A stretch of DNA of 64,000 nt from Rhizobiales bacterium Y(2018) (GTDB lineage Bacteria > Pseudomonadota > Alphaproteobacteria > Rhizobiales > Aestuariivirgaceae). How positions within the stretch are numbered: the stretch's first letter is position 1; each line of letters begins with the position of its first letter. Both the position numbers and the translations under genes were made by a program. Below are positions 1-64,000 of the stretch, one piece after another. The notes below the pieces were generated by a model. The model did not search any database, was not told where the DNA came from, and saw only the letters and a list, made by a program, of their open reading frames with translations. The stretch covers positions 1 to 64,000 of the forward strand of contig SCPD01000009.1 in assembly GCA_005502925.1 (NCBI GenBank), read 5' to 3'.

Positions 1-1
1 C

Positions 2-76
2 GTCGCCGTCATGCGCAAACTCCTGACCATCCTCAACGCCATCATTCGGGACGGAAAGCCATGGCAAATCGCTTGA
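2..76 (+). mobile_element. C-terminal tail of an IS110-family transposase (partial)
   Basis: The first 25 codons of the window are open in frame 2 and end at TGA 74-76. They read VAVMRKLLTILNAI followed by IRDGKPW, which resembles the extreme C-terminus of IS110/IS1111-type transposases (VMRKLL.ILNA.. then a short basic tail). Only the tail is visible, so whether the element is intact cannot be judged. A palindromic intergenic repeat starts 16 bases downstream. This identification is from memory of the family ending and is moderate. Confidence 0.5.
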
Positions 77-91
77 CTTCCAAGACAGTCG

Positions 92-276
92 CTTCTCCCG
101 CTTGCGGGAGAAGGTGGCCGAAGGCCGGATGAGGGTGTTCTCTCAGCTTCTCTGCAAGCGCAAGCGTAGGAAGTAGTGAAGCTTGTTCCTCTTGATCTCC
201 TGAAACATCGTCGTGAGCTGAACCAACACCCTCATCCGCCCTATCGGGCACCTTCTCCCGCAAGCGGGAGAAGGGG
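92..276. repeat. Palindromic intergenic repeat, copy A
   Basis: About 185 bases bounded by short hairpins cttctcccgc-ttgcgggagaag on the left and cttctcccgc-aagcgggagaag on the right. Next to each hairpin is an inverted block ending in gatgagggtg (left) and caccctcatc (right). The interior is single-copy-like. It lies at the 3' end of the fatty-acid/aromatic-CoA operon, where the folded RNA could act as a terminator. Compare copies B, C, D, E and F elsewhere in the window. Confidence 0.85.
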
Positions 277-299
277 AAATGAGACACGCGTCTCGCCGG

Positions 300-2339
300 T
301 CACTTCGCGAGTTTCTCATTCGTCTCGGCCAGCCGCACCAGCAGTTCCGACGGCCGCCAGAACCAGGCATCATCCTTGGCCAAGGCTTCGATGCGGCGCA
401 GGACGGCCTTCACGCCGATCTCGTCGGCCAAAAACATCGGGCCGCCGCGCCAGCGCGGAAAGCCGTAGCCATTGACCATCACGACATCGATGTCGCTGGC
501 CCTGAGCGCGATGCCTTCGTCGAGAATGCGGGCTCCCTCATTGATCATGGCGAGCAGGATGCGGTCCATGATCTCATCCTTGCTGAAGGTGCGCGGCGTG
601 ATGTTGCGGCGCCGGCGCTCTTGCGTGATGATCGCCAAGGTCGCCTCATCGGGCACCGGTGTCTTGCCGGCGTAACTGTAATAGCCGCTGCCGGTCTTGC
701 GGCCGAAGCGCCCGCTCTTGCAGATGAGATCGACGATGCGGACATAACGCTCGCGCGGGTCGCGTGTGGGGGCGAGAGCCTTGCGGTTGGCCCACATGAT
801 ATCGAGCCCGGCCATATCCTGCATCTCGAACACGCCCATGGGCAGGCCGAAATCGCGGAAGGCCGCATCGATCTCGGCCGGAGCGGCGCCATCCTCCATC
901 AGATATTCGGCCTGCTTGCGATAGGCCGAGAGAATGCGATTGCCGATGAAGCCGTCGCACACGCCGGCGCGGACCGCGATCTTGCCGAGCCTACGGCCGA
1001 GCGCGAAGCCGGTCGCCACGGTCTCGGATGCGGCGTTGGGCGGCACGACCACTTCGAGCAGCTTCATGATATGGGCGGGCGAGAAAAAATGCAGACCGAT
1101 GACCTGCTGCGGCCGCGCCGTCACATCGGCGATGGCCCCGACATCGAGATAGGAGGTATTGGTGGCGAGGATGGCGTCGGGCTTCGCGGCCTTGTCGAGA
1201 TCGCGGAAGATCGCCTGCTTCACGCCCAGATCCTCGAAGGCGGCCTCGATCACCAGATCGGCGGAAGAGAGATCGGCCATCGTCGCGGTGGTGCGCAATC
1301 CGCCGGCGGCGATCCGGTCGAAGTCGGCTTGTGCGAGCTTGCCGCGCTCGACTGAAGCTTTGAGCAAGCCCAGAGCCCGGTCGCGGGCGAGATCAGCCGA
1401 CGGCTGATCGCGCTCAAGCAAAGTGACGGAGAGGCCGGAGAGCAGAGCCGCGGCGGCGATGCCGGTTCCCATCAGGCCACCACCGATGACGCCCAGTTGT
1501 GCCACCGGTCGCGGCTTCGCGTCGGCCTCGGGAATTTTGGCGATCTCGCGCTCGGCGAAGAAGATGTGGCGCAGTGCGCGTGCCTGCTCGGAATTGCGCA
1601 GCTCAGCGAATACTTCCGCCTCGCGCGCCATGCCCTGCGCGAAGTCGAGATGTGCAGTCTCTTCTAGGACGTCGAAAGCGCGCACCGGGCTTATCTGGCC
1701 ACGCGCTTTCACCTGTTTGCGCAACTCGGCAAAATTCGCAGGCGCGGCGATGAGGTCGCGAACCCGCCTGACCACCGGCTTCGTTGCGAGGAAGGCGCGC
1801 GCCTCGGCGATGAGATCGCCTTCCGCGATCCTGTCGGCGATACCGAGTTGCAAGGCTTCCGCCGCCGCCACGCGACGGCCCGAGGTGATCATGTCGATGG
1901 ACGGGGCCATGCCGATGAGGCGCGGCAGCCGCTGCGTGCCGCCAGCGCCCGGAATGATGCCGAGCGTGACTTCCGGCAGACCGACAAAGGCGTGTCTGTT
2001 CATCACGCGATAGTGGCAGGCGAGAGCAAGCTCGAAACCGCCACCGAGGGCCGTGCCATGAATCGCGGCGACGACGGGAATGGTGAGCGCTTCGAGCGCC
2101 GCGATGACATCGCGCAAGGAGGGCGGTACCGGCGGCTTGCCGAATTCGCGGATATCCGCCCCGGCGACGAAGGTCTTGCCGGCGCAGGCGAGGATGACGC
2201 CGCGCAGCGACGTATCTTGCGTGATCTGCGTGATGGCTTCCGCCAGACCCTGGCGCACGGAATGCGAGGTCGCGTTCACCGGCGGATTGTCGATGGTGAT
2301 GATGGCGATGCCATCTTCGCGGGCAAGCGACACGGTCAT
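300..2339 (-). CDS. FadJ-like bifunctional enoyl-CoA hydratase / 3-hydroxyacyl-CoA dehydrogenase
   Basis: A 679-residue protein with an N-terminal crotonase domain and a C-terminal NAD-dependent 3-hydroxyacyl-CoA dehydrogenase. The crotonase half has HGTALGGGFE near residue 94 and LPEVTLGIIPGAGG near 121, so both catalytic glutamates (about E103 and E123) are kept. The Rossmann motif GGGLMGTG is near residue 286, followed by two 3HCDH C-terminal domains. It should hydrate an enoyl-CoA and oxidise the resulting 3-hydroxyacyl-CoA. It is the last gene of a five-gene minus-strand operon, starting 2 bases after the acyl-CoA dehydrogenase stop. Given the neighbours, it probably serves the beta-oxidation-like end of an aromatic-CoA pathway rather than bulk fatty-acid oxidation; that role is inference. 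Confidence 0.88.
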   Translation of the reverse strand: MTVSLAREDGIAIITIDNPPVNATSHSVRQGLAEAITQITQDTSLRGVILACAGKTFVAGADIREFGKPPVPPSLRDVIAALEALTIPVVAAIHGTALGGGFELALACHYRVMNRHAFVGLPEVTLGIIPGAGGTQRLPRLIGMAPSIDMITSGRRVAAAEALQLGIADRIAEGDLIAEARAFLATKPVVRRVRDLIAAPANFAELRKQVKARGQISPVRAFDVLEETAHLDFAQGMAREAEVFAELRNSEQARALRHIFFAEREIAKIPEADAKPRPVAQLGVIGGGLMGTGIAAAALLSGLSVTLLERDQPSADLARDRALGLLKASVERGKLAQADFDRIAAGGLRTTATMADLSSADLVIEAAFEDLGVKQAIFRDLDKAAKPDAILATNTSYLDVGAIADVTARPQQVIGLHFFSPAHIMKLLEVVVPPNAASETVATGFALGRRLGKIAVRAGVCDGFIGNRILSAYRKQAEYLMEDGAAPAEIDAAFRDFGLPMGVFEMQDMAGLDIMWANRKALAPTRDPRERYVRIVDLICKSGRFGRKTGSGYYSYAGKTPVPDEATLAIITQERRRRNITPRTFSKDEIMDRILLAMINEGARILDEGIALRASDIDVVMVNGYGFPRWRGGPMFLADEIGVKAVLRRIEALAKDDAWFWRPSELLVRLAETNEKLAK

Positions 2340-2341
2340 GA

Positions 2342-3519
2342 TCAGGCTTTCGTGGTGGGAGAGAGCAGCGAGCGCGCGATGATGACCTTTTGCACCGCGC
2401 TCGCCCCTTCATAGATGCGCAAGGCGCGGATCTCGCGATAAAGCTGCTCGGGACGCGTGCCGGATTTGACGCCGAGCCCGCCGAAGAGCTGCACGGCGGT
2501 GTCGATCACCCGCTGCGCCGCCTCGGTCGCGGTGAATTTGGCCATCGCCGCCTCACGGGTGATGCGCTCGGCGCCCTGGTCCTTGGTCCAGGCGGCGCGA
2601 TAGACCATCAGTGCGGAGGCATCGACATCGAGCGCCATGTCGGCGATCTGGCCCTGCACCATCTGGAGATCGGCGAGCACGCCACCCATCAGCCGCCGGC
2701 TCGATACATGGATCAGCGCCTCATCGAGGGCGCGGCGCGCAAAGCCCAGAGCGGCAGCGCCCACCGTCGAGCGGAAGATGTCGAGCACCGACATGGCGAT
2801 CTTGAAGCCCTCGCCGCCCTTGCCGATGCGGTTGCCGATCGGAATGCGGCAATCGTCGAAGCGCAAGCGGGCGAGCGGATGCGGCGAGATCGTCTCGATG
2901 CGCTCGGCGATGCTGAGGCCGGGCGTGTCGGCCTCGATCATGAAGGCGCTGAGGCCCCGCGCTCCCGGCGCCTCGCCGGTACGGCAGAAGACGACATAAC
3001 GATCGGCGATGCCACCATTGGAGATCCAGGTCTTCTCGCCCTCGATGACGACATGCTCATTGCCGTCGGGCCGCGCGGTGCAGGCAAGCGCCGCCACATC
3101 CGAGCCTGCTTCGGGCTCCGACAGAGCGAAGGCCGAGATCGCCTTGCCTTGGGCGATGGGGGGCAGCCATTTGCGCTTCTGCTCTTCGGTGCCGAACAAG
3201 GTGACGGGACCGGTGCCGAGACCCTGCATGGCGAAAGCGAAATCGGCGAGCCCGTCGGCATAGGCCAGGGTCTCGCGGATGAGGCACAAGGAACGCACGT
3301 CGAGTTTTTCGGCGAGTCCGCCGAAAGGCGCCGTCACCGCATGGCGCAGCAGCCCGCTTTCGCCCAAAGCGGCGACGAGCTTGCGGCAGGACTGGTCGGG
3401 GTCGTGATGATCGACGAGACCCGGTACTTCGTTGCGGGCGAAAGCCAGAACCTCAGCCTCGACTTCGCGGTGGCTCTTGTCGAAGAACGGCCAGGCGAGA
3501 AAACTCCTGTCGGTCATGC

Positions 3520-3523
<4 letters not shown>
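2342..3523 (-). CDS. Acyl-CoA dehydrogenase family protein
   Basis: A 393-residue FAD-dependent acyl-CoA dehydrogenase of usual length. Visible signatures are [15 protein letters not shown] in the middle domain (flavin contact), KTWISNGG, and the C-terminal [10 protein letters not shown], in which the Glu near residue 372 occupies the catalytic-base position. It would introduce or remove a 2,3 double bond in a CoA thioester, passing electrons to ETF. Its ATG overlaps the stop of the upstream crotonase by four bases, so the genes are translationally coupled. The operon (SDR, MarR, crotonase, this enzyme, FadJ-like) is the type found beside aryl-CoA ligases, and its substrate may be a ring-derived CoA ester. 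Confidence 0.9.
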
Positions 3524-4349
<826 letters not shown>

Positions 4350-4353
<4 letters not shown>

Positions 4354-4874
4354 GACTGCTGTCTCGCCAGGATGGTTTCGCGTGTCGAGTCTTTCAGTGA
4401 GGCCAGGAGATCCATCAATTTGTCGATGTCCTTTTGCGACAGTTGCTCGAAATATTTGGCGATCCAGTCGCCATGGACCTTGGCCATGCGGCGGAATTCG
4501 CGCCGGCCCTTGTCGGTGAGCCTGATGATCTGAGCGCGGCGGTCGCCGCTCGAGGTGGTGCGGGTGATATGGCCCGATTTGACGAGGCCTTCGACCAGGC
4601 TGGTGATGTTGCCGGCCGAGACCATCAGCCGCTTCGACACCTCGCCCAGCACCAGGCCCTCATCGGCGCGGTCGAGCTGCGCCAATATGTCGAAACGCGG
4701 CAGGCTGAAGTCGAACTCGGCATTGAGATGGCGGCGGATATCGTTTTCGATGAGGCGCGAGCAGGAGAGGAGGCGCAGCCACAGGCGCAGCTCCATCTTA
4801 TGGTCGGCGGGGCGCGCCGCCACCGTCGTCTCGGCGTCGATCCACAAGGGAGTTTGCTCTTCGGGCGCCGTCAC
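4350..4874 (-). CDS. MarR-family transcriptional regulator
   Basis: A 174-residue winged-helix regulator. Residues around [30 protein letters not shown] form the recognition helix region, and [16 protein letters not shown] is the wing, typical of MarR proteins that respond to aromatic acids or their CoA esters. The GTG at 4872-4874 is chosen as start because it overlaps the SDR stop as GTGA and has GGGAGG seven bases upstream; a longer frame to 4940 would run inside the SDR gene. It sits inside the operon it probably autoregulates. The ligand is unknown; an aryl-CoA intermediate is a reasonable inference. Confidence 0.88.
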
Positions 4875-5611
4875 AGATCGCCTCCCGCAACCGTGATCGC
4901 CTGGCCGGTAATGGCGGAAGCGCCCTCGGAACAGAGCCACAGAGCCGCATTGGCCACTTCATCCGGCGTGATCAGCCGTCCGCCAGGATTCGTCTTGGCG
5001 AAATGATCGATCGCCTTGGTGGCCGGGAGGCCTGTCTTCGTCGCGATCGTGTTCGCCGCATTGGCGATGAGATCGGTGTCAGTATAACCAGGGCACAGCG
5101 CATTGACGGTGATGCGCGTCTTGATGAGCTCGGCGGCGAGCGCGCGGGTCATGCCGATGACGGCATGTTTCGCCGCGCAATAAGCCGCGACATAGGGATA
5201 ACCCTTGAGGCCGGCGATCGAGGCGACATTGACGATACGGCCTGAGCCCAACTTCATCATGCCCGGCAGGACCGTTCGTGTGGCGATGAAAGCGCTTTCG
5301 ACATTCACCGCCATCATGCGGCGGAGGAGGTCGAGGCTGGTGGTCTGGAAGGGAGCGGATTCAGCGGCGCCCGCATTGTTGATCAGGATGTGATAGGGCC
5401 CGCTGTTGGCAACCGCCCGGCTCAGCGCCTTCTCATCGGTGACGTCGACGCTCAGGCCGCGCTTGGCGACGCCGTCGGCGACCGCTTGCGTCAAGGTGGC
5501 TTCCGAGCGGCCCATGATGGTGACGTCATGACCAAGGCCTGAGAGTGCCATGGCGATGGCGCGTCCGATGCCTCGGCTTCCGCCCGTGACGAGTGCTCGC
5601 TGTTCAGCCAT
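4871..5611 (-). CDS. SDR-family NAD(P)-dependent oxidoreductase
   Basis: A 246-residue classical short-chain dehydrogenase. It has the cofactor motif TGGSRGIG near residue 9, NNAG near 79, and the catalytic YCAAK near 143, with PGYTDTDL after the active site. It is the first gene of the five-gene minus operon, with a well-formed promoter upstream at 5639-5668. It probably oxidises or reduces a hydroxyl/keto group on a CoA-bound ring or chain intermediate. Homologues occur in 2-aminobenzoyl-CoA and cyclohexanecarboxyl-CoA type clusters, but the substrate cannot be read from sequence. Confidence 0.9.
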   Translation of the reverse strand: MAEQRALVTGGSRGIGRAIAMALSGLGHDVTIMGRSEATLTQAVADGVAKRGLSVDVTDEKALSRAVANSGPYHILINNAGAAESAPFQTTSLDLLRRMMAVNVESAFIATRTVLPGMMKLGSGRIVNVASIAGLKGYPYVAAYCAAKHAVIGMTRALAAELIKTRITVNALCPGYTDTDLIANAANTIATKTGLPATKAIDHFAKTNPGGRLITPDEVANAALWLCSEGASAITGQAITVAGGDL

Positions 5612-5638
5612 GTGCCCTGTCTTTCGTTGCTCACAGCG

Positions 5639-5668
5639 ATTGTAGGGCCGGGCCGGAAATTATTTCAA
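5639..5668 (-). promoter_or_regulatory. Sigma-70-type promoter of the SDR-MarR-crotonase operon
   Basis: On the minus strand TTGAAA (5663-5668) is followed after 18 bases by TACAAT (5639-5644), about 28 bases upstream of the SDR ATG. The element gacttgaaa occurs twice on this strand (5663-5671 and 5681-5689), 18 bases apart, with the proximal copy over the -35 box. That is a plausible binding site for the operon's MarR protein. The regulator assignment is inference. Confidence 0.6.
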
Positions 5669-5687
5669 GTCTAAAGCGTTTTTCAAG

Positions 5688-6809
5688 TCACGCCGCGGCG
5701 ACCGCGCGATGATCCTGGCGCAGGCCCTTCGCGGCGAGGATAGGCAGGACATTGTCGCGGAAATACGGGAACTCCTCGACATAGTCGACGAAGGACAAGG
5801 TCGTGCCTTTGAAGCCTGCCTCGTGCAGCGCAATGATGCCGTCGGCGACTTGCTCGGGCGTTCCGACCAGCGGGAAGCCGCCATGACCGGCAGCCATGCG
5901 GTCGCGGATCAGCGCCAGGAGATCATGCGGGAAGGACTGCGCATGGGCGAATTGCAGGCGCACCAGATTGTCGACGGCGTCCCAGTCGGCATGGGTGCGG
6001 CCGAAATGCTCGAGATAGTCCTTGGCTTCCTGCTCGCTTGGCCGGCAGACGACATGCGCGAAAGTGAGCACCTCGATGTCGCGTTTGCTGGCGCGGCCCA
6101 TCTCCTTGAGCTGAGCGATCTCGTCCTTCGAGCGGGCCAGATCGATGGCCGGCGTGAACAGGAAATCGGCATTGCGGGTCGCGAAATTGCGGCCTTCACC
6201 CGAACCCGCGGCGTTGATGATCGGCACAGGGCTCAAGGGCTTGGGCTCGCCCAGCACCTGCTTCAATTGGAAGTATGTGCCGTTCCAGTCGAAGCTCTTG
6301 TCCTCGCGCCACAGAGCCTGCACGATGTCGAACCATTCCTGGGCGTAGCCGTAACGCACCTCATGCTTGTCCGGCAGCGTCAGGCCCAGGGCCTCATATT
6401 CGGGCTTGTTCCAGCCTGCCACGATATTGAGGCCGATGCGGCCCCGGCTGATGCGGTCGATGGTGGCGAGCTGCTTGGCTGAGACCACCGGGTGATTGGC
6501 GGCGGTGTGGAGGGTGGCGAAGACCGTGATGTCTTGCGTATGGGCAAGCAGGCCCGCCGCCCAGGTAATGGTCTCCAGCACGTTGTGATGGAAATTCGTC
6601 TCGCCGCCATAACCGATCCAGCGCGCGATCGGCAGCATGAAATCGATGCCGGCCTGATCGAGAAGGCGCGCCAGCTTCAGATTGTTCTCCCAGCTGTTGT
6701 CCCAACGCTCCTCGACCTTGGTGACGGTCATGCCGCTCGAGCAGTTGGACGCGAAAGTGCCGAGCAGGAACTGGTCCTTGGCGAACATGCGGTTGGGAGA
6801 TCGGGCCAT
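5688..6809 (-). CDS. LLM-class flavin-dependent monooxygenase, RutA/SfnG-like
   Basis: A 373-residue luciferase-like (bacterial luciferase/RutA/SfnG) FMN-dependent monooxygenase. Family features are TVFATLHTAANHPVVSAKQ, TIDRISRGRIGLNIVAGWN (flavin-binding strand), KPEYEALG, and a C-terminal GTPEQVADGI. RutA-type relatives use flavin supplied by a separate reductase to insert oxygen and open heterocyclic rings or cleave C-N/C-S bonds. The ATG at 6807-6809 is preferred because GGAGG lies eight bases upstream; a GTG five codons earlier overlaps that ribosome-binding site. It is divergent from a winged-helix regulator and lies between the two halves of a tryptophan/anthranilate locus. No flavin reductase gene is seen nearby. 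The substrate is unknown. Confidence 0.85.
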   Translation of the reverse strand: MARSPNRMFAKDQFLLGTFASNCSSGMTVTKVEERWDNSWENNLKLARLLDQAGIDFMLPIARWIGYGGETNFHHNVLETITWAAGLLAHTQDITVFATLHTAANHPVVSAKQLATIDRISRGRIGLNIVAGWNKPEYEALGLTLPDKHEVRYGYAQEWFDIVQALWREDKSFDWNGTYFQLKQVLGEPKPLSPVPIINAAGSGEGRNFATRNADFLFTPAIDLARSKDEIAQLKEMGRASKRDIEVLTFAHVVCRPSEQEAKDYLEHFGRTHADWDAVDNLVRLQFAHAQSFPHDLLALIRDRMAAGHGGFPLVGTPEQVADGIIALHEAGFKGTTLSFVDYVEEFPYFRDNVLPILAAKGLRQDHRAVAAA

Positions 6810-6838
6810 TCGGGTTTCCTCCACCAGTATGTTTATAG

Positions 6839-6863
6839 TTTATGATAGAAAATCTATGATAAA
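6839..6863. promoter_or_regulatory. 25-bp palindromic operator between monooxygenase and winged-helix regulator
   Basis: An AT-rich inverted repeat with 10 of 12 base pairs matching: left half TTTATGATAGA, right half TCTATGATAAA, around AAA. It lies in the 117-base region between divergent starts at 6809 and 6927 and overlaps the likely monooxygenase promoter. A neighbouring atagttta (6834-6841) recurs in reverse complement at the 7481 promoter. A dimeric winged-helix repressor site, probably for the product of 6927-7484, is the simplest reading. Confidence 0.55.
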
Positions 6864-6926
6864 ATCGATGTGGACGCAACCGGCCGGCTTCGGCATCCTG
6901 AATCCCAACGAGGGAGAGGAGCGGCC

Positions 6927-7484
6927 ATGGCGCACAAGAAGAAGCTCGAGGAGAAAAGCGGCGAGGGGCTCGACCGCCGCTGGCATCTCGCCAACACGCC
7001 CTTCGAGATCGAGGTGACCGAAGCCGAATATTCCCTCATGCGCGCCTATGAAGGTTTCGGCCGCTGGCAGCAGGAATGTCTGGGCTCGGTGATCGACCAT
7101 GCGCTGAGCGGGCCCGAAAATGCGCTGCTCCACATCATCCGCATGCATGACCGGCCGAAGAGCATCAAAGACCTCGCCTGGATGACCAATCGCGACGACA
7201 TTCCCAATATCCAGTACAGCCTGCGCAAGCTGATCAAGGCCGGGCTGGTGCGCCGGTCGGGAAGCGGGCGCGCCGGCGTCACCTATATGGCGAGCGAACG
7301 CGGTGTCGACGTCACCGACCACTATGCCAAGCTACGCAAGACGCTGCTGGTCCAGGCTTTGTCGAATGTTCCCGATTTCGACACGCGGCTCTCGGAGGCG
7401 GCGCGCACCTTCGAGCTGCTCACCGGCATCTATGAGCAGGTGGCGCGCATCGCGGCGACGCATCGCCGCGTGAAGCGCGATTGA
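6927..7484 (+). CDS. Winged-helix (MarR-like) transcriptional regulator
   Basis: A 185-residue protein with a central helix-turn-helix and wing: LLHIIRMHDRPKSIKDLAWM, then NIQYSLRKLIKAGLVRRSGSGRAGVTYMASERG. Flanking helices suggest a MarR-type dimer. The ATG at 6927 has AGGGAGAGGA (6911-6920) as ribosome-binding site; a longer frame to 6870 overlaps the operator region. It is divergent from the LLM monooxygenase and immediately upstream of the aryl-CoA ligase operon, whose promoter starts at its stop codon. It is the best candidate regulator of both divergent units. The inducer is unknown; kynurenine, anthranilate or an anthraniloyl-CoA are inferred candidates. Confidence 0.82.
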   Translation: MAHKKKLEEKSGEGLDRRWHLANTPFEIEVTEAEYSLMRAYEGFGRWQQECLGSVIDHALSGPENALLHIIRMHDRPKSIKDLAWMTNRDDIPNIQYSLRKLIKAGLVRRSGSGRAGVTYMASERGVDVTDHYAKLRKTLLVQALSNVPDFDTRLSEAARTFELLTGIYEQVARIAATHRRVKRD

Positions 7485-7509
7485 CATCGTCCAGAATTAT
7501 TTTAGAATT
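7481..7509 (+). promoter_or_regulatory. Near-consensus promoter of the ligase-kynU-kynA operon
   Basis: TTGACA (7481-7486) and TAGAAT (7504-7509) are separated by exactly 17 bases. The -35 box overlaps the TGA of the upstream regulator gene. The direct repeat agaatta (7493-7499 and 7505-7511) covers the spacer end and -10 box. The following taaactat is the reverse complement of the atagttta seen at 6834, suggesting that one regulator binds both sites. Confidence 0.75.
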
Positions 7510-7559
7510 AAACTATTCACACGGCGCGCGACCGCGCACTACCTCCGTGAGGAGCCGCA

Positions 7560-9182
7560 ATGATTCCGAGCGCCTATGCCGACACATTCGCCCGCGATCA
7601 TCTGCCGCCGCGCGACCTGTGGCCCGATCTCATCTTCGAGCGCCCGGAATATCTTTATCCCGATCGTCTCAATTGCGTGAGCGAGCTGCTCGACCGCTGG
7701 CTCGACAAGGGCTGGCACGACCGGCCGTGCATGATCACCGACAGCGCGACCGTCAGCTATGGCGAGATGGCCGAGCGGGTGAACCGCATCGCCAATGTGC
7801 TCACCGGCGACTGCGGGCTGGTCCCCGGCGGACGGGTGCTGCTGCGCTCGGCCAATAATCCGCAATTCGTCGCCGCCTATCTCGCGGTGATGAAAGCGGG
7901 CGGCATCGCCGTCGCCACCATGCCGCTGTTGCGCGCCAAGGAGCTTTCCTATCCTACGGCCAAAGCCAAGATCACGCTGGCGCTCTGCGACGCGCGGCTC
8001 TCCGAAGAGATGGAGAAGGCCAAAGCGCAGGCGCCGGAGCTCAAACGCATCGTCTATTTCAACAGCGATGCGCCGGACGGGCTCGAGGCGCTGATGCGCC
8101 GGGCCTCGCCTCAGTTCGCACCTTGCGACACGGCGGCGGATGATGTCTGCCTCATCGGTTTCACGTCAGGCACGACCGGCGAGCCCAAAGGCACGATGCA
8201 TTTCCATCGCGATGTGCTGCTCATCGCCGATGGCTATGGCAAACATGTGCTGAAGGCCGAGGCCTCCGACCGTTTCATCGGCTCGCCGCCGCTCGCTTTC
8301 ACCTTCGGCCTCGGCGGGCTGGTGATCTTTCCGATGCGGGTCGGTGCGTCCTCGATCCTGCTCGAGAAAGCGGCGCCCGACGATCTGATCGGGGCAATCG
8401 ACAAACATCAGGCGACCATCACCTTCACCGCGCCCACCGCCTATCGCGCCATGCTGGCGAAGCTTGGGGACCAGTCGGGCAAGTCCATGCGCAAATGCGT
8501 GTCGGCCGGCGAGACCTTGCCCAAGGCGGTGTTCGACGCCTGGCTCGACCGCACCGGCATCAAGCTGATGGACGGCATCGGCGCCACCGAAATGCTGCAT
8601 ATCTTCATCGGCGCGCCCGAGGACAAGATCCGCGCCGGCTCGACCGGCCTGCCGGTGCCGGGCTACCAGGCGCGTATCGTCGATGCGGCCGGCAATGAAG
8701 CGCCGCGCGGCACGCCCGGCCGCCTCGCGGTGAAAGGACCGATCGGTTGCCGCTATCTCGACGACAAGCGCCAGCGCAACTATGTGGAGAAGGGCTGGAA
8801 CATCACCGGCGACACCTTCATCCAGGACGAGGACGGCTATTTCTGGTACCAGGCACGCTCCGACGACATGATCATCTCGGCCGGCTACAACATATCCGGG
8901 CCGGAGATCGAAAACGCGCTGCTCACCCATCCGGCCATCGCCGAATGCGCGGTGATCGGCGTTGCCGATGAAGAGCGCGGCATGGTACCGAAAGCCTTCA
9001 TCGTTCTCCGGCCCGGAAATCCCAAGGACGCTCAAATGGTGAAGCTCTTGCAGGACCACGTGAAGGCAGAGATCGCGCCGTACAAATATCCCCGCCGCAT
9101 CGAGTTCCGCGACACCCTGCCCAAGACCCAGACCGGCAAGCTGCAGCGTTTCGCGCTGCGCGCCGAAGAGGCCGGCAAATGA
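7560..9182 (+). CDS. Benzoate/2-aminobenzoate-CoA ligase-like AMP-forming enzyme
   Basis: A 540-residue adenylate-forming acyl/aryl-CoA synthetase. The P-loop-like A3 motif is GFTSGTTGEPKGT (about residue 200), the A5 motif is DGIGATEML, and the C-terminal PKTQTGKLQRFALR carries the catalytic Lys. The N-terminal segment and the PPLAFTFGLGGLVIFPMRVG stretch resemble benzoate/2-aminobenzoate-CoA ligases rather than fatty-acyl ligases. Its stop overlaps the kynureninase ATG, so its likely substrate is anthranilate produced by KynU, giving 2-aminobenzoyl-CoA. It has a good ribosome-binding site (gaggag) before ATG 7560. Substrate specificity is inferred from the operon. Confidence 0.85.
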   Translation: MIPSAYADTFARDHLPPRDLWPDLIFERPEYLYPDRLNCVSELLDRWLDKGWHDRPCMITDSATVSYGEMAERVNRIANVLTGDCGLVPGGRVLLRSANNPQFVAAYLAVMKAGGIAVATMPLLRAKELSYPTAKAKITLALCDARLSEEMEKAKAQAPELKRIVYFNSDAPDGLEALMRRASPQFAPCDTAADDVCLIGFTSGTTGEPKGTMHFHRDVLLIADGYGKHVLKAEASDRFIGSPPLAFTFGLGGLVIFPMRVGASSILLEKAAPDDLIGAIDKHQATITFTAPTAYRAMLAKLGDQSGKSMRKCVSAGETLPKAVFDAWLDRTGIKLMDGIGATEMLHIFIGAPEDKIRAGSTGLPVPGYQARIVDAAGNEAPRGTPGRLAVKGPIGCRYLDDKRQRNYVEKGWNITGDTFIQDEDGYFWYQARSDDMIISAGYNISGPEIENALLTHPAIAECAVIGVADEERGMVPKAFIVLRPGNPKDAQMVKLLQDHVKAEIAPYKYPRRIEFRDTLPKTQTGKLQRFALRAEEAGK

Positions 9183-10414
9183 TCACACGCGCAGAGGCCG
9201 AGGCGCTCGATCTCGCCGATCCACTGCGGACGAAGCGCCAGCTTTTCGTCCTGCCGGAAAACACCATCTATCTCGATGGCAATTCGCTGGGGCCGCTGCC
9301 GCGCCATGTGGCGGACAGGCTCTCCGGCGCCGTGGCCCACGAGTGGGGCCAGAGCCTCATCCGCGGCTGGAATACACATGGCTGGTTCGACCTGCCGCGC
9401 GTGTTGGGTGATCGTATCGGCAAGCTCATCGGCGCTGGACCCGGCACGGTGCTGGCGGCGGATTCGACCTCGATCAACCTGGTGAAGGTGCTGACGGCCG
9501 CCTTGGGGCTCAGGCCCGGCCGGCGTGTCATCCTTTCCGACAGCGGCAATTTCCCGAGCGATCTTTATGTCGCGCAAGGCGTCATCAAGGCGCTGGCTGG
9601 TGGCTTCGAGCTGCGTATCGTGGCACCGGAAGAAGTCGAGGCGGCGATCGGCGATGATCTCGCGGTGCTCATGCTGACCGAGGTCGATTACCGCACCGGC
9701 CGGCGTCACGACATGAGGAAGCTCATCGCCAAGGCGCAAGCGAAGGGCGCACTTGCCATCTGGGATCTCTGCCATTCGGCGGGTGCCTTTCCAGTCGATC
9801 TCACCAGCGCCAATAGCGATTTCGCGGTCGGCTGCGGCTATAAATATCTCAATGGCGGACCGGGCGCGCCGGCCTTCGTCTATGTGCGGTCCGATCTCCA
9901 GGACAAGGTCGTGCCGTCGCTGTCGGGCTGGATGGGTCATGAAGCGCCTTTCGCCTTCGATCTCGATTACCGGCCCGCGCAGGGTATCGACCGTTTGCGC
10001 GCCGGGACGCCGGGCGTCCTGTCGATGATCGCCCTCGATTCCGCCCTTGATGTCTGGGACGGCGTCGATCTCACTGTGCTGCGCGAAAAATCGGTGCGGC
10101 TCGCCGAGCTCTTCATCTCGGAAGTCGAGGGACGCTGCGGAGCTTTCGGCCTCAAGCTTGCGAGCCCGCGCGATGCGGCGCAACGCGGCAGCCAGGTGTC
10201 GTTCCATTGCGACGACGGCTATGCGGTGATGCAAGCCCTCATCGCCCAAGGCGTCATCGGCGACTTCCGCGCCCCCGACATCATCCGCTTCGGCCTGACG
10301 CCGCTTTATATCGGCTTCACCGATATCTGGGATGCCGCGCGCATCCTCGAGCGGGTGATGGCCGAGCGTTTGTGGGACCAGCCCCAATTCAAGAAACGGG
10401 CCGCCGTCACATGA
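9179..10414 (+). CDS. kynU: Kynureninase
   Basis: A 411-residue PLP-dependent fold-I hydrolase that cleaves L-kynurenine to anthranilate and alanine. Family features are [19 protein letters not shown] at the N-terminus, the PLP-phosphate region [23 protein letters not shown], and the lysine motif [12 protein letters not shown]. Length fits bacterial KynU. The ATG overlaps the ligase TGA and the TGA overlaps the kynA ATG, coupling ligase, kynU and kynA. No kynurenine formamidase (kynB) is found in the window, so that step must be encoded elsewhere. Confidence 0.95.
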
Positions 10415-11250
10415 GCACCAAGCCCTTCGATCCGAAGAAGGATGGAGCCGAGACGGATTTCACCAGCCGCATGTCCTATGGCGATTATCTGCAGCTCGAC
10501 AAGATACTGACCGCACAGGCGCCGCATTCCGTCGCGCATGACGAGATGCTGTTCATCATCCAGCATCAGACGAGCGAATTGTGGATGAAGCTCGCCATCC
10601 ATGAACTGAGCGCCGCGACGCGCGCCATCGCCAGCGACGATCTGCAGCCCGCCTTCAAGATGCTGACGCGGGTGGCGCGCATCATGGAGCAGCTCAATTC
10701 GGCCTGGGACGTGCTGCGCACCATGACGCCCAGCGAATACACGCTGTTCCGCGAAAGTCTCGGCCAGTCCTCAGGGCTGCAATCCTTTCAATATCGCGCC
10801 ATCGAATTTCTGGCCGGCAACAAGAATGCCGCGATGCTGGCGCCGCATGGGCACAAGCATGATCTTCATGATTGGCTCGACGGCATCCGCCACAAGCCCA
10901 GCCTCTATGACGAGGCGATCCGGATCCTCGATCGGCGCGGCTTCGCCATCGATCGGGCGGTGCTCGACCGCGACGTGGCCGAGCCCTATCAGGCTCAGGA
11001 GAGCGTCAAGGCAGCCTGGGCGGTCGTCTATCGCGACCCGGCGCATCATTGGGAACTCTATGAGCTCGCCGAGAAGCTCGTCGACTTCGAGGACTATTTC
11101 CGCCGCTGGCGCTTCAATCATGTGACGACGGTCGAGCGTGTGATCGGCTTCAAGCGCGGCACCGGCGGCACGTCGGGCGTCGCTTATCTGCGCCGCATGC
11201 TGGAAATCGTGCTGTTTCCGGAATTATGGGACGTGCGGACGGAGCTTTAG
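10411..11250 (+). CDS. kynA: Tryptophan 2,3-dioxygenase
   Basis: A 279-residue heme dioxygenase opening the indole ring of L-tryptophan to N-formylkynurenine. Diagnostic stretches are [30 protein letters not shown] (distal heme side and substrate carboxylate) and [19 protein letters not shown] (proximal heme histidine), then GTGGTSG near the end. The ATG at 10411 overlaps the kynU stop; the frame extends upstream inside kynU but the overlap start fits family length. The last 50 codons (from 11098) are repeated 1.16 kb downstream at 12260-12412 with mainly synonymous differences, suggesting a recombination event at this gene's 3' end. Confidence 0.95.
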
Positions 11251-11322
11251 GGGTGTCCCAAATAGCTTGACCTTGCTCAGCCATTCCTGCCTGAATGCTC
11301 AGAAAAATTGGATGGCTGAAAC

Positions 11323-12189
11323 ATGGACTGGTATTGCGCCCACATCATCGTGGCGACCCGCCTTTTTGAAACTGAACAAGATATGGGACCGGTCGAGGAG
11401 CGGCTGGTCCGGATCGAAGCGGAGGATATCCCCGCGGCGCGACTGGCGGCTGTCGCCATTGGCCGGGCGACCGAGACGGCCGGCCCCAAGGAATTTGTAT
11501 GGAAGGGCCAGCGCGCGCGGTTGGAATTCATGGGTGTCCGCGAAATCCGAAAAATTTCCGATGGGCCACCACGCGGTACGGCAGAGGTTCTGCCGAGGCA
11601 CGGAACGGAGTTGACATGCAGCATTTTTGAAGTGCCCGATTACGATACGGCGAGGCATTTGGCGCTCGGCGAGTCCGTCGCCGTGACCTATGCAAGCTCC
11701 CCCGCCTATGCCGTCGACCTGAATGAAGACCCTTTGGAACGCGCCGAGCGGTACAGCAAGCGAATGGAGTCTGAGGGCCCGCTCGTATCCGTGGCACTCT
11801 TGATATATGGCGCGAACCTCGATCCCGATCAGATCAGCCAAATTCTGCGCACCAAGCCTACGCGTGCGCATCGCAAGAATGACAGGCATGTAAGCTCCAC
11901 TGGCCAGATCGTGATCCGAAAGACCGGCCTGTGGAAGCTTGGCGTGAGAATCGACTCACCTGAGGCCGATGACAGTCTGCGTGTGCTGGCTGAACATCTG
12001 GAGCCGCTTTTGAGGGCGCTGAAAGAGCAAGGCTTGGCGCTCGACAAGCTTCCGAATGTCGAGGAAGCCTTTGTGGACATTTTTCGGGTGGAAACGCGCA
12101 TGTGGGAGCAGGAGTTCATGCTCTCCCCGGAAAACACGCGTCTGCTGGCAGAGCTTCGGGTGCCGGTAAAAGTCACCGTAGCGTATTAG
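11323..12189 (+). CDS. DUF4288-DUF4279 two-domain protein of unknown function
   Basis: A 288-residue protein. The N-terminal 100 residues ([20 protein letters not shown], then [12 protein letters not shown] and AIGRATE) look like DUF4288. The C-terminal half from about 155 ([19 protein letters not shown], then [10 protein letters not shown], then TGLWKLGV) looks like DUF4279. Both are small uncharacterised families, usually separate proteins. There is no signal peptide or membrane segment. The gene is less GC-rich by eye than its neighbours, lies alone between kynA and a displaced second kynA 3' end, and has no function related to tryptophan catabolism. It looks like recently inserted cargo. 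Domain names are from memory of family patterns. Confidence 0.75.
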
Positions 12190-12259
12190 CGGAAGGTGCG
12201 GGAAGTTCATCAAAGGTGTTCTTGTTCCCATCGTCAGGCTTACGCCCAGCAAGCGCGCC

Positions 12260-12412
12260 TTCCGCCGCTGGCGTTTCAATCATGTGACGACGGTCGAGCG
12301 CGTCATCGGCTTCAAGCGCGGCACCGGTGGCACATCCGGCGTCGCTTATCTGCGCCGCATGCTGGAAGTGGTGCTGTTCCCCGAATTGTGGGACGTGCGG
12401 ACGGAGCTTTGA
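12260..12412 (+). pseudogene. Displaced second copy of the kynA 3' end
   Basis: A 153-base segment aligned without gaps to 11098-11250 (kynA residues 230-279 plus stop). It differs in 11 codons: nine silent, one Ile-to-Val, and the stop TAG versus TGA. It begins mid-gene at TTCCGCCGCTGG with no upstream kynA sequence and no start codon. The silent-dominated differences show that the sequence evolved as functional kynA before being cut off. It carries the proximal heme histidine region. It is followed within eight bases by palindromic repeat copy B. Confidence 0.92.
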
Positions 12413-12419
12413 GTTTTCC

Positions 12420-12600
12420 CTTCTCCCGCTTGCGGGAGAAGGTGCCCGATAGGGCGGATGAGGGTGTCGGTTCAGCTCGCGGCGGCTCTTCAAGCGAAGT
12501 GATGAAGCTTCAAGACTTCCCATACTTGATCGTTGCGGAGAGGCTGAGAGAACACCCTCATCCGGCCTTCGGCCACCTTCCCGCGCAGGCGGGAGAAGGG
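12420..12600. repeat. Palindromic intergenic repeat, copy B
   Basis: Same architecture as copy A but in the opposite orientation: left hairpin cttctcccgc-ttgcgggagaag with gccc-gatagggc and gatgagggtg, right arm caccctcatccggcc and a degenerate ccttcccgcgcaggcgggag. The interior shares gaagcttcaa and gagaggctgagagaac with copies C and D. It sits directly after the kynA 3' fragment, probably the original downstream neighbour of kynA. The rest of 12601-12829 before the TetR gene holds only its promoter region. Confidence 0.85.
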
Positions 12601-12766
12601 GAATTCGGGGAAGGCCCTAGCCGGGGCGAACGCCGCCCAAGAGCATGAGCCATCACGGTTTTTTGGCTTTTCGGCACCCGCGTAATTCTAGCGTAATATA
12701 CTGAAACAATTATGCTTTTTACTCCCTGGCCGGGAGACATTATCTGTTCCGGCGCAAGGGGAGCCC

Positions 12767-12807
12767 TTGACGTCGAGCCTGTCAATTACTAGATCGACTG
12801 ATCGGTT
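12767..12807 (+). promoter_or_regulatory. Probable promoter/operator of the tetR-efflux operon
   Basis: TTGACG (12767-12772) is followed after 17 bases by TAGATC (12790-12795), a weak -10. Overlapping it is gatcgactgatcggtta (12792-12808), which resembles the alternating gactgatcggt half-sites bound by TetR-family repressors of efflux operons. The TetR ATG at 12830 follows. The exact promoter is uncertain; the operator-like sequence is the better-supported part. Confidence 0.4.
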
Positions 12808-12829
12808 AAATATTTTGGACTCTCGAACC

Positions 12830-13435
12830 ATGCGGAAAGTCGACCCGGAAAAATACGAAGCCAAGCGCCGCCAGATTCTCGATGCGGCGGTCGTCTGCTT
12901 TGCGCGCAGCGGCTTCCATAAGACGTCGACAGCGGAAATCTGCGTCGAGGCCGGCATGAGCCCGGGCAACCTGTTCCATTATTTCAAGAACAAGAACGCC
13001 ATCATCGAAGCCATCGTCGATGAAGACCGCCGCCAGATCTCGGAATGGTATCAGAAGGCGAACCAGGCGGAGGATCTGTTCGAGGAGCTGTTCAAGCTCA
13101 TGCAGCACAATCTCGAGCTGATCGCCGAGCCGATCTACCGCAAGATCGGCATCGAAATCTTCGCCGAGGCGATGCGCAATCCGTCCGTCGGCCATCTCGT
13201 TGCGCGCAACGACGCGGAGCAGATCTCAGCTCTCACCGGCATCCTCAAGAAGGCCGCCGCCAAAGGCCAGATCGACGCCTCGCTCGACATCGCCAAGCTC
13301 GCCACCTGGATCGCGGCACTGGGCGACGGTGCCTTCGGGCGCGCGGCGCTCGATCCCTATTTCGACCCGACCGACCAGAGCGGCATGCTGCGCGAAATCC
13401 TGACCCGCATCCTCAAGCCCAAGGCCGAACGGTGA
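12830..13435 (+). CDS. TetR-family transcriptional regulator
   Basis: A 201-residue one-domain-HTH repressor: RRQILDAAVVCFARSGFHKTS followed by AEICVEAGMSPGNLFHYFKNK is the TetR DNA-binding domain, with a divergent ligand-binding C-terminus. The ATG at 12830 (MRKVDPEKYE) is preferred over the open frame to 12767 because the upstream part overlaps the promoter/operator. It is separated by four bases from the MFS gene and heads an efflux operon that it most likely represses in response to a toxic substrate. Confidence 0.88.
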   Translation: MRKVDPEKYEAKRRQILDAAVVCFARSGFHKTSTAEICVEAGMSPGNLFHYFKNKNAIIEAIVDEDRRQISEWYQKANQAEDLFEELFKLMQHNLELIAEPIYRKIGIEIFAEAMRNPSVGHLVARNDAEQISALTGILKKAAAKGQIDASLDIAKLATWIAALGDGAFGRAALDPYFDPTDQSGMLREILTRILKPKAER

Positions 13436-13439
13436 GACC

Positions 13440-14699
13440 ATGCACGCGTCCTCCGCCACCCGATTGAAACGGCAGCTGCCGCTCTACGGACTGTTCGCAT
13501 CCGGCTCGCTGGCCCTGCTCGGCAATGCCATCGCTTCGGTGGCGCTGCCGTGGTTCGTCCTGTCGCTGACCAGGAGCCCGCTATGGACCGGCGTCGCCGC
13601 GGCGGCCGGACTTGTGCCCTTGATCCTCGGCGCCTTTCTCGGCGGCAGCCTGATCGACCGTCATGGCGCACGCACCATCGCCATCGTCGCGAGCGTTGTC
13701 AGCGCCGCCGCCGTCGCCGCGGTGCCGGCGCTGCATCATACCGGCTTGCTCAGCATCGGGCTCCTCGTCGCGCTGATCGCCATCGGCGCCATCTTCGACG
13801 GGCCCGGCATGACGGCCGAGGAAAGCCGCATGCCGGAACTCGCACGCCTCGCCCGCTTCAAGCTCGAAAAGGTGACCTCGATCGACAGCCTGATCGAAGG
13901 CCTGGCGACGCTCATCGGTCCGGCCGTCGCCGGTCTCGCCATCGCATTTGTCGGCATGCAGAACACGCTGTGGCTCACCGCCCTCTGCTCGCTCATCGCC
14001 GCCTGCTTCATCGCCGCGTCGCTGCCGCGCGAACGTCCGCATCGCATCGCGCAGCGCGCGCAAGCGCCGCAAGACACGCTTGCCGGATTGAAGCTGCTGC
14101 TCGCCGATCCGCTGCTGCGGCCGCTCCTGCTGTTCGCCGCCGCCTTCGTCGCCGTGGCTGCTTCGCTCGGCACGGTGGTGATGCCGGCTTTCTTCTTGCT
14201 GAGCGGACGCGAAGCGCTCGATCTCGGCCTGTTCCTTTCGATCCTCGGTGGCGCCACCATGGTCGGCACCGTGGCTTTCGCTCTGTGGGGCGAACATTTC
14301 AGCCAGCGCTGGCTATTCCTCTCCGGCTGCGCCGCCCAGGCGCTGGCATTCCTGGTATTGGCCTTTCACACATCGCCCGTGGTCCTGTGGGGCGCCGCGG
14401 CGCTCGCCGGTTTGGCCGGCGGTCCGCTCGGCCCGATCGCCAATGCGGCGCTGTACCGACGCATTCCCCTCGCGCTGCGCGGACGCGCCTTGGGTGCTGC
14501 GACCTCGCTGGTGCTCGTCGCCACGCCCGTCGCCGTGATCATCGCCGGCGCCGCGGTGGAACTCACCGATGCCCGCGTCGTGCTGTGGGCCTCGGCGATC
14601 CTGCTCGGCGCCTTCGTTTTCGTCGCCTCGCTGCTGCCGGGCCTCTATGAACTCGACCGTTCGGACAAGGCTGCCGCCGGCGCCATGTCTCAAATTTGA
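13440..14699 (+). CDS. MFS transporter, drug-efflux type
   Basis: A 419-residue membrane protein with about twelve hydrophobic segments and the MFS motif-A-like loop GGSLIDRHGARTIA after helix 2. The N-terminus LYGLFASGSLALLGNAIASVALPWFV is typical of EntS/MFS_3-type (DHA3) exporters. It sits between a TetR repressor and an RND adaptor/permease pair on the same strand with short gaps. This combination suggests an operon exporting one class of compound by two routes. The substrate is unknown. Confidence 0.88.
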   Translation: MHASSATRLKRQLPLYGLFASGSLALLGNAIASVALPWFVLSLTRSPLWTGVAAAAGLVPLILGAFLGGSLIDRHGARTIAIVASVVSAAAVAAVPALHHTGLLSIGLLVALIAIGAIFDGPGMTAEESRMPELARLARFKLEKVTSIDSLIEGLATLIGPAVAGLAIAFVGMQNTLWLTALCSLIAACFIAASLPRERPHRIAQRAQAPQDTLAGLKLLLADPLLRPLLLFAAAFVAVAASLGTVVMPAFFLLSGREALDLGLFLSILGGATMVGTVAFALWGEHFSQRWLFLSGCAAQALAFLVLAFHTSPVVLWGAAALAGLAGGPLGPIANAALYRRIPLALRGRALGAATSLVLVATPVAVIIAGAAVELTDARVVLWASAILLGAFVFVASLLPGLYELDRSDKAAAGAMSQI

Positions 14700-14728
14700 C
14701 ACAGGACGCTCCTAGGAGCGCACATATC

Positions 14729-15934
14729 ATGACGACCGATCTGAACAAAGCTGCGAACACGTCGAAGCCGAAACGGCGCTGGGGCATGATCCTGGTGAGC
14801 GTGTTGCTGGCGTTCCTCCTGATCGGCGGCGCCCTGGTCCTGCTCGACAGTCTCGAACCCGAAGCTTCGCCCGCCAGCACGAACTCCGCGATTGAGTTAC
14901 CGCGCGTCACCACCATGCCGCTCGAAGAGCGCCAGATGGAGCGCAGCCTGGCGATCACCGGCACGCTGATGCCGCGCGACGAAATCTTCATCGGCACAGC
15001 ACTTCAGGACCAGCGTATCCGTGAAGTGCTGGTGGAGGAGGGCGATCAGGTCGTTCAGGGCCAGGTGCTGATCCGGCTCGAGACCGACATTCTCACGACC
15101 AAGCTCAACGACGCCGACAGCCGGGTGGCGCGCGCCATCTCGGCCGTCGCCGAGAAAGAGGCGCAGCGCGCCGAAGCGGAAGCGAGCTTCCGCCGCACCG
15201 AGAAACTGCGCGAGACGGGCGTCGCCAATATCCAGACCTATGACGAACGCCGCGCCGCTTTCCTCGCCGCCGATCACGCGCTGAAGGCGCTCAAGGCCGA
15301 GCTCACCCAGGCGGAAGCGCAAGTGGCGGAAGCGAAGCTGCAGCTCGAGCGCGCCGAGATCAAGGCGCCGGAAGCGGGCCTCATTTCCGAACGCCGGGCA
15401 CAGATCGGCGCCATGCCGGGGACCGATCCGCTGCTCAAGCTCATCCGCAATGGCGATATCGAGCTCGCGGCCGACATGCCCGAGGCCGATCTGCCGCTGG
15501 TCAAGCCCGGCCAGTTCGTGGCGGTCCGGTTCACCGGCATCGATCATGTCTTCGAAGGCGAAGTGCGCATCGTCGCCCCCAAGGTCGATCCGCGCACCAG
15601 GCTCGGCACCGTCAAGGTGATGCTGCCGAAAGACCCGGTCGTCCGTCCCGGCATCTTCGCCAGAGGCACCTTGCTCCTCGAGCGTCGTACTGTCGTTGCG
15701 GTCGCCGACACGGCCGTGCTCTTCGAGGAGCCCGGTAACAAGCCCTATGTCTATGTGGTCAATGACGAGCAGCGGGTGATGCGCCGCTTCGTCGAGCCGG
15801 GTATGCGGCGTGACGGCTATGTCGAGATCCGCTCCGGCCTCGGCCCGCAGGAGCGCGTGGTGCGCAGCGCCTCCGCCTTCCTCCAGGAAGGTGACAAGAT
15901 CCTGCCCGTCACGGAGACCGGTTCGCTCAAATGA
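14729..15934 (+). CDS. RND efflux periplasmic adaptor (HlyD/AcrA-type)
   Basis: A 401-residue membrane-fusion protein. It has an N-terminal transmembrane anchor (WGMILVSVLLAFLLIGGALVLL), a lipoyl-like half (VLVEEGDQVVQGQVLIRLE), an alpha-helical hairpin rich in Ala/Glu (about 125-205), and the second lipoyl half IKAPEAGLISERRAQIG. The ATG at 14729 is preceded by TAGGAG; an in-frame TTG at 14696 overlaps the MFS stop and is less likely. The stop overlaps the RND permease ATG. It links the inner-membrane pump to an outer-membrane channel that is not encoded here. Confidence 0.92.
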   Translation: MTTDLNKAANTSKPKRRWGMILVSVLLAFLLIGGALVLLDSLEPEASPASTNSAIELPRVTTMPLEERQMERSLAITGTLMPRDEIFIGTALQDQRIREVLVEEGDQVVQGQVLIRLETDILTTKLNDADSRVARAISAVAEKEAQRAEAEASFRRTEKLRETGVANIQTYDERRAAFLAADHALKALKAELTQAEAQVAEAKLQLERAEIKAPEAGLISERRAQIGAMPGTDPLLKLIRNGDIELAADMPEADLPLVKPGQFVAVRFTGIDHVFEGEVRIVAPKVDPRTRLGTVKVMLPKDPVVRPGIFARGTLLLERRTVVAVADTAVLFEEPGNKPYVYVVNDEQRVMRRFVEPGMRRDGYVEIRSGLGPQERVVRSASAFLQEGDKILPVTETGSLK

Positions 15935-18900
15935 CGTCGAATATTTCCGCCTGGGCGATCAGGAGGCCGATCCCGACCATCCTGCTCTTCGTCGTGCTCA
16001 CTTTGATGGGCTGGGCGTCCTTCGCCAAATTGCCGATCAATGCCGATCCGAATGTCTCGTTTCCGATCGTCAATGTCACGGTGACGCGTTCGGGCGCGGC
16101 CCCCGCCGAGCTCGAAACCCAGGTCACGCGCAAGGTCGAAAGCGCCGTCGCCGGGCTTGCCGGCGTGCGCCACATCACTTCGACCATCGAAGACGGCGTG
16201 TCGACCACGACGGTCGAGTTCCGTCTCGAGATGGATGTCGACCGCGCCACCAATGACGTGCGCGACGCCGTCGCCAATATCCGCAGCGATTTGCCGGGCG
16301 ATGTCGAGGAGCCGATCGTGGCGCGGCTCGATATCGAAGGCAGCGCCATCCTCTATTATGTCGTCCAGTCGCCGACCATGTCGCTGCGCGATCTCTCCTG
16401 GTTCGTCGAGGACACGATCGGGCGCGAATTGCTGGCGGTGCCCGGCGTGCAGAAATCGCAACGCTTCGGCGGCATCGAACGCGAGATCAAGGTCGAGCTC
16501 GATCCGGCCAAGCTCACCGCCTTCGGCATCACCGCCGATCAGGTGAATACCGAGATCCGCAGCCTCAATGCCAATATGCCGGGCGGCCGCGCCGAGCTCG
16601 CCGGGCGGGAGCAGTCGGTGCGCACGCTGGGCAGCGCGCTCACCGTCGAAGCTTTCGCCGACACCCAGATCCCCCTGCCGGGTGAGCGCTGGGTGAAGCT
16701 CTCGACGCTCGGCACCATTGTCGACGGGGCGGCCGAGGAGCGCAGCTTCGCGCGGTATGACGGCCAGCATGTCGTCGGCTTCTCGGTGTCGCGCGCCAAA
16801 GGCTCGAGCGACACCACAGTCGCCGATGCGGTGGCCAAGAAGCTCGAAGAGATCGGCACGCGTTATCCGACGGTGAAAGTCCATCAGCTCGTCTCGACCG
16901 TCGACTATACGCGCGAAAGTTATGACGCGGCGATGGAAGCGCTGGTCGAAGGCGCCTTCCTCACCGTATTGGTGGTGTTCCTGTTCCTGCGCGACTGGCG
17001 CGCGACGCTCATAGCCGCCCTCGCCATGCCGCTGTCGATGCTGCCGACTTTCGTCGTCATGGACTGGCTGGGCTTCACGCTCAACAGCATCTCGCTCCTG
17101 GCGCTCACGCTGGTCATCGGCATCCTGGTCGATGACGCGATCGTCGAGATCGAGAATATCGACCGCCACATCCACATGGGCAAAAGGCCTTATCTCGCCT
17201 CGATCGAGGCGGCGGATGCGATCGGCCTCGCGGTGGTGGCCACCACCTTCACCATCGTCGCCGTGTTCACGCCGGTGAGCTTCATCGGCGGCATCATCGG
17301 CCAGTATTTCAAGCAGTTCGGCATCACCGTCGCCGTCGCGGTGCTGGCGTCGCTCCTCGTCGCGCGCCTGCTGACGCCGCTGATGGCGGCCTATCTGATG
17401 AAGCCGAAGAAGAAGCCCGAGCATGCCGAAGGCGGTGCGCGGCAATCGCGCCTCGTGGCGGGCTATCTGGGGCTCCTCGGCTGGACGCTCGACCATAAGA
17501 TCACCTCGATCGCCACCGCGGTCGCCATCTTCATCGGCTCGATGGCGCTGACGCAATTCCTGCCGTCGGGCTTCCTGCCGGTGAGCGACAGCAATCTCTC
17601 GACCATCAAATTCGAGCTGGCGCCGGGCGCGCGCCTCGCCGACACCGACAAGGTGGCGCTCGATCTGGTCGAAAAGCTGCGCCAGCGTCCGGAAGTCGCC
17701 CATGTGCTGGCGACGTCGAATGAGATCCGCAAGGCCGATCTCCTCGTGGTGCTGAAGCCGCGCGGCGAGCGCAACATCACCCGCCAGCAATTCGAGGTAG
17801 CGGTCAGGCCGCTCCTGCAGGCCGTTCCGGATATCCGCTTCACCTTCCAGAGCGATGGCGGTGGTGGCGGGCGCAATGTCTCGGTCGTGCTGGCCGGCGA
17901 TGACCCGCAGAAGCTGACCCAGGCGGCGCAGGATCTCGCCGCACAGATGAAGGGCCTCACGCAGATCGCCAATGTCGCCACGACCTTGCCGCTGCCGCAG
18001 CCGGAGCTCCTCATCCGGCCGCGCTTCGACGAGGCGGCGCAGCTCGGCGTCTCGATCGAGGCGATCGGCACCGCCTTGCGCATCGCCACGATCGGCGCCA
18101 CCGATACGGGCTCGGCCAAGTTCAATCTCGGCGACCGGCAAGTGCCGATCCGCGTGGCCTTGATCCGTGAGGCGCGCGCCGATCTCGACGCCATAAGGTC
18201 GCTGCGCGTCACCACGGCGTCCGGCGTCGCGGTGCCGTTGAGCTCGGTCGCCGATATCGGCTTCGGCACCGGCGAGGCGGCGATCGAACGCTTCGACCGC
18301 AAAAGGCGAGTCAATGTCGAGGCCGATCTCAACAATGCGACGATCGGCGACGCGCTTGGCGCGATCGCCCAGCTGCCGGCCATGAAGAACCTGCCCAATG
18401 GCGTGCAGGAGATCAAATATGGCGAAGCCGAATTCATGCAGGAAATGTTCATGAGCTTCGCGCTCGCCATGGCGACCGGCATCATGATGGTGTTCGTCGT
18501 GCTCATCCTGCTGTTCAAGGACTTCCTGCAACCGGTCACCATCCTGATGGCGCTGCCGCTGGCGATCGGCGGCGCCATGATGGGTCTCCTGCTGTATGGC
18601 GCGGCGCTCGATCTCTCCTCGATCATCGGCCTCCTGATGCTGATGGGCATCGTGACCAAGAACTCGATCCTGCTCGTCGATTTCGCCATCGACGGGATGG
18701 AGCAGGGCATGAGCCGGCGCGAGGCGCTGCTCAAGGCCGGCGCCACGCGAGCGCGGCCGATCATCATGACGACCCTCGCCATGGTGGCCGGCATGCTGCC
18801 GGCGGTGCTGGGCCTCGGCGCCGGCGCCTCCTTCCGTGGGCCCATGGCGGTGGCGGTCATCGGCGGCCTCATCACCTCGACGCTCCTGAGCCTCGTCTTC

Positions 18901-19011
18901 GTGCCGGTGGTCTTCGTCTATATGGACATGTTGCGCGGCTGGATCGGCCGTAAACTGTCGCGCCTCACCTCGGTGACGGAAGAGGACCGCAAGGCGGGGG
19001 CGGTGGGGTAG
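15931..19011 (+). CDS. RND efflux permease (HAE1/AcrB superfamily)
   Basis: A 1026-residue inner-membrane proton/drug antiporter. It opens with ISAWAIRRPIPTILLFVVLTLMGW, has the two large periplasmic loops, and the TM4 motif VIGILVDDAIVEIENI with the paired aspartates for proton relay. The second half has GIVTKNSILLVDFA, typical of HAE-RND pumps. The start overlaps the adaptor stop (ATGA). No TolC-like gene follows, so a shared outer-membrane channel is expected. The end of the operon is followed by repeat C. Confidence 0.95.
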   Translation: MTSNISAWAIRRPIPTILLFVVLTLMGWASFAKLPINADPNVSFPIVNVTVTRSGAAPAELETQVTRKVESAVAGLAGVRHITSTIEDGVSTTTVEFRLEMDVDRATNDVRDAVANIRSDLPGDVEEPIVARLDIEGSAILYYVVQSPTMSLRDLSWFVEDTIGRELLAVPGVQKSQRFGGIEREIKVELDPAKLTAFGITADQVNTEIRSLNANMPGGRAELAGREQSVRTLGSALTVEAFADTQIPLPGERWVKLSTLGTIVDGAAEERSFARYDGQHVVGFSVSRAKGSSDTTVADAVAKKLEEIGTRYPTVKVHQLVSTVDYTRESYDAAMEALVEGAFLTVLVVFLFLRDWRATLIAALAMPLSMLPTFVVMDWLGFTLNSISLLALTLVIGILVDDAIVEIENIDRHIHMGKRPYLASIEAADAIGLAVVATTFTIVAVFTPVSFIGGIIGQYFKQFGITVAVAVLASLLVARLLTPLMAAYLMKPKKKPEHAEGGARQSRLVAGYLGLLGWTLDHKITSIATAVAIFIGSMALTQFLPSGFLPVSDSNLSTIKFELAPGARLADTDKVALDLVEKLRQRPEVAHVLATSNEIRKADLLVVLKPRGERNITRQQFEVAVRPLLQAVPDIRFTFQSDGGGGGRNVSVVLAGDDPQKLTQAAQDLAAQMKGLTQIANVATTLPLPQPELLIRPRFDEAAQLGVSIEAIGTALRIATIGATDTGSAKFNLGDRQVPIRVALIREARADLDAIRSLRVTTASGVAVPLSSVADIGFGTGEAAIERFDRKRRVNVEADLNNATIGDALGAIAQLPAMKNLPNGVQEIKYGEAEFMQEMFMSFALAMATGIMMVFVVLILLFKDFLQPVTILMALPLAIGGAMMGLLLYGAALDLSSIIGLLMLMGIVTKNSILLVDFAIDGMEQGMSRREALLKAGATRARPIIMTTLAMVAGMLPAVLGLGAGASFRGPMAVAVIGGLITSTLLSLVFVPVVFVYMDMLRGWIGRKLSRLTSVTEEDRKAGAVG

Positions 19012-19053
19012 GTTATATCTCACCCCGCAGGGTAGTAAGATTCGCACATCTTT

Positions 19054-19381
19054 CTCCTTCCCCCGCCTCGCGGAGGGCTGTCCGGGGAAAGTTGCGGGAT
19101 GTCTGAGAAATCGCGCGGAAAACAGGATTGGAGAGGCGTCTTCTAAAATGAGATTCAGAATTCCCCCTCGACTTCCCCCTTCTCCCGCCTGCGGGAGAAG
19201 GTGCCCGACAGGGCGGATGAGGGTGCTGGTTCAGTTGATGACATCTCTTCAAGATAACAACGAGACGAAGCTTCAACACTGCCCACATTTGCGGTTCTAC
19301 AGAGGCTGAGAGAACACCCTCATCCGGCCTTCGGCCACCTTCTCCCGCAGGCGGGAGAAGGGGAATGCAGGTGAGGCTTGC
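19054..19381. repeat. Long palindromic repeat, copy C (328 bases)
   Basis: Contains the core element (19179-19362) with cttctcccgc-ctgcgggagaag arms. To its left is a 125-base segment that also precedes copy D. Copies C and D align over 328 bases without net gaps and with about fifteen mismatches. Around copy C, agggctgtccggggaaa (19075-19091) and tttccccggacagccct (19394-19410) form an outer inverted repeat, so one palindrome is nested in another. The whole 527-base gap to the FAH-family gene is otherwise empty. Confidence 0.85.
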
Positions 19382-19538
19382 GTGGTTCGACGAATTTCCC
19401 CGGACAGCCCTGCCGCCTCGCGTGGGAAGGAGGAGATGTGTGAAGGTGATGTGTCTCCGTCCTTGAGGTTTGGCCGCAGCAAAGGCATCGTAGGCGGGAT
19501 GAAAAGCGGGCGCCGGGCGTAGATGTCCGGCGGGAGGC

Positions 19539-20417
19539 GTGGTGAAGATACGTCGTGAGAAGAGGCCGGGCGGCAGCGTCGTTCAGATCGAGAAGGATGG
19601 CGCCTGGGTCGCGTTGAGCGACAGCGAGGCGGCGCATCTCGATTGGCTCCTGGCTTTGCCGCCACCCGCCGATGGGACTCTGCCTTTCCAGCCGCGCTCC
19701 TTTCGCGACGTGCTGCTCTATGAAGATCACTGGATTCAAAGCTCGCGCGGCTATGTCCGGCGCTTCATGCCTCAGGCCTTCCGGGTGACAGCGCTCTACG
19801 AGAAGCTCACCGGCGCGGTCTTTCCGGCCTTCCGGCCGCCGAAACTCCTGGCGCGGCAGCCCATCTATTATTTCGGCAATCATCTCACCATCGTGGCGAG
19901 CGGCATGCCGGTGAAGATACCTTCCTACAGCCGGGCGCTCGATTATGAGCTCGAGCTGGGCTGGGTACTGGCCAGGCCGCTCTTCAACGCCACGCCGGAA
20001 GAGGCGCTGGCGGCGGTCGGCGGGTTCGTCGTCGTCAATGATCTCTCGGCCCGCGATGTACAGAGGGCCGAAATGCAATCGGGTTTCGGGCCGCAGAAGA
20101 GCAAACATTTCCTGAGCTCGATGTCGGCAACGATGGTCGCGCCTGAGCATGTCCTGCCCCGGATCGATGCGCTCGCAGCGCGCGTCGAGATCAATGGCAA
20201 GCTCGTCGCCAGCTTGAGCTCCGCCGGCATGCGGTACTCGATCGGCGAGGTGCTGGCGCATCTCTCGCGCGACGAGCAGCTTCATCCGGGCGAGCTGATC
20301 GCCAGCGGCACGCTGCCGGGCGGCTCGGGTCTCGAGGCGGGCCGTCTCCTCGCGAGCGGCGATGAGCTGCGCCTCGTCATCGAGGAGGTGGGCGAGATCG
20401 TCCACCGGATCCTGTAG
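19539..20417 (+). CDS. Fumarylacetoacetate hydrolase (FAH) family protein
   Basis: A 292-residue protein with the FAH metal-binding pattern: YELELGWVLARPL (acidic E.E ligands) and VVNDLSARDVQRAEM (Asp ligand), then GKSKHF-like QKSKHFLSS and a C-terminal GTLPGGSGLE loop. FAH-family enzymes hydrolyse or decarboxylate beta-diketo acids in aromatic and sugar-acid catabolism. Start codons GTG 19539 and GTG 19542 both sit close behind gggagg; the first is taken. The next gene follows without a gap, so they are co-transcribed. The substrate is unknown. Confidence 0.85.
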   Translation: MVKIRREKRPGGSVVQIEKDGAWVALSDSEAAHLDWLLALPPPADGTLPFQPRSFRDVLLYEDHWIQSSRGYVRRFMPQAFRVTALYEKLTGAVFPAFRPPKLLARQPIYYFGNHLTIVASGMPVKIPSYSRALDYELELGWVLARPLFNATPEEALAAVGGFVVVNDLSARDVQRAEMQSGFGPQKSKHFLSSMSATMVAPEHVLPRIDALAARVEINGKLVASLSSAGMRYSIGEVLAHLSRDEQLHPGELIASGTLPGGSGLEAGRLLASGDELRLVIEEVGEIVHRIL

Positions 20418-21506
20418 ATGATGGACAAGGCACAGTGGCTCACCGGTCCCGACCGGAACGTGACGCGTTACGGCGAGGCGGCGAAATTCTGCGAAGGCCT
20501 CTATCGGCTGACGCCCCGGACCTATGCCTGGATGGTGCCGAACGGCTCCTGGGGCGAAACCAATCTCGGCCTCATCGATTGCGGCGGCAGAAGTGTCGTC
20601 ATCGATACCGGCTGGGATCTCCATTATGCCAGCGAATTCCTCGCCGGCGCCGGCGAGCTTCTGGCGCGTTCACCCGTTCACAGCGTGATCAACACCCATG
20701 CCGATGGCGATCACTGCTGGGGCAACCAGCTTTTCGGCAATGTGCCGATCATCGCGACCCATGCCTGTATCGATCATATGCATCATATCGAGCCCAGATC
20801 GATGCGGCTCCTCGGCAAGGCGGCATCGGTGATGAAACGGCTGCCGGTCGCCGGCATCGACGTGCTCGGCCATTATACGAGCGCGATGCTGGCGCCTTAC
20901 GATTTCCGCGGCATCCGCCTCGTCGCGCCCAATCAGGGTTTTTCCGGCGAGACGACGGTCACGGTCAACGGCATCGATCTCATTCTCATCGAGCTGGGGC
21001 CGGCGCATACGCCGGGCGATGCGATGATCCATGTTCCGTCCGAGAAGGTGCTGTATGCGGGCGACATCCTGTTCACCCATTGCACGCCGGTGGTGTGGGC
21101 GGGGCCGGTTGCCAATATCGTCGCCGGCTTGCGCAGGGTGCTGAGCCTCGATGCCGACTTCATCGTCGCGGGGCATGGGCCGCTGGCGACGCGCGCCGAT
21201 GTCGAATTGCAGATCGCCTATTGGGAGCTCATTCAGGAGGAACTGCATCGCCGCCGTGGTCAGGGCATGACCGCCGCAGAAGCGGCGGGCGATCTTCTGC
21301 TCGGCGCCAAGTTTCAGGCCACAGCTTTCGCGCGCTGGGATTCGCCCGAGCGATTGCTGCGCAACGCGCAGGCGCTTTACGAGGAATGGGGCGAGCGGCC
21401 GAGCCCAATGCCGGACAAGTTCGCGCGGCTCAACACGATGCGCCAGCAAGCCCTGCTGGCGATGAAACTGCCGGAGGCGACGCCGCGGGTGATGCATCAA
21501 AGATAA
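20418..21506 (+). CDS. Metallo-beta-lactamase-fold hydrolase
   Basis: A 362-residue MBL-fold protein. The metal motif reads NTHADGDHCWGNQ, so the third position of HxHxDH is Asp rather than His. Later ligands are TPGDAMIH, YAGDILF and VAGHGP. There is no signal peptide. The start ATG directly abuts the stop of the FAH-family gene. It could be a hydrolase or glyoxalase-II-like thioesterase working with that enzyme. Convergent with the ABC-F gene; the intervening 142 bases hold terminator-like hairpins. Confidence 0.85.
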   Translation: MMDKAQWLTGPDRNVTRYGEAAKFCEGLYRLTPRTYAWMVPNGSWGETNLGLIDCGGRSVVIDTGWDLHYASEFLAGAGELLARSPVHSVINTHADGDHCWGNQLFGNVPIIATHACIDHMHHIEPRSMRLLGKAASVMKRLPVAGIDVLGHYTSAMLAPYDFRGIRLVAPNQGFSGETTVTVNGIDLILIELGPAHTPGDAMIHVPSEKVLYAGDILFTHCTPVVWAGPVANIVAGLRRVLSLDADFIVAGHGPLATRADVELQIAYWELIQEELHRRRGQGMTAAEAAGDLLLGAKFQATAFARWDSPERLLRNAQALYEEWGERPSPMPDKFARLNTMRQQALLAMKLPEATPRVMHQR

Positions 21507-21528
21507 GAACAGGGAGTTCCCCTGATAA

Positions 21529-21549
21529 TCCCTGCAGAATCTGCAGGGG
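21529..21549. terminator. Hairpin between convergent MBL and ABC-F genes
   Basis: tccctgcag-aat-ctgcaggga is a perfect nine-base-pair stem with a three-base loop, 23 bases after the MBL stop. The 142-base gap also contains repeated caggg(g)a words and a second inverted pair, gggaaca (21580) with tgttccc (21608). There is no long T-run, so termination in either direction is only probable. Confidence 0.55.
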
Positions 21550-21648
21550 ATTTACAGCGGATTTGCAGGGGAAGAACAGGGAACAACAGAGGATTTGTGA
21601 TTTCCGCTGTTCCCGGAGCCTTTCTCCCCGGAAACCATTTCCCGAATG

Positions 21649-23250
21649 TCATGGCCCGGCCCGCGATTGCAAGGGCATGTCCAGCCGCCGCGTGATGCCG
21701 ATCGCCGAGAGGAAGGCCTCGTCATGGCTGACCACCAATAGCGCGCCGTCATAGGCGGCGAGTCCGGCTTCGACCGCGGCGATCGAGTCGAGATCGAGAT
21801 GATTGGTCGGCTCATCGAGGATCAGGAGCGACGGAGGCTCGCGTCCGCCGAGCACGCAGGCAAGACCGGCGCGCAGCATCTGGCCGCCGCTCAGGGCGCC
21901 GACATTCTGCAGCGCCGCGTCGGCCCTGAACATGAAACGGGCGAGGGCGGCGCGGCAGGCATTCTCGTCGGCTTCAGGGTTGAGGCGGCGGAAATTGTCG
22001 CGGATCGTCTCGCGCGGATCGAGCAGGCTGACCCGCTGGTCGAGCATGGCGAAGCGGCTCTTCACCGCGACGTTTCCGGCCCAAGGTTGCAGCTTGCCGG
22101 CGATGAGCGCCAGCACCGTCGTCTTGCCGGAGCCATTGGGGCCGGTAATGGCGATACGTTCGGGCCCGGTGATGGTGAAAGTGAGATCGCTGAGGACCGG
22201 CCGGCCGGGCACGTAACCGGCGGTGACGCCCTCCAGCCGCAGCACCACGCGGCTTGCCGGCAGGCCGGTCGACGGCACCGTCACGGACAAGGGCTGCAGG
22301 ATCTCGATCCGTTTGCGGGCTTCCGCCGCAGCGGCGGCCGCTTCGCTGCGCCGGTCCTCGGCAAGACGCTTGAGGGCGCCGCTGGTGTTCTCGCTCTTCT
22401 GCTTGAGGCCGCCCAGGATGATGCGCGGTATGCCGCCTTTGGCACCCTTCCGGCGGCCGGCGCTGTCCTTACGCGCTTTGCGCTCGGTGGCGAGCTGCGT
22501 CTTGCGATCCAGTTCGGCGACACGTTTCTCGGCATCGGCAAGATCGTGGCGCGCCGCCGCCAGCTCCAGCGCCTTGCGGTCCTGATAGGTGCTCCAATTG
22601 CCGCCATAACGTGTCATGCCGAGCGAGGTCAGCTCGACGATGGCATCCATGTGGTCGAGCAATCCGCGGTCGTGGCTGATGACGATGGCGCCGGCACGCC
22701 AGTGGCTGAGCAGATCGATCACCGCCTGGCGGCCATCGCGGTCGAGATTGTTGGTGGGCTCGTCGAGCAGCAGGAAGTCGGGTTCGGCGAAGACCAGAGC
22801 GGCAAGGGCTGCCCGCGTGCGCTGGCCGCCGGAGAGCGTAGCGAGCGGCGTCACCGGTTCCGCTTCAAGGCCGACGCGTGAAAGGGCCAGGGCAAGCCGC
22901 GATGCGAGTGTCCAGTCGGCGTCGGCCAGCTCTGCCGCCGTGGCCTCGCCCGTCTCGGCGCGCCGCAGCAGCGCCAGCCCGTCAGTGATGCCGAAGAGAT
23001 CGGCGATGGTTCCACCGGGCCGCAATTGGACGGCCTGGTTGAGGATGCCGAGCCGGCCATTCACGGAAACCGCGCCCGAATGGGGGCTGAGCTCGCCGGT
23101 GATCAGCTTGAGAAGTGTGGTCTTGCCGACGCCATTGCGACCGACGAGCCCGGTCAGCTCGGGCTCGAAACTCAGATCGAGATTTGCGAGGAGCGGGCGG
23201 CCGTCAGCTGTGACGAAGGATAGATTGGAGAGGACGATCGATGCAGACAT
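21649..23250 (-). CDS. ABC-F family ATPase (ribosome-associated, no membrane domain)
   Basis: A 533-residue protein with two ABC ATPase domains and no transmembrane segments. The first has GRNGVGKTTLLKLITG, LSGGQRTRAALAALVF and LLLDEPTNNLD; the second has GPNGSGKTTVLALIAGKL, LSGGQMLRAGLACVL and LILDEPTNHLD. The linker between is basic and helical (ATERKARKDSAGRRKGAKGG), typical of ABC-F translation factors. The ATG at 23250 is used; the frame continues to a TTG at 23271 without a better ribosome-binding site. It may resolve stalled ribosomes or protect them from antibiotics. The exact subfamily is not assigned. Confidence 0.9.
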   Translation of the reverse strand: MSASIVLSNLSFVTADGRPLLANLDLSFEPELTGLVGRNGVGKTTLLKLITGELSPHSGAVSVNGRLGILNQAVQLRPGGTIADLFGITDGLALLRRAETGEATAAELADADWTLASRLALALSRVGLEAEPVTPLATLSGGQRTRAALAALVFAEPDFLLLDEPTNNLDRDGRQAVIDLLSHWRAGAIVISHDRGLLDHMDAIVELTSLGMTRYGGNWSTYQDRKALELAAARHDLADAEKRVAELDRKTQLATERKARKDSAGRRKGAKGGIPRIILGGLKQKSENTSGALKRLAEDRRSEAAAAAAEARKRIEILQPLSVTVPSTGLPASRVVLRLEGVTAGYVPGRPVLSDLTFTITGPERIAITGPNGSGKTTVLALIAGKLQPWAGNVAVKSRFAMLDQRVSLLDPRETIRDNFRRLNPEADENACRAALARFMFRADAALQNVGALSGGQMLRAGLACVLGGREPPSLLILDEPTNHLDLDSIAAVEAGLAAYDGALLVVSHDEAFLSAIGITRRLDMPLQSRAGP

Positions 23251-23468
23251 GGTGAATTTCCCTGATGGCAAGGCGGGTGGGCATTGCGGTCAGGTTGAAA
23301 TCCATTGCTGCGAATATCCTCGTGACGTTGATGAGCAGGCGTCTATTTAGGAAAGCCGCGCCGTGCGATCAAGCCCCCCATAGGAGGCAGGGCTATCGCA
23401 TATGAGATCGTGTGAAAGCGGAAGAGCATTCCCACGTTTTCCGTTTCGCCTGCATTTCACTCATCCTG

Positions 23469-23796
23469 CTCCTTCCCCCGCTTCGCGCAGGACTGTCCGG
23501 GGAAAATTGCGGGATGTCTGAGAAATCGCACGGAAAACAGGATTGGAGGCGCGTCTTCCAAAATGAGACTCAGAATTCCCCCCCGACTTCCCCCTTCTCC
23601 CGCCTGCGGGAGAAGGTGCCCGACAGGGCGGATGAGGGTGCTGGTTCAGTTGATGACATCTCTTCAAGAAAACAACGAGACGAAGCTTCAACACCGCCCA
23701 CGTTTGCGCTTCCACAGAGGCTGAGAGAACACCCTCATCCGGCCTTCGGCCACCTTCTCCCGCAGGCGGGAGAAGGGGAATGCAGGTGAGGCTTGC
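23469..23796. repeat. Long palindromic repeat, copy D (328 bases)
   Basis: Near-copy of 19054-19381, same length, with about fifteen substitutions. The core with hairpin arms is 23594-23777. Unlike copy C it lacks the right outer arm tttccccggacagccct; sequence after ggcttgc is unrelated. It occupies most of the 731-base divergent gap between the ABC-F and MarC genes, which otherwise shows no open frame of note. Confidence 0.85.
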
Positions 23797-23981
23797 TCCA
23801 AATCTCATATGCCATACCCCTGACGCGAGAGGGGAGTGGAAAGAGCAGCCGCGACCGCTTCCATTTTTGTTCGCTTGACCGTCAGGCCGCTTTCTCACTA
23901 CGGTAACTGATCCGGCGGGTAGTCGTTTGCGCGTAATTGGCGTCGTCAGATTTCAACAAATGGCGAGAAAGCGAGCCCCCT

Positions 23982-24629
23982 ATGGATTTCTCGGTAATCA
24001 ATGTCGACCTCGTGGTGAAACTGCTGCTGCTCCTGCTGATCGGCATGGGGCCTAAGATCGCGCTGGTGCCGTTTCTTGAAAAGACCAAGAAATTCGATGC
24101 GGAGAAGCAGCGGGCCATTGGCCGGCAGATGGTCATGACGGCAGTCGTCGCGGCCCTCGTCCTGTTCGCCTTAGGCGGATTACTCATGCGCCTCCTCCAT
24201 ATCACCGATGGTGCGGTTGCGGTCGCCGGCGGGATCATCCTGGCTATCCTGGCCATCAATATGGTGAATGCGCCGGGCCAGAAGATCGTGGAGGAGGTGG
24301 AACTACTGGAGGACCCGAAAAAAATCGCGGTCTATCCGCTGGCGGTGCCCTATTTGCTGAATCCCGTCGGCATCACGATCCTCATCATTGCCTCAGGCGA
24401 GGTCGTCTCGGTGGTGAGCGCGGTCCTGGTCGTGGGCCTTATCCTCCTGGTAGGGGCGTTTGATTACTTGATCTTCACCAATATCGACAAACTGGCCAAG
24501 CGCCTGAAGCCGGCCAGTCTGGTCGTTTCCGAAGTCGTGTTCGGCCTATTGCTGACGGCGGTCGCCATCCAGCTGGCGGTGACCGGATTGGGTAAGCTCG
24601 GCATCATCGCGCCAGCCGCGGGACACTAG
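23982..24629 (+). CDS. MarC family integral membrane protein
   Basis: A 215-residue protein with about six hydrophobic helices: LVVKLLLLLLIGMGPKIALVPF at the N-terminus, then IAVYPLAVPYLLNPVGITILI, which carries the conserved PLA.P.L..P.GI motif of the MarC/NAAT family. The ATG at 23982 fits the family's usual start; an upstream TTG at 23937 would add a non-hydrophobic extension. Function of MarC proteins is not settled (the link to multiple-antibiotic resistance in enterobacteria was withdrawn). It stands alone between two repeat-filled gaps. Confidence 0.82.
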   Translation: MDFSVINVDLVVKLLLLLLIGMGPKIALVPFLEKTKKFDAEKQRAIGRQMVMTAVVAALVLFALGGLLMRLLHITDGAVAVAGGIILAILAINMVNAPGQKIVEEVELLEDPKKIAVYPLAVPYLLNPVGITILIIASGEVVSVVSAVLVVGLILLVGAFDYLIFTNIDKLAKRLKPASLVVSEVVFGLLLTAVAIQLAVTGLGKLGIIAPAAGH

Positions 24630-24658
24630 GAGCGGGATGAGATTAGCTCCGCCCACTA

Positions 24659-24882
24659 CCCTCACCCTGAGGTGCCCGCCGAAGGCGGGCCCAGATCACG
24701 ATCCGTTCAGATCGAGACGATCTGAACGGATAAACGTGATCGAATTTCCTAGTTGGCGCGTGATCGAACGGAAAACCGGTATCCACTTTTCCTGATCACG
24801 CGCCCAGGGCGGCAAGCGGCAAGACTTCTGTGCCTGGATCATGCTTCGAGGCTCGCTACGCTCGCACCTCAGCATGAGCGTA
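24659..24882. repeat. Composite nested palindromic repeat
   Basis: Three palindromes lie in tandem/nested order. Outer arms are ctcaccctgaggtg (about 24661) and cacctcagcatgag (about 24865). Inside are a long hairpin 24694-24741 with gatcacg/cgtgatc ends around gatccgttcagatc, and a second hairpin 24756-24803 with perfect ten-base ends gcgcgtgatc/gatcacgcgc enclosing gaaaaccggtatccactttt, a sequence typical of Rhizobiales intergenic repeats. The right outer arm runs into the DUF2955 gene and supplies its stop codon. Confidence 0.75.
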
Positions 24883-25948
24883 TTTTAGAGTCATCACGCT
24901 TTAGGGACGCCGGATCAGGTTTTCGGCGCAATCGCGAGACGAGGCTCAAGGCGCCGATCGTATAGGCGCTGGCAATGATAATCTTCAGCACGCGTATGAT
25001 GAAGCTTTCCGCCGATGCTCCCGGCATTGGCGATACGCCAAGACCCAGAATCAGGATGAAGCTTGCCAGGCCGACGACGTAAATCGGGGCGGCCGGGCCG
25101 CCGCGCGCGATCCGCCCGGCAAACCACAGGCTCGATACGAGCACGGCAAAGAGAAAAAACGCGAAACTGTCCGTCAGAACGACGAACTCATGCGCGACGA
25201 CGCCCGCCGCGCCGCCGAGCAGGTTGCCGAGGATCAGGCCCATGGCGAGACGCGCCCCGCGCGAAGGATCGATCTGGCGCAGGATGTTGAGCGTCATGAT
25301 CAGGATAACGAGATTGTTGATATCCGCACCGATGATGAAGGCGACGAGAAGCGGAAGCAGGACGAGCGTGTCGGACAGGGCGATCCGCGCCGCGGCGGCG
25401 GCGTCCAGGCCAGGCGATGGAGCCGCCGGCGGATCATTATCCGGCGTCGGAAGCACGGCATGGGCGATCGCTACGACCACAACCGCGGTAATACCGCTCA
25501 GGACCAGAAGCCGGGCAAATTCCTCTCCCGTCGGCGCCGAGATGATGGTGATGATCGGAATGGCGCAGAAGGCGATGCGGATCAGCGACATGGCAAAGGC
25601 GGATATGCCCCGTCTCTCGCCGTAGAAGGCCAGGAAGATGATCAGGCCGACACACAGGAGCAGCACCGCCGGGGTTCCGTTGAACAGGTTCGAGGCGATG
25701 AGGGCCGCGACGCTGGCGCCGGCCAGGAGCAGCGGGATGGCCAAAATCTGCGCCGGCTTGATGCCGGACGGCATGGCGGCCAGCAATTGCACGACGATCA
25801 TCGGCGCCAGAAAGCTGAACTCCCAGCCCTGATACTCGGCAAAACCGAAGGCCAAGGTTGCGGAGAAAGCGAGGCGCAATGCCTGCCGCACGATCCTGAC
25901 ATGTGCGCCGTGTGCGGCCTGCCGGTCGTGGGGCGGGGCGGTCGCCAT
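24869..25948 (-). CDS. DUF2955/FUSC-like membrane protein, efflux partner
   Basis: A 359-residue protein with about ten hydrophobic segments in two halves and a hydrophilic middle (TPDNDPPAAPSPGLDAAAAAR), the layout of DUF2955/FUSC-like proteins related to the AaeB efflux component. The start follows the stop of the HlyD-type adaptor by one base. The pair probably forms an inner-membrane export unit for an aromatic or amphipathic compound. The C-terminal residues and stop codon lie within a repeat arm (24869-24882), so the original end may have been replaced. Confidence 0.8.
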   Translation of the reverse strand: MATAPPHDRQAAHGAHVRIVRQALRLAFSATLAFGFAEYQGWEFSFLAPMIVVQLLAAMPSGIKPAQILAIPLLLAGASVAALIASNLFNGTPAVLLLCVGLIIFLAFYGERRGISAFAMSLIRIAFCAIPIITIISAPTGEEFARLLVLSGITAVVVVAIAHAVLPTPDNDPPAAPSPGLDAAAAARIALSDTLVLLPLLVAFIIGADINNLVILIMTLNILRQIDPSRGARLAMGLILGNLLGGAAGVVAHEFVVLTDSFAFFLFAVLVSSLWFAGRIARGGPAAPIYVVGLASFILILGLGVSPMPGASAESFIIRVLKIIIASAYTIGALSLVSRLRRKPDPASLKRDDSKIRSC

Positions 25949-25949
25949 C

Positions 25950-27077
25950 TCAGCCGAGATAGCTCAGATACGCGACAATGGTGATCCACAATCGCCCGAT
26001 CGCATCAGTGAGCGAACTCTGGCCCGTATAGACCACTATATTGGCCTGCGATCCGAGCAGGATTTTCTTCGGCCGGCTGTCCGGATCGAACTGAATTCGC
26101 ACGGCGAAGCGCTGCGACTCGCGCACCCAGCCGCTGTCATTGCGGATCGTCGGCAGTCCGGTGGCCGGATCAATACTGCGGGTGCTCACGCCCCAGCCGA
26201 CACTCTCGATCTTGCCCGGATAGATTCGCCCGGGTCGGATATCCAGCACAATGTCGACCGGACTTCCCACCGCCAGGTTCTCGAGATTGTTCTCGCGAAA
26301 CTCGGATTCGATCCAGATCACGTCAGCATCGATGAACGTCATGACCGCCTGTCCCGCCCCGACAAACTGGCCGCTGGTCAATTGCAGATTGGTGACGACG
26401 CCATCGGATGGCGCCCGCACGACCGTATCCTTGAGATCGCGCTGCGCGTTGCGAAGCTCTGCCTGGGCCTGGCGGATTTGCGGATTGTCCGCCCCCTGCG
26501 GCCCGAGATTCTGACGCGCCTGCTCGACTTCCGCCTTGGCGCGATCGACGTCGGCAATCGCCGAATCGAGATTTGCCTGCGCCTGATCCCCTTTGGCCCT
26601 GGGATAATGACCCTTTTTGACCAGTTCGAGGACGCGCCCGGCCTGTTCCCGCATATTGATGAAGTTGGCCTCGGCTTCGGCAAGGCGTGCCTCGGCAGCA
26701 GCAAGCGCCGCCGTCGACGCGCCGATATTCTGGCCGGCGGTGGCAAGCTTGGCTTCAGCGATGTCGACGATGATCTGATAGCGTTCGGGATCGATGACAA
26801 ACAATATTTCGTTGGTCCGCGCGATCTGATTGTCCACGACATTCACGGACGTGACCCGTCCGGCCACATCGGGCGCCACCCGCACGAGATAGGCCTGTAC
26901 CGTGGCTTGATCGGTATAGGGGGTCAGCCGGTCGGCGATGAGGCCATAAACGAAGAAGCCGAGACCCAATGCCAGAAGCGCCAGAGTGATCGATCGCACG
27001 GGATTGGGCGGCGCGCGCTTAGCCGGTTGTTCCGGCTCATGCGAATCGGCTGCGGGACTGTCGGTTCGCTCTGGCAT
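25950..27077 (-). CDS. HlyD/EmrA-type membrane fusion protein
   Basis: A 375-residue adaptor. It has one N-terminal transmembrane helix (SITLALLALGLGFFVYGLIADRL), the barrel-sandwich half VRVAPDVAGRVTSVNV, a coiled-coil hairpin from about 105 to 215, and the return strand VVRAPSDGVVTNLQLTSGQFV. It is the first gene of a two-gene minus operon with the DUF2955 protein. It likely bridges that permease-like protein toward the outer membrane. No regulator or outer-membrane channel is adjacent. Confidence 0.9.
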   Translation of the reverse strand: MPERTDSPAADSHEPEQPAKRAPPNPVRSITLALLALGLGFFVYGLIADRLTPYTDQATVQAYLVRVAPDVAGRVTSVNVVDNQIARTNEILFVIDPERYQIIVDIAEAKLATAGQNIGASTAALAAAEARLAEAEANFINMREQAGRVLELVKKGHYPRAKGDQAQANLDSAIADVDRAKAEVEQARQNLGPQGADNPQIRQAQAELRNAQRDLKDTVVRAPSDGVVTNLQLTSGQFVGAGQAVMTFIDADVIWIESEFRENNLENLAVGSPVDIVLDIRPGRIYPGKIESVGWGVSTRSIDPATGLPTIRNDSGWVRESQRFAVRIQFDPDSRPKKILLGSQANIVVYTGQSSLTDAIGRLWITIVAYLSYLG

Positions 27078-27220
27078 AGAAAACGAGACCTCACGGATGT
27101 GGAGCGCGGGTGGATCAAGTCACGAGAACTGTAGCGCCCCCACTACGAACCAAAAGGCCTGCACGAGCTATAATCCAGAATCGGGCCGGCGAAAAGCCTG
27201 CAAAGCGGCCGATAGAGGGC

Positions 27221-28381
27221 TTAGATCCTGCCGCGATTCCAGCCACGGCCCCGATCGCCATAGGGCTCGTAGCCGTCCCTCGTCACCGCCACGGTGTCTT
27301 CGAGCTTCACATAGCCGCGCTTAGGATGCGGCAATGTCGTCTCGATCGAGATGACCATGCCTTCCTCGAGCGGCAGGTCTTCGTCATGGGCGGGATAGGG
27401 GACGGGACCGGTGCCGGTGAGACGCGGCGCCTCATGGGTGATCATGCCCATGCCATGGGCGCAGAAATGCATGATGCCGTGATGCGGCGCGCTCTTCCAG
27501 ACCTTGTTGGCCTCGACATAGATGTCGCCGCCGCGGGTGCCGGCCTTGATGGGCTTCCTCGCCGCCTGCTGGATCATCTCGACCTCGCCGAGCAGGTCCT
27601 TCAGCTCCTGGTCGGGCTCGCCCAGAAAGGCCATGCGGCAGAGATCGCCGATATACCCTTTGTAATTGCCGCCGGAATCGAGCGAGAGCAGCTCGCCCTT
27701 GTTCCAGGTGTCGGGCGAGGGCGAGCGGTTGTGGCTGGCGCCGACCGTGAGCAGGCAATATTCGAAAGTGAGGCCGCGCTTGATCTCCTCGAGGCGCAAG
27801 GCCTCGTTCATTTCGCGTTTTGTGGCGCCCGGGCCATGGCTTTCCATCACCGCCAGCATGGAGGAGACGACACCTTCCGATGCCTTCTTCACCAAAGCCA
27901 GCTCTTCCGGAGTCTTGACGGCGCGCAGCCTTTCGAGAGGCAGGAGCGCATCGGTGATCTCGCAATTGGGCATCGCGTCCCGCAATGCCGCATGGGCATC
28001 GGCCGGCAGGAAGCTCATCTCGACGCCGATCGAGCGGATGGGGCCGAGCTTCTTGAGATGAGCCGCGGCGAAAGCGATAACGTCCTTCGTGCCCCAGGAC
28101 TTCGTCTCGACGGTCGCCGGCCAGAATTTGTCGAGCTGGCGTTCATAGGTCTCGAGCCCGTTGCCGAAATAGGCGGCCTGGTCGGGCCGGCCCTTGGGAT
28201 AGATCAGGACCGGCAGATAGCGGCTGACCCCGATCGCGTCCATGAAGTCGAAGAAGAAGAAGCGATAGCCGCCGAGGAGATACTGGATATTGTGCTTGGA
28301 GGTGACGACGAGGACGTCGAGCCCCGCTTTGTCCATCAAGCGGTCGAGCTTGGCCTGATCGAACGGCACCGGTTTCGTCAT
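27221..28381 (-). CDS. M24 family metallopeptidase (creatinase/Xaa-Pro dipeptidase-like)
   Basis: A 386-residue pita-bread-fold enzyme. All five metal ligands of the family are visible in order: SLDSGGNYKGYIGDLCRM (two Asp), HFCAHGMGMITHE (His), VISIETTL (Glu) and KLEDTVAV (Glu). The N-terminal creatinase-type domain includes TSKHNIQYLLGG. ATG 28381 is chosen because GGGAGA lies nine bases upstream and it gives the family's length; the open frame continues to 28576 across the neighbouring gene. It may be a proline-dipeptidase or a C-N hydrolase. It is divergent from the mutarotase-like gene. Confidence 0.85.
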   Translation of the reverse strand: MTKPVPFDQAKLDRLMDKAGLDVLVVTSKHNIQYLLGGYRFFFFDFMDAIGVSRYLPVLIYPKGRPDQAAYFGNGLETYERQLDKFWPATVETKSWGTKDVIAFAAAHLKKLGPIRSIGVEMSFLPADAHAALRDAMPNCEITDALLPLERLRAVKTPEELALVKKASEGVVSSMLAVMESHGPGATKREMNEALRLEEIKRGLTFEYCLLTVGASHNRSPSPDTWNKGELLSLDSGGNYKGYIGDLCRMAFLGEPDQELKDLLGEVEMIQQAARKPIKAGTRGGDIYVEANKVWKSAPHHGIMHFCAHGMGMITHEAPRLTGTGPVPYPAHDEDLPLEEGMVISIETTLPHPKRGYVKLEDTVAVTRDGYEPYGDRGRGWNRGRI

Positions 28382-28457
28382 GATGTCTATCTCCCTGGGC
28401 GTCATTCTTGCTATTTGTGTTACAATAACCGGAAGGTCGCCGGAAAGGAAACAGCGA

Positions 28458-28787
28458 ATGCGCAGAATGGGTCTCGTCATCGGTCTCAGATCCGAGGTCA
28501 TCCCGGAATATAAGAGGATCCATGCCGAGGTGTGGCCGGAGATCCTGGCGCTGATCAGCCAATGCAATATCCGCAATTACACGATCTTCCTGCGCGAGCC
28601 GGAGAACCTGCTGTTCGCGAGCTGGGAATATCACGGCCAGGATTTCGAGGCCGATATGGCGCTGATGCGGGCCGACCCGCGCATGCAGGACTGGTGGCGC
28701 ATCACCGACCCGATGCAGGTGCCGCTGTCATCGCGCAAGAAGACCGAATGGTGGGCGCCGATGGAAGAGGTCTTCCATCACGATTGA
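28458..28787 (+). CDS. L-rhamnose mutarotase family protein (RhaM/RhaU-like)
   Basis: A 109-residue dimeric ferredoxin-like protein of the DUF718/RhaM type. Features are RSEVIPEYKRIHAEVWPEI (catalytic His region), NYTIFLREPENLLFASWEY and DPRMQDWWRITDPMQ. Rhamnose mutarotases interconvert alpha and beta anomers. ATG 28458 has AAAGGAAACAG upstream. It is 8.5 kb from the rha operon and divergent from an M24 peptidase, so whether it acts on rhamnose here is uncertain. Its last ten bases overlap the 3' end of the convergent sensor kinase gene. Confidence 0.85.
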   Translation: MRRMGLVIGLRSEVIPEYKRIHAEVWPEILALISQCNIRNYTIFLREPENLLFASWEYHGQDFEADMALMRADPRMQDWWRITDPMQVPLSSRKKTEWWAPMEEVFHHD

Positions 28788-30877
28788 GCGGCGGCAGGCA
28801 AAAGCGCGCCACCGGGCCGATAGAGGGGCAGCGAGAGGCGGAATGTCGACCCCCTGGCGTCGCTCGTCGTCAATGTGAGATCGCCACCATGCTGCCGGGC
28901 GATTTCTCGTGAAATATAGAGCCCGAGGCCGGAGCCTTTAGTCCGCTGGCCCGGGACGCGGTAATATTTCATGAATATGAGCTCGTGGTACTCGGGTGCC
29001 ACGCCGATGCCCCGGTCCATCACGTGTATGAACGCCAGGCCTCGATCAGTAGAAAGTCGAACAATCACGCAATCGGTCGCCGACGTGTATTTCAGTGCAT
29101 TGTGGATCAGGTTATGCAGTGCAATCTCAACCAGGGTGGGGCTACCCTCGACAGTCGCTTCGTCAGCGAGAATGAAGCTCACGCGACTGGCGGCGTAATC
29201 ATCCAGTGCCGCCCTGGCAGAACGCAATACATCATTCAGCTCGAATATCTCCATCACGGCGGGCGGCGCTTCTCCTGCGCCGAGCCGCTCGTCGGCGAGG
29301 ACATTCTCGATCAGCATGGACATTCTTTTTACCGTCTGCCTGATCCTGGTCGTGCGCAGCCTGATGCCGTCGGTGCTTCCGGGCACCGAATGCGCGATGT
29401 TTTCCGCGGCCGCGGCGATCACCGCCAACGGGCCGCGAAAGTCATGCGACACCAGGGTCACAAAATTCCGTTGCTGAGCCAGGGCGTCATTGACCTGGTC
29501 GAGAGACCGCCTGAGCTTGGCCTCCAGCAGGTGGCGCCGGTCTATTTCCGCGTTGAGCGTGGCATTCCGCTCCGCCAGCTCCGCGGTTCTCTCGCGCACT
29601 TTGGCCGTCAGCTCGCGTTCGGCCGATCGCGACAAGGCGATGACACGATCCTTCTCGGCGCTCAGACTGCGCTCGGCGAGCTGCGCGCGTCGCGCGACGG
29701 CGGCGCTCAACAGCACCAGATGAATCAAGATCCCGACGGCCATGACCCTGGCCAGGGAACTGTCGATCCGGAACGGATTGGCGCCGGTATACTGCATCTG
29801 CATGACCATACCGATTGCGATCACGCTCGCAAAAGCAAGCGCCGGCAGCAGATACTGATATTGCCGTCGGAATGCGATCAGGTAGAAAACGAACAAGGCG
29901 GTGAGGATGTGCGACCATTGCTGCAGCCGTGACACAAATAGCCCCACGTCACTGTAACGGCCGGCCAGCGCGAACAGCAAGGCGATGAAGTTGAGCAAGA
30001 CGACACCTTGCGCGACGCGCCAGGCCCAGGCCTGGTAGCGACGGAACTCGAACAGCCAGGCCAGAAACAATACCATGACCACACTGTATAGGCAGACTAT
30101 GACGCCCCAGCTGCGATAGAGCTGCTGTTTGTCCAGGAAGAACAGAAACTCGACGGCGTAGCCCATGTAAAAGACAATCAGCAGTCCGGATTCAAGCAGG
30201 ACGACGGCATAGAGAATATAGAGGGGGTCCCGCAGCCAGGCGGCGTAGAGGAGATTGGCGAGAATCATGGCGCCAATGGCGCCGACCACTATTCCCATGA
30301 TCCAGTCGTTGGAACGACGGTATCTCTCGTAACCCTGCTCCTGCCAGATGTTGAATGACGTGGTCATCGACGTCGACGACTGGAGGCGAATATAATACTG
30401 GCTCTCCGTCATCGGCACGGAGATCTGAAAAAGATTCGGATAGGCGCGAACCTCGCCTTCATCCCACAGATATATGCTGCGTGGAGGCGAGATCGCCAGG
30501 CGCCCCGCTCCATCAGGAACATAAAGCGTGACCTGTTCGATCAGAGGCCGCTCCACTTGCAACAACCACTGATTGCCGGGCGTCGGGGCGGACAGGGAGA
30601 AGCGGACCCAGACAGCTGCGTCCTTTCGATAGCCTTCGGTCAGCATCGACGGGATGGACTTGAAGTCCAGACCCCGGCGGCCGGAAATGATGTCGTCTAT
30701 CGTCAGCACGCCGGTCGGATCATGCAAGACAGCGAGATGGCCGCCGAGCGAGACGGGATCTTTGATTCCGTCAGCCGTATTCAATTGAAGGGCCGATGAT
30801 TTCTGCGACGCAAGACATCCGAACAGGATGGACAAAACAATGATTATGTGAATACGGATGTTGAAGAAGTGCTTCAT
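28778..30877 (-). CDS. 7TM-DISM sensor histidine kinase
   Basis: A 699-residue membrane kinase. It has a signal-like N-terminus, an extracellular 7TMR-DISMED2 domain (about 35-185, containing AAVWVRFSLSAP and WLLQVERPLIEQVTLYVP), seven transmembrane helices (about 190-390), a coiled coil, a HisKA phosphoacceptor SHDFRGPL (about 480), and a HATPase domain with HNLIHNALKYTS, DRGIGVAPE and GSGLGLYISREIA. DISM domains are predicted to bind carbohydrates or similar ligands. It is divergent from its likely response regulator with only 11 bases between the start codons. Confidence 0.92.
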   Translation of the reverse strand: MKHFFNIRIHIIIVLSILFGCLASQKSSALQLNTADGIKDPVSLGGHLAVLHDPTGVLTIDDIISGRRGLDFKSIPSMLTEGYRKDAAVWVRFSLSAPTPGNQWLLQVERPLIEQVTLYVPDGAGRLAISPPRSIYLWDEGEVRAYPNLFQISVPMTESQYYIRLQSSTSMTTSFNIWQEQGYERYRRSNDWIMGIVVGAIGAMILANLLYAAWLRDPLYILYAVVLLESGLLIVFYMGYAVEFLFFLDKQQLYRSWGVIVCLYSVVMVLFLAWLFEFRRYQAWAWRVAQGVVLLNFIALLFALAGRYSDVGLFVSRLQQWSHILTALFVFYLIAFRRQYQYLLPALAFASVIAIGMVMQMQYTGANPFRIDSSLARVMAVGILIHLVLLSAAVARRAQLAERSLSAEKDRVIALSRSAERELTAKVRERTAELAERNATLNAEIDRRHLLEAKLRRSLDQVNDALAQQRNFVTLVSHDFRGPLAVIAAAAENIAHSVPGSTDGIRLRTTRIRQTVKRMSMLIENVLADERLGAGEAPPAVMEIFELNDVLRSARAALDDYAASRVSFILADEATVEGSPTLVEIALHNLIHNALKYTSATDCVIVRLSTDRGLAFIHVMDRGIGVAPEYHELIFMKYYRVPGQRTKGSGLGLYISREIARQHGGDLTLTTSDARGSTFRLSLPLYRPGGALLPAAAQS

Positions 30878-30888
30878 GGGGATGCTGG

Positions 30889-31611
30889 ATGATGGCGGGG
30901 GAAGTATCTAAGCAGGGTGGCGTCACGATCACTCCCCTGGTCTATCTTGTCGATGATGACGGGGATTTCCGTGACGAAATGGTCCTTGGATTATCCAGCT
31001 TGGGCCTGGAGGCGCATGGATTTCACGATGCCGCCGCGCTCTATCGCGTCTGCGCGGCCAGGCCGCCCGATATCGTCGTCCTCGACATTGGTCTGGAAGG
31101 TGAAGATGGCCTGAGCATCGCCGCGCATTTGCGGGCGTCGCAATCGCTCGGCATCGTCATCGCGACGGCGCGGAGCTCCATAGACGATCGGGTTGACGGC
31201 CTCATGAAGGGCGCAGACGCTTATCTCGTCAAGCCAATCGACGTCCGCGAACTCGCGGCGACAGTCGTGGCGCTCAATGAGCGCCGCAGAAGCCTTCGCA
31301 CCGCTTCGCAACCCTTGCCCGCCACGCCGCAATGGGCGCTGGTGGAAGGTGGCTGGGTGCTCACCGACGGCATTGGTCATCGTCTCCGCCTCACCACGTC
31401 GGAACAGCGTTTTCTCGGACGCCTGTTCAGCGAGCGCGGCAAGACCGTCGAACGGCGCGCACTCGTCGAAGCCATAGGGGCGGATGTCTATGACTTCAAT
31501 TACGGTCACCTGGACACCATTGCGAGCCGCCTGCGCCGGAGAGCCGAAAAATCCAACATGTCTCTTCCCTTGCACACCATTCGCGGATCAGGCTTCACGT
31601 TCAGCGATTAA
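30889..31611 (+). CDS. OmpR/PhoB-type response regulator
   Basis: A 240-residue two-domain regulator. The receiver begins VYLVDDDGDFRDEM; the phosphoacceptor Asp66 is in VVLDIGLEG, and YLVKPIDV holds the conserved Lys. The C-terminal winged helix has LTTSEQRFLGRLFSERGKTVERRALVEAI and HLDTIASRLRRRAEK. It is paired with the divergent 7TM-DISM kinase. Downstream, after 655 bases, lies a large autotransporter, a possible target. Two tandem ATGs (30889, 30892) are possible starts. Confidence 0.92.
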   Translation: MMAGEVSKQGGVTITPLVYLVDDDGDFRDEMVLGLSSLGLEAHGFHDAAALYRVCAARPPDIVVLDIGLEGEDGLSIAAHLRASQSLGIVIATARSSIDDRVDGLMKGADAYLVKPIDVRELAATVVALNERRRSLRTASQPLPATPQWALVEGGWVLTDGIGHRLRLTTSEQRFLGRLFSERGKTVERRALVEAIGADVYDFNYGHLDTIASRLRRRAEKSNMSLPLHTIRGSGFTFSD

Positions 31612-31634
31612 GATGATCCTGGCTGTGTTGTCTA

Positions 31635-31693
31635 GAGCCCCTTCCGTTTTTGATCGAAACGTTCCGATTCAATCAAGACGGGAAAAGGGGCTC
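31635..31693. repeat. 59-base imperfect palindrome after the response regulator
   Basis: Outer arms gagcccctt and aaggggctc pair perfectly; inner ccgtttttgat pairs imperfectly with atcaagacggg. It resembles the BIME/RPE-like elements of Rhizobiales and could terminate the response-regulator transcript or protect its 3' end. Confidence 0.65.
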
Positions 31694-32266
31694 GCAAATA
31701 AATGATCCGGAGCGCTTCCCTGTCGTCAAAGTCGAGCAACTTTGGCGGGAAGCGATCTAGGAGAAGCTGGCTCTTCGCGGAATCACTGCAAGTAGCAGTT
31801 CTCCAGTGGCGCGCGCGTGACGTCGTGCGGGAGCATTTGCAGGAAGGCCATCTTCGGCAAGATCGACATCCCACGATCCGGAAGGCCCCCTCCTACTCCA
31901 TCAACGGGTTGAGAAAGGTTCGCGAGCGACAAGGCGGTCAGATGATATTCCCGTGCATGTCAGCGAGTGTAAGAAACTGACAGCGACTGACATTGCGATT
32001 GGCGGGAAGGACGCGTAGCCCAAAGACAGGGGAAACATCCATACTGCCTGTGCTCTGCGGCGAAGTTGTGGCGCGAACAGTTGGATGGTTCCCGGATCGC
32101 CCATTGCGAGCACGGAGCAACTGCGTGTCAGGCCTGAAACTCGTTTTGAAAAGCCGACCGAACTGTCGGACAGACGAACACAAGCCCACGTCCCTGCCGA
32201 TTGGCATGATTGCCGACCGTGATTTCCGCTCCTCCCGACAACTCCAACTCTGAACGAAGGCCAGCA
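31694..32266. other. Unassigned 570-base stretch upstream of the autotransporter
   Basis: No recognisable gene. On the minus strand a frame ending at TGA 31783-31785 reads with protein-like texture for some 55 codons (including MAFLQMLPHDVTRAPLENCY) but has no good start or ribosome-binding site. It may be a decayed gene end. The part nearest 32266 presumably holds the autotransporter promoter; no clear -35/-10 pair was identified. Confidence 0.4.
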
Positions 32267-35200
32267 ATGCCAACAAGAGACTCGAATTTCGCCGTTACCT
32301 CCGAGCTCAGGGGCGACAGCAACAAATCCGCCAACAATAGGCGGACATGGCGCGATTTCGTGCTCAGGGGCGGGCGCGTGACGAAATACAAGGGCATCGG
32401 CTGCGGGATCGCGCCGCATTCGAGGGGCGTCTGCGCGGTGCTGGGCGCCGTGGCCGCGTCGGCCTTCGCTGTGGTCATGCTCACGACTCCGGCTGCTTTG
32501 GCCGGCTCCTGCAGCAATGCGGCTATTTCCACCTGCTCGGGCGCGGCGGGAGCTCCAGGTACCGACGCTCCGGTAGCGATCAATCAGCCCAGCCCAATCA
32601 CGGTGACGACCGATCCGGGCTTCGGCATCAACGCCGGCGGTGGTTTCGCAGCCATTACAATCACCGGCACAGGAGTCGGTGACATCACCTTCACGGACGT
32701 GAATCAGTCCGCGATTACGTCGACCAGCAATGTCGGTATCCGCGTTTACAGCCAGAACACCGGCGCGGTGGGTATTGAAACCAATGGCGTCATCACTTCG
32801 GCCAGCACGGGTGTCGGTGTCGATGTGGGGGCGAACACGACCGACGTGATTGTCAAGGTGAACGATGTCGACGCTGGTGGGCACGGTATTCACGTGCTGG
32901 GCAATGCCGGCACGGGCGATGTTTCGATCACCGCCCGTGATATCGACGCGGACGCTATCGGCATCAATTTCGACAACGGCCCGGCCACGAACGACTTCAC
33001 TGTCGATGTGAACAAGATCACGTCCGGCAGTCATGGCATCTATGGCTTCGCCAGCGGTGACGGCGACGTCAATATCACCATTCACGACTCTATCGATGCC
33101 GCCGGCCACGGCATTTGGCTCGACGTCGACGCCAGCCCTGGGGGAGGGCTGGTGGACATCAACGTCGGCAACATCAAGGCCGGCGGTGAGGGCATCAATC
33201 TCGACACGAATGCGAATACGACCGACCTCACGATCGATGTGAACAATATCGAATCGACGGCCAGCGGTATCCATTTCGTCCATCGCGGCACGGGCAAGAC
33301 GACTGTCATCGCGAATGACATCACGGCCAGCGGTGCCGGCAGCAACGGCATTTGGTTCGATACTTACGGTTCCGACGATGTCTCCGTTACCGCCCACGAC
33401 ATTGATGCAGGCTTTATCGGCGTCTGGTTCGACACGTACTGGACCACGAAGAACCTCGACGTCGACATCAACAAGATCACGTCCGGTGACGACGGCATCA
33501 ATGGCATCCACAGCGGCGATGGCGAAGTCAATATCACTGTGCATGATTCCATCGTTTCCGGTGACGATGCCATCGAGTTCTATGCCGACAATGCCGACGT
33601 GAAGAAAGTGAACGTCAACGTCCACGACGCGAAGGGGGCCGACAACGCGATCTTTATCGGGTCCTCCTCTGCGGCCCTGGCCGATCCGACGCTCAATGAT
33701 GTCAACATCACGACCACCGGCCATATCGAGGCCGGCAACTGGGCCATCTGGACCCAGACCAATGCCGGCGTCATGAGCAATATCACCGTCAAGGCCGGCT
33801 CCGTCCTTGAATCAACCAACGGTATCGCCATCGGCAACAATGGCGGCGACAGTCATGTGATCATCGAGAACGCCGTGGAAGTTGTCGACGACATCAATAC
33901 GCCCGACGTCGAAAAGAGCAGTGTCAATGGCGTCATTCGTCTGGGCGGGGGTGGGGACCGACTGGACCTCCATGGCGGCTTCTCCGGCATCACCGAGGTG
34001 AATGGCGGCTTTGGCGGCACCAACACCGACGACGTGCTGAACCTGCTCCAGGCGAACAGCACTTATAACGCCGGCCAGATCGTCGGCTGGGATGTGTTCA
34101 ACATCGACGGCAGCTATCTGACGACGGATGGCGGCCTGGGGGGCAATCTGGTGGTTGGCACGGCTCATGTTGCCGGCACCGGCATCTTCCTGACCAATGG
34201 TTCGACGCTCGAGAGCAATCAGCCGGGCATGAACATCTATGGCAATCTTACCCTGGCAGCCGGCACCACCTATCTCAGCGACGTCAATGATGACGCCGGC
34301 AATCCGGGAGTGGGCGATACGTTCATCACCGGCTTCCTCAACAATAACGGCACGGTCTCCATCGCCGATGAAGCCGCTGACGATAATGTTCGGGTCGATG
34401 GGCTATATTCCGGCAATGGCGGCAGGGTCGTCCTCGATACGGTGCTCGGCGATGACAGCTCCGCCACCGACGTGATGATTCTCAGAGGCGGCACAGCCAT
34501 GGGCACCACCAATCTGGTGGTGAACAATGTCGGCGGCGCAGGCGCGAAAACCCTCAATGACGGCATCAAGGTTGTTGACGTCACCGGCGACTCTCTGGGT
34601 ACGTTCTCGCTAGTCGGGGATTACGAAATCGCTGGCCAGCAGGCGGTGATCGCCGGCGCCTATGGCTACACGCTGTGGAAGAACGGCGTGAACAACACCG
34701 ACGGCGACTGGTACCTGCGTTCGCAGTTCGGTGCGGGCGGTCCGGGGGGGCCGATCTACGCGCCCAGCGTTCCGATCTATGAGGCTTATGGCCAGGTTCT
34801 GCTGGGCCTGAACGGCCTGCCGACCCTGCAGCAGCGCGTCGGCAATCGCTACTGGAAGGACGCGGTGAGTTCTGCGCAGGATGCCGCCGCTGCTGCTCCC
34901 GATGTTGTCACTGCTGCTGCCGATATTGTCGGTGCAACGACGCCGGCCATCGATCAGAGTGGCGTCTGGGGTGTCATCGAGGGATCTTATGCCGAGTACG
35001 ATCCCGACACCTCGACCAGCGGCGCTGAGTACGACCTGAGCATCTGGAAGATGCGCGCCGGTATCGACGGTCTGGTCTCGGAATCCGAACGCGGCAAGAT
35101 CATCGCCGGCCTGAACGCCTTCTACGGCCAGGGCTCTTCCGACATCTCTTCGCTGTTCGGTTCGGGCGACATCTCGACCGACACCTACGGATTGGGTGCA

Positions 35201-35791
35201 ACCGCCACCTGGTATGACAATAACGGCTTCTATCTCGACGGTCAGGGACAGCTTTCCTGGTTCGACAGCGACCTCAAGTCCGATCTGGTGGGTGAGCTGG
35301 CGTCGGGCAACAACGGGTTCGGATATGCCCTCTCGCTGGAAGCCGGCCAGCGCATCGATATGCACAATAACTGGACGGTCATTCCGCAGGCCCAGCTGGT
35401 CTATTCGAATGTCAGGTTCGACTCATTCGACGACCAGTTCGGCGCCGAAGTCAAAACCGACACGGCCGACAGTCTGCGCGGCCGCGTGGGCCTGGCGATG
35501 GAACATCAGAACAGCTGGGCCGACGAGCAGGGGCGGGTCGAGCGTGCCACGTTCTATGGCTTAACCAACCTGCACTACGAGTTCCTCGATGGCGTTTCCA
35601 TCGACGTGGCCGACACGGAGATCGTCTCGGAGAACGATGCGCTGTGGGGCGAAGTCGGTCTGGGCGGTTCCTATAACTGGAATGACGACGGGTACTCGAT
35701 CTATGGTGAGATCTCGGCCAATTCCAGCCTCGAGAATGTCGGCGACAGCTATGTGCTGAGCGGCAAGGGCGGTCTGCGCATCAACTGGTGA
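32267..35791 (+). CDS. Type V autotransporter with repeat-rich beta-helical passenger
   Basis: A 1174-residue protein. An extended signal region (about 1-85: basic stretch, then GVCAVLGAVAASAFAVVMLTTPAALA) precedes a passenger of about 800 residues. This is made of roughly 22-residue rungs such as DVNKITSGSHGIYG, DINVGNIKAGGEGI, DVNNIESTASGIHF and DINKITSGDDGING, consistent with a right-handed beta-helix. The last about 280 residues form an autotransporter barrel (VWGVIEGSYAEYDPDTSTSG onward) ending in GGLRINW with a C-terminal aromatic. ATG 32267 with GAAGG upstream is preferred to the frame start at 32210. Its role (adhesin or surface enzyme) is unknown. It is close to a sensor-kinase system. 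Confidence 0.9.
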   Translation: MPTRDSNFAVTSELRGDSNKSANNRRTWRDFVLRGGRVTKYKGIGCGIAPHSRGVCAVLGAVAASAFAVVMLTTPAALAGSCSNAAISTCSGAAGAPGTDAPVAINQPSPITVTTDPGFGINAGGGFAAITITGTGVGDITFTDVNQSAITSTSNVGIRVYSQNTGAVGIETNGVITSASTGVGVDVGANTTDVIVKVNDVDAGGHGIHVLGNAGTGDVSITARDIDADAIGINFDNGPATNDFTVDVNKITSGSHGIYGFASGDGDVNITIHDSIDAAGHGIWLDVDASPGGGLVDINVGNIKAGGEGINLDTNANTTDLTIDVNNIESTASGIHFVHRGTGKTTVIANDITASGAGSNGIWFDTYGSDDVSVTAHDIDAGFIGVWFDTYWTTKNLDVDINKITSGDDGINGIHSGDGEVNITVHDSIVSGDDAIEFYADNADVKKVNVNVHDAKGADNAIFIGSSSAALADPTLNDVNITTTGHIEAGNWAIWTQTNAGVMSNITVKAGSVLESTNGIAIGNNGGDSHVIIENAVEVVDDINTPDVEKSSVNGVIRLGGGGDRLDLHGGFSGITEVNGGFGGTNTDDVLNLLQANSTYNAGQIVGWDVFNIDGSYLTTDGGLGGNLVVGTAHVAGTGIFLTNGSTLESNQPGMNIYGNLTLAAGTTYLSDVNDDAGNPGVGDTFITGFLNNNGTVSIADEAADDNVRVDGLYSGNGGRVVLDTVLGDDSSATDVMILRGGTAMGTTNLVVNNVGGAGAKTLNDGIKVVDVTGDSLGTFSLVGDYEIAGQQAVIAGAYGYTLWKNGVNNTDGDWYLRSQFGAGGPGGPIYAPSVPIYEAYGQVLLGLNGLPTLQQRVGNRYWKDAVSSAQDAAAAAPDVVTAAADIVGATTPAIDQSGVWGVIEGSYAEYDPDTSTSGAEYDLSIWKMRAGIDGLVSESERGKIIAGLNAFYGQGSSDISSLFGSGDISTDTYGLGATATWYDNNGFYLDGQGQLSWFDSDLKSDLVGELASGNNGFGYALSLEAGQRIDMHNNWTVIPQAQLVYSNVRFDSFDDQFGAEVKTDTADSLRGRVGLAMEHQNSWADEQGRVERATFYGLTNLHYEFLDGVSIDVADTEIVSENDALWGEVGLGGSYNWNDDGYSIYGEISANSSLENVGDSYVLSGKGGLRINW

Positions 35792-35796
35792 TATCT

Positions 35797-35941
35797 TTCT
35801 CCTTCCTCGCGCCTGGCGCGGGGAAGGAGAGGGCCGAAGGCCGGCGAGGGCTCCTTGCTTCAGTCCGACCGCTGATTCAGAAGAGCCCTCATCCGCCCTG
35901 TCGGGCCCCTTCTCCCATTGCAGCGCAACAGGAGAAGGAGA
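35797..35941. repeat. Palindromic intergenic repeat, copy E
   Basis: A diverged copy: left arm tccttcctcgcgcctggcgcggggaagga, then ggccgaaggcc-ggcgagggct, and right arm agccctcatccgccctgtcgggcc with an interrupted hairpin ctcccattg-cagcgcaacaggag. It fills the gap between the convergent autotransporter and rhaR 3' ends and can serve both as a terminator. Confidence 0.75.
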
Positions 35942-35953
35942 AGTTGGATGAAG

Positions 35954-36736
35954 TTACTCCCCTGAGCCCACTTTCGCGATGATGGTGCGGATGCCGGCAT
36001 CCTCCAGCATCTTGGCGTGTTCGGTGGAGAGGCCGTCATCGGTGATGAGGGTCGAGATGCGCGACAGCGGCAGCACCGTGTAGCGGGTGCGGATCGCGAA
36101 TTTGCGGCTGTCGGCGAGCAATACCAATTCGTCGGCGCGGGAAAGCAGCCTTTCGGATTCGCGCGCGATCAGCGGGTGCGATTCCATGATGCCGTTGGGG
36201 CCGATCCCTTGGGCGCCCAGAAACAGCTTCGAGGCGAAGAAATCGGGCGGGCCTGAGGCCTGGGCATAGAGAATGCCGGGCTCGCGATAAAGCTCGCCGC
36301 CGCCCAAGGTCAGATGGCAGGAGCCGTCCTCCCACAGACGCGCCGCGAGCGGCATAGAATTGGTGTAGATGCGCACATTGCGGCGGGCCAGTCTCAGCGC
36401 GAAGAGATAACAGGTGGTGCCGCCATGGATGATGATGGCGTCGCCGTCGCGCACCAGCGCTTCCGCCTCGCGCGCAATGGCGCGTTTGGCGTCGACCGCC
36501 AGCATGCGGTTCTCCTCGAAGGGACGGGCGGCAAGCCGCTCCGGCGCGTCCTCACGCTCGGCAGCGGCGATGCCGCCGAAGACTTTGCGGACATTGCCCT
36601 CCTCGTGAAGCTTGGCGATGTCGCGGCGAATGGTGGCGGGCGAGACCTTCAGCACGTCGAGCAGGTCCTTCACCGTTGCGAAGGGGCGCTCCTTCAGCTC
36701 ATCGAGAATGAGACGGTGACGTTCGCTTTCATCCAT
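35954..36736 (-). CDS. rhaR: DeoR-family regulator of rhamnose catabolism
   Basis: A 260-residue DeoR protein. The N-terminal HTH is RHRLILDELKERPFATVKDLLDVLKVSPATIRRDI, and the sensor domain has IIIHGGTTCY, IYTNSMPLA, TLGGGELY and FLGAQGI typical of sugar-phosphate-binding DeoR C-termini. ATG 36736 gives the family start (MDESERHR); the frame is open to 36895 through a repeat. It is divergent from the rha transporter/catabolic operon, as in rhizobial rha loci, where the DeoR-type RhaR is a negative regulator. The name is assigned from context plus family. Confidence 0.82.
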   Translation of the reverse strand: MDESERHRLILDELKERPFATVKDLLDVLKVSPATIRRDIAKLHEEGNVRKVFGGIAAAEREDAPERLAARPFEENRMLAVDAKRAIAREAEALVRDGDAIIIHGGTTCYLFALRLARRNVRIYTNSMPLAARLWEDGSCHLTLGGGELYREPGILYAQASGPPDFFASKLFLGAQGIGPNGIMESHPLIARESERLLSRADELVLLADSRKFAIRTRYTVLPLSRISTLITDDGLSTEHAKMLEDAGIRTIIAKVGSGE

Positions 36737-36753
36737 GGTGGTGGCTCGCAATC

Positions 36754-36920
36754 TCCCTCCGCCGCCGAAGGCGGGGAGGGGGGCGCGCGGAACGCGCGAC
36801 GGGTGGGGTCGTGCCGCTGTATGATGCTGAAGGATGTATCCGGAGCAGTTTGCCGGTTGCGCTACCCCCATCCGGTGCTGCGCGCCACCTTCCATCGCTT
36901 CGCGGGTGGAAGGAGGAAAA
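36754..36920. repeat. Palindromic repeat H in the rhaR-rhaT divergent region
   Basis: Left arm ctccctccgccgccgaaggcggggaggg with a short stem, then gcgcgcggaacgcgcgac; right arm acccccatccggtgctgcgcgcc and ccttccatcgcttcgcgggtggaagg. The overall plan matches copies A-G but the arm sequences differ. It separates rhaR from the presumed rha promoter at 36996. Confidence 0.65.
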
Positions 36921-36980
36921 AGGGCGATGATCGGCGATGATCACGTCCATGATCACGCGCTCACGGTGATTTGTCATATG

Positions 36981-37024
36981 ATTGCGATTCATGGCTTGAC
37001 CATAATTGCTCATCATTGTTCAAT
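36981..37024 (+). promoter_or_regulatory. Probable promoter and DeoR-type operator of the rha operon
   Basis: TTGACC (36996-37001) is followed after 17 bases by TTCAAT (37019-37024). Around it attgcgattcat (36981) and attgctcatcat (37005) form an imperfect direct repeat 24 bases apart, and a further cattgtt lies at 37014. The spacing and AT-rich half-sites fit a DeoR-family repressor covering the promoter. The transcript would carry a leader of about 230 bases. Confidence 0.5.
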
Positions 37025-37145
37025 CTTAATCACAACGGGGCCGTCACGCAACGGCGTGTTCAGGCCCTGAGGCTTCCGCGAGCGGTCCGGGTTCACCTGC
37101 GGAAACCCAATAAAATCGGTGAATCCGGATGGGAGGAGCAGGCGT

Positions 37146-37268
37146 ATGCGCGGCATCGCAGCGGTTTTTCGTCAAACCGTCAGGGGGACCACCTGGTCCG
37201 GAGCCTCCCGTCATATCCTGTCAAATTTGAGCAAATGCAATCATCATGAGCGCGGAGCCGCGCCATGA
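37146..37268 (+). CDS. Small leader ORF (40 codons) coupled to rhaT
   Basis: ATG 37146 has a strong ribosome-binding site, GGGAGG at 37131-37136, nine bases upstream. The frame is open for 40 codons (beginning MRGIAAVFRQTVRG) and its TGA (37266-37268) overlaps the rhaT ATG as ATGA. By contrast rhaT has only a weak ribosome-binding site of its own. The peptide is basic with no recognisable domain. Hairpins at 37162-37179 and 37186-37199 lie inside it. It may couple or regulate rhaT translation. Whether the peptide is made is untested. Confidence 0.5.
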   Translation: MRGIAAVFRQTVRGTTWSGASRHILSNLSKCNHHERGAAP

Positions 37269-38773
37269 CGCCGCTGGTCGAGCTCAAGGGCATCTCGAAA
37301 TCCTTCGTCGGCGTCAAAGTGCTCGACCATGTCGATTTCGACGTGCGCCCGGGCGAGGTGCATGCGCTCTTGGGTGAAAACGGCGCCGGCAAATCCACCC
37401 TCATCAAGATCATCGCCGGCGTGCATGCGGCCGATGAAGGCGAAATCCGGATCGGCGGCGAGGCGATGAAATTCGCCAATCCCGGCCAGGCGGTGAAGGC
37501 CGGCATCGCCATCGTCTATCAGGAGCTGCTGCTGTTCCCCGAGCTTTCGGTCGCCGAGAACATCTTTCTCAATCACGCACCGCGCACAGGCTGGGGCGGG
37601 CTCGACTGGGCCGAGATGCGCCGCAAGGCGCGGGCACTGCTCGATGATCTCGATTCGCATCATCTCGATGTCGACGCCAAGGTCGGCTCACTGTCGGTCG
37701 CCAACCGGCAGCGCATCGAAATCGCCAAGGCGCTGTCGCAGAATGCCCGCGTCGTGATCATGGACGAGCCGACCGCGTCGCTCGCCGAAGCCGATGTGCA
37801 GCAGTTGATGACGATCATCCGGCGCCTGCGCGACAGAGGCGTCGGCATCGTCTATGTGAGCCACAAGCTGCCGGAGATCTTTGCGCTGGCCGACCGGGTC
37901 ACGGTGCTGCGCGACGGTCATTATGTGGGCACGAAAGACATCAAGGACGTGACCGAGCGCTCGCTCGTCGCGATGATGGTCGGCCGCTCGATCGACCAGC
38001 TCTTTCCCAAGGAAGACGCCCCGATCGGCGCGGTGCTGCTCGAATTGCGCGGCGTCTCGCAGGGCAAGACGGTGCGCGATGTGTCCTTCACGTTGCGCGC
38101 CGGCGAGATCCTCGGCATTGCCGGGCTCGTCGGCTCGGGGCGGACCGAGACGGCGCTCACCATTTTCGGCATCACGCCGGCCACCGCCGGCACGATCCTG
38201 ATCGACGGCAAACCCGTCCAGATCACGTCGCCGCAGCAGGCGCGCGATCTCGGCATCGCCTATGTGCCGGAGGATCGCGGCTTGCAGGGCCTGGTGCGGC
38301 CGCAGACCATCGCCGAGAATATCTCGCTCACCGTCCTCAAAAAGCTCGCGCGTGGCTTCATCGTCGATCGCGGCAAGGAGGATTCACTCGCCCGCGACTT
38401 CATCAAGCGGCTGGGAATCAGAGCGCGCGGTCCCGGCCAGGCGGCGCGCCAGCTTTCGGGCGGCAATCAGCAGAAAGTGGTGCTCGCCAAATGGCTCGCC
38501 GCGGAGCCCCGCATCCTCATCATGGACGAGCCGACGCGCGGCATCGATGTCGGCGCCAAGTCTGAAATCCATGCGCTGATGTCGAAGCTGGCGCAGAACG
38601 GTCTCGCCATTCTCATGATTTCGAGCGAATTGCCGGAAGTGCTGGGCATGAGCGACCGGGTGCTGGTCATGAATGGCGGACGCATCGTCGCCGAGATCGC
38701 CCGCAAGGATGCGACGCCGGAGACGGTCGGCGCCGCCATGACGCTGGTGCAGGAGCGGGAGGCCGCGGCATGA
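37265..38773 (+). CDS. rhaT: L-rhamnose ABC transporter, duplicated ATP-binding protein
   Basis: A 502-residue CUT2-type ATPase with two ABC domains. The first has GENGAGKSTLIKIIAG and LSVANRQRIEIAKAL with DEPTASL; the second has LVGSGRTE (degenerate Walker A, as usual in RbsA/XylG proteins) and LSGGNQQKVVLAKWL with DEPTRGIDVG. It energises import with RhaP and RhaQ. The start overlaps the leader ORF stop. Assigned to rhamnose because the operon continues into rhaD and rhaI. Confidence 0.88.
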   Translation: MTPLVELKGISKSFVGVKVLDHVDFDVRPGEVHALLGENGAGKSTLIKIIAGVHAADEGEIRIGGEAMKFANPGQAVKAGIAIVYQELLLFPELSVAENIFLNHAPRTGWGGLDWAEMRRKARALLDDLDSHHLDVDAKVGSLSVANRQRIEIAKALSQNARVVIMDEPTASLAEADVQQLMTIIRRLRDRGVGIVYVSHKLPEIFALADRVTVLRDGHYVGTKDIKDVTERSLVAMMVGRSIDQLFPKEDAPIGAVLLELRGVSQGKTVRDVSFTLRAGEILGIAGLVGSGRTETALTIFGITPATAGTILIDGKPVQITSPQQARDLGIAYVPEDRGLQGLVRPQTIAENISLTVLKKLARGFIVDRGKEDSLARDFIKRLGIRARGPGQAARQLSGGNQQKVVLAKWLAAEPRILIMDEPTRGIDVGAKSEIHALMSKLAQNGLAILMISSELPEVLGMSDRVLVMNGGRIVAEIARKDATPETVGAAMTLVQEREAAA

Positions 38774-39753
38774 GCGACATCGCAATCCCGATCAGGCGGC
38801 CCTCGACCTTCGCGCGGCTCTTCGAAGCCTATGGCCAGGAGATCGTCGTCCTCGCCGCCATCGTCGTATTGTTCGCCATTGTCGGCATGGTCAATCCGCG
38901 TTTCCTGTCCGACACCAATCTGACCAGCATCTTCTCCGGCAATGCCTATATCGCGGTGGCGGCGATCGGCATGGCGATGGTCATCATCTCCGGCCATATC
39001 GACGTCTCGGTCGGCTCGCTCATCGGCGTGCTCGCCACCATTGCCGGTACACTGGCGGTGTCGGGCTATCCGATCTGGGTCGCCTGGCTGGTACCCGTCC
39101 TCGTCGGCATCGCCATCAATACCTGTCTCGGCGCGCTCATCGCCTATATGCGCATCCCGTCCATCGTGGCGACGCTCGGCATGCTGTCGATCCTCAAAGG
39201 CGGGCTCATCAGCGCCACCGGCGGCACCTGGATCACCGGCATGCCGCCGGGATTCTTCATCGCGCAGGCGCGCCTCTTTGGCATTCCCTCGCCCGTCTAT
39301 TTCATGGTGGTCCTCACCATTCTCGTCGCACTGTGGATGCGTTATTCGGCGACGGGGCGCTCGATCTATGCGGTAGGCGGCAATGGGGAAGCGGCGCGCG
39401 CCTCCGGCCTCAATCCGGAGCGCACCTGCGTCCTCGTCTTCGCGCTGCATGGCTTCTTCGCCGGCATCGCGGCCCTTTTGTTCGCCACGCAATTGCAGGT
39501 CATCCAGTCGACCGTGCCGCCCAATCTCGAGCTCACCGTCATCACCGCGGCGGTGATCGGCGGCGTCTCGATCCTCGGCGGCACCGGCACGGTGATCGGC
39601 TCGACGCTCGCCGCCATCCTCTTCGCCTGCATCGGCTCGGCGCTCATCTTCCTCAATGTCTCGGCCTATTGGCTGCGCGCCGTGCTGGGGCTGCTGATCC
39701 TCGCCACCGTGCTCGCAGACATGGCGCGGCGGCGCCGGAGCTTCTCGCCATGA
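38770..39753 (+). CDS. rhaP: L-rhamnose ABC transporter permease
   Basis: A 327-residue inner-membrane protein with about nine to ten hydrophobic helices and the CUT2 permease signature SGHIDVSVGSLIGVLATIAG early and GGVSILGGTGTVIGSTLAAIL late. ATG overlaps the rhaT stop and its stop overlaps the next permease start, so the transporter subunits are translationally coupled. Paired with the second permease to form a heterodimeric channel. Confidence 0.87.
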   Translation: MSDIAIPIRRPSTFARLFEAYGQEIVVLAAIVVLFAIVGMVNPRFLSDTNLTSIFSGNAYIAVAAIGMAMVIISGHIDVSVGSLIGVLATIAGTLAVSGYPIWVAWLVPVLVGIAINTCLGALIAYMRIPSIVATLGMLSILKGGLISATGGTWITGMPPGFFIAQARLFGIPSPVYFMVVLTILVALWMRYSATGRSIYAVGGNGEAARASGLNPERTCVLVFALHGFFAGIAALLFATQLQVIQSTVPPNLELTVITAAVIGGVSILGGTGTVIGSTLAAILFACIGSALIFLNVSAYWLRAVLGLLILATVLADMARRRRSFSP

Positions 39754-40703
39754 GCGCCGCGTGGAAAAGCCTGCTGTTGCGCCATGAGACGATCCTGGGC
39801 GGGCTGCTTGTCATCACGCTCATCGTACTCGCTTTCCAGTCCGACCGCTTCTTCACCGCCGACAATCTGCTCAATCAGGGCCGGCTGATGGCCGAGGTCG
39901 GGCTCGTGGCGCTCGCCATGACTTTCGTCATCGTCACCGGCGGCATCGATCTTTCGGTGGGCTCGATCCTCGGTCTTGTCGCGATATTGCTCGGCGTGTT
40001 CTGGCAGAAGCTCGGGCTCCCGCTGCCGCTCGCCATGGTGCTGGGCATCGTGGTCGGCGGTGTGGCGGGGCTCGTCAACGGCCTGATCATCACCCGCTTC
40101 GGCGTGCCGCCGCTCATCGCCACGCTCGCCACCCTGGCGCTCTATCGCGGGCTGGCCGAAGGCATCAGCCAGGCGCGCTCGGTCAGGGGTTATCCCGACT
40201 GGTTCTTCATGCTGGGCCAGGGCGAGTTCCTCGGCGTGCCGGTGCAATTGTGGATCTTCGGGCTCTGCGCCATCATTGCCGCGGTCATTCTCGGGCTCTC
40301 CACCTTCGGGCGCGCCACCTATGCGATCGGCTCCAATGCGGTCGCGGCGCGGTTCTCAGGGCTGAGTGTCGACCGCAGCCTGCTGCTCATCTACACGGCC
40401 TCCGGCCTCATCGCCGGCCTCGCCGCGGTCATCTTCGTGTCGCGCGTCTCGACCACACGCTCCGACATGGGCACCGGCCTCGAACTCGATGTCATCACCG
40501 CGGTGGTGCTGGGCGGCACCAGCATCTTCGGCGGGCGCGGCACCATCATCGGCACGCTGCTCGGCCTCGGCCTGATGCAGGCGCTCAAAAACGGACTGGC
40601 GCTGGCGGGGGTGAAAGGCGACGGCACCATCGTGGTGATCGGCGCCGTGCTCATCGGCACCATCCTCATCAGCAACATCTTTCGCAAGGACGCAGACGGT
40701 TGA
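39750..40703 (+). CDS. rhaQ: L-rhamnose ABC transporter second permease
   Basis: A 317-residue CUT2 permease with VTGGIDLSVGSILGLVAILLG and LGGTSIFGGRGTIIGTLLGLG. The ATG at 39750 (MSAAWKSLLLRHE) overlaps the rhaP stop; the frame is open much further upstream inside rhaP but only this start fits. It follows the pattern of two distinct permeases in rhizobial rhamnose transporters. Confidence 0.87.
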   Translation: MSAAWKSLLLRHETILGGLLVITLIVLAFQSDRFFTADNLLNQGRLMAEVGLVALAMTFVIVTGGIDLSVGSILGLVAILLGVFWQKLGLPLPLAMVLGIVVGGVAGLVNGLIITRFGVPPLIATLATLALYRGLAEGISQARSVRGYPDWFFMLGQGEFLGVPVQLWIFGLCAIIAAVILGLSTFGRATYAIGSNAVAARFSGLSVDRSLLLIYTASGLIAGLAAVIFVSRVSTTRSDMGTGLELDVITAVVLGGTSIFGGRGTIIGTLLGLGLMQALKNGLALAGVKGDGTIVVIGAVLIGTILISNIFRKDADG

Positions 40704-40779
40704 TCGAAATGGGAGAGTCCGGGCCACGACCGTCGGCATGTAACACACAAGGCTTGGACAGAAGCGCAAGGAGCATGAA

Positions 40780-41886
40780 ATGATACGCAAGACATTATTT
40801 GCTGCCGCCGCTCTCGCCGCCATGGCGGGAAGCGCCTTTGCCGCCTCGGCCTGGACCGGCGGCGACGACCTGCCGACCAACCCGCTTGCCTGCGACGGCA
40901 CGGCGGGTGCGGCCGCCGCCAAACCCTATGATGGCGGCGAACCCACCGGCGCGCCCGATCGGAAGGCCAAGAAGATCACCGTGGTCGATGTGCCGAAGCT
41001 GATCGGCATCGGCTATTTCAACGCCACCTCGAAAGGCATCGCCGATGCCGCCAAGGAGCTCGGCAATGTCGATGCCAAGACCGACGGGCCGACGCAGGCC
41101 AATATCGACCAGCAGATCACCTTCATCGACAATTACATCACCAGCGGCGTCGACGGCATATTGTTCGCCGCCAATGATCCGGTCGCCATCGCGCCGGTGC
41201 TGAAGAAGGCCCTGTCCAAGGGCATCAATGTCGTGGGCTACGACGCCAATTCGCAGCCCGATGCGCGCCAGTGGTTCGTCAACCAGGCCGAGTTCAACGG
41301 CATCGCCAAGGCCATGGTCGACAACCTGGCCAAGGAGATCGGCGAGGAGGGCGCCTTCGCCATCGTCACCTCGACCTTCACCACGCCGAACCAGGCGCGC
41401 TGGATCGCCGAGATGGCGGCCTATGCGGAGAAGTGCCATCCCAAGATGAAGTGGCTGGAGACGGTCGAGGCGCAGGAAGACAATGTCCTGTCGTTCAACC
41501 AGGCGACCACGCTCATCAACAAATATGGCGATGAGCTGAAAGGCATCTTCGGCATGACCAGCGTCGCGACGCCGGCGTCGGCCGAAGCTGTGACGCAGGC
41601 CAACAAATGCGGCACGATCGCCGTCGTCGGCCTCGCCACGCCCAATGCGATGAAGCCTTATGTCGAGAAGGATTGCGTGAAGTCGGTGGTGCTGTGGAAC
41701 CCGGTCGATCTCGGCTACGCCGCCATGCAGGTGCTGCGCGCGGTCGCCGATGGCGATCTGAAGCCCGGCGCCACGTCGGTGAAGGCCGGCAAGCTCGGCG
41801 AGCTCCAGGTCATCAACGGCTCGGAGATCCTGCTCGGCGCCCCCTTCGTCTTCTCGAAGGAGAATATCGGGCAGTTTGATTTCTAA
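40780..41886 (+). CDS. rhaS: Rhamnose ABC transporter substrate-binding protein
   Basis: A 368-residue periplasmic protein with signal peptide MIRKTLFAAAALAAMAGSAFA. It has a periplasmic-binding-protein type I fold (QITFIDNYITSGVDGILFAANDP, VVGYDANSQPDARQWFVNQ). The ribosome-binding site AAGGAGC precedes ATG 40780. It follows the permeases after 76 bases, an order different from loci where the binding protein comes first. Specificity for L-rhamnose is inferred from rhaD/rhaI. Confidence 0.85.
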   Translation: MIRKTLFAAAALAAMAGSAFAASAWTGGDDLPTNPLACDGTAGAAAAKPYDGGEPTGAPDRKAKKITVVDVPKLIGIGYFNATSKGIADAAKELGNVDAKTDGPTQANIDQQITFIDNYITSGVDGILFAANDPVAIAPVLKKALSKGINVVGYDANSQPDARQWFVNQAEFNGIAKAMVDNLAKEIGEEGAFAIVTSTFTTPNQARWIAEMAAYAEKCHPKMKWLETVEAQEDNVLSFNQATTLINKYGDELKGIFGMTSVATPASAEAVTQANKCGTIAVVGLATPNAMKPYVEKDCVKSVVLWNPVDLGYAAMQVLRAVADGDLKPGATSVKAGKLGELQVINGSEILLGAPFVFSKENIGQFDF

Positions 41887-41913
41887 AGACGACTTTCACT
41901 CTCACCAATATTT

Positions 41914-41990
41914 CCCCTCTCCCGCTTGCGGGAGAGGGGAACACCCTCATCCGGCCTTCGGCCACCTTCTCCCGCAGGCAGGAGAAGGGG
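41914..41990. repeat. Palindromic repeat, copy F, inside the rha operon
   Basis: Shortened copy: hairpin cccctctcccgcttgcgggagagggg followed directly by caccctcatccggccttcggcc and ccttctcccgcaggcaggagaagg. The interior spacer present in copies A-D is missing. Lying between rhaS and rhaD, it may stabilise the transporter mRNA or partly terminate before the catabolic genes. Confidence 0.85.
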
Positions 41991-42035
41991 AACGGAACGG
42001 GAGAGGGGCTAGATGACAACGAAAGGTTAGTATCC

Positions 42036-44123
42036 ATGACGAAGACCGCCATTCCCGATCTGTGGGACGACAAGATCGCCGCCAGCTTGAGCGAGCCGGG
42101 GCTCTTGCTCTATCGCTCGAACCTGCTGGGCAGCGATCTCAGGATCACCAATTTCGGCGGCGGCAATACTTCGGCCAAGGTGAAGATGACCGATCCCTTG
42201 ACGCGCCGGGAGGAGACGGTGCTGTGGGTGAAGGGATCGGGCGGCGATCTGGGCTCGATGAAGCTCGACGGCTTTTCGACGCTCTATCTCGACAAGCTTT
42301 ATGCGCTGAAAGGCCTCTATCGCGGTATCGACCATGAAGACGAGATGGTCGATTACCTGCCGCATTGCACCTTCAATCTCAATCCGCGCGCGGCCTCGAT
42401 CGATACGCCGCTGCATGGTTTCGTGCCGGCGCTCCATGTCGATCACATGCATGCCGATGCGGTGATCGCCATTGCCGCGGCGAAGGATTCGGAGAGACTG
42501 ACGAAAGACGTCTTCGGCGATGAGATGGGCTATCTGCCATGGCAGCGGCCGGGCTTCGATCTCGGCCTCAAGCTCGGCGAAATGGCGGAGAAGAATCCGC
42601 ATTTCGTCGGTGTGGTGCTGGGGGCCCATGGGCTCTTCACCTGGGGGGCGACGGCGAAAGAGTCCTATCAGACCACTTTGCGCATCATCAACAAGGCGGC
42701 CGACTGGCTGGAAGGCCATCGCGCCAAGCCGTCCTTCAAGGGTGCTCGCTTCGACAGCCTTGATGCCCAGGAGCGCGCCGATGTCGCGCGGCGGCTGATG
42801 CCGGAAATCCGCGGCCGCATCGCCAAGGATGAGCGCAAGATCGGCCATTTCACCGATGCGCCGGAAGTGCTCGATTTCGTCAACAGCAACGCGCTCGACG
42901 CTCTGGCGCCGCTCGGCACGTCCTGTCCCGATCATTTCCTGCGCACCAAGATCAGGCCGCTGGTGCTGCCTTATGATCCCAAGACGCGCAATCTCGATGC
43001 GGTGGTGGCTGGGCTCGACCAGACGCTGGAGACTTACCGGCAGGACTATGCCGCTTATTATGAGCGCGCCAAACATCCCAACTCGCCGAAGATGCGTGAT
43101 CCCAATGCGATCATCTATCTGGTGCCGGGTGTCGGCATGCTGTCCTTCGCCAAGGACAAGGCGACGGCGCGCATCGCCTCGGAATTTTACGTGAACGCCA
43201 TCAATGTCATGCGCGGCGCGTCGGGTGTGTCGGACTATGTCGGGCTGCCGGCGCAGGAGGCGTTCAATATCGAATATTGGCTTCTCGAAGAGGCGAAGCT
43301 GCAGCGCATGCCGAAGCCGAAGAGCCTCGCGGGACGCATCGCCTTCGTCACCGGCGGAGCGGGCGGCATCGGCCAGGCGATCGCGCATCGGCTATTGAGC
43401 GGCGGGGCTTGCGTGGTGTTCGCCGATATCGACCAAACGGCGCTCGATGCGACGGTCGCGGGATTCGGGGCGCGGTTCGGCAAGGACCAGGTGCATGGCG
43501 TGCTGCTCGATGTAACCCAGGAGGACGCCGTCATCGCCGCGATGGCGGAAACGGTCCTGCGTTATGGCGGCGTCGACATCGTGGTCAACAATGCCGGCAT
43601 ATCATCGGCGGCACCCGTCGAGGACACGACGCTGGAGCTGTGGAACAAGAACATGTCGATCCTCGGCACCGGCTATTTCCTGGTGGCGCGCGAAGGCTAC
43701 CGGCTGATGAAGACGCAGAAGCTCGGCGGGTCGATGGTATTCATCGGCTCGAAGAATGCGATCGCGGCTTCGGCCGGGGCGTCGGCCTATTGCACCGCCA
43801 AAGCGGCGGAAGTGCATCTGGCGCGCTGCATGGCGCTGGAGGGCGCGCCGCTCGGCATTCGCGTCAATGTCGTCAATCCGGATGCGGTGTTGCGCGGCTC
43901 GAAGATCTGGCAGGGCGAATGGCGCCAGCAGCGGGCGCAGTCGAACAAGATCAAGGAAGAGGAGCTCGAGGAGTTCTACCGCAAGCGGTCATTGCTGCAG
44001 CGTTCGGTGTACCCGGAGGACATAGCGGAAGCCGCCTATTTCTTCGCGTCCGACCTTTCCGCCAAGTCGACCGGCAATTTCCTCAATGTCGATGCCGGCA
44101 ATGCGACGAGTTTTACGCGGTAA
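42036..44123 (+). CDS. rhaD: Bifunctional rhamnulose-1-phosphate aldolase / alcohol dehydrogenase
   Basis: A 695-residue fusion. The N-terminal about 400 residues are a class II aldolase (TNFGGGNTSAKV, then FVPALHVDHMHADAVIAIAA with metal-binding histidines, and GAHGLFTWG). The C-terminal 270 residues are an SDR (VTGGAGGIGQAI, NNAGISS, and the YCTAK catalytic motif). This RhaD architecture, converting rhamnulose-1-phosphate to DHAP and L-lactaldehyde and processing the aldehyde, is characteristic of rhizobial rhamnose loci. It ends 15 bases before rhaI. Confidence 0.93.
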   Translation: MTKTAIPDLWDDKIAASLSEPGLLLYRSNLLGSDLRITNFGGGNTSAKVKMTDPLTRREETVLWVKGSGGDLGSMKLDGFSTLYLDKLYALKGLYRGIDHEDEMVDYLPHCTFNLNPRAASIDTPLHGFVPALHVDHMHADAVIAIAAAKDSERLTKDVFGDEMGYLPWQRPGFDLGLKLGEMAEKNPHFVGVVLGAHGLFTWGATAKESYQTTLRIINKAADWLEGHRAKPSFKGARFDSLDAQERADVARRLMPEIRGRIAKDERKIGHFTDAPEVLDFVNSNALDALAPLGTSCPDHFLRTKIRPLVLPYDPKTRNLDAVVAGLDQTLETYRQDYAAYYERAKHPNSPKMRDPNAIIYLVPGVGMLSFAKDKATARIASEFYVNAINVMRGASGVSDYVGLPAQEAFNIEYWLLEEAKLQRMPKPKSLAGRIAFVTGGAGGIGQAIAHRLLSGGACVVFADIDQTALDATVAGFGARFGKDQVHGVLLDVTQEDAVIAAMAETVLRYGGVDIVVNNAGISSAAPVEDTTLELWNKNMSILGTGYFLVAREGYRLMKTQKLGGSMVFIGSKNAIAASAGASAYCTAKAAEVHLARCMALEGAPLGIRVNVVNPDAVLRGSKIWQGEWRQQRAQSNKIKEEELEEFYRKRSLLQRSVYPEDIAEAAYFFASDLSAKSTGNFLNVDAGNATSFTR

Positions 44124-44138
44124 GACATCGGAGGCGTC

Positions 44139-45431
44139 ATGACCTTTTCCATCTCGGCTGATTTCATCGGTGAGCAGAACCGCAAAGCCGAGGTCGCATT
44201 GGCGGAAGACTATGCGGCGCTCGGCCGGCAGCTAGGACGGCGGGGCATCGATATCGAAAAGATGACGGCGCGCGCCATGGCCTATGCGGTGGCGGTGCCA
44301 ACCTGGGGCGTGGGCACCGGCGGCACCCGCTTCGCCCGCTTTCCGGGACCGGGCGAGCCGCGCAACGTCTTCGACAAGATCGACGATTGCGGCGTCATCC
44401 ATCAGCTGGGCCGGGTGACGCCGACAGTCTCACCGCATATTCCCTGGGACAAGGTCGACGACTTGAGTGCGCTCCGCCAAAAGGCGGCCTCGCATGATCT
44501 CGCCTTCGACGCGGTGAATTCCAACAGCTTCCAGGATGCCCGGGGCCAGAAGCTCTCCTATAAATTCGGCTCGCTCACCCATGCCGATGCAGGCACGCGG
44601 GCCCAGGCGGTCGAACATAATCTTGAATGTATCGAGATCGGCGCTAAGCTCGGTTCGACGGCGCTCACCGTGTGGATCGCCGACGGCTCGAATTTCCCCG
44701 GCCAGTCCAACCTCAATGCCGCCTTCGACCGTTATATGGTATCGCTCAAGGAGATCTATGACGCGTTGCCGAAAGACTGGTCGGTGTTCCTCGAGCACAA
44801 GCTCTATGAGCCGGCTTTCTATTCGACCGTCATCTCCGACTGGGGTTCGAGCTTCATGGCGGCGAGCGAATTGGGGCCCAAGGCGAAATGCCTGGTCGAT
44901 CTCGGCCATCACGCGCCCAACACCAATATCGAGCAGATCGTGGCGCGGCTCATCCGGGCGCAGAAGCTCGCCGGCTTCCATTTCAACGATTCCAAATATG
45001 GCGACGACGATCTCGATTCGGGCTCGGTCGATCCGTTCCGCCTGTTCCTGGTCTTCAATGAGCTGGTCGATGCCGAATTGCGCAAGGCGCCAGGCTTCAG
45101 CCCGGCCTATATGATCGACCAGTCGCACAATGTCACCGATCCGATCGAAAGCCTGATCCAGTCGGCCAACGAGATCCTGCGCGCCTATGTGCAGGCCTCG
45201 CTCATCGACCGCGCGGCGCTCGCTGCCGTGCAAGCGGAGAGCGACGTGCTGGGTGGTCATCTGCTCGTCAAGCAGGCCTTCGTCATCGATGTCTCGCCTA
45301 TCCTGGCGGAAGCCCGGCGGCGCAAGAGCGGCGCCATCGATCCGATCGCAACCTATCGGGCCTCGGGCTATCGCCGGCATAAGGCTGAGGAGCGGCCTGA
45401 TAGCGGCGCGGCATCAGCCGGAATCGTCTGA
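44139..45431 (+). CDS. rhaI: L-rhamnose isomerase (rhizobial RhaI type)
   Basis: A 430-residue TIM-barrel sugar isomerase. Metal and substrate residues are visible in VFLEHKLYEPAFYSTV, CLVDLGHHAPNTNIEQIV and FHFNDSKYGDDDLDSGSVDP. It converts L-rhamnose to L-rhamnulose. The ribosome-binding site CGGAGGCG precedes ATG 44139. It is the last clear gene of the rha operon; no rhamnulokinase (rhaK) follows. Confidence 0.92.
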   Translation: MTFSISADFIGEQNRKAEVALAEDYAALGRQLGRRGIDIEKMTARAMAYAVAVPTWGVGTGGTRFARFPGPGEPRNVFDKIDDCGVIHQLGRVTPTVSPHIPWDKVDDLSALRQKAASHDLAFDAVNSNSFQDARGQKLSYKFGSLTHADAGTRAQAVEHNLECIEIGAKLGSTALTVWIADGSNFPGQSNLNAAFDRYMVSLKEIYDALPKDWSVFLEHKLYEPAFYSTVISDWGSSFMAASELGPKAKCLVDLGHHAPNTNIEQIVARLIRAQKLAGFHFNDSKYGDDDLDSGSVDPFRLFLVFNELVDAELRKAPGFSPAYMIDQSHNVTDPIESLIQSANEILRAYVQASLIDRAALAAVQAESDVLGGHLLVKQAFVIDVSPILAEARRRKSGAIDPIATYRASGYRRHKAEERPDSGAASAGIV

Positions 45432-45490
45432 GCATTTCCCACACTCGCGAAAATGGTCTAAGTACGTCCGGTCGCGAGGAAAGAAGAAAA

Positions 45491-46597
45491 ATGAGCAGCA
45501 AGGACATCACCAGCTTTTTCCGTTTCGAACCGGTGGGCAAGAAGATCGAAGATCTGGAGACGCCGACGCCCGTCATCGACATCGATGTGGTCGACCGCAA
45601 TCTCAAGCGCTGGCAGGCGCGCTGCGACAAACTCGGTATCGCCAACCGACCGCATATCAAGACCCACAAGCTGGTGCCGCTGGCGAAATACCAGCTGGCG
45701 CTGGGCGCCAAGGGCATCACGGTGCAGAAGCTCGGCGAAGCGGAAGTCATGGCCGATGCCGGCATCCGCGACATGCTGCTGACCTTCAATGTGGTGGGCG
45801 AGCACAAGCTGAAGCGCCTCGCCGATCTCGCCAGACGCACCGATATTTCGGTGGTCGCCGACAATGAGGCGCTGCTCGAAGGCCTCGGCCGCGCCGGCGT
45901 CGCGGCGGGCCGCGACATCGCCGTGCTGGTCGAATGTGATACCGGCGCCAAGCGCAATGGCGTGCAGTCGCCGGAGGCCGCGGCCGCGTTGGCCAAGTCG
46001 ATCGACCGGACCAAGGGCCTCACCTATGGCGGCCTCATGACCTATGCGGCGCCCGGCCAGCGCCGGGAAACCGAGGCCTTCCTGGCCGCGGCGCGCGAGC
46101 GGATTGCGGAAGCCGGTCTCGAGACGAAGGTGATCAGCACCGGCGGCTCACCCGACATGTGGAAGGACGAGGGGCTCGCCGTCGCGACCGAATATCGCGC
46201 CGGCACCTATATCTATTTCGACCGTTCGCTCGCCGAGCGCGGCACCTGCGGTTACGAGGACTGCGCGCTCAATGTGCTCGCCACGGTGGTGAGCCGGCCG
46301 ACGGATCAGCGCGCCATGATCGATGCCGGCAGCAAGTCGCTGACCAGCGATCTTCTGGGCCTGCAAGGTTATGGCGTCGTCCATGCGATGGGCAAGGCGC
46401 AAATCTATTCGACCAGCGAGGAGCATGGCTTCCTCGATATTTCAGGTGTCACGGAGAAGCCCAAGGTCGGCAATCTGGTGCGGATTACGCCCAACCATGT
46501 CTGCCCGGTGACCAATCTCTTCAACCGCGTCGTCTTCGTGCGCGGCGACGAAGTGCTGGGCGCCGTCAAGGTCGATGCGCGGGGACTGGTGCAGTAA
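45491..46597 (+). CDS. DSD1-family PLP-dependent enzyme (D-threonine aldolase/D-serine dehydratase-like)
   Basis: A 368-residue fold-III alanine-racemase-like enzyme. RPHIKTHKLVPLAKYQL contains the PLP lysine (about K57), STGGSPDMW binds the cofactor phosphate, and the C-terminal NHVCPVTNLFN contributes the His/Cys metal ligands of the DSD1 family. It would cleave or deaminate a D-beta-hydroxy-amino acid. It starts 59 bases after rhaI on the same strand and is convergent with the next dehydrogenase. Its relation to rhamnose use is not evident. Confidence 0.87.
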   Translation: MSSKDITSFFRFEPVGKKIEDLETPTPVIDIDVVDRNLKRWQARCDKLGIANRPHIKTHKLVPLAKYQLALGAKGITVQKLGEAEVMADAGIRDMLLTFNVVGEHKLKRLADLARRTDISVVADNEALLEGLGRAGVAAGRDIAVLVECDTGAKRNGVQSPEAAAALAKSIDRTKGLTYGGLMTYAAPGQRRETEAFLAAARERIAEAGLETKVISTGGSPDMWKDEGLAVATEYRAGTYIYFDRSLAERGTCGYEDCALNVLATVVSRPTDQRAMIDAGSKSLTSDLLGLQGYGVVHAMGKAQIYSTSEEHGFLDISGVTEKPKVGNLVRITPNHVCPVTNLFNRVVFVRGDEVLGAVKVDARGLVQ

Positions 46598-46610
46598 GAT
46601 CCTAAGGTGA

Positions 46611-47474
46611 CTACCCCCGCAGCACCTTGATCAGCGCGATGTGCTCTTCCGCGCCGTGGCCGGCGTCGACGGCGCGCTTGAAGATGCTCGCGGCGAAGCT
46701 CGGGACATCGGCATTGATGCCCGCTTCACGCGCATGCTGGACGAGGCGCGCGACATCGGCGCCTGCCGTCTTGAGGGTGCTTTCGGGATCGGCATAATCG
46801 TCATTCGCCACCACCTCGCCCATGTGACGGGCATCTTCGCCGAGGATCGGCGCGATGCTGGCGATGACATTGCCGAACATCTTCACATCGAGCTTCTCGG
46901 CCTCGGCGATCCGCGCGCCATGGGCGAAACCGATCCAGGCCATTGCGAGATAAGCGAGCACGGCGGCGAAGAGGGACGCGGCGGCGCCCGATTCCGCGCC
47001 GAGCCAGGTCAGACCGCCGGCGAGTTCGCGCAGCAGCTTCTCCTGCTTGGTGAAATTGTTGTTGTCGCCGGCGATGAGGATGACGGTGTCGCGGCCACCG
47101 ATCTGGCTCGGCCAGGCGAGGATGGCGCCGTCGAGATAGCGGATGCCGCCCTCATCCGCCCATGCCGCGAGATCGCGCGCTTCCTTGGGCGAGCCGGTGC
47201 TCAGCTGAACGAGCTGCCGGCCGGTCAGCGCCGCGGCGGCCTTTTCGGTCAGCACCGCGCGCGTCGCGGCATAATCGGAAAGGCAGATGACGATGACCGG
47301 GCTTGCGGCGATCGCCGCCGCGATATCGGGAAGGAAGGCCGCTCCCTGTTTGACGAGGGAGGCCGCCTTGGCTTCCGTCCGATTCCACACCGTGACCTTG
47401 CGGCCCGCATTGAGAAAAGCACCGGCGAGCGCCGATCCCATTTCGCCCAAACCAATGACTGTGACGTCGCTCAT
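46611..47474 (-). CDS. NAD(P)-binding beta-hydroxyacid dehydrogenase / imine-reductase-like protein
   Basis: A 287-residue protein with Rossmann motif VIGLGEMGSALAGAFLNAG and WNRTEAKAASLV (NADP-type). The position of the usual catalytic GxxGxGxxxK loop reads GAESGAAASLFAAVLAYLA, lacking Lys, as in imine-reductase-like relatives. The domain layout is like 6-phosphogluconate/3-hydroxyisobutyrate dehydrogenases. It is divergent from an HxlR regulator with 90 bases between, and is probably its target. Confidence 0.83.
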   Translation of the reverse strand: MSDVTVIGLGEMGSALAGAFLNAGRKVTVWNRTEAKAASLVKQGAAFLPDIAAAIAASPVIVICLSDYAATRAVLTEKAAAALTGRQLVQLSTGSPKEARDLAAWADEGGIRYLDGAILAWPSQIGGRDTVILIAGDNNNFTKQEKLLRELAGGLTWLGAESGAAASLFAAVLAYLAMAWIGFAHGARIAEAEKLDVKMFGNVIASIAPILGEDARHMGEVVANDDYADPESTLKTAGADVARLVQHAREAGINADVPSFAASIFKRAVDAGHGAEEHIALIKVLRG

Positions 47475-47545
47475 TTCCGGCTCCTTACTGGATTTGTCGT
47501 ATCGAAGGCGCTAGAATTGGGCGGAAGATTAAGAGATATCAATTA

Positions 47546-47561
47546 CTTACAAAAAGGTAAG
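47546..47561. promoter_or_regulatory. Probable HxlR operator
   Basis: CTTAC-aaaaag-GTAAG is a perfect five-base inverted repeat just before the HxlR ATG, with an additional TTAC on the left. HxlR-family regulators commonly bind ttac/gtaa palindromes between themselves and a divergent redox gene. The dehydrogenase lies on the other side. Confidence 0.45.
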
Positions 47562-47564
47562 GAC

Positions 47565-47945
47565 ATGGTCACTCCAATCGGCACGGAAAGCTGCGGCCTC
47601 GACTGGGCCTTGCGGGTCATCGCCGGCAAATGGAAGCCGACGATCATCTGGACGCTGCATGCCGGAACCTTGCGCTTCGGCGAATTGCGGCGGGCCATCC
47701 CCGGCATCAGTGAGAAAATATTGTTCGAGCAGTTGCGCGAGCTTGAGCGCGACGGCGTGGTGTTGCGGCGCGATTTTGCCGAGAAGGTGGCACGGGTGGA
47801 ATATTCACTCACCCGAGCCGGCGCGTTGCTTAATGGCGCCGTTCACGCGCTGGCCGAATGGGGCACGGAGTATGGTGCGTCTTCCCCCTCGCCCCGCGCG
47901 AGCGGGGAGAGGGAGGGGCCCAACGCGTCAGCGTTGGGAAGGTGA
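47565..47945 (+). CDS. HxlR-family transcriptional regulator with repeat-derived C-terminus
   Basis: A 126-residue regulator: DWALRVIAGKWKPTIIWTL, LRFGELRRAIPGISEKILFEQLREL and VEYSLTRAGALL are the HxlR winged helix. A conserved Cys (SCGLDW) near the N-terminus is typical of thiol-sensing HxlR members. The last about 20 residues (SPSPRASGEREGPNASALG) are encoded by palindromic repeat copy G, so the natural C-terminus was probably replaced. ATG 47565 lies just after the operator palindrome. Confidence 0.85.
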   Translation: MVTPIGTESCGLDWALRVIAGKWKPTIIWTLHAGTLRFGELRRAIPGISEKILFEQLRELERDGVVLRRDFAEKVARVEYSLTRAGALLNGAVHALAEWGTEYGASSPSPRASGEREGPNASALGR

Positions 47946-48084
47946 GGGGCATCCCTGTTACCCTACTTCTGATGCAGCATCCGCACAGATCAGCTCATCA
48001 TTGCACCAAGAGACCGGGTGCCCCTCACCCTCCCATTGCTTCGCAATGGGCCCCTCCCTCTCCCCGCTCACGCGGGGCGAGGTG
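47884..48084. repeat. Palindromic repeat, copy G, between two convergent genes
   Basis: Left arm ccccctcgccccgcg-cgagcggggagaggg, then ggggcccaacgcgtcagcgttggg and gtgaggggc; right arm gcccctcaccctcccattgcttcgcaatgggcccc and ccctctccccgctcacgcggggcgagg. Same overall plan as copies A-D with different arm sequences. It overlaps the HxlR 3' end and stops five bases before the NTF2-like gene end on the other strand. Confidence 0.85.
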
Positions 48085-48089
48085 AACAG

Positions 48090-48584
48090 TCAACTGCGGG
48101 CTTTTCCCATCGGAAAGGGCATGTAGCCGACGAAGCCGGTCATCTTCCACACGCCGTTGAAGCGGCCGCAGAAATAGAGCGTCTGCCAGCTCAGCACGTC
48201 CTGGCCGCCATCGGCTCTCGCGATGACGCCGTCGAATTTCTTGTGGCAGACGGCGCGGTCGCCGGCGATGTCGATGTCGCGCATGTTGGTGGCGCGGAAC
48301 AAAGCCTCGCGCAGCGGCTCGGCATATTTGACCTTGGCGGTGGCGGCGGCCTGGCGCAGCCACTCGTCGCGATAGGCGTCGAGATTGGGGAAGTCGAGCC
48401 GCCAGCTGTCGGGCAGCTCGGATTTATGCGCATTCACGCCGAAGAAGGATTCGGCGTGGAAATCAGGCCCGTGCTTCGACCAGTCGGCGGCGATGAACGC
48501 ATCGATGTCGCGCTCGACCAGCATGGCCCAGATCTGATGCCGGTCGGTGTCGTTGGGCGCGAAGGGGTTCTTCGTGTAGTCCAT
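48090..48584 (-). CDS. Conserved hypothetical, possibly NTF2/SnoaL-like fold
   Basis: A 164-residue soluble protein of unknown function. The start ATG 48584 has GGGAGA ten bases upstream. The layout (DRHQIWAMLVERDIDAFIAADW at the N-terminus, VSWQTLYFCGRFNGVWKMTGFVGYMP-type strands at the end) suggests an NTF2-like fold, in which an N-terminal helix precedes a curved sheet; this is a weak structural guess. It is last in the operon SDR-ATPase-RpiR-this gene, so it may act on the compound imported by the ABC system. Confidence 0.65.
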   Translation of the reverse strand: MDYTKNPFAPNDTDRHQIWAMLVERDIDAFIAADWSKHGPDFHAESFFGVNAHKSELPDSWRLDFPNLDAYRDEWLRQAAATAKVKYAEPLREALFRATNMRDIDIAGDRAVCHKKFDGVIARADGGQDVLSWQTLYFCGRFNGVWKMTGFVGYMPFPMGKARS

Positions 48585-48609
48585 TCTTTTTCTCCCTGGA
48601 TGATATTGT

Positions 48610-49491
48610 CTAATCACCGAGCGGCAGGCGCGGATCGTCCACCTTCAGCGTGTTGAGGCTCTGCTTGATGCGGCGCATGCCCTCGATGACGCGCGGGCCC
48701 ATGTTCTCGGCGACCATGGTGGCGACGATGTCGACGATGGCGAGGAGGGCGTAGCGCGACGAGGTCGGCTTGTAGATGTGGCTGTCCTCATAGGTCTGGA
48801 ACGGCACCACGATATGCGCCGCCTCGGCGAGCGCCGAGGGTTGCGCGGTGATGGCGGCTGTGTGCGCGCCATATTGGCGGGCCACCATCACCGCATCGAC
48901 TACGGAACGGGCATAACCCGATACCGAGAAGCCGATGACGAGGGTGGACTTGTCGGCGACGGCCGAGGTCATGCGCTGCATCTGGCCGTCTATATGCGAG
49001 ACGGCGTTGATGCGGAAGCGGAACAGGCGGTTCTGCAATTCCACCGCCATCATCGAGGAAATGCCGCCCGAACCGTAGATCAGCACATGCGGGCTTTCGG
49101 TGATCTTGGCGCTCAATTCGGCGATGGCGCCGATATCGAGGGTGGGCTTGAGTTTTTCGATGGCGGAGACGGCGCCGTCGCAGATCGCCTGCAAGGTGCG
49201 CTGCTCGCGGGCGTCGCGGTTGAGCGGCACCGGATTGAGATAGAGGGCGCCCACCGCCAAAGCCTGGGCGAGCTTGAATTTGAAATCACGGGTGCCTTCG
49301 CAACCCAGGCCCCGGCAGAAGCGCGTGACCGTCGGCTCGCTCACCTCGGCGCGGGCGGCGAGATCGGCGATCGCCGCCTTGGAGGCGAAATCAATATCGT
49401 CGAGAATGAGCTGCGCCAGGCGGCGATCGGATTTCGAGCCGTCCTCGGAGCGCTCGCGCAGACGCGCGACGATATCGATGATGTCGTTCAC
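48610..49491 (-). CDS. MurR/RpiR-family transcriptional regulator
   Basis: A 293-residue regulator with an N-terminal RpiR HTH (AIADLAARAEVSEPTVTRFCRGLGCEGTRDFK) and a C-terminal SIS sugar-phosphate domain (HVLIYGSGGISSMMAVELQNRL, LVIGFSVSGYARSVVDAV). The start is GTG 49491, overlapping the stop of the ATPase gene (GTGA). It most likely controls the divergent ABC-transporter operons, whose intergenic region carries repeated motifs at 51452-51520. Confidence 0.9.
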   Translation of the reverse strand: MNDIIDIVARLRERSEDGSKSDRRLAQLILDDIDFASKAAIADLAARAEVSEPTVTRFCRGLGCEGTRDFKFKLAQALAVGALYLNPVPLNRDAREQRTLQAICDGAVSAIEKLKPTLDIGAIAELSAKITESPHVLIYGSGGISSMMAVELQNRLFRFRINAVSHIDGQMQRMTSAVADKSTLVIGFSVSGYARSVVDAVMVARQYGAHTAAITAQPSALAEAAHIVVPFQTYEDSHIYKPTSSRYALLAIVDIVATMVAENMGPRVIEGMRRIKQSLNTLKVDDPRLPLGD

Positions 49492-50561
49492 ACCGGCCGC
49501 CCCGTTTCGCGGTCGAAGACATGGGTGAGCTGTTGGTCGATGGCGAGGCCGATCTCGGCGCCGGGCGCAAGCTTGAGCCGCTCACGGAAGACGCAGCGCA
49601 CCGGCGTGCCGGCGATGGCGCCGTAGAGATGGGTCTCCGAGCCGGTCGGCTCGATCACGTCGACCTTGAACGGCATGCCCTGGCCTGTGTCGGCGAGGCG
49701 GAAATGCTCGGGCCGCATGCCGACCTCGACCTGGCGGCCGTCATTGCTGGCGGCGAGCGTCCGGGTCGGCAGGACGACACCGTCATCGGTGACGACGGCG
49801 GCGCCGTCGGCGGTCTTCTTCACGCGACCGGGCACGAAGCTCATCGAGGGAGAGCCCAAGAAGCTCGCGACGAATTTGGTGGCGGGGTGGTCGTAGAGCT
49901 CGAGCGGTGAGCCCGCCTGCTCGATACGGCCCTTGTTCATGACGACGATGCGGTCGGCCATGGTCATGGCCTCGATCTGGTCATGCGTCACATAAACGAT
50001 GGTCGAGCCCAGGCGCTGATGCAGCGCCTTGATCTCGGTGCGCATCTGCACGCGCAATTGCGCGTCGAGATTGGAGAGCGGCTCGTCGAACAGGAACACT
50101 TCGGGGCTGCGCACGATGGCGCGGCCCATGGCGACACGCTGGCGCTGGCCGCCCGACAGCTGGCGCGGAAAGCGGTCGAGATAGTCATGCAGATTTAGGA
50201 TGCCGGCGGCCTTGCCGACCTTGTCGGTGACGGCGCTTTCGGCCTCTTTTCGGATGCGCGGGCCGAAGCCGATATTATCCTTCGCCGTCATATGCGGGAA
50301 GAGAGCATAGGACTGGAACACCATGGCGATGTTGCGCTCCTGGGGGCTGAGCTCGTTGGCGCGTTTGCCGCCGATGATGAGCTCGCCGTCGCTGATCTCC
50401 TCGAGACCGGCGATCATACGCAGAAGGGTGGACTTGCCGCAGCCCGAGGGTCCGACCAGGACGACGAATTCGCCATCGGCGATGTCGAGATCAAGGCCCT
50501 TGGGGATGATCGTCACCGCCCCGAATTGCTTGGCGATGCCGCGCAGATGGACTGTGCTCAT
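49488..50561 (-). CDS. CUT1-type ABC transporter ATP-binding protein (UgpC/MalK-like)
   Basis: A 357-residue ATPase with GPSGCGKSTLLRMIAGLEE, LSGGQRQRVAMGRAIV, FLFDEPLSNLDAQLR and YVTHDQIEAMTMADR, plus a C-terminal TOBE regulatory domain. It serves the two permeases and binding protein encoded on the opposite strand at 51591-54699. Start and stop overlap the neighbouring genes by four bases each. ATPases of this class are often shared among several CUT1 importers. Confidence 0.93.
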   Translation of the reverse strand: MSTVHLRGIAKQFGAVTIIPKGLDLDIADGEFVVLVGPSGCGKSTLLRMIAGLEEISDGELIIGGKRANELSPQERNIAMVFQSYALFPHMTAKDNIGFGPRIRKEAESAVTDKVGKAAGILNLHDYLDRFPRQLSGGQRQRVAMGRAIVRSPEVFLFDEPLSNLDAQLRVQMRTEIKALHQRLGSTIVYVTHDQIEAMTMADRIVVMNKGRIEQAGSPLELYDHPATKFVASFLGSPSMSFVPGRVKKTADGAAVVTDDGVVLPTRTLAASNDGRQVEVGMRPEHFRLADTGQGMPFKVDVIEPTGSETHLYGAIAGTPVRCVFRERLKLAPGAEIGLAIDQQLTHVFDRETGRPV

Positions 50562-51325
50562 GAGAGGCCCTTCAGAACCGTGTCGATGAAAGGAAGGAAG
50601 CCTGCCGTGGCGCCGGCGTCAACCGGCAAAGTCACGCCGGTGATGCCGCTCGACAAAGGCGAGGCAAGGAAGACGACCGCATTCGCCACTTCCTCGGGAC
50701 TGACGAGGCGCTGCAGCGGATAGAGCCGGGTGACGCGCGGCAGAAGCAAAGGCTCGGCTTCGAGCCGGTGATCCCAGGCATGGGTGCGGGTCGAACCGGG
50801 GCAGACACTGTTGGAGCGGACCCCTTGCGCTCCATGCTCGACCGCGATGGCGCGTGAATAGGCCTCGATGCCGGACTTGGCCGCGGCATAGACGGGATTG
50901 CCGAAATGCATCAGCGCATTGACCGAGCTGATGAAGACGATGCTGCCGACTTTGCGCTCGACCATCGCCGGCAGGAGAGCATTGGTGAACTGCATGACGC
51001 CGCCGAGATTGAGCTGCAATTCACGCGCGATGACCTCGTTGGTCACGTCCTCCATCAATTCGGCCCGCGTCCAGCCGGCATTGTTGATAAGACAGTCGGG
51101 GGCGCCGAATTTCGCCGTGATGTTCTCCACCGCCTTGCCGATGGAGGCGGGATCGAGAAGGTCGAAGACCTCGAGATGGTCGGGCCGGATCGGCTCGGCG
51201 GTTTCCGCCGTGCGGTCGCAGGCGATGACGGTGGCGCCTTCATTGTGGAAGGCCTGGACCAGGGCCGAGCCGATGCCGCCGCCCGCCCCGGTGATGATGA
51301 TTTTCTTACCCTTGAGACCCGTCAT
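50558..51325 (-). CDS. SDR-family oxidoreductase of the ABC-transporter locus
   Basis: A 255-residue short-chain dehydrogenase with TGAGGGIGSAL, NNAGW, SSVNA and the catalytic YAAAK. ATG 51325 with GAGGAAAC upstream is chosen; the open frame to 51703 covers the promoter region. First gene of the minus operon and divergent from the binding-protein gene. It probably oxidises a hydroxyl of the imported compound. Confidence 0.88.
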   Translation of the reverse strand: MTGLKGKKIIITGAGGGIGSALVQAFHNEGATVIACDRTAETAEPIRPDHLEVFDLLDPASIGKAVENITAKFGAPDCLINNAGWTRAELMEDVTNEVIARELQLNLGGVMQFTNALLPAMVERKVGSIVFISSVNALMHFGNPVYAAAKSGIEAYSRAIAVEHGAQGVRSNSVCPGSTRTHAWDHRLEAEPLLLPRVTRLYPLQRLVSPEEVANAVVFLASPLSSGITGVTLPVDAGATAGFLPFIDTVLKGLS

Positions 51326-51451
51326 GTTTCCTCGCCGTATTTCATGCCGATCACGATCGCCCCAGCTTGAGCGAACCGCAAGCAACCTTGCCGGGATTCC
51401 GGTCGAAACCGGCCCCTCGCTTTTCCTGTCGTTACTCCAGTCTGTGCGCAA

Positions 51452-51520
51452 TTTTGAAAGTTGGCAACATAAATTCCGCTTGTTTTCCCTTATTTTTGAA
51501 AGTATGTAACTTAGCAACAT
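51452..51520. promoter_or_regulatory. Repeated operator-like motifs in the divergent ABC-locus promoter region
   Basis: ttttgaaagttggcaacat (51452-51470) recurs in expanded form at 51494-51520: ttttgaaagt followed by atgtaacttagcaacat, which is itself a near palindrome (ATGT..CTTAG..ACAT). They lie in the 265-base region between the SDR and binding-protein starts. The RpiR regulator encoded at the end of the minus operon is the natural candidate. A hairpin agcccg-aaaa-cgggct (51540-51555) sits in the binding-protein leader. Confidence 0.55.
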
Positions 51521-51590
51521 CGAAAACGATGTCTGTGAAAGCCCGAAAACGGGCTCCCCAAATCCCCATTTCCGACTGAGGAGGAAGTCC

Positions 51591-52826
51591 ATGAAAAGCC
51601 TATTTTTGAAGACAATTCTGACCGCGACTTTAAGCCTTGCAGCGCTCACCAGCGTGGCGCTCGCCGGCACCGTGCGCGTCACCGTCGCCGAATACAGCGC
51701 CAAGACCGGACCCTATTTCGCCGAGGCCGAGAAGGCCTTCGAAGCCGCCAATCCGGGCGTCGACATCCAGATCGAAGTCGTGCCGTGGGACGTGCTGCTG
51801 CAGAAGCTCACCACCGATATCGGCGCCGGCTCCAATGCCGATCTCTCGATCATCGGCACGCGCTGGCTGATCGACTTCGTGAAGCAGGACGTCGCCGAGC
51901 CGCTCGACGGCTTCATCACGCCGGAATTCAAGGACCGCTTCATCGACACTTTCCTGTCGCCCTCGGTGATGGACGGCAAGACCTATGGCCTGCCGATCGC
52001 CGCCTCGGCGCGCGCGATGTATTACAACAAGGAACTGTTCGAGAAGGCCGGCATCACCGAGCCACCGAAAACCTGGGACGAACTCAAAGCCGCGGCTGAG
52101 AAGATCTCAGCACTTGGTGGCGGCGTCTATGGTTACGGGCTCCAGGGCAAGGAGATCGAGACCGACGTCTATTATTACTATGCGATGTGGTCGCAGGGCG
52201 TCGAGATCCTCGACAAGGACGGCAAGTCCGGTCTCGGCAGCGACGGCGCCATCGCCGCCGCCAAGATCTACAAGGAGCTGATCGACAAGAAGCTCACCCA
52301 GCCGGGCGTCACCTCCTTCTCGCGCGAGGATGTGCAGAACCTGTTCAAGCAGGGCAAGATCGGCATGATGGTCACGGCGCCCTTCCTGTCGAACCAGATC
52401 AAGGAAGAAGCGCCTAACCTCAAATATGGCGTGGCCGCCATTCCGGCCGGCCCGTCGGGTGCGCGCGGCACCTATGGCGTGACCGACTCGATCATCATGT
52501 TCAAGAACTCGCAGAACAAGGAAGAGGCCTGGAAGTTCCTCGACTATCTCTTCACCACCGACATGCGCGCCAAGTTCACGCAAGGCGAAGGCTTCCTGCC
52601 GGTGAACAAGGAAGAGGCGAAGATGGACTACTATGTGAACAATGCCGATCTCAAGGCGTTCACCGATCTCTTGCCGTCGGCCCGCTTCGCGCCGGTCATT
52701 CCGGGCTGGGAAGAAGTGGCGCAGAAGACCTCCGACGCGCTGCAGAAGATCTATCTCGGCGATGTCGAGCCCGACGCGGCGCTGAAGGCCACCGCCGAAG
52801 AGATCAACGGCATCCTGCAGAAGTAA
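51591..52826 (+). CDS. CUT1 ABC transporter extracellular solute-binding protein
   Basis: A 411-residue periplasmic protein of the MalE/UgpB class. Signal peptide [25 protein letters not shown]; then [21 protein letters not shown] and a family signature [22 protein letters not shown]. It captures the substrate, probably a sugar or glycoside derivative, for the permeases downstream. GAGGAGGAA is a strong ribosome-binding site before ATG 51591. A strong hairpin follows its stop. Confidence 0.92.
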
Positions 52827-52834
52827 GCAGGCTG

Positions 52835-52865
52835 GTGAAAGCCCGAGCTTGTCTCGGGCTTTCAC
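52835..52865 (+). terminator. Perfect 13-bp hairpin after the binding-protein gene
   Basis: GTGAAAGCCCGAG pairs exactly with CTCGGGCTTTCAC around CTTGT, nine bases after the stop. No T-run follows. It probably stabilises the abundant binding-protein mRNA and lowers expression of the permeases, an arrangement known for binding-protein operons. Confidence 0.7.
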
Positions 52866-52885
52866 TCGCTAAAAACCGCACGACT

Positions 52886-52963
52886 ACCCGACCCCCATCC
52901 GGCTCTCCCGACGTGTCGCCGGGAGAGCCACCTTCCCCGCAAGGGGGAAGGAAAAATGGGTGT
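52886..52963. repeat. Short palindromic repeat I inside the ABC operon
   Basis: Contains cccccatccggctctcccgac-gtcgccgggagagcc and ccttccccgcaagggggaagg, followed by tgggtg complementing the initial acccc. It is a compressed relative of the intergenic repeats in this window, here between the binding protein and first permease. Confidence 0.6.
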
Positions 52964-53002
52964 GGTGACGCGGATAATCTGAGAAGGTCGCTTACGCAGA
53001 TC

Positions 53003-53878
53003 ATGACCTCGCGCCAGACCGCCATTCCTTATCTCCTGATCCTGCCGAGCCTCGTGCTGGCGGCGGCGATCATCTTTTGGCCGGTCGGCAGCCTGATCGA
53101 AATCGCCACCAATGACGTGAACCGTTTCGGCCAGTTGAAAGGCTGGAACGACTTCGCCAATTTTTCAGCGCTTTTCGCCAATGCCGATTTCATCCAGGCT
53201 TTGTGGCGCACCGGCTTGTGGACGGTTCTTGTGGTCGGCGGCGCGCTGCTCGTATCCGTGCCGGTGGCGCTCATTCTGAACGAGGATTTCTACGGCCGCG
53301 ATATCGCCCGGGTGATCCTGATGCTGCCCTGGGCGGTCTCGCTCACCATGACGGCGGTGGTGTGGCGCTGGGCGCTCAATGGCGAAAGCGGCATGCTCAA
53401 TTCGGCGCTGATGGGCTTAGGGATCATCAGCGAAAATGTGCAATGGCTGGCGAGCGGCGATCTCGCTTTCGCCATGCAGGTGCTGATCGGCATATTGGTG
53501 ACGGTGCCGTTCACCACCACGATCTTCCTGGGCGGCCTCTCCTCGATCCCGCAGGATCTCTATGAGGCCTCGGCGCTTGAAGGCGCTTCGCGCCTCCAGC
53601 AGTTCCGCCATATCACGCTGCCGCTGCTGAAACCCTTCATCAATATCGCGCTGGTGCTCAACACCATCTATGTGTTCAATTCCTTCCCGATCATCTGGGT
53701 GACGACACAGGGCGGGCCGGCCAATTCGACCGACATATTAGTCACCCATCTCTACAAGCTCGGCTTCCGCATCGGGAAGCTCGGCGAGGCCTCGGCGGTG
53801 TCGCTCATCATGCTGGCGATCCTGCTTATCTTCACCATCATCTATGTGCGGCTCGCCATGAAGGAGCGTGAGGCCTGA
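53003..53878 (+). CDS. CUT1 ABC transporter permease 1 (MalF/UgpA-like)
   Basis: A 291-residue permease with six predicted helices and the EAA loop [25 protein letters not shown] contacting the ATPase. ATG 53003 ([19 protein letters not shown]) fits the family start; the frame runs upstream through the repeat. Its stop overlaps the next permease ATG by one base. Confidence 0.9.
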
Positions 53879-54699
53879 TGAGCAAGCTCAAACGCTCGAT
53901 CATCGCCTGGGCGCTGCTGTCGCCACTCGTGGTGCTGTCGCTGTTTCCCTTCGCGGTGATGTTCATCACGGCGGTCAAGCCGCAGGCCGAGGTCTTGAAC
54001 CCGACCTGGTGGCCGAGCGAGATCCGCTGGCGGAATTTCATCGACATGTGGACGGTGACCAATTTCGGCCGGGCGCTGTTCAACTCGCTCTACACCTCGC
54101 TCATCGCCACGATCGGCGCCATCCTGGTCTCGATCCCGGCGGCCTATGCTCTGTCGCGCTTCCGTTTCCGCGGCCGTGGCGCCTTCAATCAGTTCCTGCT
54201 CATCTCGCAGATGCTGTCGCCGATCGTGCTGGTGGTCGGCCTGTTCCGGCTCATCGCCGCCCTCGGCCTCGTCGACAATGTGCCCACTGTCGGCGTCATC
54301 TACATGGCCTTCAACATCGCCTTCACCGTATGGATGCTGCAGAGCTATTTCGCCACCATCCCGAAGGACCTCGAAGAGGCGGCCTGGATGGAAGGGGCGT
54401 CGCGCGGCCAGACGCTCGTCAAGGTGTTCCTGCCTTTGGTGACGCCCGCGATCGCCGTCACCGCCATCTTCACCTTCATCAATGCGTGGAACGAATTCGT
54501 CATCGCGCTGACGCTGCTCCGCCGCCAGGAGAGCTATACGCTGCCGATCCAGGTCTTTTCCCTCGTCGCCGGGCGCTACACGGTCGAGTGGCATCATGTG
54601 ATGGCGGCAACCCTCGTCGCCACGATCCCCGTTGCCATTCTCTTCGCCTGGCTGCAACGTTACCTGGTGCGCGGCCTTTCGCTCGGCGCCGTCAAATAA
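53878..54699 (+). CDS. CUT1 ABC transporter permease 2 (MalG/UgpE-like)
   Basis: A 273-residue permease with helices starting IIAWALLSPLVVLSLFPFAVMFITA and the EAA loop EEAAWMEGASRGQTLVKVFLPL. With permease 1 it makes the membrane channel for the locus. Followed after 13 bases by the RidA gene. Confidence 0.92.
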   Translation: MSKLKRSIIAWALLSPLVVLSLFPFAVMFITAVKPQAEVLNPTWWPSEIRWRNFIDMWTVTNFGRALFNSLYTSLIATIGAILVSIPAAYALSRFRFRGRGAFNQFLLISQMLSPIVLVVGLFRLIAALGLVDNVPTVGVIYMAFNIAFTVWMLQSYFATIPKDLEEAAWMEGASRGQTLVKVFLPLVTPAIAVTAIFTFINAWNEFVIALTLLRRQESYTLPIQVFSLVAGRYTVEWHHVMAATLVATIPVAILFAWLQRYLVRGLSLGAVK

Positions 54700-54712
54700 A
54701 AAGGAACGATCC

Positions 54713-55081
54713 ATGAAGAAGCAGGTTTTCGGCACTTCGCATGTCCCCTTGTCGCCCGCCGTCCGGGCCGGTGATTTCGTCTATGTGTCGGGGCAGGTGC
54801 CGGTCGACGCGCAGGGCAATGTCGTCCAGGGCGGCATCAAGGAGCAGACGCGCCAGGTGCTGGAGAATGTCAAAGCGGCCCTGGCGCTGGCCGGCGCCAC
54901 GATGGATGAAGTGGTGAAAACCACCGTGTGGCTCGATGATGCCCGCGATTTCGGCGGCTTCAACCAGGTCTATGGCACGTTCTTCGCCAAAGAGCCGCCG
55001 GCCCGCACCACCGCCGAAAGCCGGCTGATGATCGACATCAAGGTCGAGATCGAAGCCATCGCCTTCTCGCCCAAGAAATAA
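54713..55081 (+). CDS. RidA/YjgF-family protein (imine/enamine deaminase type)
   Basis: A 122-residue trimeric RidA-fold protein: LSPAVRAGDFVYVSGQVPVD, TRQVLENVKAALALAGATMDEVVKTTVWL, and PARTTAESRL with the conserved Arg that binds carboxylates. RidA proteins hydrolyse reactive enamine/imine intermediates. ATG 54713 follows AAAGGAACG. Its place between an importer and an amidohydrolase-like peptidase suggests that the imported compound carries nitrogen. Confidence 0.92.
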   Translation: MKKQVFGTSHVPLSPAVRAGDFVYVSGQVPVDAQGNVVQGGIKEQTRQVLENVKAALALAGATMDEVVKTTVWLDDARDFGGFNQVYGTFFAKEPPARTTAESRLMIDIKVEIEAIAFSPKK

Positions 55082-55093
55082 GCCCCAACAGCC

Positions 55094-56563
55094 ATGCGCA
55101 TCTTCACGGCGTCGCTCGCGACGGAGACCAATACTTTCTCGCCGGTGCCGACGGATCGCGCCAGCTTCGAAATGGCGTTCTATGCCGCCCCCGGCAAACA
55201 TCCGGAGACGCCGACCTTGTGCTCGTCGCCGATGCTGGTGCTGCGCAGGCGTGCCCGTGAAGACAAGAACCTCACGGTGATCGAAGGGACCGCCGCCTGG
55301 GCCGAGCCCGGCGGTCTCCTCAATCGCCAGGCCTATGAGGGATTGCGCGACGCCATATTGGCCGAGCTCAAGGCCGCGCTGCCGGTCGATGGCGTCGTGC
55401 TCGGCCTCCATGGCGCGATGGTGGCGCAGGGTTATGATGATTGCGAAGGCGATCTCCTCGAACGGGTGCGGGCGATCGCCGGGCCGAAGGTCGTCATCGC
55501 CGCCGAGCTCGATCCGCACAGCCATCTGACGCCGAAACGCGTCAGCAACGCCGATATCCTCGCCGCTTTCCTGGAATTCCCGCATACGGATTTCTATGAA
55601 CGCGGCGAGCATGTCGTCGATCTGGCACTCAAGGCCATCAAAGGTGAGATCAAGCCGGTGATGTCGGCTTACGATTGCCGGCTGATCGATGTGTATCCGA
55701 CGAGCCGCGAGCCGATGCGGTCCTTCATCGATCGCCTCAAGGCGCTGCAGGGCAAGGACGATATCCTGTCGGTCTCCTTCATCCATGGTTTCATGGCGGC
55801 GGATGTGCCGGAAATGGGCAGCCGCATGCTGGTGGTGAGCGACGGCGCGAAAGAGAAAGGCGATCGTCTCGCCGAAACGCTCGGGCGCGAGATCTATGCG
55901 CTGCGCGGCAAGACGCTGATGCCCAATATGAGCATCGATGAAGGGCTCGACCGGGCGCTTCAGGTGACGCGGCCGGGGAAGCCGGCAGTCATCGCCGATA
56001 TGTGGGACAATCCGGGCGGCGGCGTCGCCGGCGACGGCACGCTGCTGCTGCGCCGCATGATCGAGCGCAAGATCCCCAAGGCGGCGCTGGCGACGATCTG
56101 GGACCCGATGGCGGTCAACTTCGCCCATGGCGCGGGCGAGGGGGCGGAGATCGACCTGCGCATCGGCGGCAAATCCGGGCCTTTGGGCGGCGAGCCCATC
56201 GATGCCCGCGTCGTCGTCCGCAAGGTCGTGCCAGAGGGTTGGCAAAGCTTTGGCGGCAGCCGGGTCACGCTCGGCCCTGCCGCGGTGGTCCGCATCGCCG
56301 GCACCGAAATCGATGTCATCCTCAATACCAACCGTACGCAGACCTTCGAGCCCGATATCTTTTCCAATCTCGGCATCGATCCCAAGGCCGAGCCGCTGCT
56401 GGTGGTGAAGTCGACCAATCATTTTTACGCCGGCTTTGCGCCGATCGCGTCGGAAGTGATCTATGTGGCGGCCGGGGCCACCTACCCGAACAATCCGCGC
56501 GTCACCAATTACCGCAAGCTCATCCGCAAGCTGTGGCCCCGGGTGGAAGACCCGTTCGCGTGA
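55094..56563 (+). CDS. M81 family metallopeptidase (MlrC-like)
   Basis: A 489-residue protein with the M81/MlrC pattern: ATETNTFSPVPTDRASFE at the N-terminus, VLGLHGAMVAQGYDDCEGDLL, and AELDPHSHLTPKRV with the putative zinc ligands, then ADMWDNPGGGVAGDGT. MlrC (microcystinase C) cleaves linear peptides and its many bacterial relatives have unknown substrates. It lies 12 bases after the RidA gene and is the last gene of the transporter operon, suggesting that it opens an amide bond of the imported compound. Confidence 0.88.
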   Translation: MRIFTASLATETNTFSPVPTDRASFEMAFYAAPGKHPETPTLCSSPMLVLRRRAREDKNLTVIEGTAAWAEPGGLLNRQAYEGLRDAILAELKAALPVDGVVLGLHGAMVAQGYDDCEGDLLERVRAIAGPKVVIAAELDPHSHLTPKRVSNADILAAFLEFPHTDFYERGEHVVDLALKAIKGEIKPVMSAYDCRLIDVYPTSREPMRSFIDRLKALQGKDDILSVSFIHGFMAADVPEMGSRMLVVSDGAKEKGDRLAETLGREIYALRGKTLMPNMSIDEGLDRALQVTRPGKPAVIADMWDNPGGGVAGDGTLLLRRMIERKIPKAALATIWDPMAVNFAHGAGEGAEIDLRIGGKSGPLGGEPIDARVVVRKVVPEGWQSFGGSRVTLGPAAVVRIAGTEIDVILNTNRTQTFEPDIFSNLGIDPKAEPLLVVKSTNHFYAGFAPIASEVIYVAAGATYPNNPRVTNYRKLIRKLWPRVEDPFA

Positions 56564-56580
56564 GGGTGATGATCTGGATT

Positions 56581-56633
56581 GCGGAGTTTCCGTAGTCTTC
56601 AGTATTGACGGGACTGCGGAATTTCCGTATATA
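56581..56633 (+). promoter_or_regulatory. Promoter with two palindromic operators for the toxin-antitoxin pair
   Basis: TTGACG (56605-56610) and TATATA (56628-56633) are separated by exactly 17 bases. Two copies of a palindrome flank or cover the spacer: gcggagtttccgta (56581-56594) and gcggaatttccgta (56616-56629), 35 bases apart. This is a classical autoregulated toxin-antitoxin promoter. The transcription start predicted from the -10 box falls at about 56640, on the toxin start codon. Confidence 0.75.
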
Positions 56634-56639
56634 TGACTT

Positions 56640-56996
56640 GTGCACACGGTAGTCGAGACTCCGGCGTATCTCAGCGCCGCTGATCTGTCGGGGATATCCG
56701 AGGCTGAGCGCGAACGGATTGTCGAGACTCTGGCACGTGATCCCATGCTGGGCGTCGAGATAAGAGGCACAGGCGGGTGCCGAAAATTTCGTTTCGCCGG
56801 CCGCGGCAAGGGTAAAAGTGGCGGCTACCGGGTTGTTACCTTCTTTACGGGAGAAAGCTTGCCCGTCTATTTGATCACGGTCTTCGGCAAGGACATGAAG
56901 GACAATCTCTCGGACGCCGAGGCCAACGAGTTGAAGAAACTCACCAAGCAGATTGTCCTGGCCTACGCAGCGAAAGCACGGAGAAAAAAGTCATGA
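56640..56996 (+). CDS. RelE/HigB-like toxin
   Basis: A 118-residue protein with the RelE/HigB-type pattern: VVETPAYLSAADLSGISEAERERIVETLARDP, GCRKFRFAGRGKGKSGGYRVVTFF (basic active-site strand) and PVYLITVFGKDMKDNLSDAE. Such toxins cleave mRNA on the ribosome. GTG 56640 gives the family N-terminus; no ribosome-binding site exists upstream and the promoter predicts a leaderless message. Toxin precedes antitoxin, the HigBA order. The stop overlaps the antitoxin ATG. Confidence 0.87.
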   Translation: MHTVVETPAYLSAADLSGISEAERERIVETLARDPMLGVEIRGTGGCRKFRFAGRGKGKSGGYRVVTFFTGESLPVYLITVFGKDMKDNLSDAEANELKKLTKQIVLAYAAKARRKKS

Positions 56997-57289
56997 GCAA
57001 AGCTTTTGAGATGATCAAGGCCGGTCTCGAAGATGCGCTGGCTCATGCCAAGGGGCGCGCGGATAAATCCAAGTACAAGATTCATGTTCCTACCGAGATC
57101 GACGTGAAGAAGATCAGAACCGAACTCGGCCTGTCCCAGGACGAGTTCGCCCGACGATACAGCCTCACCGCCGCCAGAGTGCGCGATTGGGAGCAGGGCC
57201 GATCCAAGCCGGACAGCGCTGCGCGCGCCTATCTGACGGTCATCAAGAAGGAGCGCAAAGCGGTCGAGCGGGCTCTCAAGGCTGGTTGA
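56993..57289 (+). CDS. HigA/NadS-like antitoxin with XRE-type HTH
   Basis: A 98-residue protein. The helix-turn-helix IRTELGLSQDEFARRYSLTAARVRDWEQGRSKPD occupies the C-terminal half, typical of XRE/NadS antitoxins. The N-terminal helix would bind the toxin. ATG overlaps the toxin stop by four bases. It should repress the promoter at 56581-56633 through the two palindromes. Confidence 0.88.
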   Translation: MSKAFEMIKAGLEDALAHAKGRADKSKYKIHVPTEIDVKKIRTELGLSQDEFARRYSLTAARVRDWEQGRSKPDSAARAYLTVIKKERKAVERALKAG

Positions 57290-57351
57290 GACTGTTTGCC
57301 TTCCGGGGCCATCTCTGATTGAACGGGGGCGAGGAGGCCTTCGAATCAGCC

Positions 57352-57918
57352 ATGGCGCAGCCCCGACTTCATCTCGTCGTCCCCGAGACGCCCGGCCCCC
57401 ATGCGGTCCGCTGCTTTGCGGCGGCCTGCGAAGCGGGCGATGTCGCGAGCGCCCTGGCGCCCGGCGAGCTGGTCAGCCTGCTTTTGCCGACCGCCCATAA
57501 ACATGGCGTGGCGCTGCTCAGCCTCGATGAGAAACATGCCCAGGCCTGCGATGGCATGGAGGTCACCGAGCGCGCCGATTATGAGCATGCCCGCAAGCTG
57601 CTGGGGCCGGACAAGATCATCGGCGCCTTATGCGGCACGTCGCGCCATATGGCGATGGATCTGGCCGAAGCGGGCGCCGATTACATCGCCTTCCATCAGG
57701 CCCGGGTCCTGCCGCATGACGAGCCGATCATCGCCTGGTGGGCGGGCCTCTTCGAAGTGCCCTGCGTTGCCGCCGATCCGGTAGGCCCTGAAGGGGTTGC
57801 CGCATTATTGACGCAACAGCCCGATTTCATCCGGCCGCCGGAGTCGATTTGGACCTCGCCCGAAGAGGCCCGGCGCATCGTCACCGAGCTCATGCAGGCG
57901 ATTTCGACGACCCCATGA
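57352..57918 (+). CDS. Thiamine-phosphate-synthase (ThiE)-like TIM-barrel protein
   Basis: A 188-residue protein with ThiE-like layout: PRLHLVVPETPG, HKHGVALLSLDEKHAQACDGMEV, IIGALCGTSRHMAMDLAEAGADYIAFH. The usual HLGQ.D motif is altered to DGMEVTERAD, and the terminal PGGI..N loop is not evident, so it may not make thiamine phosphate. ATG 57352 is used; gaggagg lies 15 bases upstream. The stop overlaps the ATG of the Sel1 protein gene, so the two are coupled. Confidence 0.7.
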   Translation: MAQPRLHLVVPETPGPHAVRCFAAACEAGDVASALAPGELVSLLLPTAHKHGVALLSLDEKHAQACDGMEVTERADYEHARKLLGPDKIIGALCGTSRHMAMDLAEAGADYIAFHQARVLPHDEPIIAWWAGLFEVPCVAADPVGPEGVAALLTQQPDFIRPPESIWTSPEEARRIVTELMQAISTTP

Positions 57919-58817
57919 ACCGCTTTCCCGCCTATCTGCTGGCCTTGGGCCTGGCCTTCGCCGGCCCGGCCCTGCTGCAGGCCCAGGCCCAGCCGCCTTA
58001 TGAGGAGGCGGTCTCGCTCTACGAAGACAAGGATTACAAAGGCGCCCGCGCCATTGCCGAGGCGCTCGCCAAGAAAGGCGATGCGCGCGCCCTGGCGATG
58101 ATGGGCGTGCTCTACCAGAAGGGCCAGGGCGTCGAGGCCGATCTCAACAAGGCGGCCGACTTCTATGCCCAGGCGGCCGACAAGGGCAATGTCGGGGCGC
58201 AATATTCGCTGGGCGATATCTATCTCAACGGCATGCTCGGCGAGGCGGATCCCGACCGCGGACGCTACTGGATGGAAAAGGCAGCCAAGCAGGGCAAGGC
58301 CGAGGCGCAGCACCGGATGGGACTGCTCGCCGCCAGCGAAACGCCGCCCGACTGGCTCGAGGCGGCCGAGTGGTTCGACAAGGCGGCCCTCCAGGGCTAT
58401 CCCGATTCGCAATATAATCTGGGCGTCCTCTTCTCAGAGGGACGGGGCGTCGAGCAGAACAAGATCAGGGCCGGCGAATGGTTCGCCAAGGCGGCGGTCA
58501 AGGGCCATCGCGATGCCGCCCTCGATTACGGCATCATGGTCTTCCGCGGCGACGGGGTGAAGAAGGACGAGAAGGTCGGCGCCCAGTGGCTCCTGGTGTC
58601 GGCCAGGCGCGGCAATCCAGTGGCGCAGAACCGGGTGGCGCTGCTCTTCGCGACCGGGCGCGTCTTCGCGGTCAATCCGGTCGACGCGGTGAAATGGCAC
58701 AGCCTGGCCAAAGCGGGCGGGCGCAACGACGCCTGGCTCGACGATTTCGTCGCCCGCCTGCCGGATGACCAGCGCCAGGAAGGCGAAGCCAAGGCGCAGG
58801 CCTTCAAGCCGGATTGA
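57915..58817 (+). CDS. Exported Sel1-repeat protein
   Basis: A 300-residue protein with signal peptide MNRFPAYLLALGLAFAGPALLQAQA and about six Sel1-like TPR repeats, for example DARALAMMGVLYQKGQGVEADL, VGAQYSLGDIYLNGMLGEADPD and PDSQYNLGVLFSEGRGVEQNK. Such solenoids mediate protein-protein contacts in the periplasm or at the envelope. ATG 57915 overlaps the ThiE-like stop. The partner is unknown. Confidence 0.9.
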   Translation: MNRFPAYLLALGLAFAGPALLQAQAQPPYEEAVSLYEDKDYKGARAIAEALAKKGDARALAMMGVLYQKGQGVEADLNKAADFYAQAADKGNVGAQYSLGDIYLNGMLGEADPDRGRYWMEKAAKQGKAEAQHRMGLLAASETPPDWLEAAEWFDKAALQGYPDSQYNLGVLFSEGRGVEQNKIRAGEWFAKAAVKGHRDAALDYGIMVFRGDGVKKDEKVGAQWLLVSARRGNPVAQNRVALLFATGRVFAVNPVDAVKWHSLAKAGGRNDAWLDDFVARLPDDQRQEGEAKAQAFKPD

Positions 58818-58872
58818 CGCCGCGGAGTGGATCCACTTCGCCGATAAGGATTTGTGCCAAATCAATATGTTG

Positions 58873-58919
58873 GAGCAAATTCCCGTCGCCAGGGTCTTCA
58901 ATTTTGGCGGAATTTGCTC
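58873..58919. repeat. 47-base BIME-like palindrome upstream of the OpgC-type gene
   Basis: gagcaaattc and gaatttgctc are perfect ten-base arms enclosing 27 bases, of the gagca...tgctc type common between Rhizobiales genes. It lies between the Sel1 and OpgC-type genes and may terminate the former. Confidence 0.65.
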
Positions 58920-58981
58920 TAGTTATTATGCCGCAATAACAATGCCTTGATCCTGCCACCCCGGTCCTGCAAGCACGTTTT

Positions 58982-60130
58982 ATGACGACTGCCGCCGCCC
59001 CCTCACGCCGCGACCACCGCATCGATTTTCTGCGGGGACTGGCGCTCGCCTCGATCTTCATCAATCACGTGCCGGGCAATTTCTACGAAAAGTGGACGCA
59101 TAAGAATTTCGGCTTCTCGGATGCGGCGGAAGTCTTCGTCATGCTGGCCGGCTTCGCCTCGGCCTATGCCTATTTCGCCCGCTTCGAGCGCGGCGAGACC
59201 TGGGACGCGACCGTCAAGGCCATAAAGCGCGCCTGGGCGCTCTATATGAGCCATATCGTGACGACGATCATCGGCATCTCGCTGTTCTGCGCCGCGACCC
59301 TCTATTTCATGCATCCGGGCTATCTCGACGACACGATCGTCTATATGGACATCAAGCCTTTGGCGGACGATCCGGTGCGCGGCGTCATCGGGCTGGTCAC
59401 CCTCGGCCACCAGCTCGGCTATTTCAACATCCTGCCCATGTATATGGCGCTGCTGCTGATGCTGCCGCTCGTCATGGTGCTGGCGCGCTACAGCCTGTCG
59501 CTGCTGCTCGCGGTGTCGGTGACCTTGTGGTTCGCCACCGGCGTCTTCGCGCTCGACGTGCCGAACTATCCGATGCCGGGCGGCTGGTTCTTCAATCCGC
59601 TTGCCTGGCAGCTGCTGTTCGTCGTCGGCTTCATTCTCGGCCAGCGCCAGCGCGAGAACCGGCCGATGCCGTTTTCGGCGCTGCTCTATGGCCTGTGCGT
59701 CGTCTATCTGCTGCTCGCCTATTGGTGGGTGCCGTTCGACTGGGTGATCAATTTCTCCGGCATCAAGCTGCCGTCGACGATCTGGAGCTTCGACAAGGGC
59801 TTCGTCGCCTGGCCGCGCCTCCTGCATGTGCTGGCGCTCGCCTATGTGGTGATGATGTCGCCGCTCGGCCGCCTGATGCACCGCATTCCGGCGAGCAATT
59901 TCCTCACCGCCATGGGCCGCCATTCGCTCCCGGTTTTCTGCGTCGGCTCGCTGATGTCGATGACGGGCGCCATCGTGCGCCATGAATGGGGCGGCAGCTT
60001 CGCGCATGACACGGTCATCATCGCAACAGGCCTCCTGGTGATGGGCACGCTGGCCGTCGTCCTGGACGGCCGCACGCCGTCCAGGCCCGACAAGCAGCCC
60101 TTGCCGCAGCCCTATCCCGCCACCACATAA
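58982..60130 (+). CDS. OpgC-type membrane acyltransferase
   Basis: A 382-residue inner-membrane protein with about ten helices. The N-terminus RRDHRIDFLRGLALASIFINHVPGNFYEKWT and DAAEVFVMLAGFASAYAYF match the OpgC family, which succinylates osmoregulated periplasmic glucans. The His and acidic residues of the first helix (DFLRG...NH) are the family's active-site region. No opgG/H gene is nearby, so the acceptor may be another envelope glycan. ATG 58982 has no clear ribosome-binding site. Confidence 0.85.
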   Translation: MTTAAAPSRRDHRIDFLRGLALASIFINHVPGNFYEKWTHKNFGFSDAAEVFVMLAGFASAYAYFARFERGETWDATVKAIKRAWALYMSHIVTTIIGISLFCAATLYFMHPGYLDDTIVYMDIKPLADDPVRGVIGLVTLGHQLGYFNILPMYMALLLMLPLVMVLARYSLSLLLAVSVTLWFATGVFALDVPNYPMPGGWFFNPLAWQLLFVVGFILGQRQRENRPMPFSALLYGLCVVYLLLAYWWVPFDWVINFSGIKLPSTIWSFDKGFVAWPRLLHVLALAYVVMMSPLGRLMHRIPASNFLTAMGRHSLPVFCVGSLMSMTGAIVRHEWGGSFAHDTVIIATGLLVMGTLAVVLDGRTPSRPDKQPLPQPYPATT

Positions 60131-60153
60131 TGAAGTGGGACTGGTGAAGTCCC

Positions 60154-60172
60154 GGTCCGGCCTGGCCGGACC
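60154..60172. terminator. Hairpin after the OpgC-type gene
   Basis: ggtccggc-ctg-gccggacc is a perfect eight-base-pair stem with a three-base loop, 24 bases after the stop. No T-run follows, so termination is probable but not certain. Confidence 0.5.
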
Positions 60173-60258
60173 ACCGATGTGTCTACAACCGGGCGCCGTG
60201 CTTCGCCCGTCATGACGTTGTTGCCGGGCAAGAAGGCGCTCATTCGAGAGTGGCTCAG

Positions 60259-60561
60259 ATGGCTCGCTTCCTCATGAAATGGCCTTTGATGGCCGCCGCT
60301 TTCATGGTCCTTCCCGCGGTCGCCGGTGCGGAGATACTTCCCTGCGCCCCGCATGATCAGCTCGTCAGCCTGCTGGCGCAGCAATATAAGGAAACGCCCG
60401 AGGCGGTCGGCGTCACCCAGGATGGGATCCTGCTCGAAGTCTTCGTTTCCGAGCAACGCAGCTGGACCGTTCTGCTCACCACCGTGACGGGAATATCCTG
60501 CGTCGCCGCAAGTGGCGAAAACTGGGAGCGCGAGCCGCGCAAGCCGGCAGCCGGCCTGTAA
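60259..60561 (+). CDS. Small exported protein of unknown function
   Basis: A 100-residue protein with signal peptide (FLMKWPLMAAAFMVLPAVAGA) and a mature part of about 75 residues, including HDQLVSLLAQQYKETPEAVGV and SWTVLLTTVTGISCVAASG. Two cysteines (PCAPHD and ISCVA) could form a disulfide. No characterised family is recognised. Starts at 60250 (GTG), 60259 or 60274 (ATG) are all possible; 60259 is used. It stands alone between the OpgC-type and acyl-CoA synthetase genes. Confidence 0.6.
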   Translation: MARFLMKWPLMAAAFMVLPAVAGAEILPCAPHDQLVSLLAQQYKETPEAVGVTQDGILLEVFVSEQRSWTVLLTTVTGISCVAASGENWEREPRKPAAGL

Positions 60562-60602
60562 ACCGTCTTCCGCCGCGAAAGCGGATGGAATATGACGGCT
60601 CC

Positions 60603-62234
60603 ATGAGCACCTCCATCTATGACCGCGATTTGCCCAAGACCCCGGCCAACTATCAGCCGCTGACGCCCTTGTCCTTCCTCGCCCGCGCCGGCGCCGTCTA
60701 TCGGGACCACACGGCCATCATCCATGGCCGGCAACGCTTCACCTATGCGGAATTCTATACACGGGCGCGCCGCCTCGCCTCGGCGCTCGGCAAAGCCGGC
60801 ATAAAACGGGGCGAGACCGTATCGGCCTTGCTCGCCAACACGCCGGCGATGCTCGAGGCCCATTACGGCGTGCCGATGGCGGGCGCCGTCCTCAACACGC
60901 TCAATACGCGGCTCGACGCCGCCATCATCGCCTTCTCGCTCGAACATGCCGAAACGCGTCTCGTCCTGGTCGACACGGAATTCTCCGGCCTCATGAAGGA
61001 GGCGCTGGCGCTGCTCAAGGGCAAGAAGCCGATCGTCATCGATTATGTCGACAGCGAATTCGTGCCCGATGGCCAGCGTCTCGGCGCCATCGATTATGAA
61101 AGCTTCATCGCCGGCGGCGATCCGAACTTTGCCTGGCTGATGCCCGAGGATGAATGGGACGCGATCTCGCTCAACTATACGTCCGGTACCACCGGCAATC
61201 CGAAAGGCGTCGTGTGCCATCATCGCGGCGCCTATCTGATCGCGCAGGGCAATGTGCTGACCCAGCAGATGCAGCGCCATCCGGTCTATCTGTGGACGCT
61301 GCCGATGTTCCATTGCAACGGCTGGGGTTATCCGTGGTCGATGTCGGTGATGGGCGGCACCCATGTCACCTTGCGGGCGGTGCGCGCCAAGGCGATCTGG
61401 CAGGCGCTGGCGGAGCATAAGGTCACGCATCTGTGCGGCGCGCCGATCGTGATGGCGACCATTCTCAATGCGCCTGACGACGAGAAGACGAAGCTTCCGC
61501 ATGTGGTCGAGTTCACCACCGCCGCGGCGCCACCGCCGGAAGTGGTGCTGGCGCGCATGGCGGATGCGGGCTTCAACGTCACGCATGTCTATGGCCTCAC
61601 CGAGACCTATGGGCCGGCGGTGGTCAATGACTGGGACAGCGCCTGGAATGCGCTCGCGCCTGAGGCGCAGGCCGCCAAAAAAGCGCGCCAGGGCGTGAAC
61701 TACATTCCGCTCGAAGCACTTACCGTGATGGATCCGGAAACCATGACGCAAGTGCCGGCCGACGGCGAGACGCTGGGCGAGGTCATGTTCCGCGGCAATA
61801 TCGTGATGAAGGGCTATCTCAAGAACAAGCAGGCAAGCGAGGACGCCTTCAAGGGCGGCTGGTTTCATTCGGGCGACCTCGCGGTGCTGCATCAAGACGG
61901 CTATGTGCAGCTGAAGGACCGTTCCAAAGACATCATCATCTCGGGCGGCGAGAACATCTCCTCGATCGAGGTCGAGGAAGTGCTCTACAAACATCCCGCC
62001 GTCCAGGCCGCCGCCGTCGTCGCCAAGGCGGATGAGAAATGGGGCGAAAGCCCATGCGCCTTCATCGAGATCAAGCCCGGTGCGAGCGCCACCGCCGAAG
62101 AGATGCTGGACTGGTGCCGCAAAGGCCTGGCGCGCTACAAAGTGCCGAAGCATGTGGTCTTCGCCGAATTGCCGAAGACCTCGACCGGCAAGATCCAGAA
62201 ATTCAAACTCAGGGAAATGGCGAAGGGCGTTTGA
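60603..62234 (+). CDS. Acyl-CoA synthetase (AMP-forming, medium/long chain type)
   Basis: A 543-residue adenylate-forming enzyme. Motifs are LNYTSGTTGNPKGVV (A3), HVYGLTETYGP (A5), GWFHSGDLAV (A7) and PKTSTGKIQKFKLRE (A10 lysine). The N-terminus SIYDRDLPKTPANYQPLTPLSFLARAG is typical of proteobacterial fatty-acyl-CoA synthetases related to FadD3/AlkK. ATG 60603 is chosen to match that start; ATG 60585 is an alternative. It activates a free acid for beta-oxidation. It is followed after 2 bases by the DUF1444 gene. Confidence 0.9.
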   Translation: MSTSIYDRDLPKTPANYQPLTPLSFLARAGAVYRDHTAIIHGRQRFTYAEFYTRARRLASALGKAGIKRGETVSALLANTPAMLEAHYGVPMAGAVLNTLNTRLDAAIIAFSLEHAETRLVLVDTEFSGLMKEALALLKGKKPIVIDYVDSEFVPDGQRLGAIDYESFIAGGDPNFAWLMPEDEWDAISLNYTSGTTGNPKGVVCHHRGAYLIAQGNVLTQQMQRHPVYLWTLPMFHCNGWGYPWSMSVMGGTHVTLRAVRAKAIWQALAEHKVTHLCGAPIVMATILNAPDDEKTKLPHVVEFTTAAAPPPEVVLARMADAGFNVTHVYGLTETYGPAVVNDWDSAWNALAPEAQAAKKARQGVNYIPLEALTVMDPETMTQVPADGETLGEVMFRGNIVMKGYLKNKQASEDAFKGGWFHSGDLAVLHQDGYVQLKDRSKDIIISGGENISSIEVEEVLYKHPAVQAAAVVAKADEKWGESPCAFIEIKPGASATAEEMLDWCRKGLARYKVPKHVVFAELPKTSTGKIQKFKLREMAKGV

Positions 62235-62236
62235 CG

Positions 62237-63103
62237 ATGTGGAGGCGCATTTGCGTGGGGCTCGCGGTCCTCGTGCTTCTGATCTTCTGTGCGCCGGCGC
62301 ATGAAGCGCTTGCCGATCAAGTCTTGAGCGCGGACGGATTCACGCAATCATACGCCGCCAGAGCGAAGATGCTCTTTCCCGCCGCCAAGGTCACCGTCAC
62401 CGGCGATCTGGAAGTGAAGATCAAGATGGATCCCGGCGCCGACGGGGAAGGTTTCACGAGCTATCTCGACAACGCCTATAAGATGTATCTCGAAGAGCCG
62501 GCGCGGCTCGAAGAAATCACGGACAGGCATATCCGCGTTCTGGCCGAGGATCTCAGCCAGGCGTCAGTGGCCAAGCGCGAGCAGCTGGTGGCCGTTGTGC
62601 GGCGCAAGGGGTTCCTGGACGAGCTCAAGGCAAAGCAGACGGATCAATCCTTCCCGGAAAAACAGCTCGCCGGCGACATCTATGTCTTCTACGCGTTCGA
62701 TGCGCCTAACACTGTGCACTATGCCGACAGCAGAACAATCGGGGAGCTGGGCGTCGCGGAGGCCGATCTCGATGCCGTCGCCATCGAGAATCTGCCGCGG
62801 GTCATGGCGGAGCCGCTGATCGAGACTTATCCTGAAATGGTCGCCATCTCGGCCAACGATCCCTATCTGACCTCGCTGCTCCTCATCGACCGTTTCTGGG
62901 CCAAGGACAGGTTTCGTTTTCGCGGCGACCTCGTCGTCTTCGTCGTCGCGCGCGATCTCATGCTGGTGACGGGAAGCGAGGAAACCGCCGACCTGGCCGC
63001 TGCCCGGGAAGCCGTCCAGCAACTCGTCGGCCAGGTTCCCTATGCAATTTCGACCGATCCGATCGTCCGGCGCGGCGATGCATGGCAGTCCTTCGTCCAG
63101 TAA
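62237..63103 (+). CDS. Exported DUF1444-family protein
   Basis: A 288-residue protein with signal peptide (ICVGLAVLVLLIFCAPAHEALA) and a DUF1444-like body (DLEVKIKMDPGADGEGFTSYLDNAYKMY, MAEPLIETYPEMVAISANDPYLTSLLLID, DLVVFVVARDLMLVTGSE). The function of the family is unknown. ATG 62237 follows the acyl-CoA synthetase stop by two bases, implying co-transcription; a long open frame upstream is a shadow of that gene. Confidence 0.75.
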   Translation: MWRRICVGLAVLVLLIFCAPAHEALADQVLSADGFTQSYAARAKMLFPAAKVTVTGDLEVKIKMDPGADGEGFTSYLDNAYKMYLEEPARLEEITDRHIRVLAEDLSQASVAKREQLVAVVRRKGFLDELKAKQTDQSFPEKQLAGDIYVFYAFDAPNTVHYADSRTIGELGVAEADLDAVAIENLPRVMAEPLIETYPEMVAISANDPYLTSLLLIDRFWAKDRFRFRGDLVVFVVARDLMLVTGSEETADLAAAREAVQQLVGQVPYAISTDPIVRRGDAWQSFVQ

Positions 63104-63156
63104 CCTTTGCGTCAACCGCATTGAACTGACGGCCCAGTTGGCGCAAATGACGGCTC

Positions 63157-63966
63157 ATGAAGCATTTCGACATCACCTATCACGGAGAGACCGTCACCCT
63201 CGCGGACCTGCCGGAATACCGAAAATTCTATGCAAAGCTGGAAAGCGGCCAATGGGAGCCGCGGACATTCCGTGCTCTGAGCGATCATCTCGGCCCCAAC
63301 GTCACCTATATCGATATCGGCGGCTGGATCGGGGTCACACCGTTCTGGGCCAGCAAGAAGGCGAAGCGCGTCCTGGTGGTCGAGCCTGATCCCAAATGCC
63401 GCGAGATCCTGAAAAGCCTGCTGCCGCTTTATCCCAATGTCACGCTGGTCGAGTCCGCCTTGTCGCCCGAAGACTGCGTCAAGCTCAATGCGGTGGAAGG
63501 CTTCGGCAGCTCGGAAACGAGCGCGCTCGCCATCGGCGACGGCGCCTCGGTCGAGGTCCAAGGCTGCTCGATGGCCAGGCTCCTCAAGACAGCGGGAGCG
63601 GCGCCGCTCTTCGTCAAGATCGACATCGAGGGGTATGAATATGCCATCGCCCGGGAGCTCAAGGCGCTCGATGTCGCGCAGGTGAAAGGGGTGCAGCTCG
63701 CCGTCCATCCGGCCCTTTATGAGAAGACACAAACCGGGCCGGCACTGTTCCGCCGGGGCAAGGCGCTTCTCGCCACACTCAGGCTGGCGCGGCTCTTCGA
63801 GCGCCTCGAGCGGCAGACCATGGTCGGCAAATATCCGAGCCTTGTTACTTATTTGTCGCAAGGGATCGCTTTGGCGCCCACGCCCAGGGGCGCAGATATT
63901 CTTTTCCTTAACCGCACGCCCCCGTTGCAATCGAGCGCGCCGGATCACACATTATCGGCTCGTTAG
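63157..63966 (+). CDS. FkbM-family SAM-dependent methyltransferase
   Basis: A 269-residue protein. The SAM-binding motif is YIDIGGWIGVTPFWAS, followed by VLVVEPDPKCREILKSLL, and FVKIDIEGYEYAIARELK is the FkbM D.EG motif. FkbM-type enzymes O-methylate sugars or polyketides. No glycan-synthesis neighbours are visible before the window ends. The last 34 bases of the window after it contain nothing recognisable. Confidence 0.88.
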   Translation: MKHFDITYHGETVTLADLPEYRKFYAKLESGQWEPRTFRALSDHLGPNVTYIDIGGWIGVTPFWASKKAKRVLVVEPDPKCREILKSLLPLYPNVTLVESALSPEDCVKLNAVEGFGSSETSALAIGDGASVEVQGCSMARLLKTAGAAPLFVKIDIEGYEYAIARELKALDVAQVKGVQLAVHPALYEKTQTGPALFRRGKALLATLRLARLFERLERQTMVGKYPSLVTYLSQGIALAPTPRGADILFLNRTPPLQSSAPDHTLSAR

Positions 63967-64000
63967 TCCCGATTCCCAATGCCCTTCCGGAGCACAAGCC

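Follow-up and report, generated by a model that had tools for sequence, protein, structure and literature searches.

The window, which is the whole stretch of 64,000 nucleotides that was analysed, contains kynA at 10411-11250 (+). The last 50 codons and the stop codon of this gene (11098-11250, end A) are repeated at 12260-12412 (end B), and the insert between the two ends holds one gene with a family match (DUF4288-DUF4279), here called the cargo gene. The genus sample used for comparison comprised five genomes, from G000, which is that of the window, to G004. The features of the locus are as follows.

10411..11097 (+): putative resident 5' part of kynA (tryptophan 2,3-dioxygenase); Pfam Trp_dioxygenase, E 8.6e-73 for 10414-11250; groups with G003 (99/98) and has G003-only states at 11094 and 11097
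11098..11111 (+): 14-bp stretch, the same in A and B; the last G003-only site is 11097 and the first A-type site 11112
11098..11250 (+): end A, putative incoming kynA 3' end (by allele comparison with G001-G003), now closing the full-length kynA frame; stop TAG
11251..11322 (+): putative incoming spacer from the kynA stop to the cargo; in a search with 10414-12412, the matches listed in relatives (at most five candidates scored per genome) lie only in query 1-840, which is kynA
11323..12189 (+): cargo gene, 288 aa, DUF4288 and DUF4279 (open ORF, Pfam)
12190..12259 (+): putative incoming spacer up to the right joint 12259/12260; its last 25 bp occur only here in the five genus genomes
12260..12412 (+): end B, probable displaced resident kynA 3' end, stop TGA, severed from its gene; 2/150 differences from G003 kynA, same TGA, then the same TTTTCCC repeat
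12415..12603 (no strand): interspersed palindromic repeat with inverted arms, marking the empty site; directly 3' of kynA in G003, shortened in G002

The cargo ORF (11323-12189, +) is open over 288 aa. Its immunity-type domain, DUF4279, was found above the Pfam cut-off (E 8e-9), and DUF4288 scored 25.6 bits against a cut-off of 27 (E 1.5e-5) and came just over it, at 27.1 bits, in the genome search. DUF4279 has been linked to the immunity proteins of polymorphic toxin systems (PMC13304343), and a DUF4279 gene is listed next to a Campylobacter restriction-modification locus (PMC4615327). As judged by this domain, the cargo is probably an immunity-like protein. Its assignment to known defence genes or to a named family was rejected, there being no PADLOC or NCBIfam match. 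The insert is neighboured by kynA on one side and by a TetR-like gene (assigned by eye) on the other.

No full-length relative of the cargo was found in 69 family, 385 class and 398 phylum genomes (overlapping samples), and the other matches listed in these samples covered one domain or part of one. The protein had no match in plasmids and phages, and neither the 49 pattern matches in viral contigs nor the 51 in contigs of close-relative genomes included a confirmed relative. The peptide of the kynA end gave 10 pattern matches in viral contigs, none of them a relative, and none was confirmed in phage records. A phage or plasmid origin was rejected on the grounds that the cargo has no match in plasmids or phages and that neither it nor the kynA end has a confirmed relative in viral contigs.

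Ends A and B are identical at 140 of 153 positions without any gap. Eleven codons differ, nine of them silently, one as ATC/GTG (Ile/Val) and one as the stop codon (TAG/TGA), and the initial annotation, which had described a colinear, gap-free recurrence of the kynA end with 11 changed codons, was exact in this. The homology stops on both sides, where a T precedes end A (11097) and a C precedes end B (12259), and no common sequence is evident past the two stop codons. The pair is the longest direct repeat in a 10-kb scan around kynA. In contig C37 (257,402 bases) it is one of five same-strand repeats of at least 60 bp that are at least 75% alike and at most 6 kb apart, and the only one of the five that is both more than 85% alike and spaced by less than 3 kb. 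The repeat is far beyond chance. When the window's own genome was searched with 11098-12412, the locus itself was the only match listed (40 of the 82 candidates scored).

The kynA site is uninterrupted in two close relatives, G003 and G002. In G003, kynA ends in the B allele (151/153 with the stop, that is, two differences in 150 and the same TGA) and runs directly, without any cargo, into the palindromic repeat TTTTCCCTTCTCCCGC, the same repeat that follows copy B in the window. An empty site of exactly this form, in which the 12260-12412 allele is joined straight to the palindromic repeat, had been predicted by the initial annotation. G002 has one kynA end followed by the first part of the palindromic repeat and no insert, and G001 has one kynA end with different flanking DNA; the end is single-copy in all three genomes, and G004 (87% complete) gave no kynA match. 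The window genome has a stretch of 1,162 bp (from 11098-11111 to 12259) that is absent at the same place in G003 and G002 and is bracketed by long direct repeats of its target, one copy of the duplicated end restoring the gene. Both flanks of the insert are colinear with G003 over several kb. Since G003 and G002 lack the insert and G003 carries the B allele, the most natural reading of the 1,162 bp is that they were inserted in the window's lineage, B being the resident end.

It could be objected that two strain haplotypes of the kynA end were joined head to tail in one contig, given an assembly of 37 contigs with an estimated contamination of 2.43%. Such an artefact appears highly improbable, as 9800-13800 contains no run of N, the ORF of the cargo is uninterrupted, and colinearity with G003 extends over both flanks.

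Outside the insert, the window resembles G003 to varying degrees. BLAST identity was 93.7% to the left of the insert and 96.5% to its right, with 98.3% in the short stretch 12,260-12,500. The possibility that an identity jump at 12260 marks a foreign right flank was rejected, as the rise starts near 14,000 and belongs to a separate tract: about 5 kb (~14,000-19,000, RND efflux genes by eye) are 96-100% like G003 per 250-bp step, compared with mostly 90-93% to the left and 87-94% to the right. By its identity profile this tract is probably a recent homologous exchange. A stretch of ~1.8 kb at 5684-7516 (ORF 6870-7484) is absent or much shorter in G003 and G002 and colinear in G001. The palindromic repeat belongs to an interspersed family of ~190 bp, with full or partial members at 89-279, 12415-12603, 19163-19365, 23578-23780 and 41911-41992 of the window, and also at the kynA site of G003. 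A 341-bp direct repeat (19041-19381 and 23456-23796, 94% identical, 4.4 kb apart) exceeds the palindromic repeat inside it.

With regard to end A, its identities were 137/150 to G003, 138/150 to G002 and 140/150 to G001, and B has the G003 state at each of the 11 coding sites that distinguish it from A. Over 153 sites (stop included) A differs from G003 at 15, where its state is common to G001 only at four sites, to G002 only at three, to both at three (one of which, 11136, is also in B) and to no congener at five (one of which, 11184, is also in B). At third positions A differs from G003 at 12 of 50 sites versus 27 of 226 upstream, which is marginal (Fisher p 0.041), and B differs at 2 of 50 (p 0.13 against the same upstream sites), so that the closeness of B to G003 does not significantly exceed that of the rest of kynA. 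Changes unique to the window genome number 10 in ~684 upstream kynA sites, compared with the 11 coding A-B changes in 150 (Fisher p 0.0003; p 0.031 by a looser count of 21 upstream unique changes). Eleven changes in 150 sites are too many for a branch with 10 upstream.

In the 12-row tree analysis, the rest of the window's kynA grouped with G003 (support 99/98), and its union with G001 was rejected (p-AU 0.0005). For the ends themselves (150 sites), the 27-row tree placed B with G003 (96/83) and A with G001 (86/88), and the 12-row tree placed B with G003 (75/79) and left A without a firm place. Neither holding A with B and G003 (p-AU 0.060) nor uniting A and B in one clade (p-AU 0.079) was rejected at 5%, both values being borderline on 150 sites. 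The trees of both ends, which the initial annotation had suggested as a check, point to the same polarity as the empty site as far as the 27-row tree goes (B with G003, A with G001), but weakly, the 12-row tree leaving A open and the p-AU of 0.060 coming from 150 sites. The donor of end A was sought and not found, the best of 93 ends examined (100 loci given) being that of G001 at 140/150.

At one site, 11184, both A and B have T, a state absent from the three congeners; it calls for gene conversion, a common ancestor or homoplasy. The same site would be accounted for by an old tandem duplication of the kynA end in the window lineage, with the cargo inserted between the copies and gradual divergence thereafter, and the A+B clade that was not rejected at 5% (p-AU 0.079) agrees with such a history. 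We nevertheless find it very unlikely, as G001, G002 and G003 have a single kynA end each, all 11 coding changes (nine silent codons, one Ile/Val) would fall on A at about five times the unique-change rate of the rest of the gene, and four A states recur in G001 only.

Comparison of the alleles gives good but not overwhelming support to the view that A was brought in from a congener outside the sample. That A and the cargo came in while B was resident is, in our judgement, very probable. The initial annotation had argued that both ends evolved in working genes, and that one of them arrived with the cargo from a relative, regenerating kynA and displacing the resident end; both views are supported, the incoming end probably being A (11098-11250) and the resident one B (12260-12412).

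The joints of the insert were examined through the same states. Upstream sites 11094 and 11097 have states common only to G003 and the window; 11085 is unique to the window genome and 11091 changed in G003 alone, so both differ between the window and G003. A-type states begin at 11112. For a donor with the G001/G002 states at 11094 and 11097, this would put the left break within 11098-11111; copy B starts, at 12260, with the equivalent of 11098. Taken together, these two positions suggest an insertion at about one point with no resident base lost. The left joint lies within kynA homology and the right joint has no evident homology, the donor being absent from the genomes searched; the last 25 bp of the spacer, which form the right internal end, were found only here in the five genus genomes, that of the window included, at up to three mismatches. 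An attachment site would give such agreement of the break and the B start within 14 bp, and so would a break that was extended on its left side by copying a donor and then joined to its right side. Under a random second joint, the agreement is a coincidence.

The mechanism we propose is donor copying by homologous invasion at kynA with non-homologous closure, and we give the event and this mechanism together an even chance. DNA of an unsampled congener with the cargo just downstream of its kynA would have entered the cell, and a break would have occurred at or near codon ~230 of the resident kynA. The left end of the break may have paired with the donor kynA and copied the last 50 codons, the spacer and the cargo, after which non-homologous joining would have connected the new strand to the right-hand side of this break. 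Such a process would count as homology-facilitated illegitimate recombination or as break repair in which a patch is copied. Since the kynA frame stays intact, the insertion should cost the host gene little, and a cargo that is probably immunity-like would give a reason for its retention.

Copying from a congener is consistent with the empty site of G003 (B allele, 151/153, and the same repeat behind it), with G002 lacking the insert, and with the negative results on an integrase in the insert, on inverted ends (repeat scan) and on a second occupied kynA. Homologous exchange does occur here, as indicated by the tract at ~14,000-19,000 that is 96-100% like G003. The mechanism is also in print (PMC3240628; PMC5361080), and homology-facilitated illegitimate recombination has been proposed for the build-up of orphan immunity genes in Vibrio cholerae T6SS arrays (PMC5361080). 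Several points are less easily accommodated by such copying. The left break and the B start agree within 14 bp, which plain homology-facilitated illegitimate recombination does not need (break repair does), and the placing of the left break assumes a donor without the G003 states at 11094 and 11097, in a region where 11085 and 11091 also differ from G003. Moreover, the donor is absent from the collections searched, A and B both have T at 11184 unlike the three congeners, and the tests are marginal or short of significance (third positions, p 0.041 for A and 0.13 for B; p-AU 0.060 and 0.079).

A less probable but serious alternative is site-specific integration, like that of e14 in icd. An element whose attachment site includes a kynA 3' end would have recombined within 11098-11111 through a recombinase that acted in trans or has since been lost, and the 1.16-kb, one-gene insert would be a remnant or a satellite. 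A homology block that spans from the joint to the stop, the lack of any missing resident base and the break and B start within 14 bp of each other all fit this reading; an element without an integrase does not. The resemblance to 3'-end-targeted integration that the initial annotation had seen holds for the duplicated end and the empty site; the insert contains no integrase, and no other occupied kynA was found. Among 297 genomes of the order, 67 had a kynA-end match (some distant), and only the window genome had an adjacent second copy; one genome, G969, had a second match of 55% identity on another contig. Nor was a second end found at any other kynA gene in 97 locus records (at most 94 distinct loci, three records being larger stretches of loci already counted), in which two weak extra matches of 13-15 residues look like chance. 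These counts (1/67 and 0/97) and the kynA end not being confirmed in viral contigs or phage records speak against site-specific integration. There is no sign of kynA as a hotspot, and integrase action at kynA is unproven. Transposon insertion was rejected, as the repeat scan gave no inverted pair, 20 nt or longer, that links the two ends of 11251-12259, and none was seen by eye.

The loci with DUF4279 or DUF4288 matches were also scanned for repeats (36 locus records at 28 distinct places, some of the matches below the family cut-off). Repeats of at least 100 bp and 85% enclosed the DUF4279/DUF4288 gene at two of the 28 places, including the kynA insert itself; at G003:C7 only a 53-bp, 85% pair was found around such a gene, and in G057 a 135-bp pair lay to one side of it. 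In the control, 813 kb of 80 kynA loci contained three repeats of at least 100 bp, 85-99%, with a spacing of 500-3000. Since a single additional case among 27 is not convincing by itself, any connection of DUF4279 with gene-end insertions is only a lead.

That further case is in G129, a genome from another family of the class, where a DUF4279 gene and a small Pfam-less gene lie between two 176-bp, 92% identical copies of the yifB start (L172, 7168-8390). Six of the seven genomes in the G129 genus sample had a match. Over the stretch examined, a single yifB start is present in G355 (L171), G881 and G882; in G129 (L172), G257 (L169) and G432 (L170), displaced yifB starts end within about two codons of one point (...GGMPAFT/L). 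A complete yifB start follows the insert in G129 and G432, and in G257 the rest of yifB follows without it. In G257 the insert carries genes for a large serine recombinase and for a restriction-modification-like pair, a DNA methylase and a BglII-like enzyme; that of G432 encodes an HD-domain protein, and no integrase was seen in the G129 and G432 inserts. A motif common to these two, just inside the inserts, was sought in the seven genomes and found only at those two places. The region around codons 32-33 of yifB/comM is an insertion hotspot in this other alphaproteobacterial genus. The yifB product has Mg_chelatase Pfam domains, and magnesium chelatase genes are known as serine-recombinase targets of phage WO (PMC9203015).

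By analogy, the yifB insertions suggest that genuine attachment sites at gene ends are open to a DUF4279 gene even when it brings no integrase along. The case for site-specific integration at kynA is strengthened by this separate insertion of DUF4279 into the yifB hotspot, by the three different inserts (G129, G257 and G432) within about two codons of one point and by the complete yifB start behind the cargo in G129 and G432. By the same token, it counts against copying from a congener that another, unrelated genome has DUF4279 flanked by diverged repeats of a gene end, where a serine-recombinase element inserts as well. Against site-specific integration stands the right internal end of the kynA insert, which is unique in the five genus genomes and has no sequence evidently in common with the yifB element ends (by eye).

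We consider it rather unlikely that these cases form one class, namely integrase-less elements of 1-2 kb that consist of the end of a housekeeping gene and one or two genes, immunity- or defence-like ones among them, and that would be moved by recombinases in trans and insert at gene ends without breaking the gene. Its members would be the kynA insert (3' end) and the yifB inserts of G129 and G432 (5' end). The kynA insert is in any event a clean, recent and polarised example of gene entry into a core metabolic operon, with the resident end hardly changed, the empty site known and the host frame complete. Should such duplications of gene ends prove recurrent around immunity-like genes, they could offer a way to follow how these genes spread without visible mobile machinery.

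The kynA insert is an end-regenerating insertion of a known kind, for which prophage e14 in icd, long target duplication in Helicobacter and homology-facilitated illegitimate recombination provide precedents. Prophage e14 restores the 3' end of icd, leaves the resident end behind and carries its own integrase. The initial annotation had held that a protein-coding target sets the kynA case apart; that view is not supported, as e14 of E. coli K-12 also lies within a coding gene, icd, with element and host likewise having different versions of the gene end (PMC2973815). The prophage is 15.4 kb long (PMC2973815), whereas the kynA insert is 1.16 kb with one gene and no integrase, and has been seen once. 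The serine recombinase of prophage WO (sr1WO) in a magnesium chelatase gene likewise has its target inside a coding gene, and this parallel concerns yifB, that is, the second DUF4279 insertion only, not kynA (PMC9203015). In Helicobacter pylori (PMC1643837), gene insertions with a long duplicated target were seen by comparison with a related genome, as here; those cases are often linked to restriction-modification genes, whereas at kynA the gene is of the DUF4288-DUF4279 type and the repeat finds its match in another lineage of the genus. Finally, the T6SS arrays of Vibrio cholerae, as described in PMC5361080, are anchored in the upstream part of effector-immunity modules, whereas the anchor at kynA would be a metabolic gene with no toxin gene evident; in common with the event proposed at kynA, they have a conserved upstream anchor, a non-homologous other end, a displaced 3' end moved downstream and an accumulation of immunity genes.
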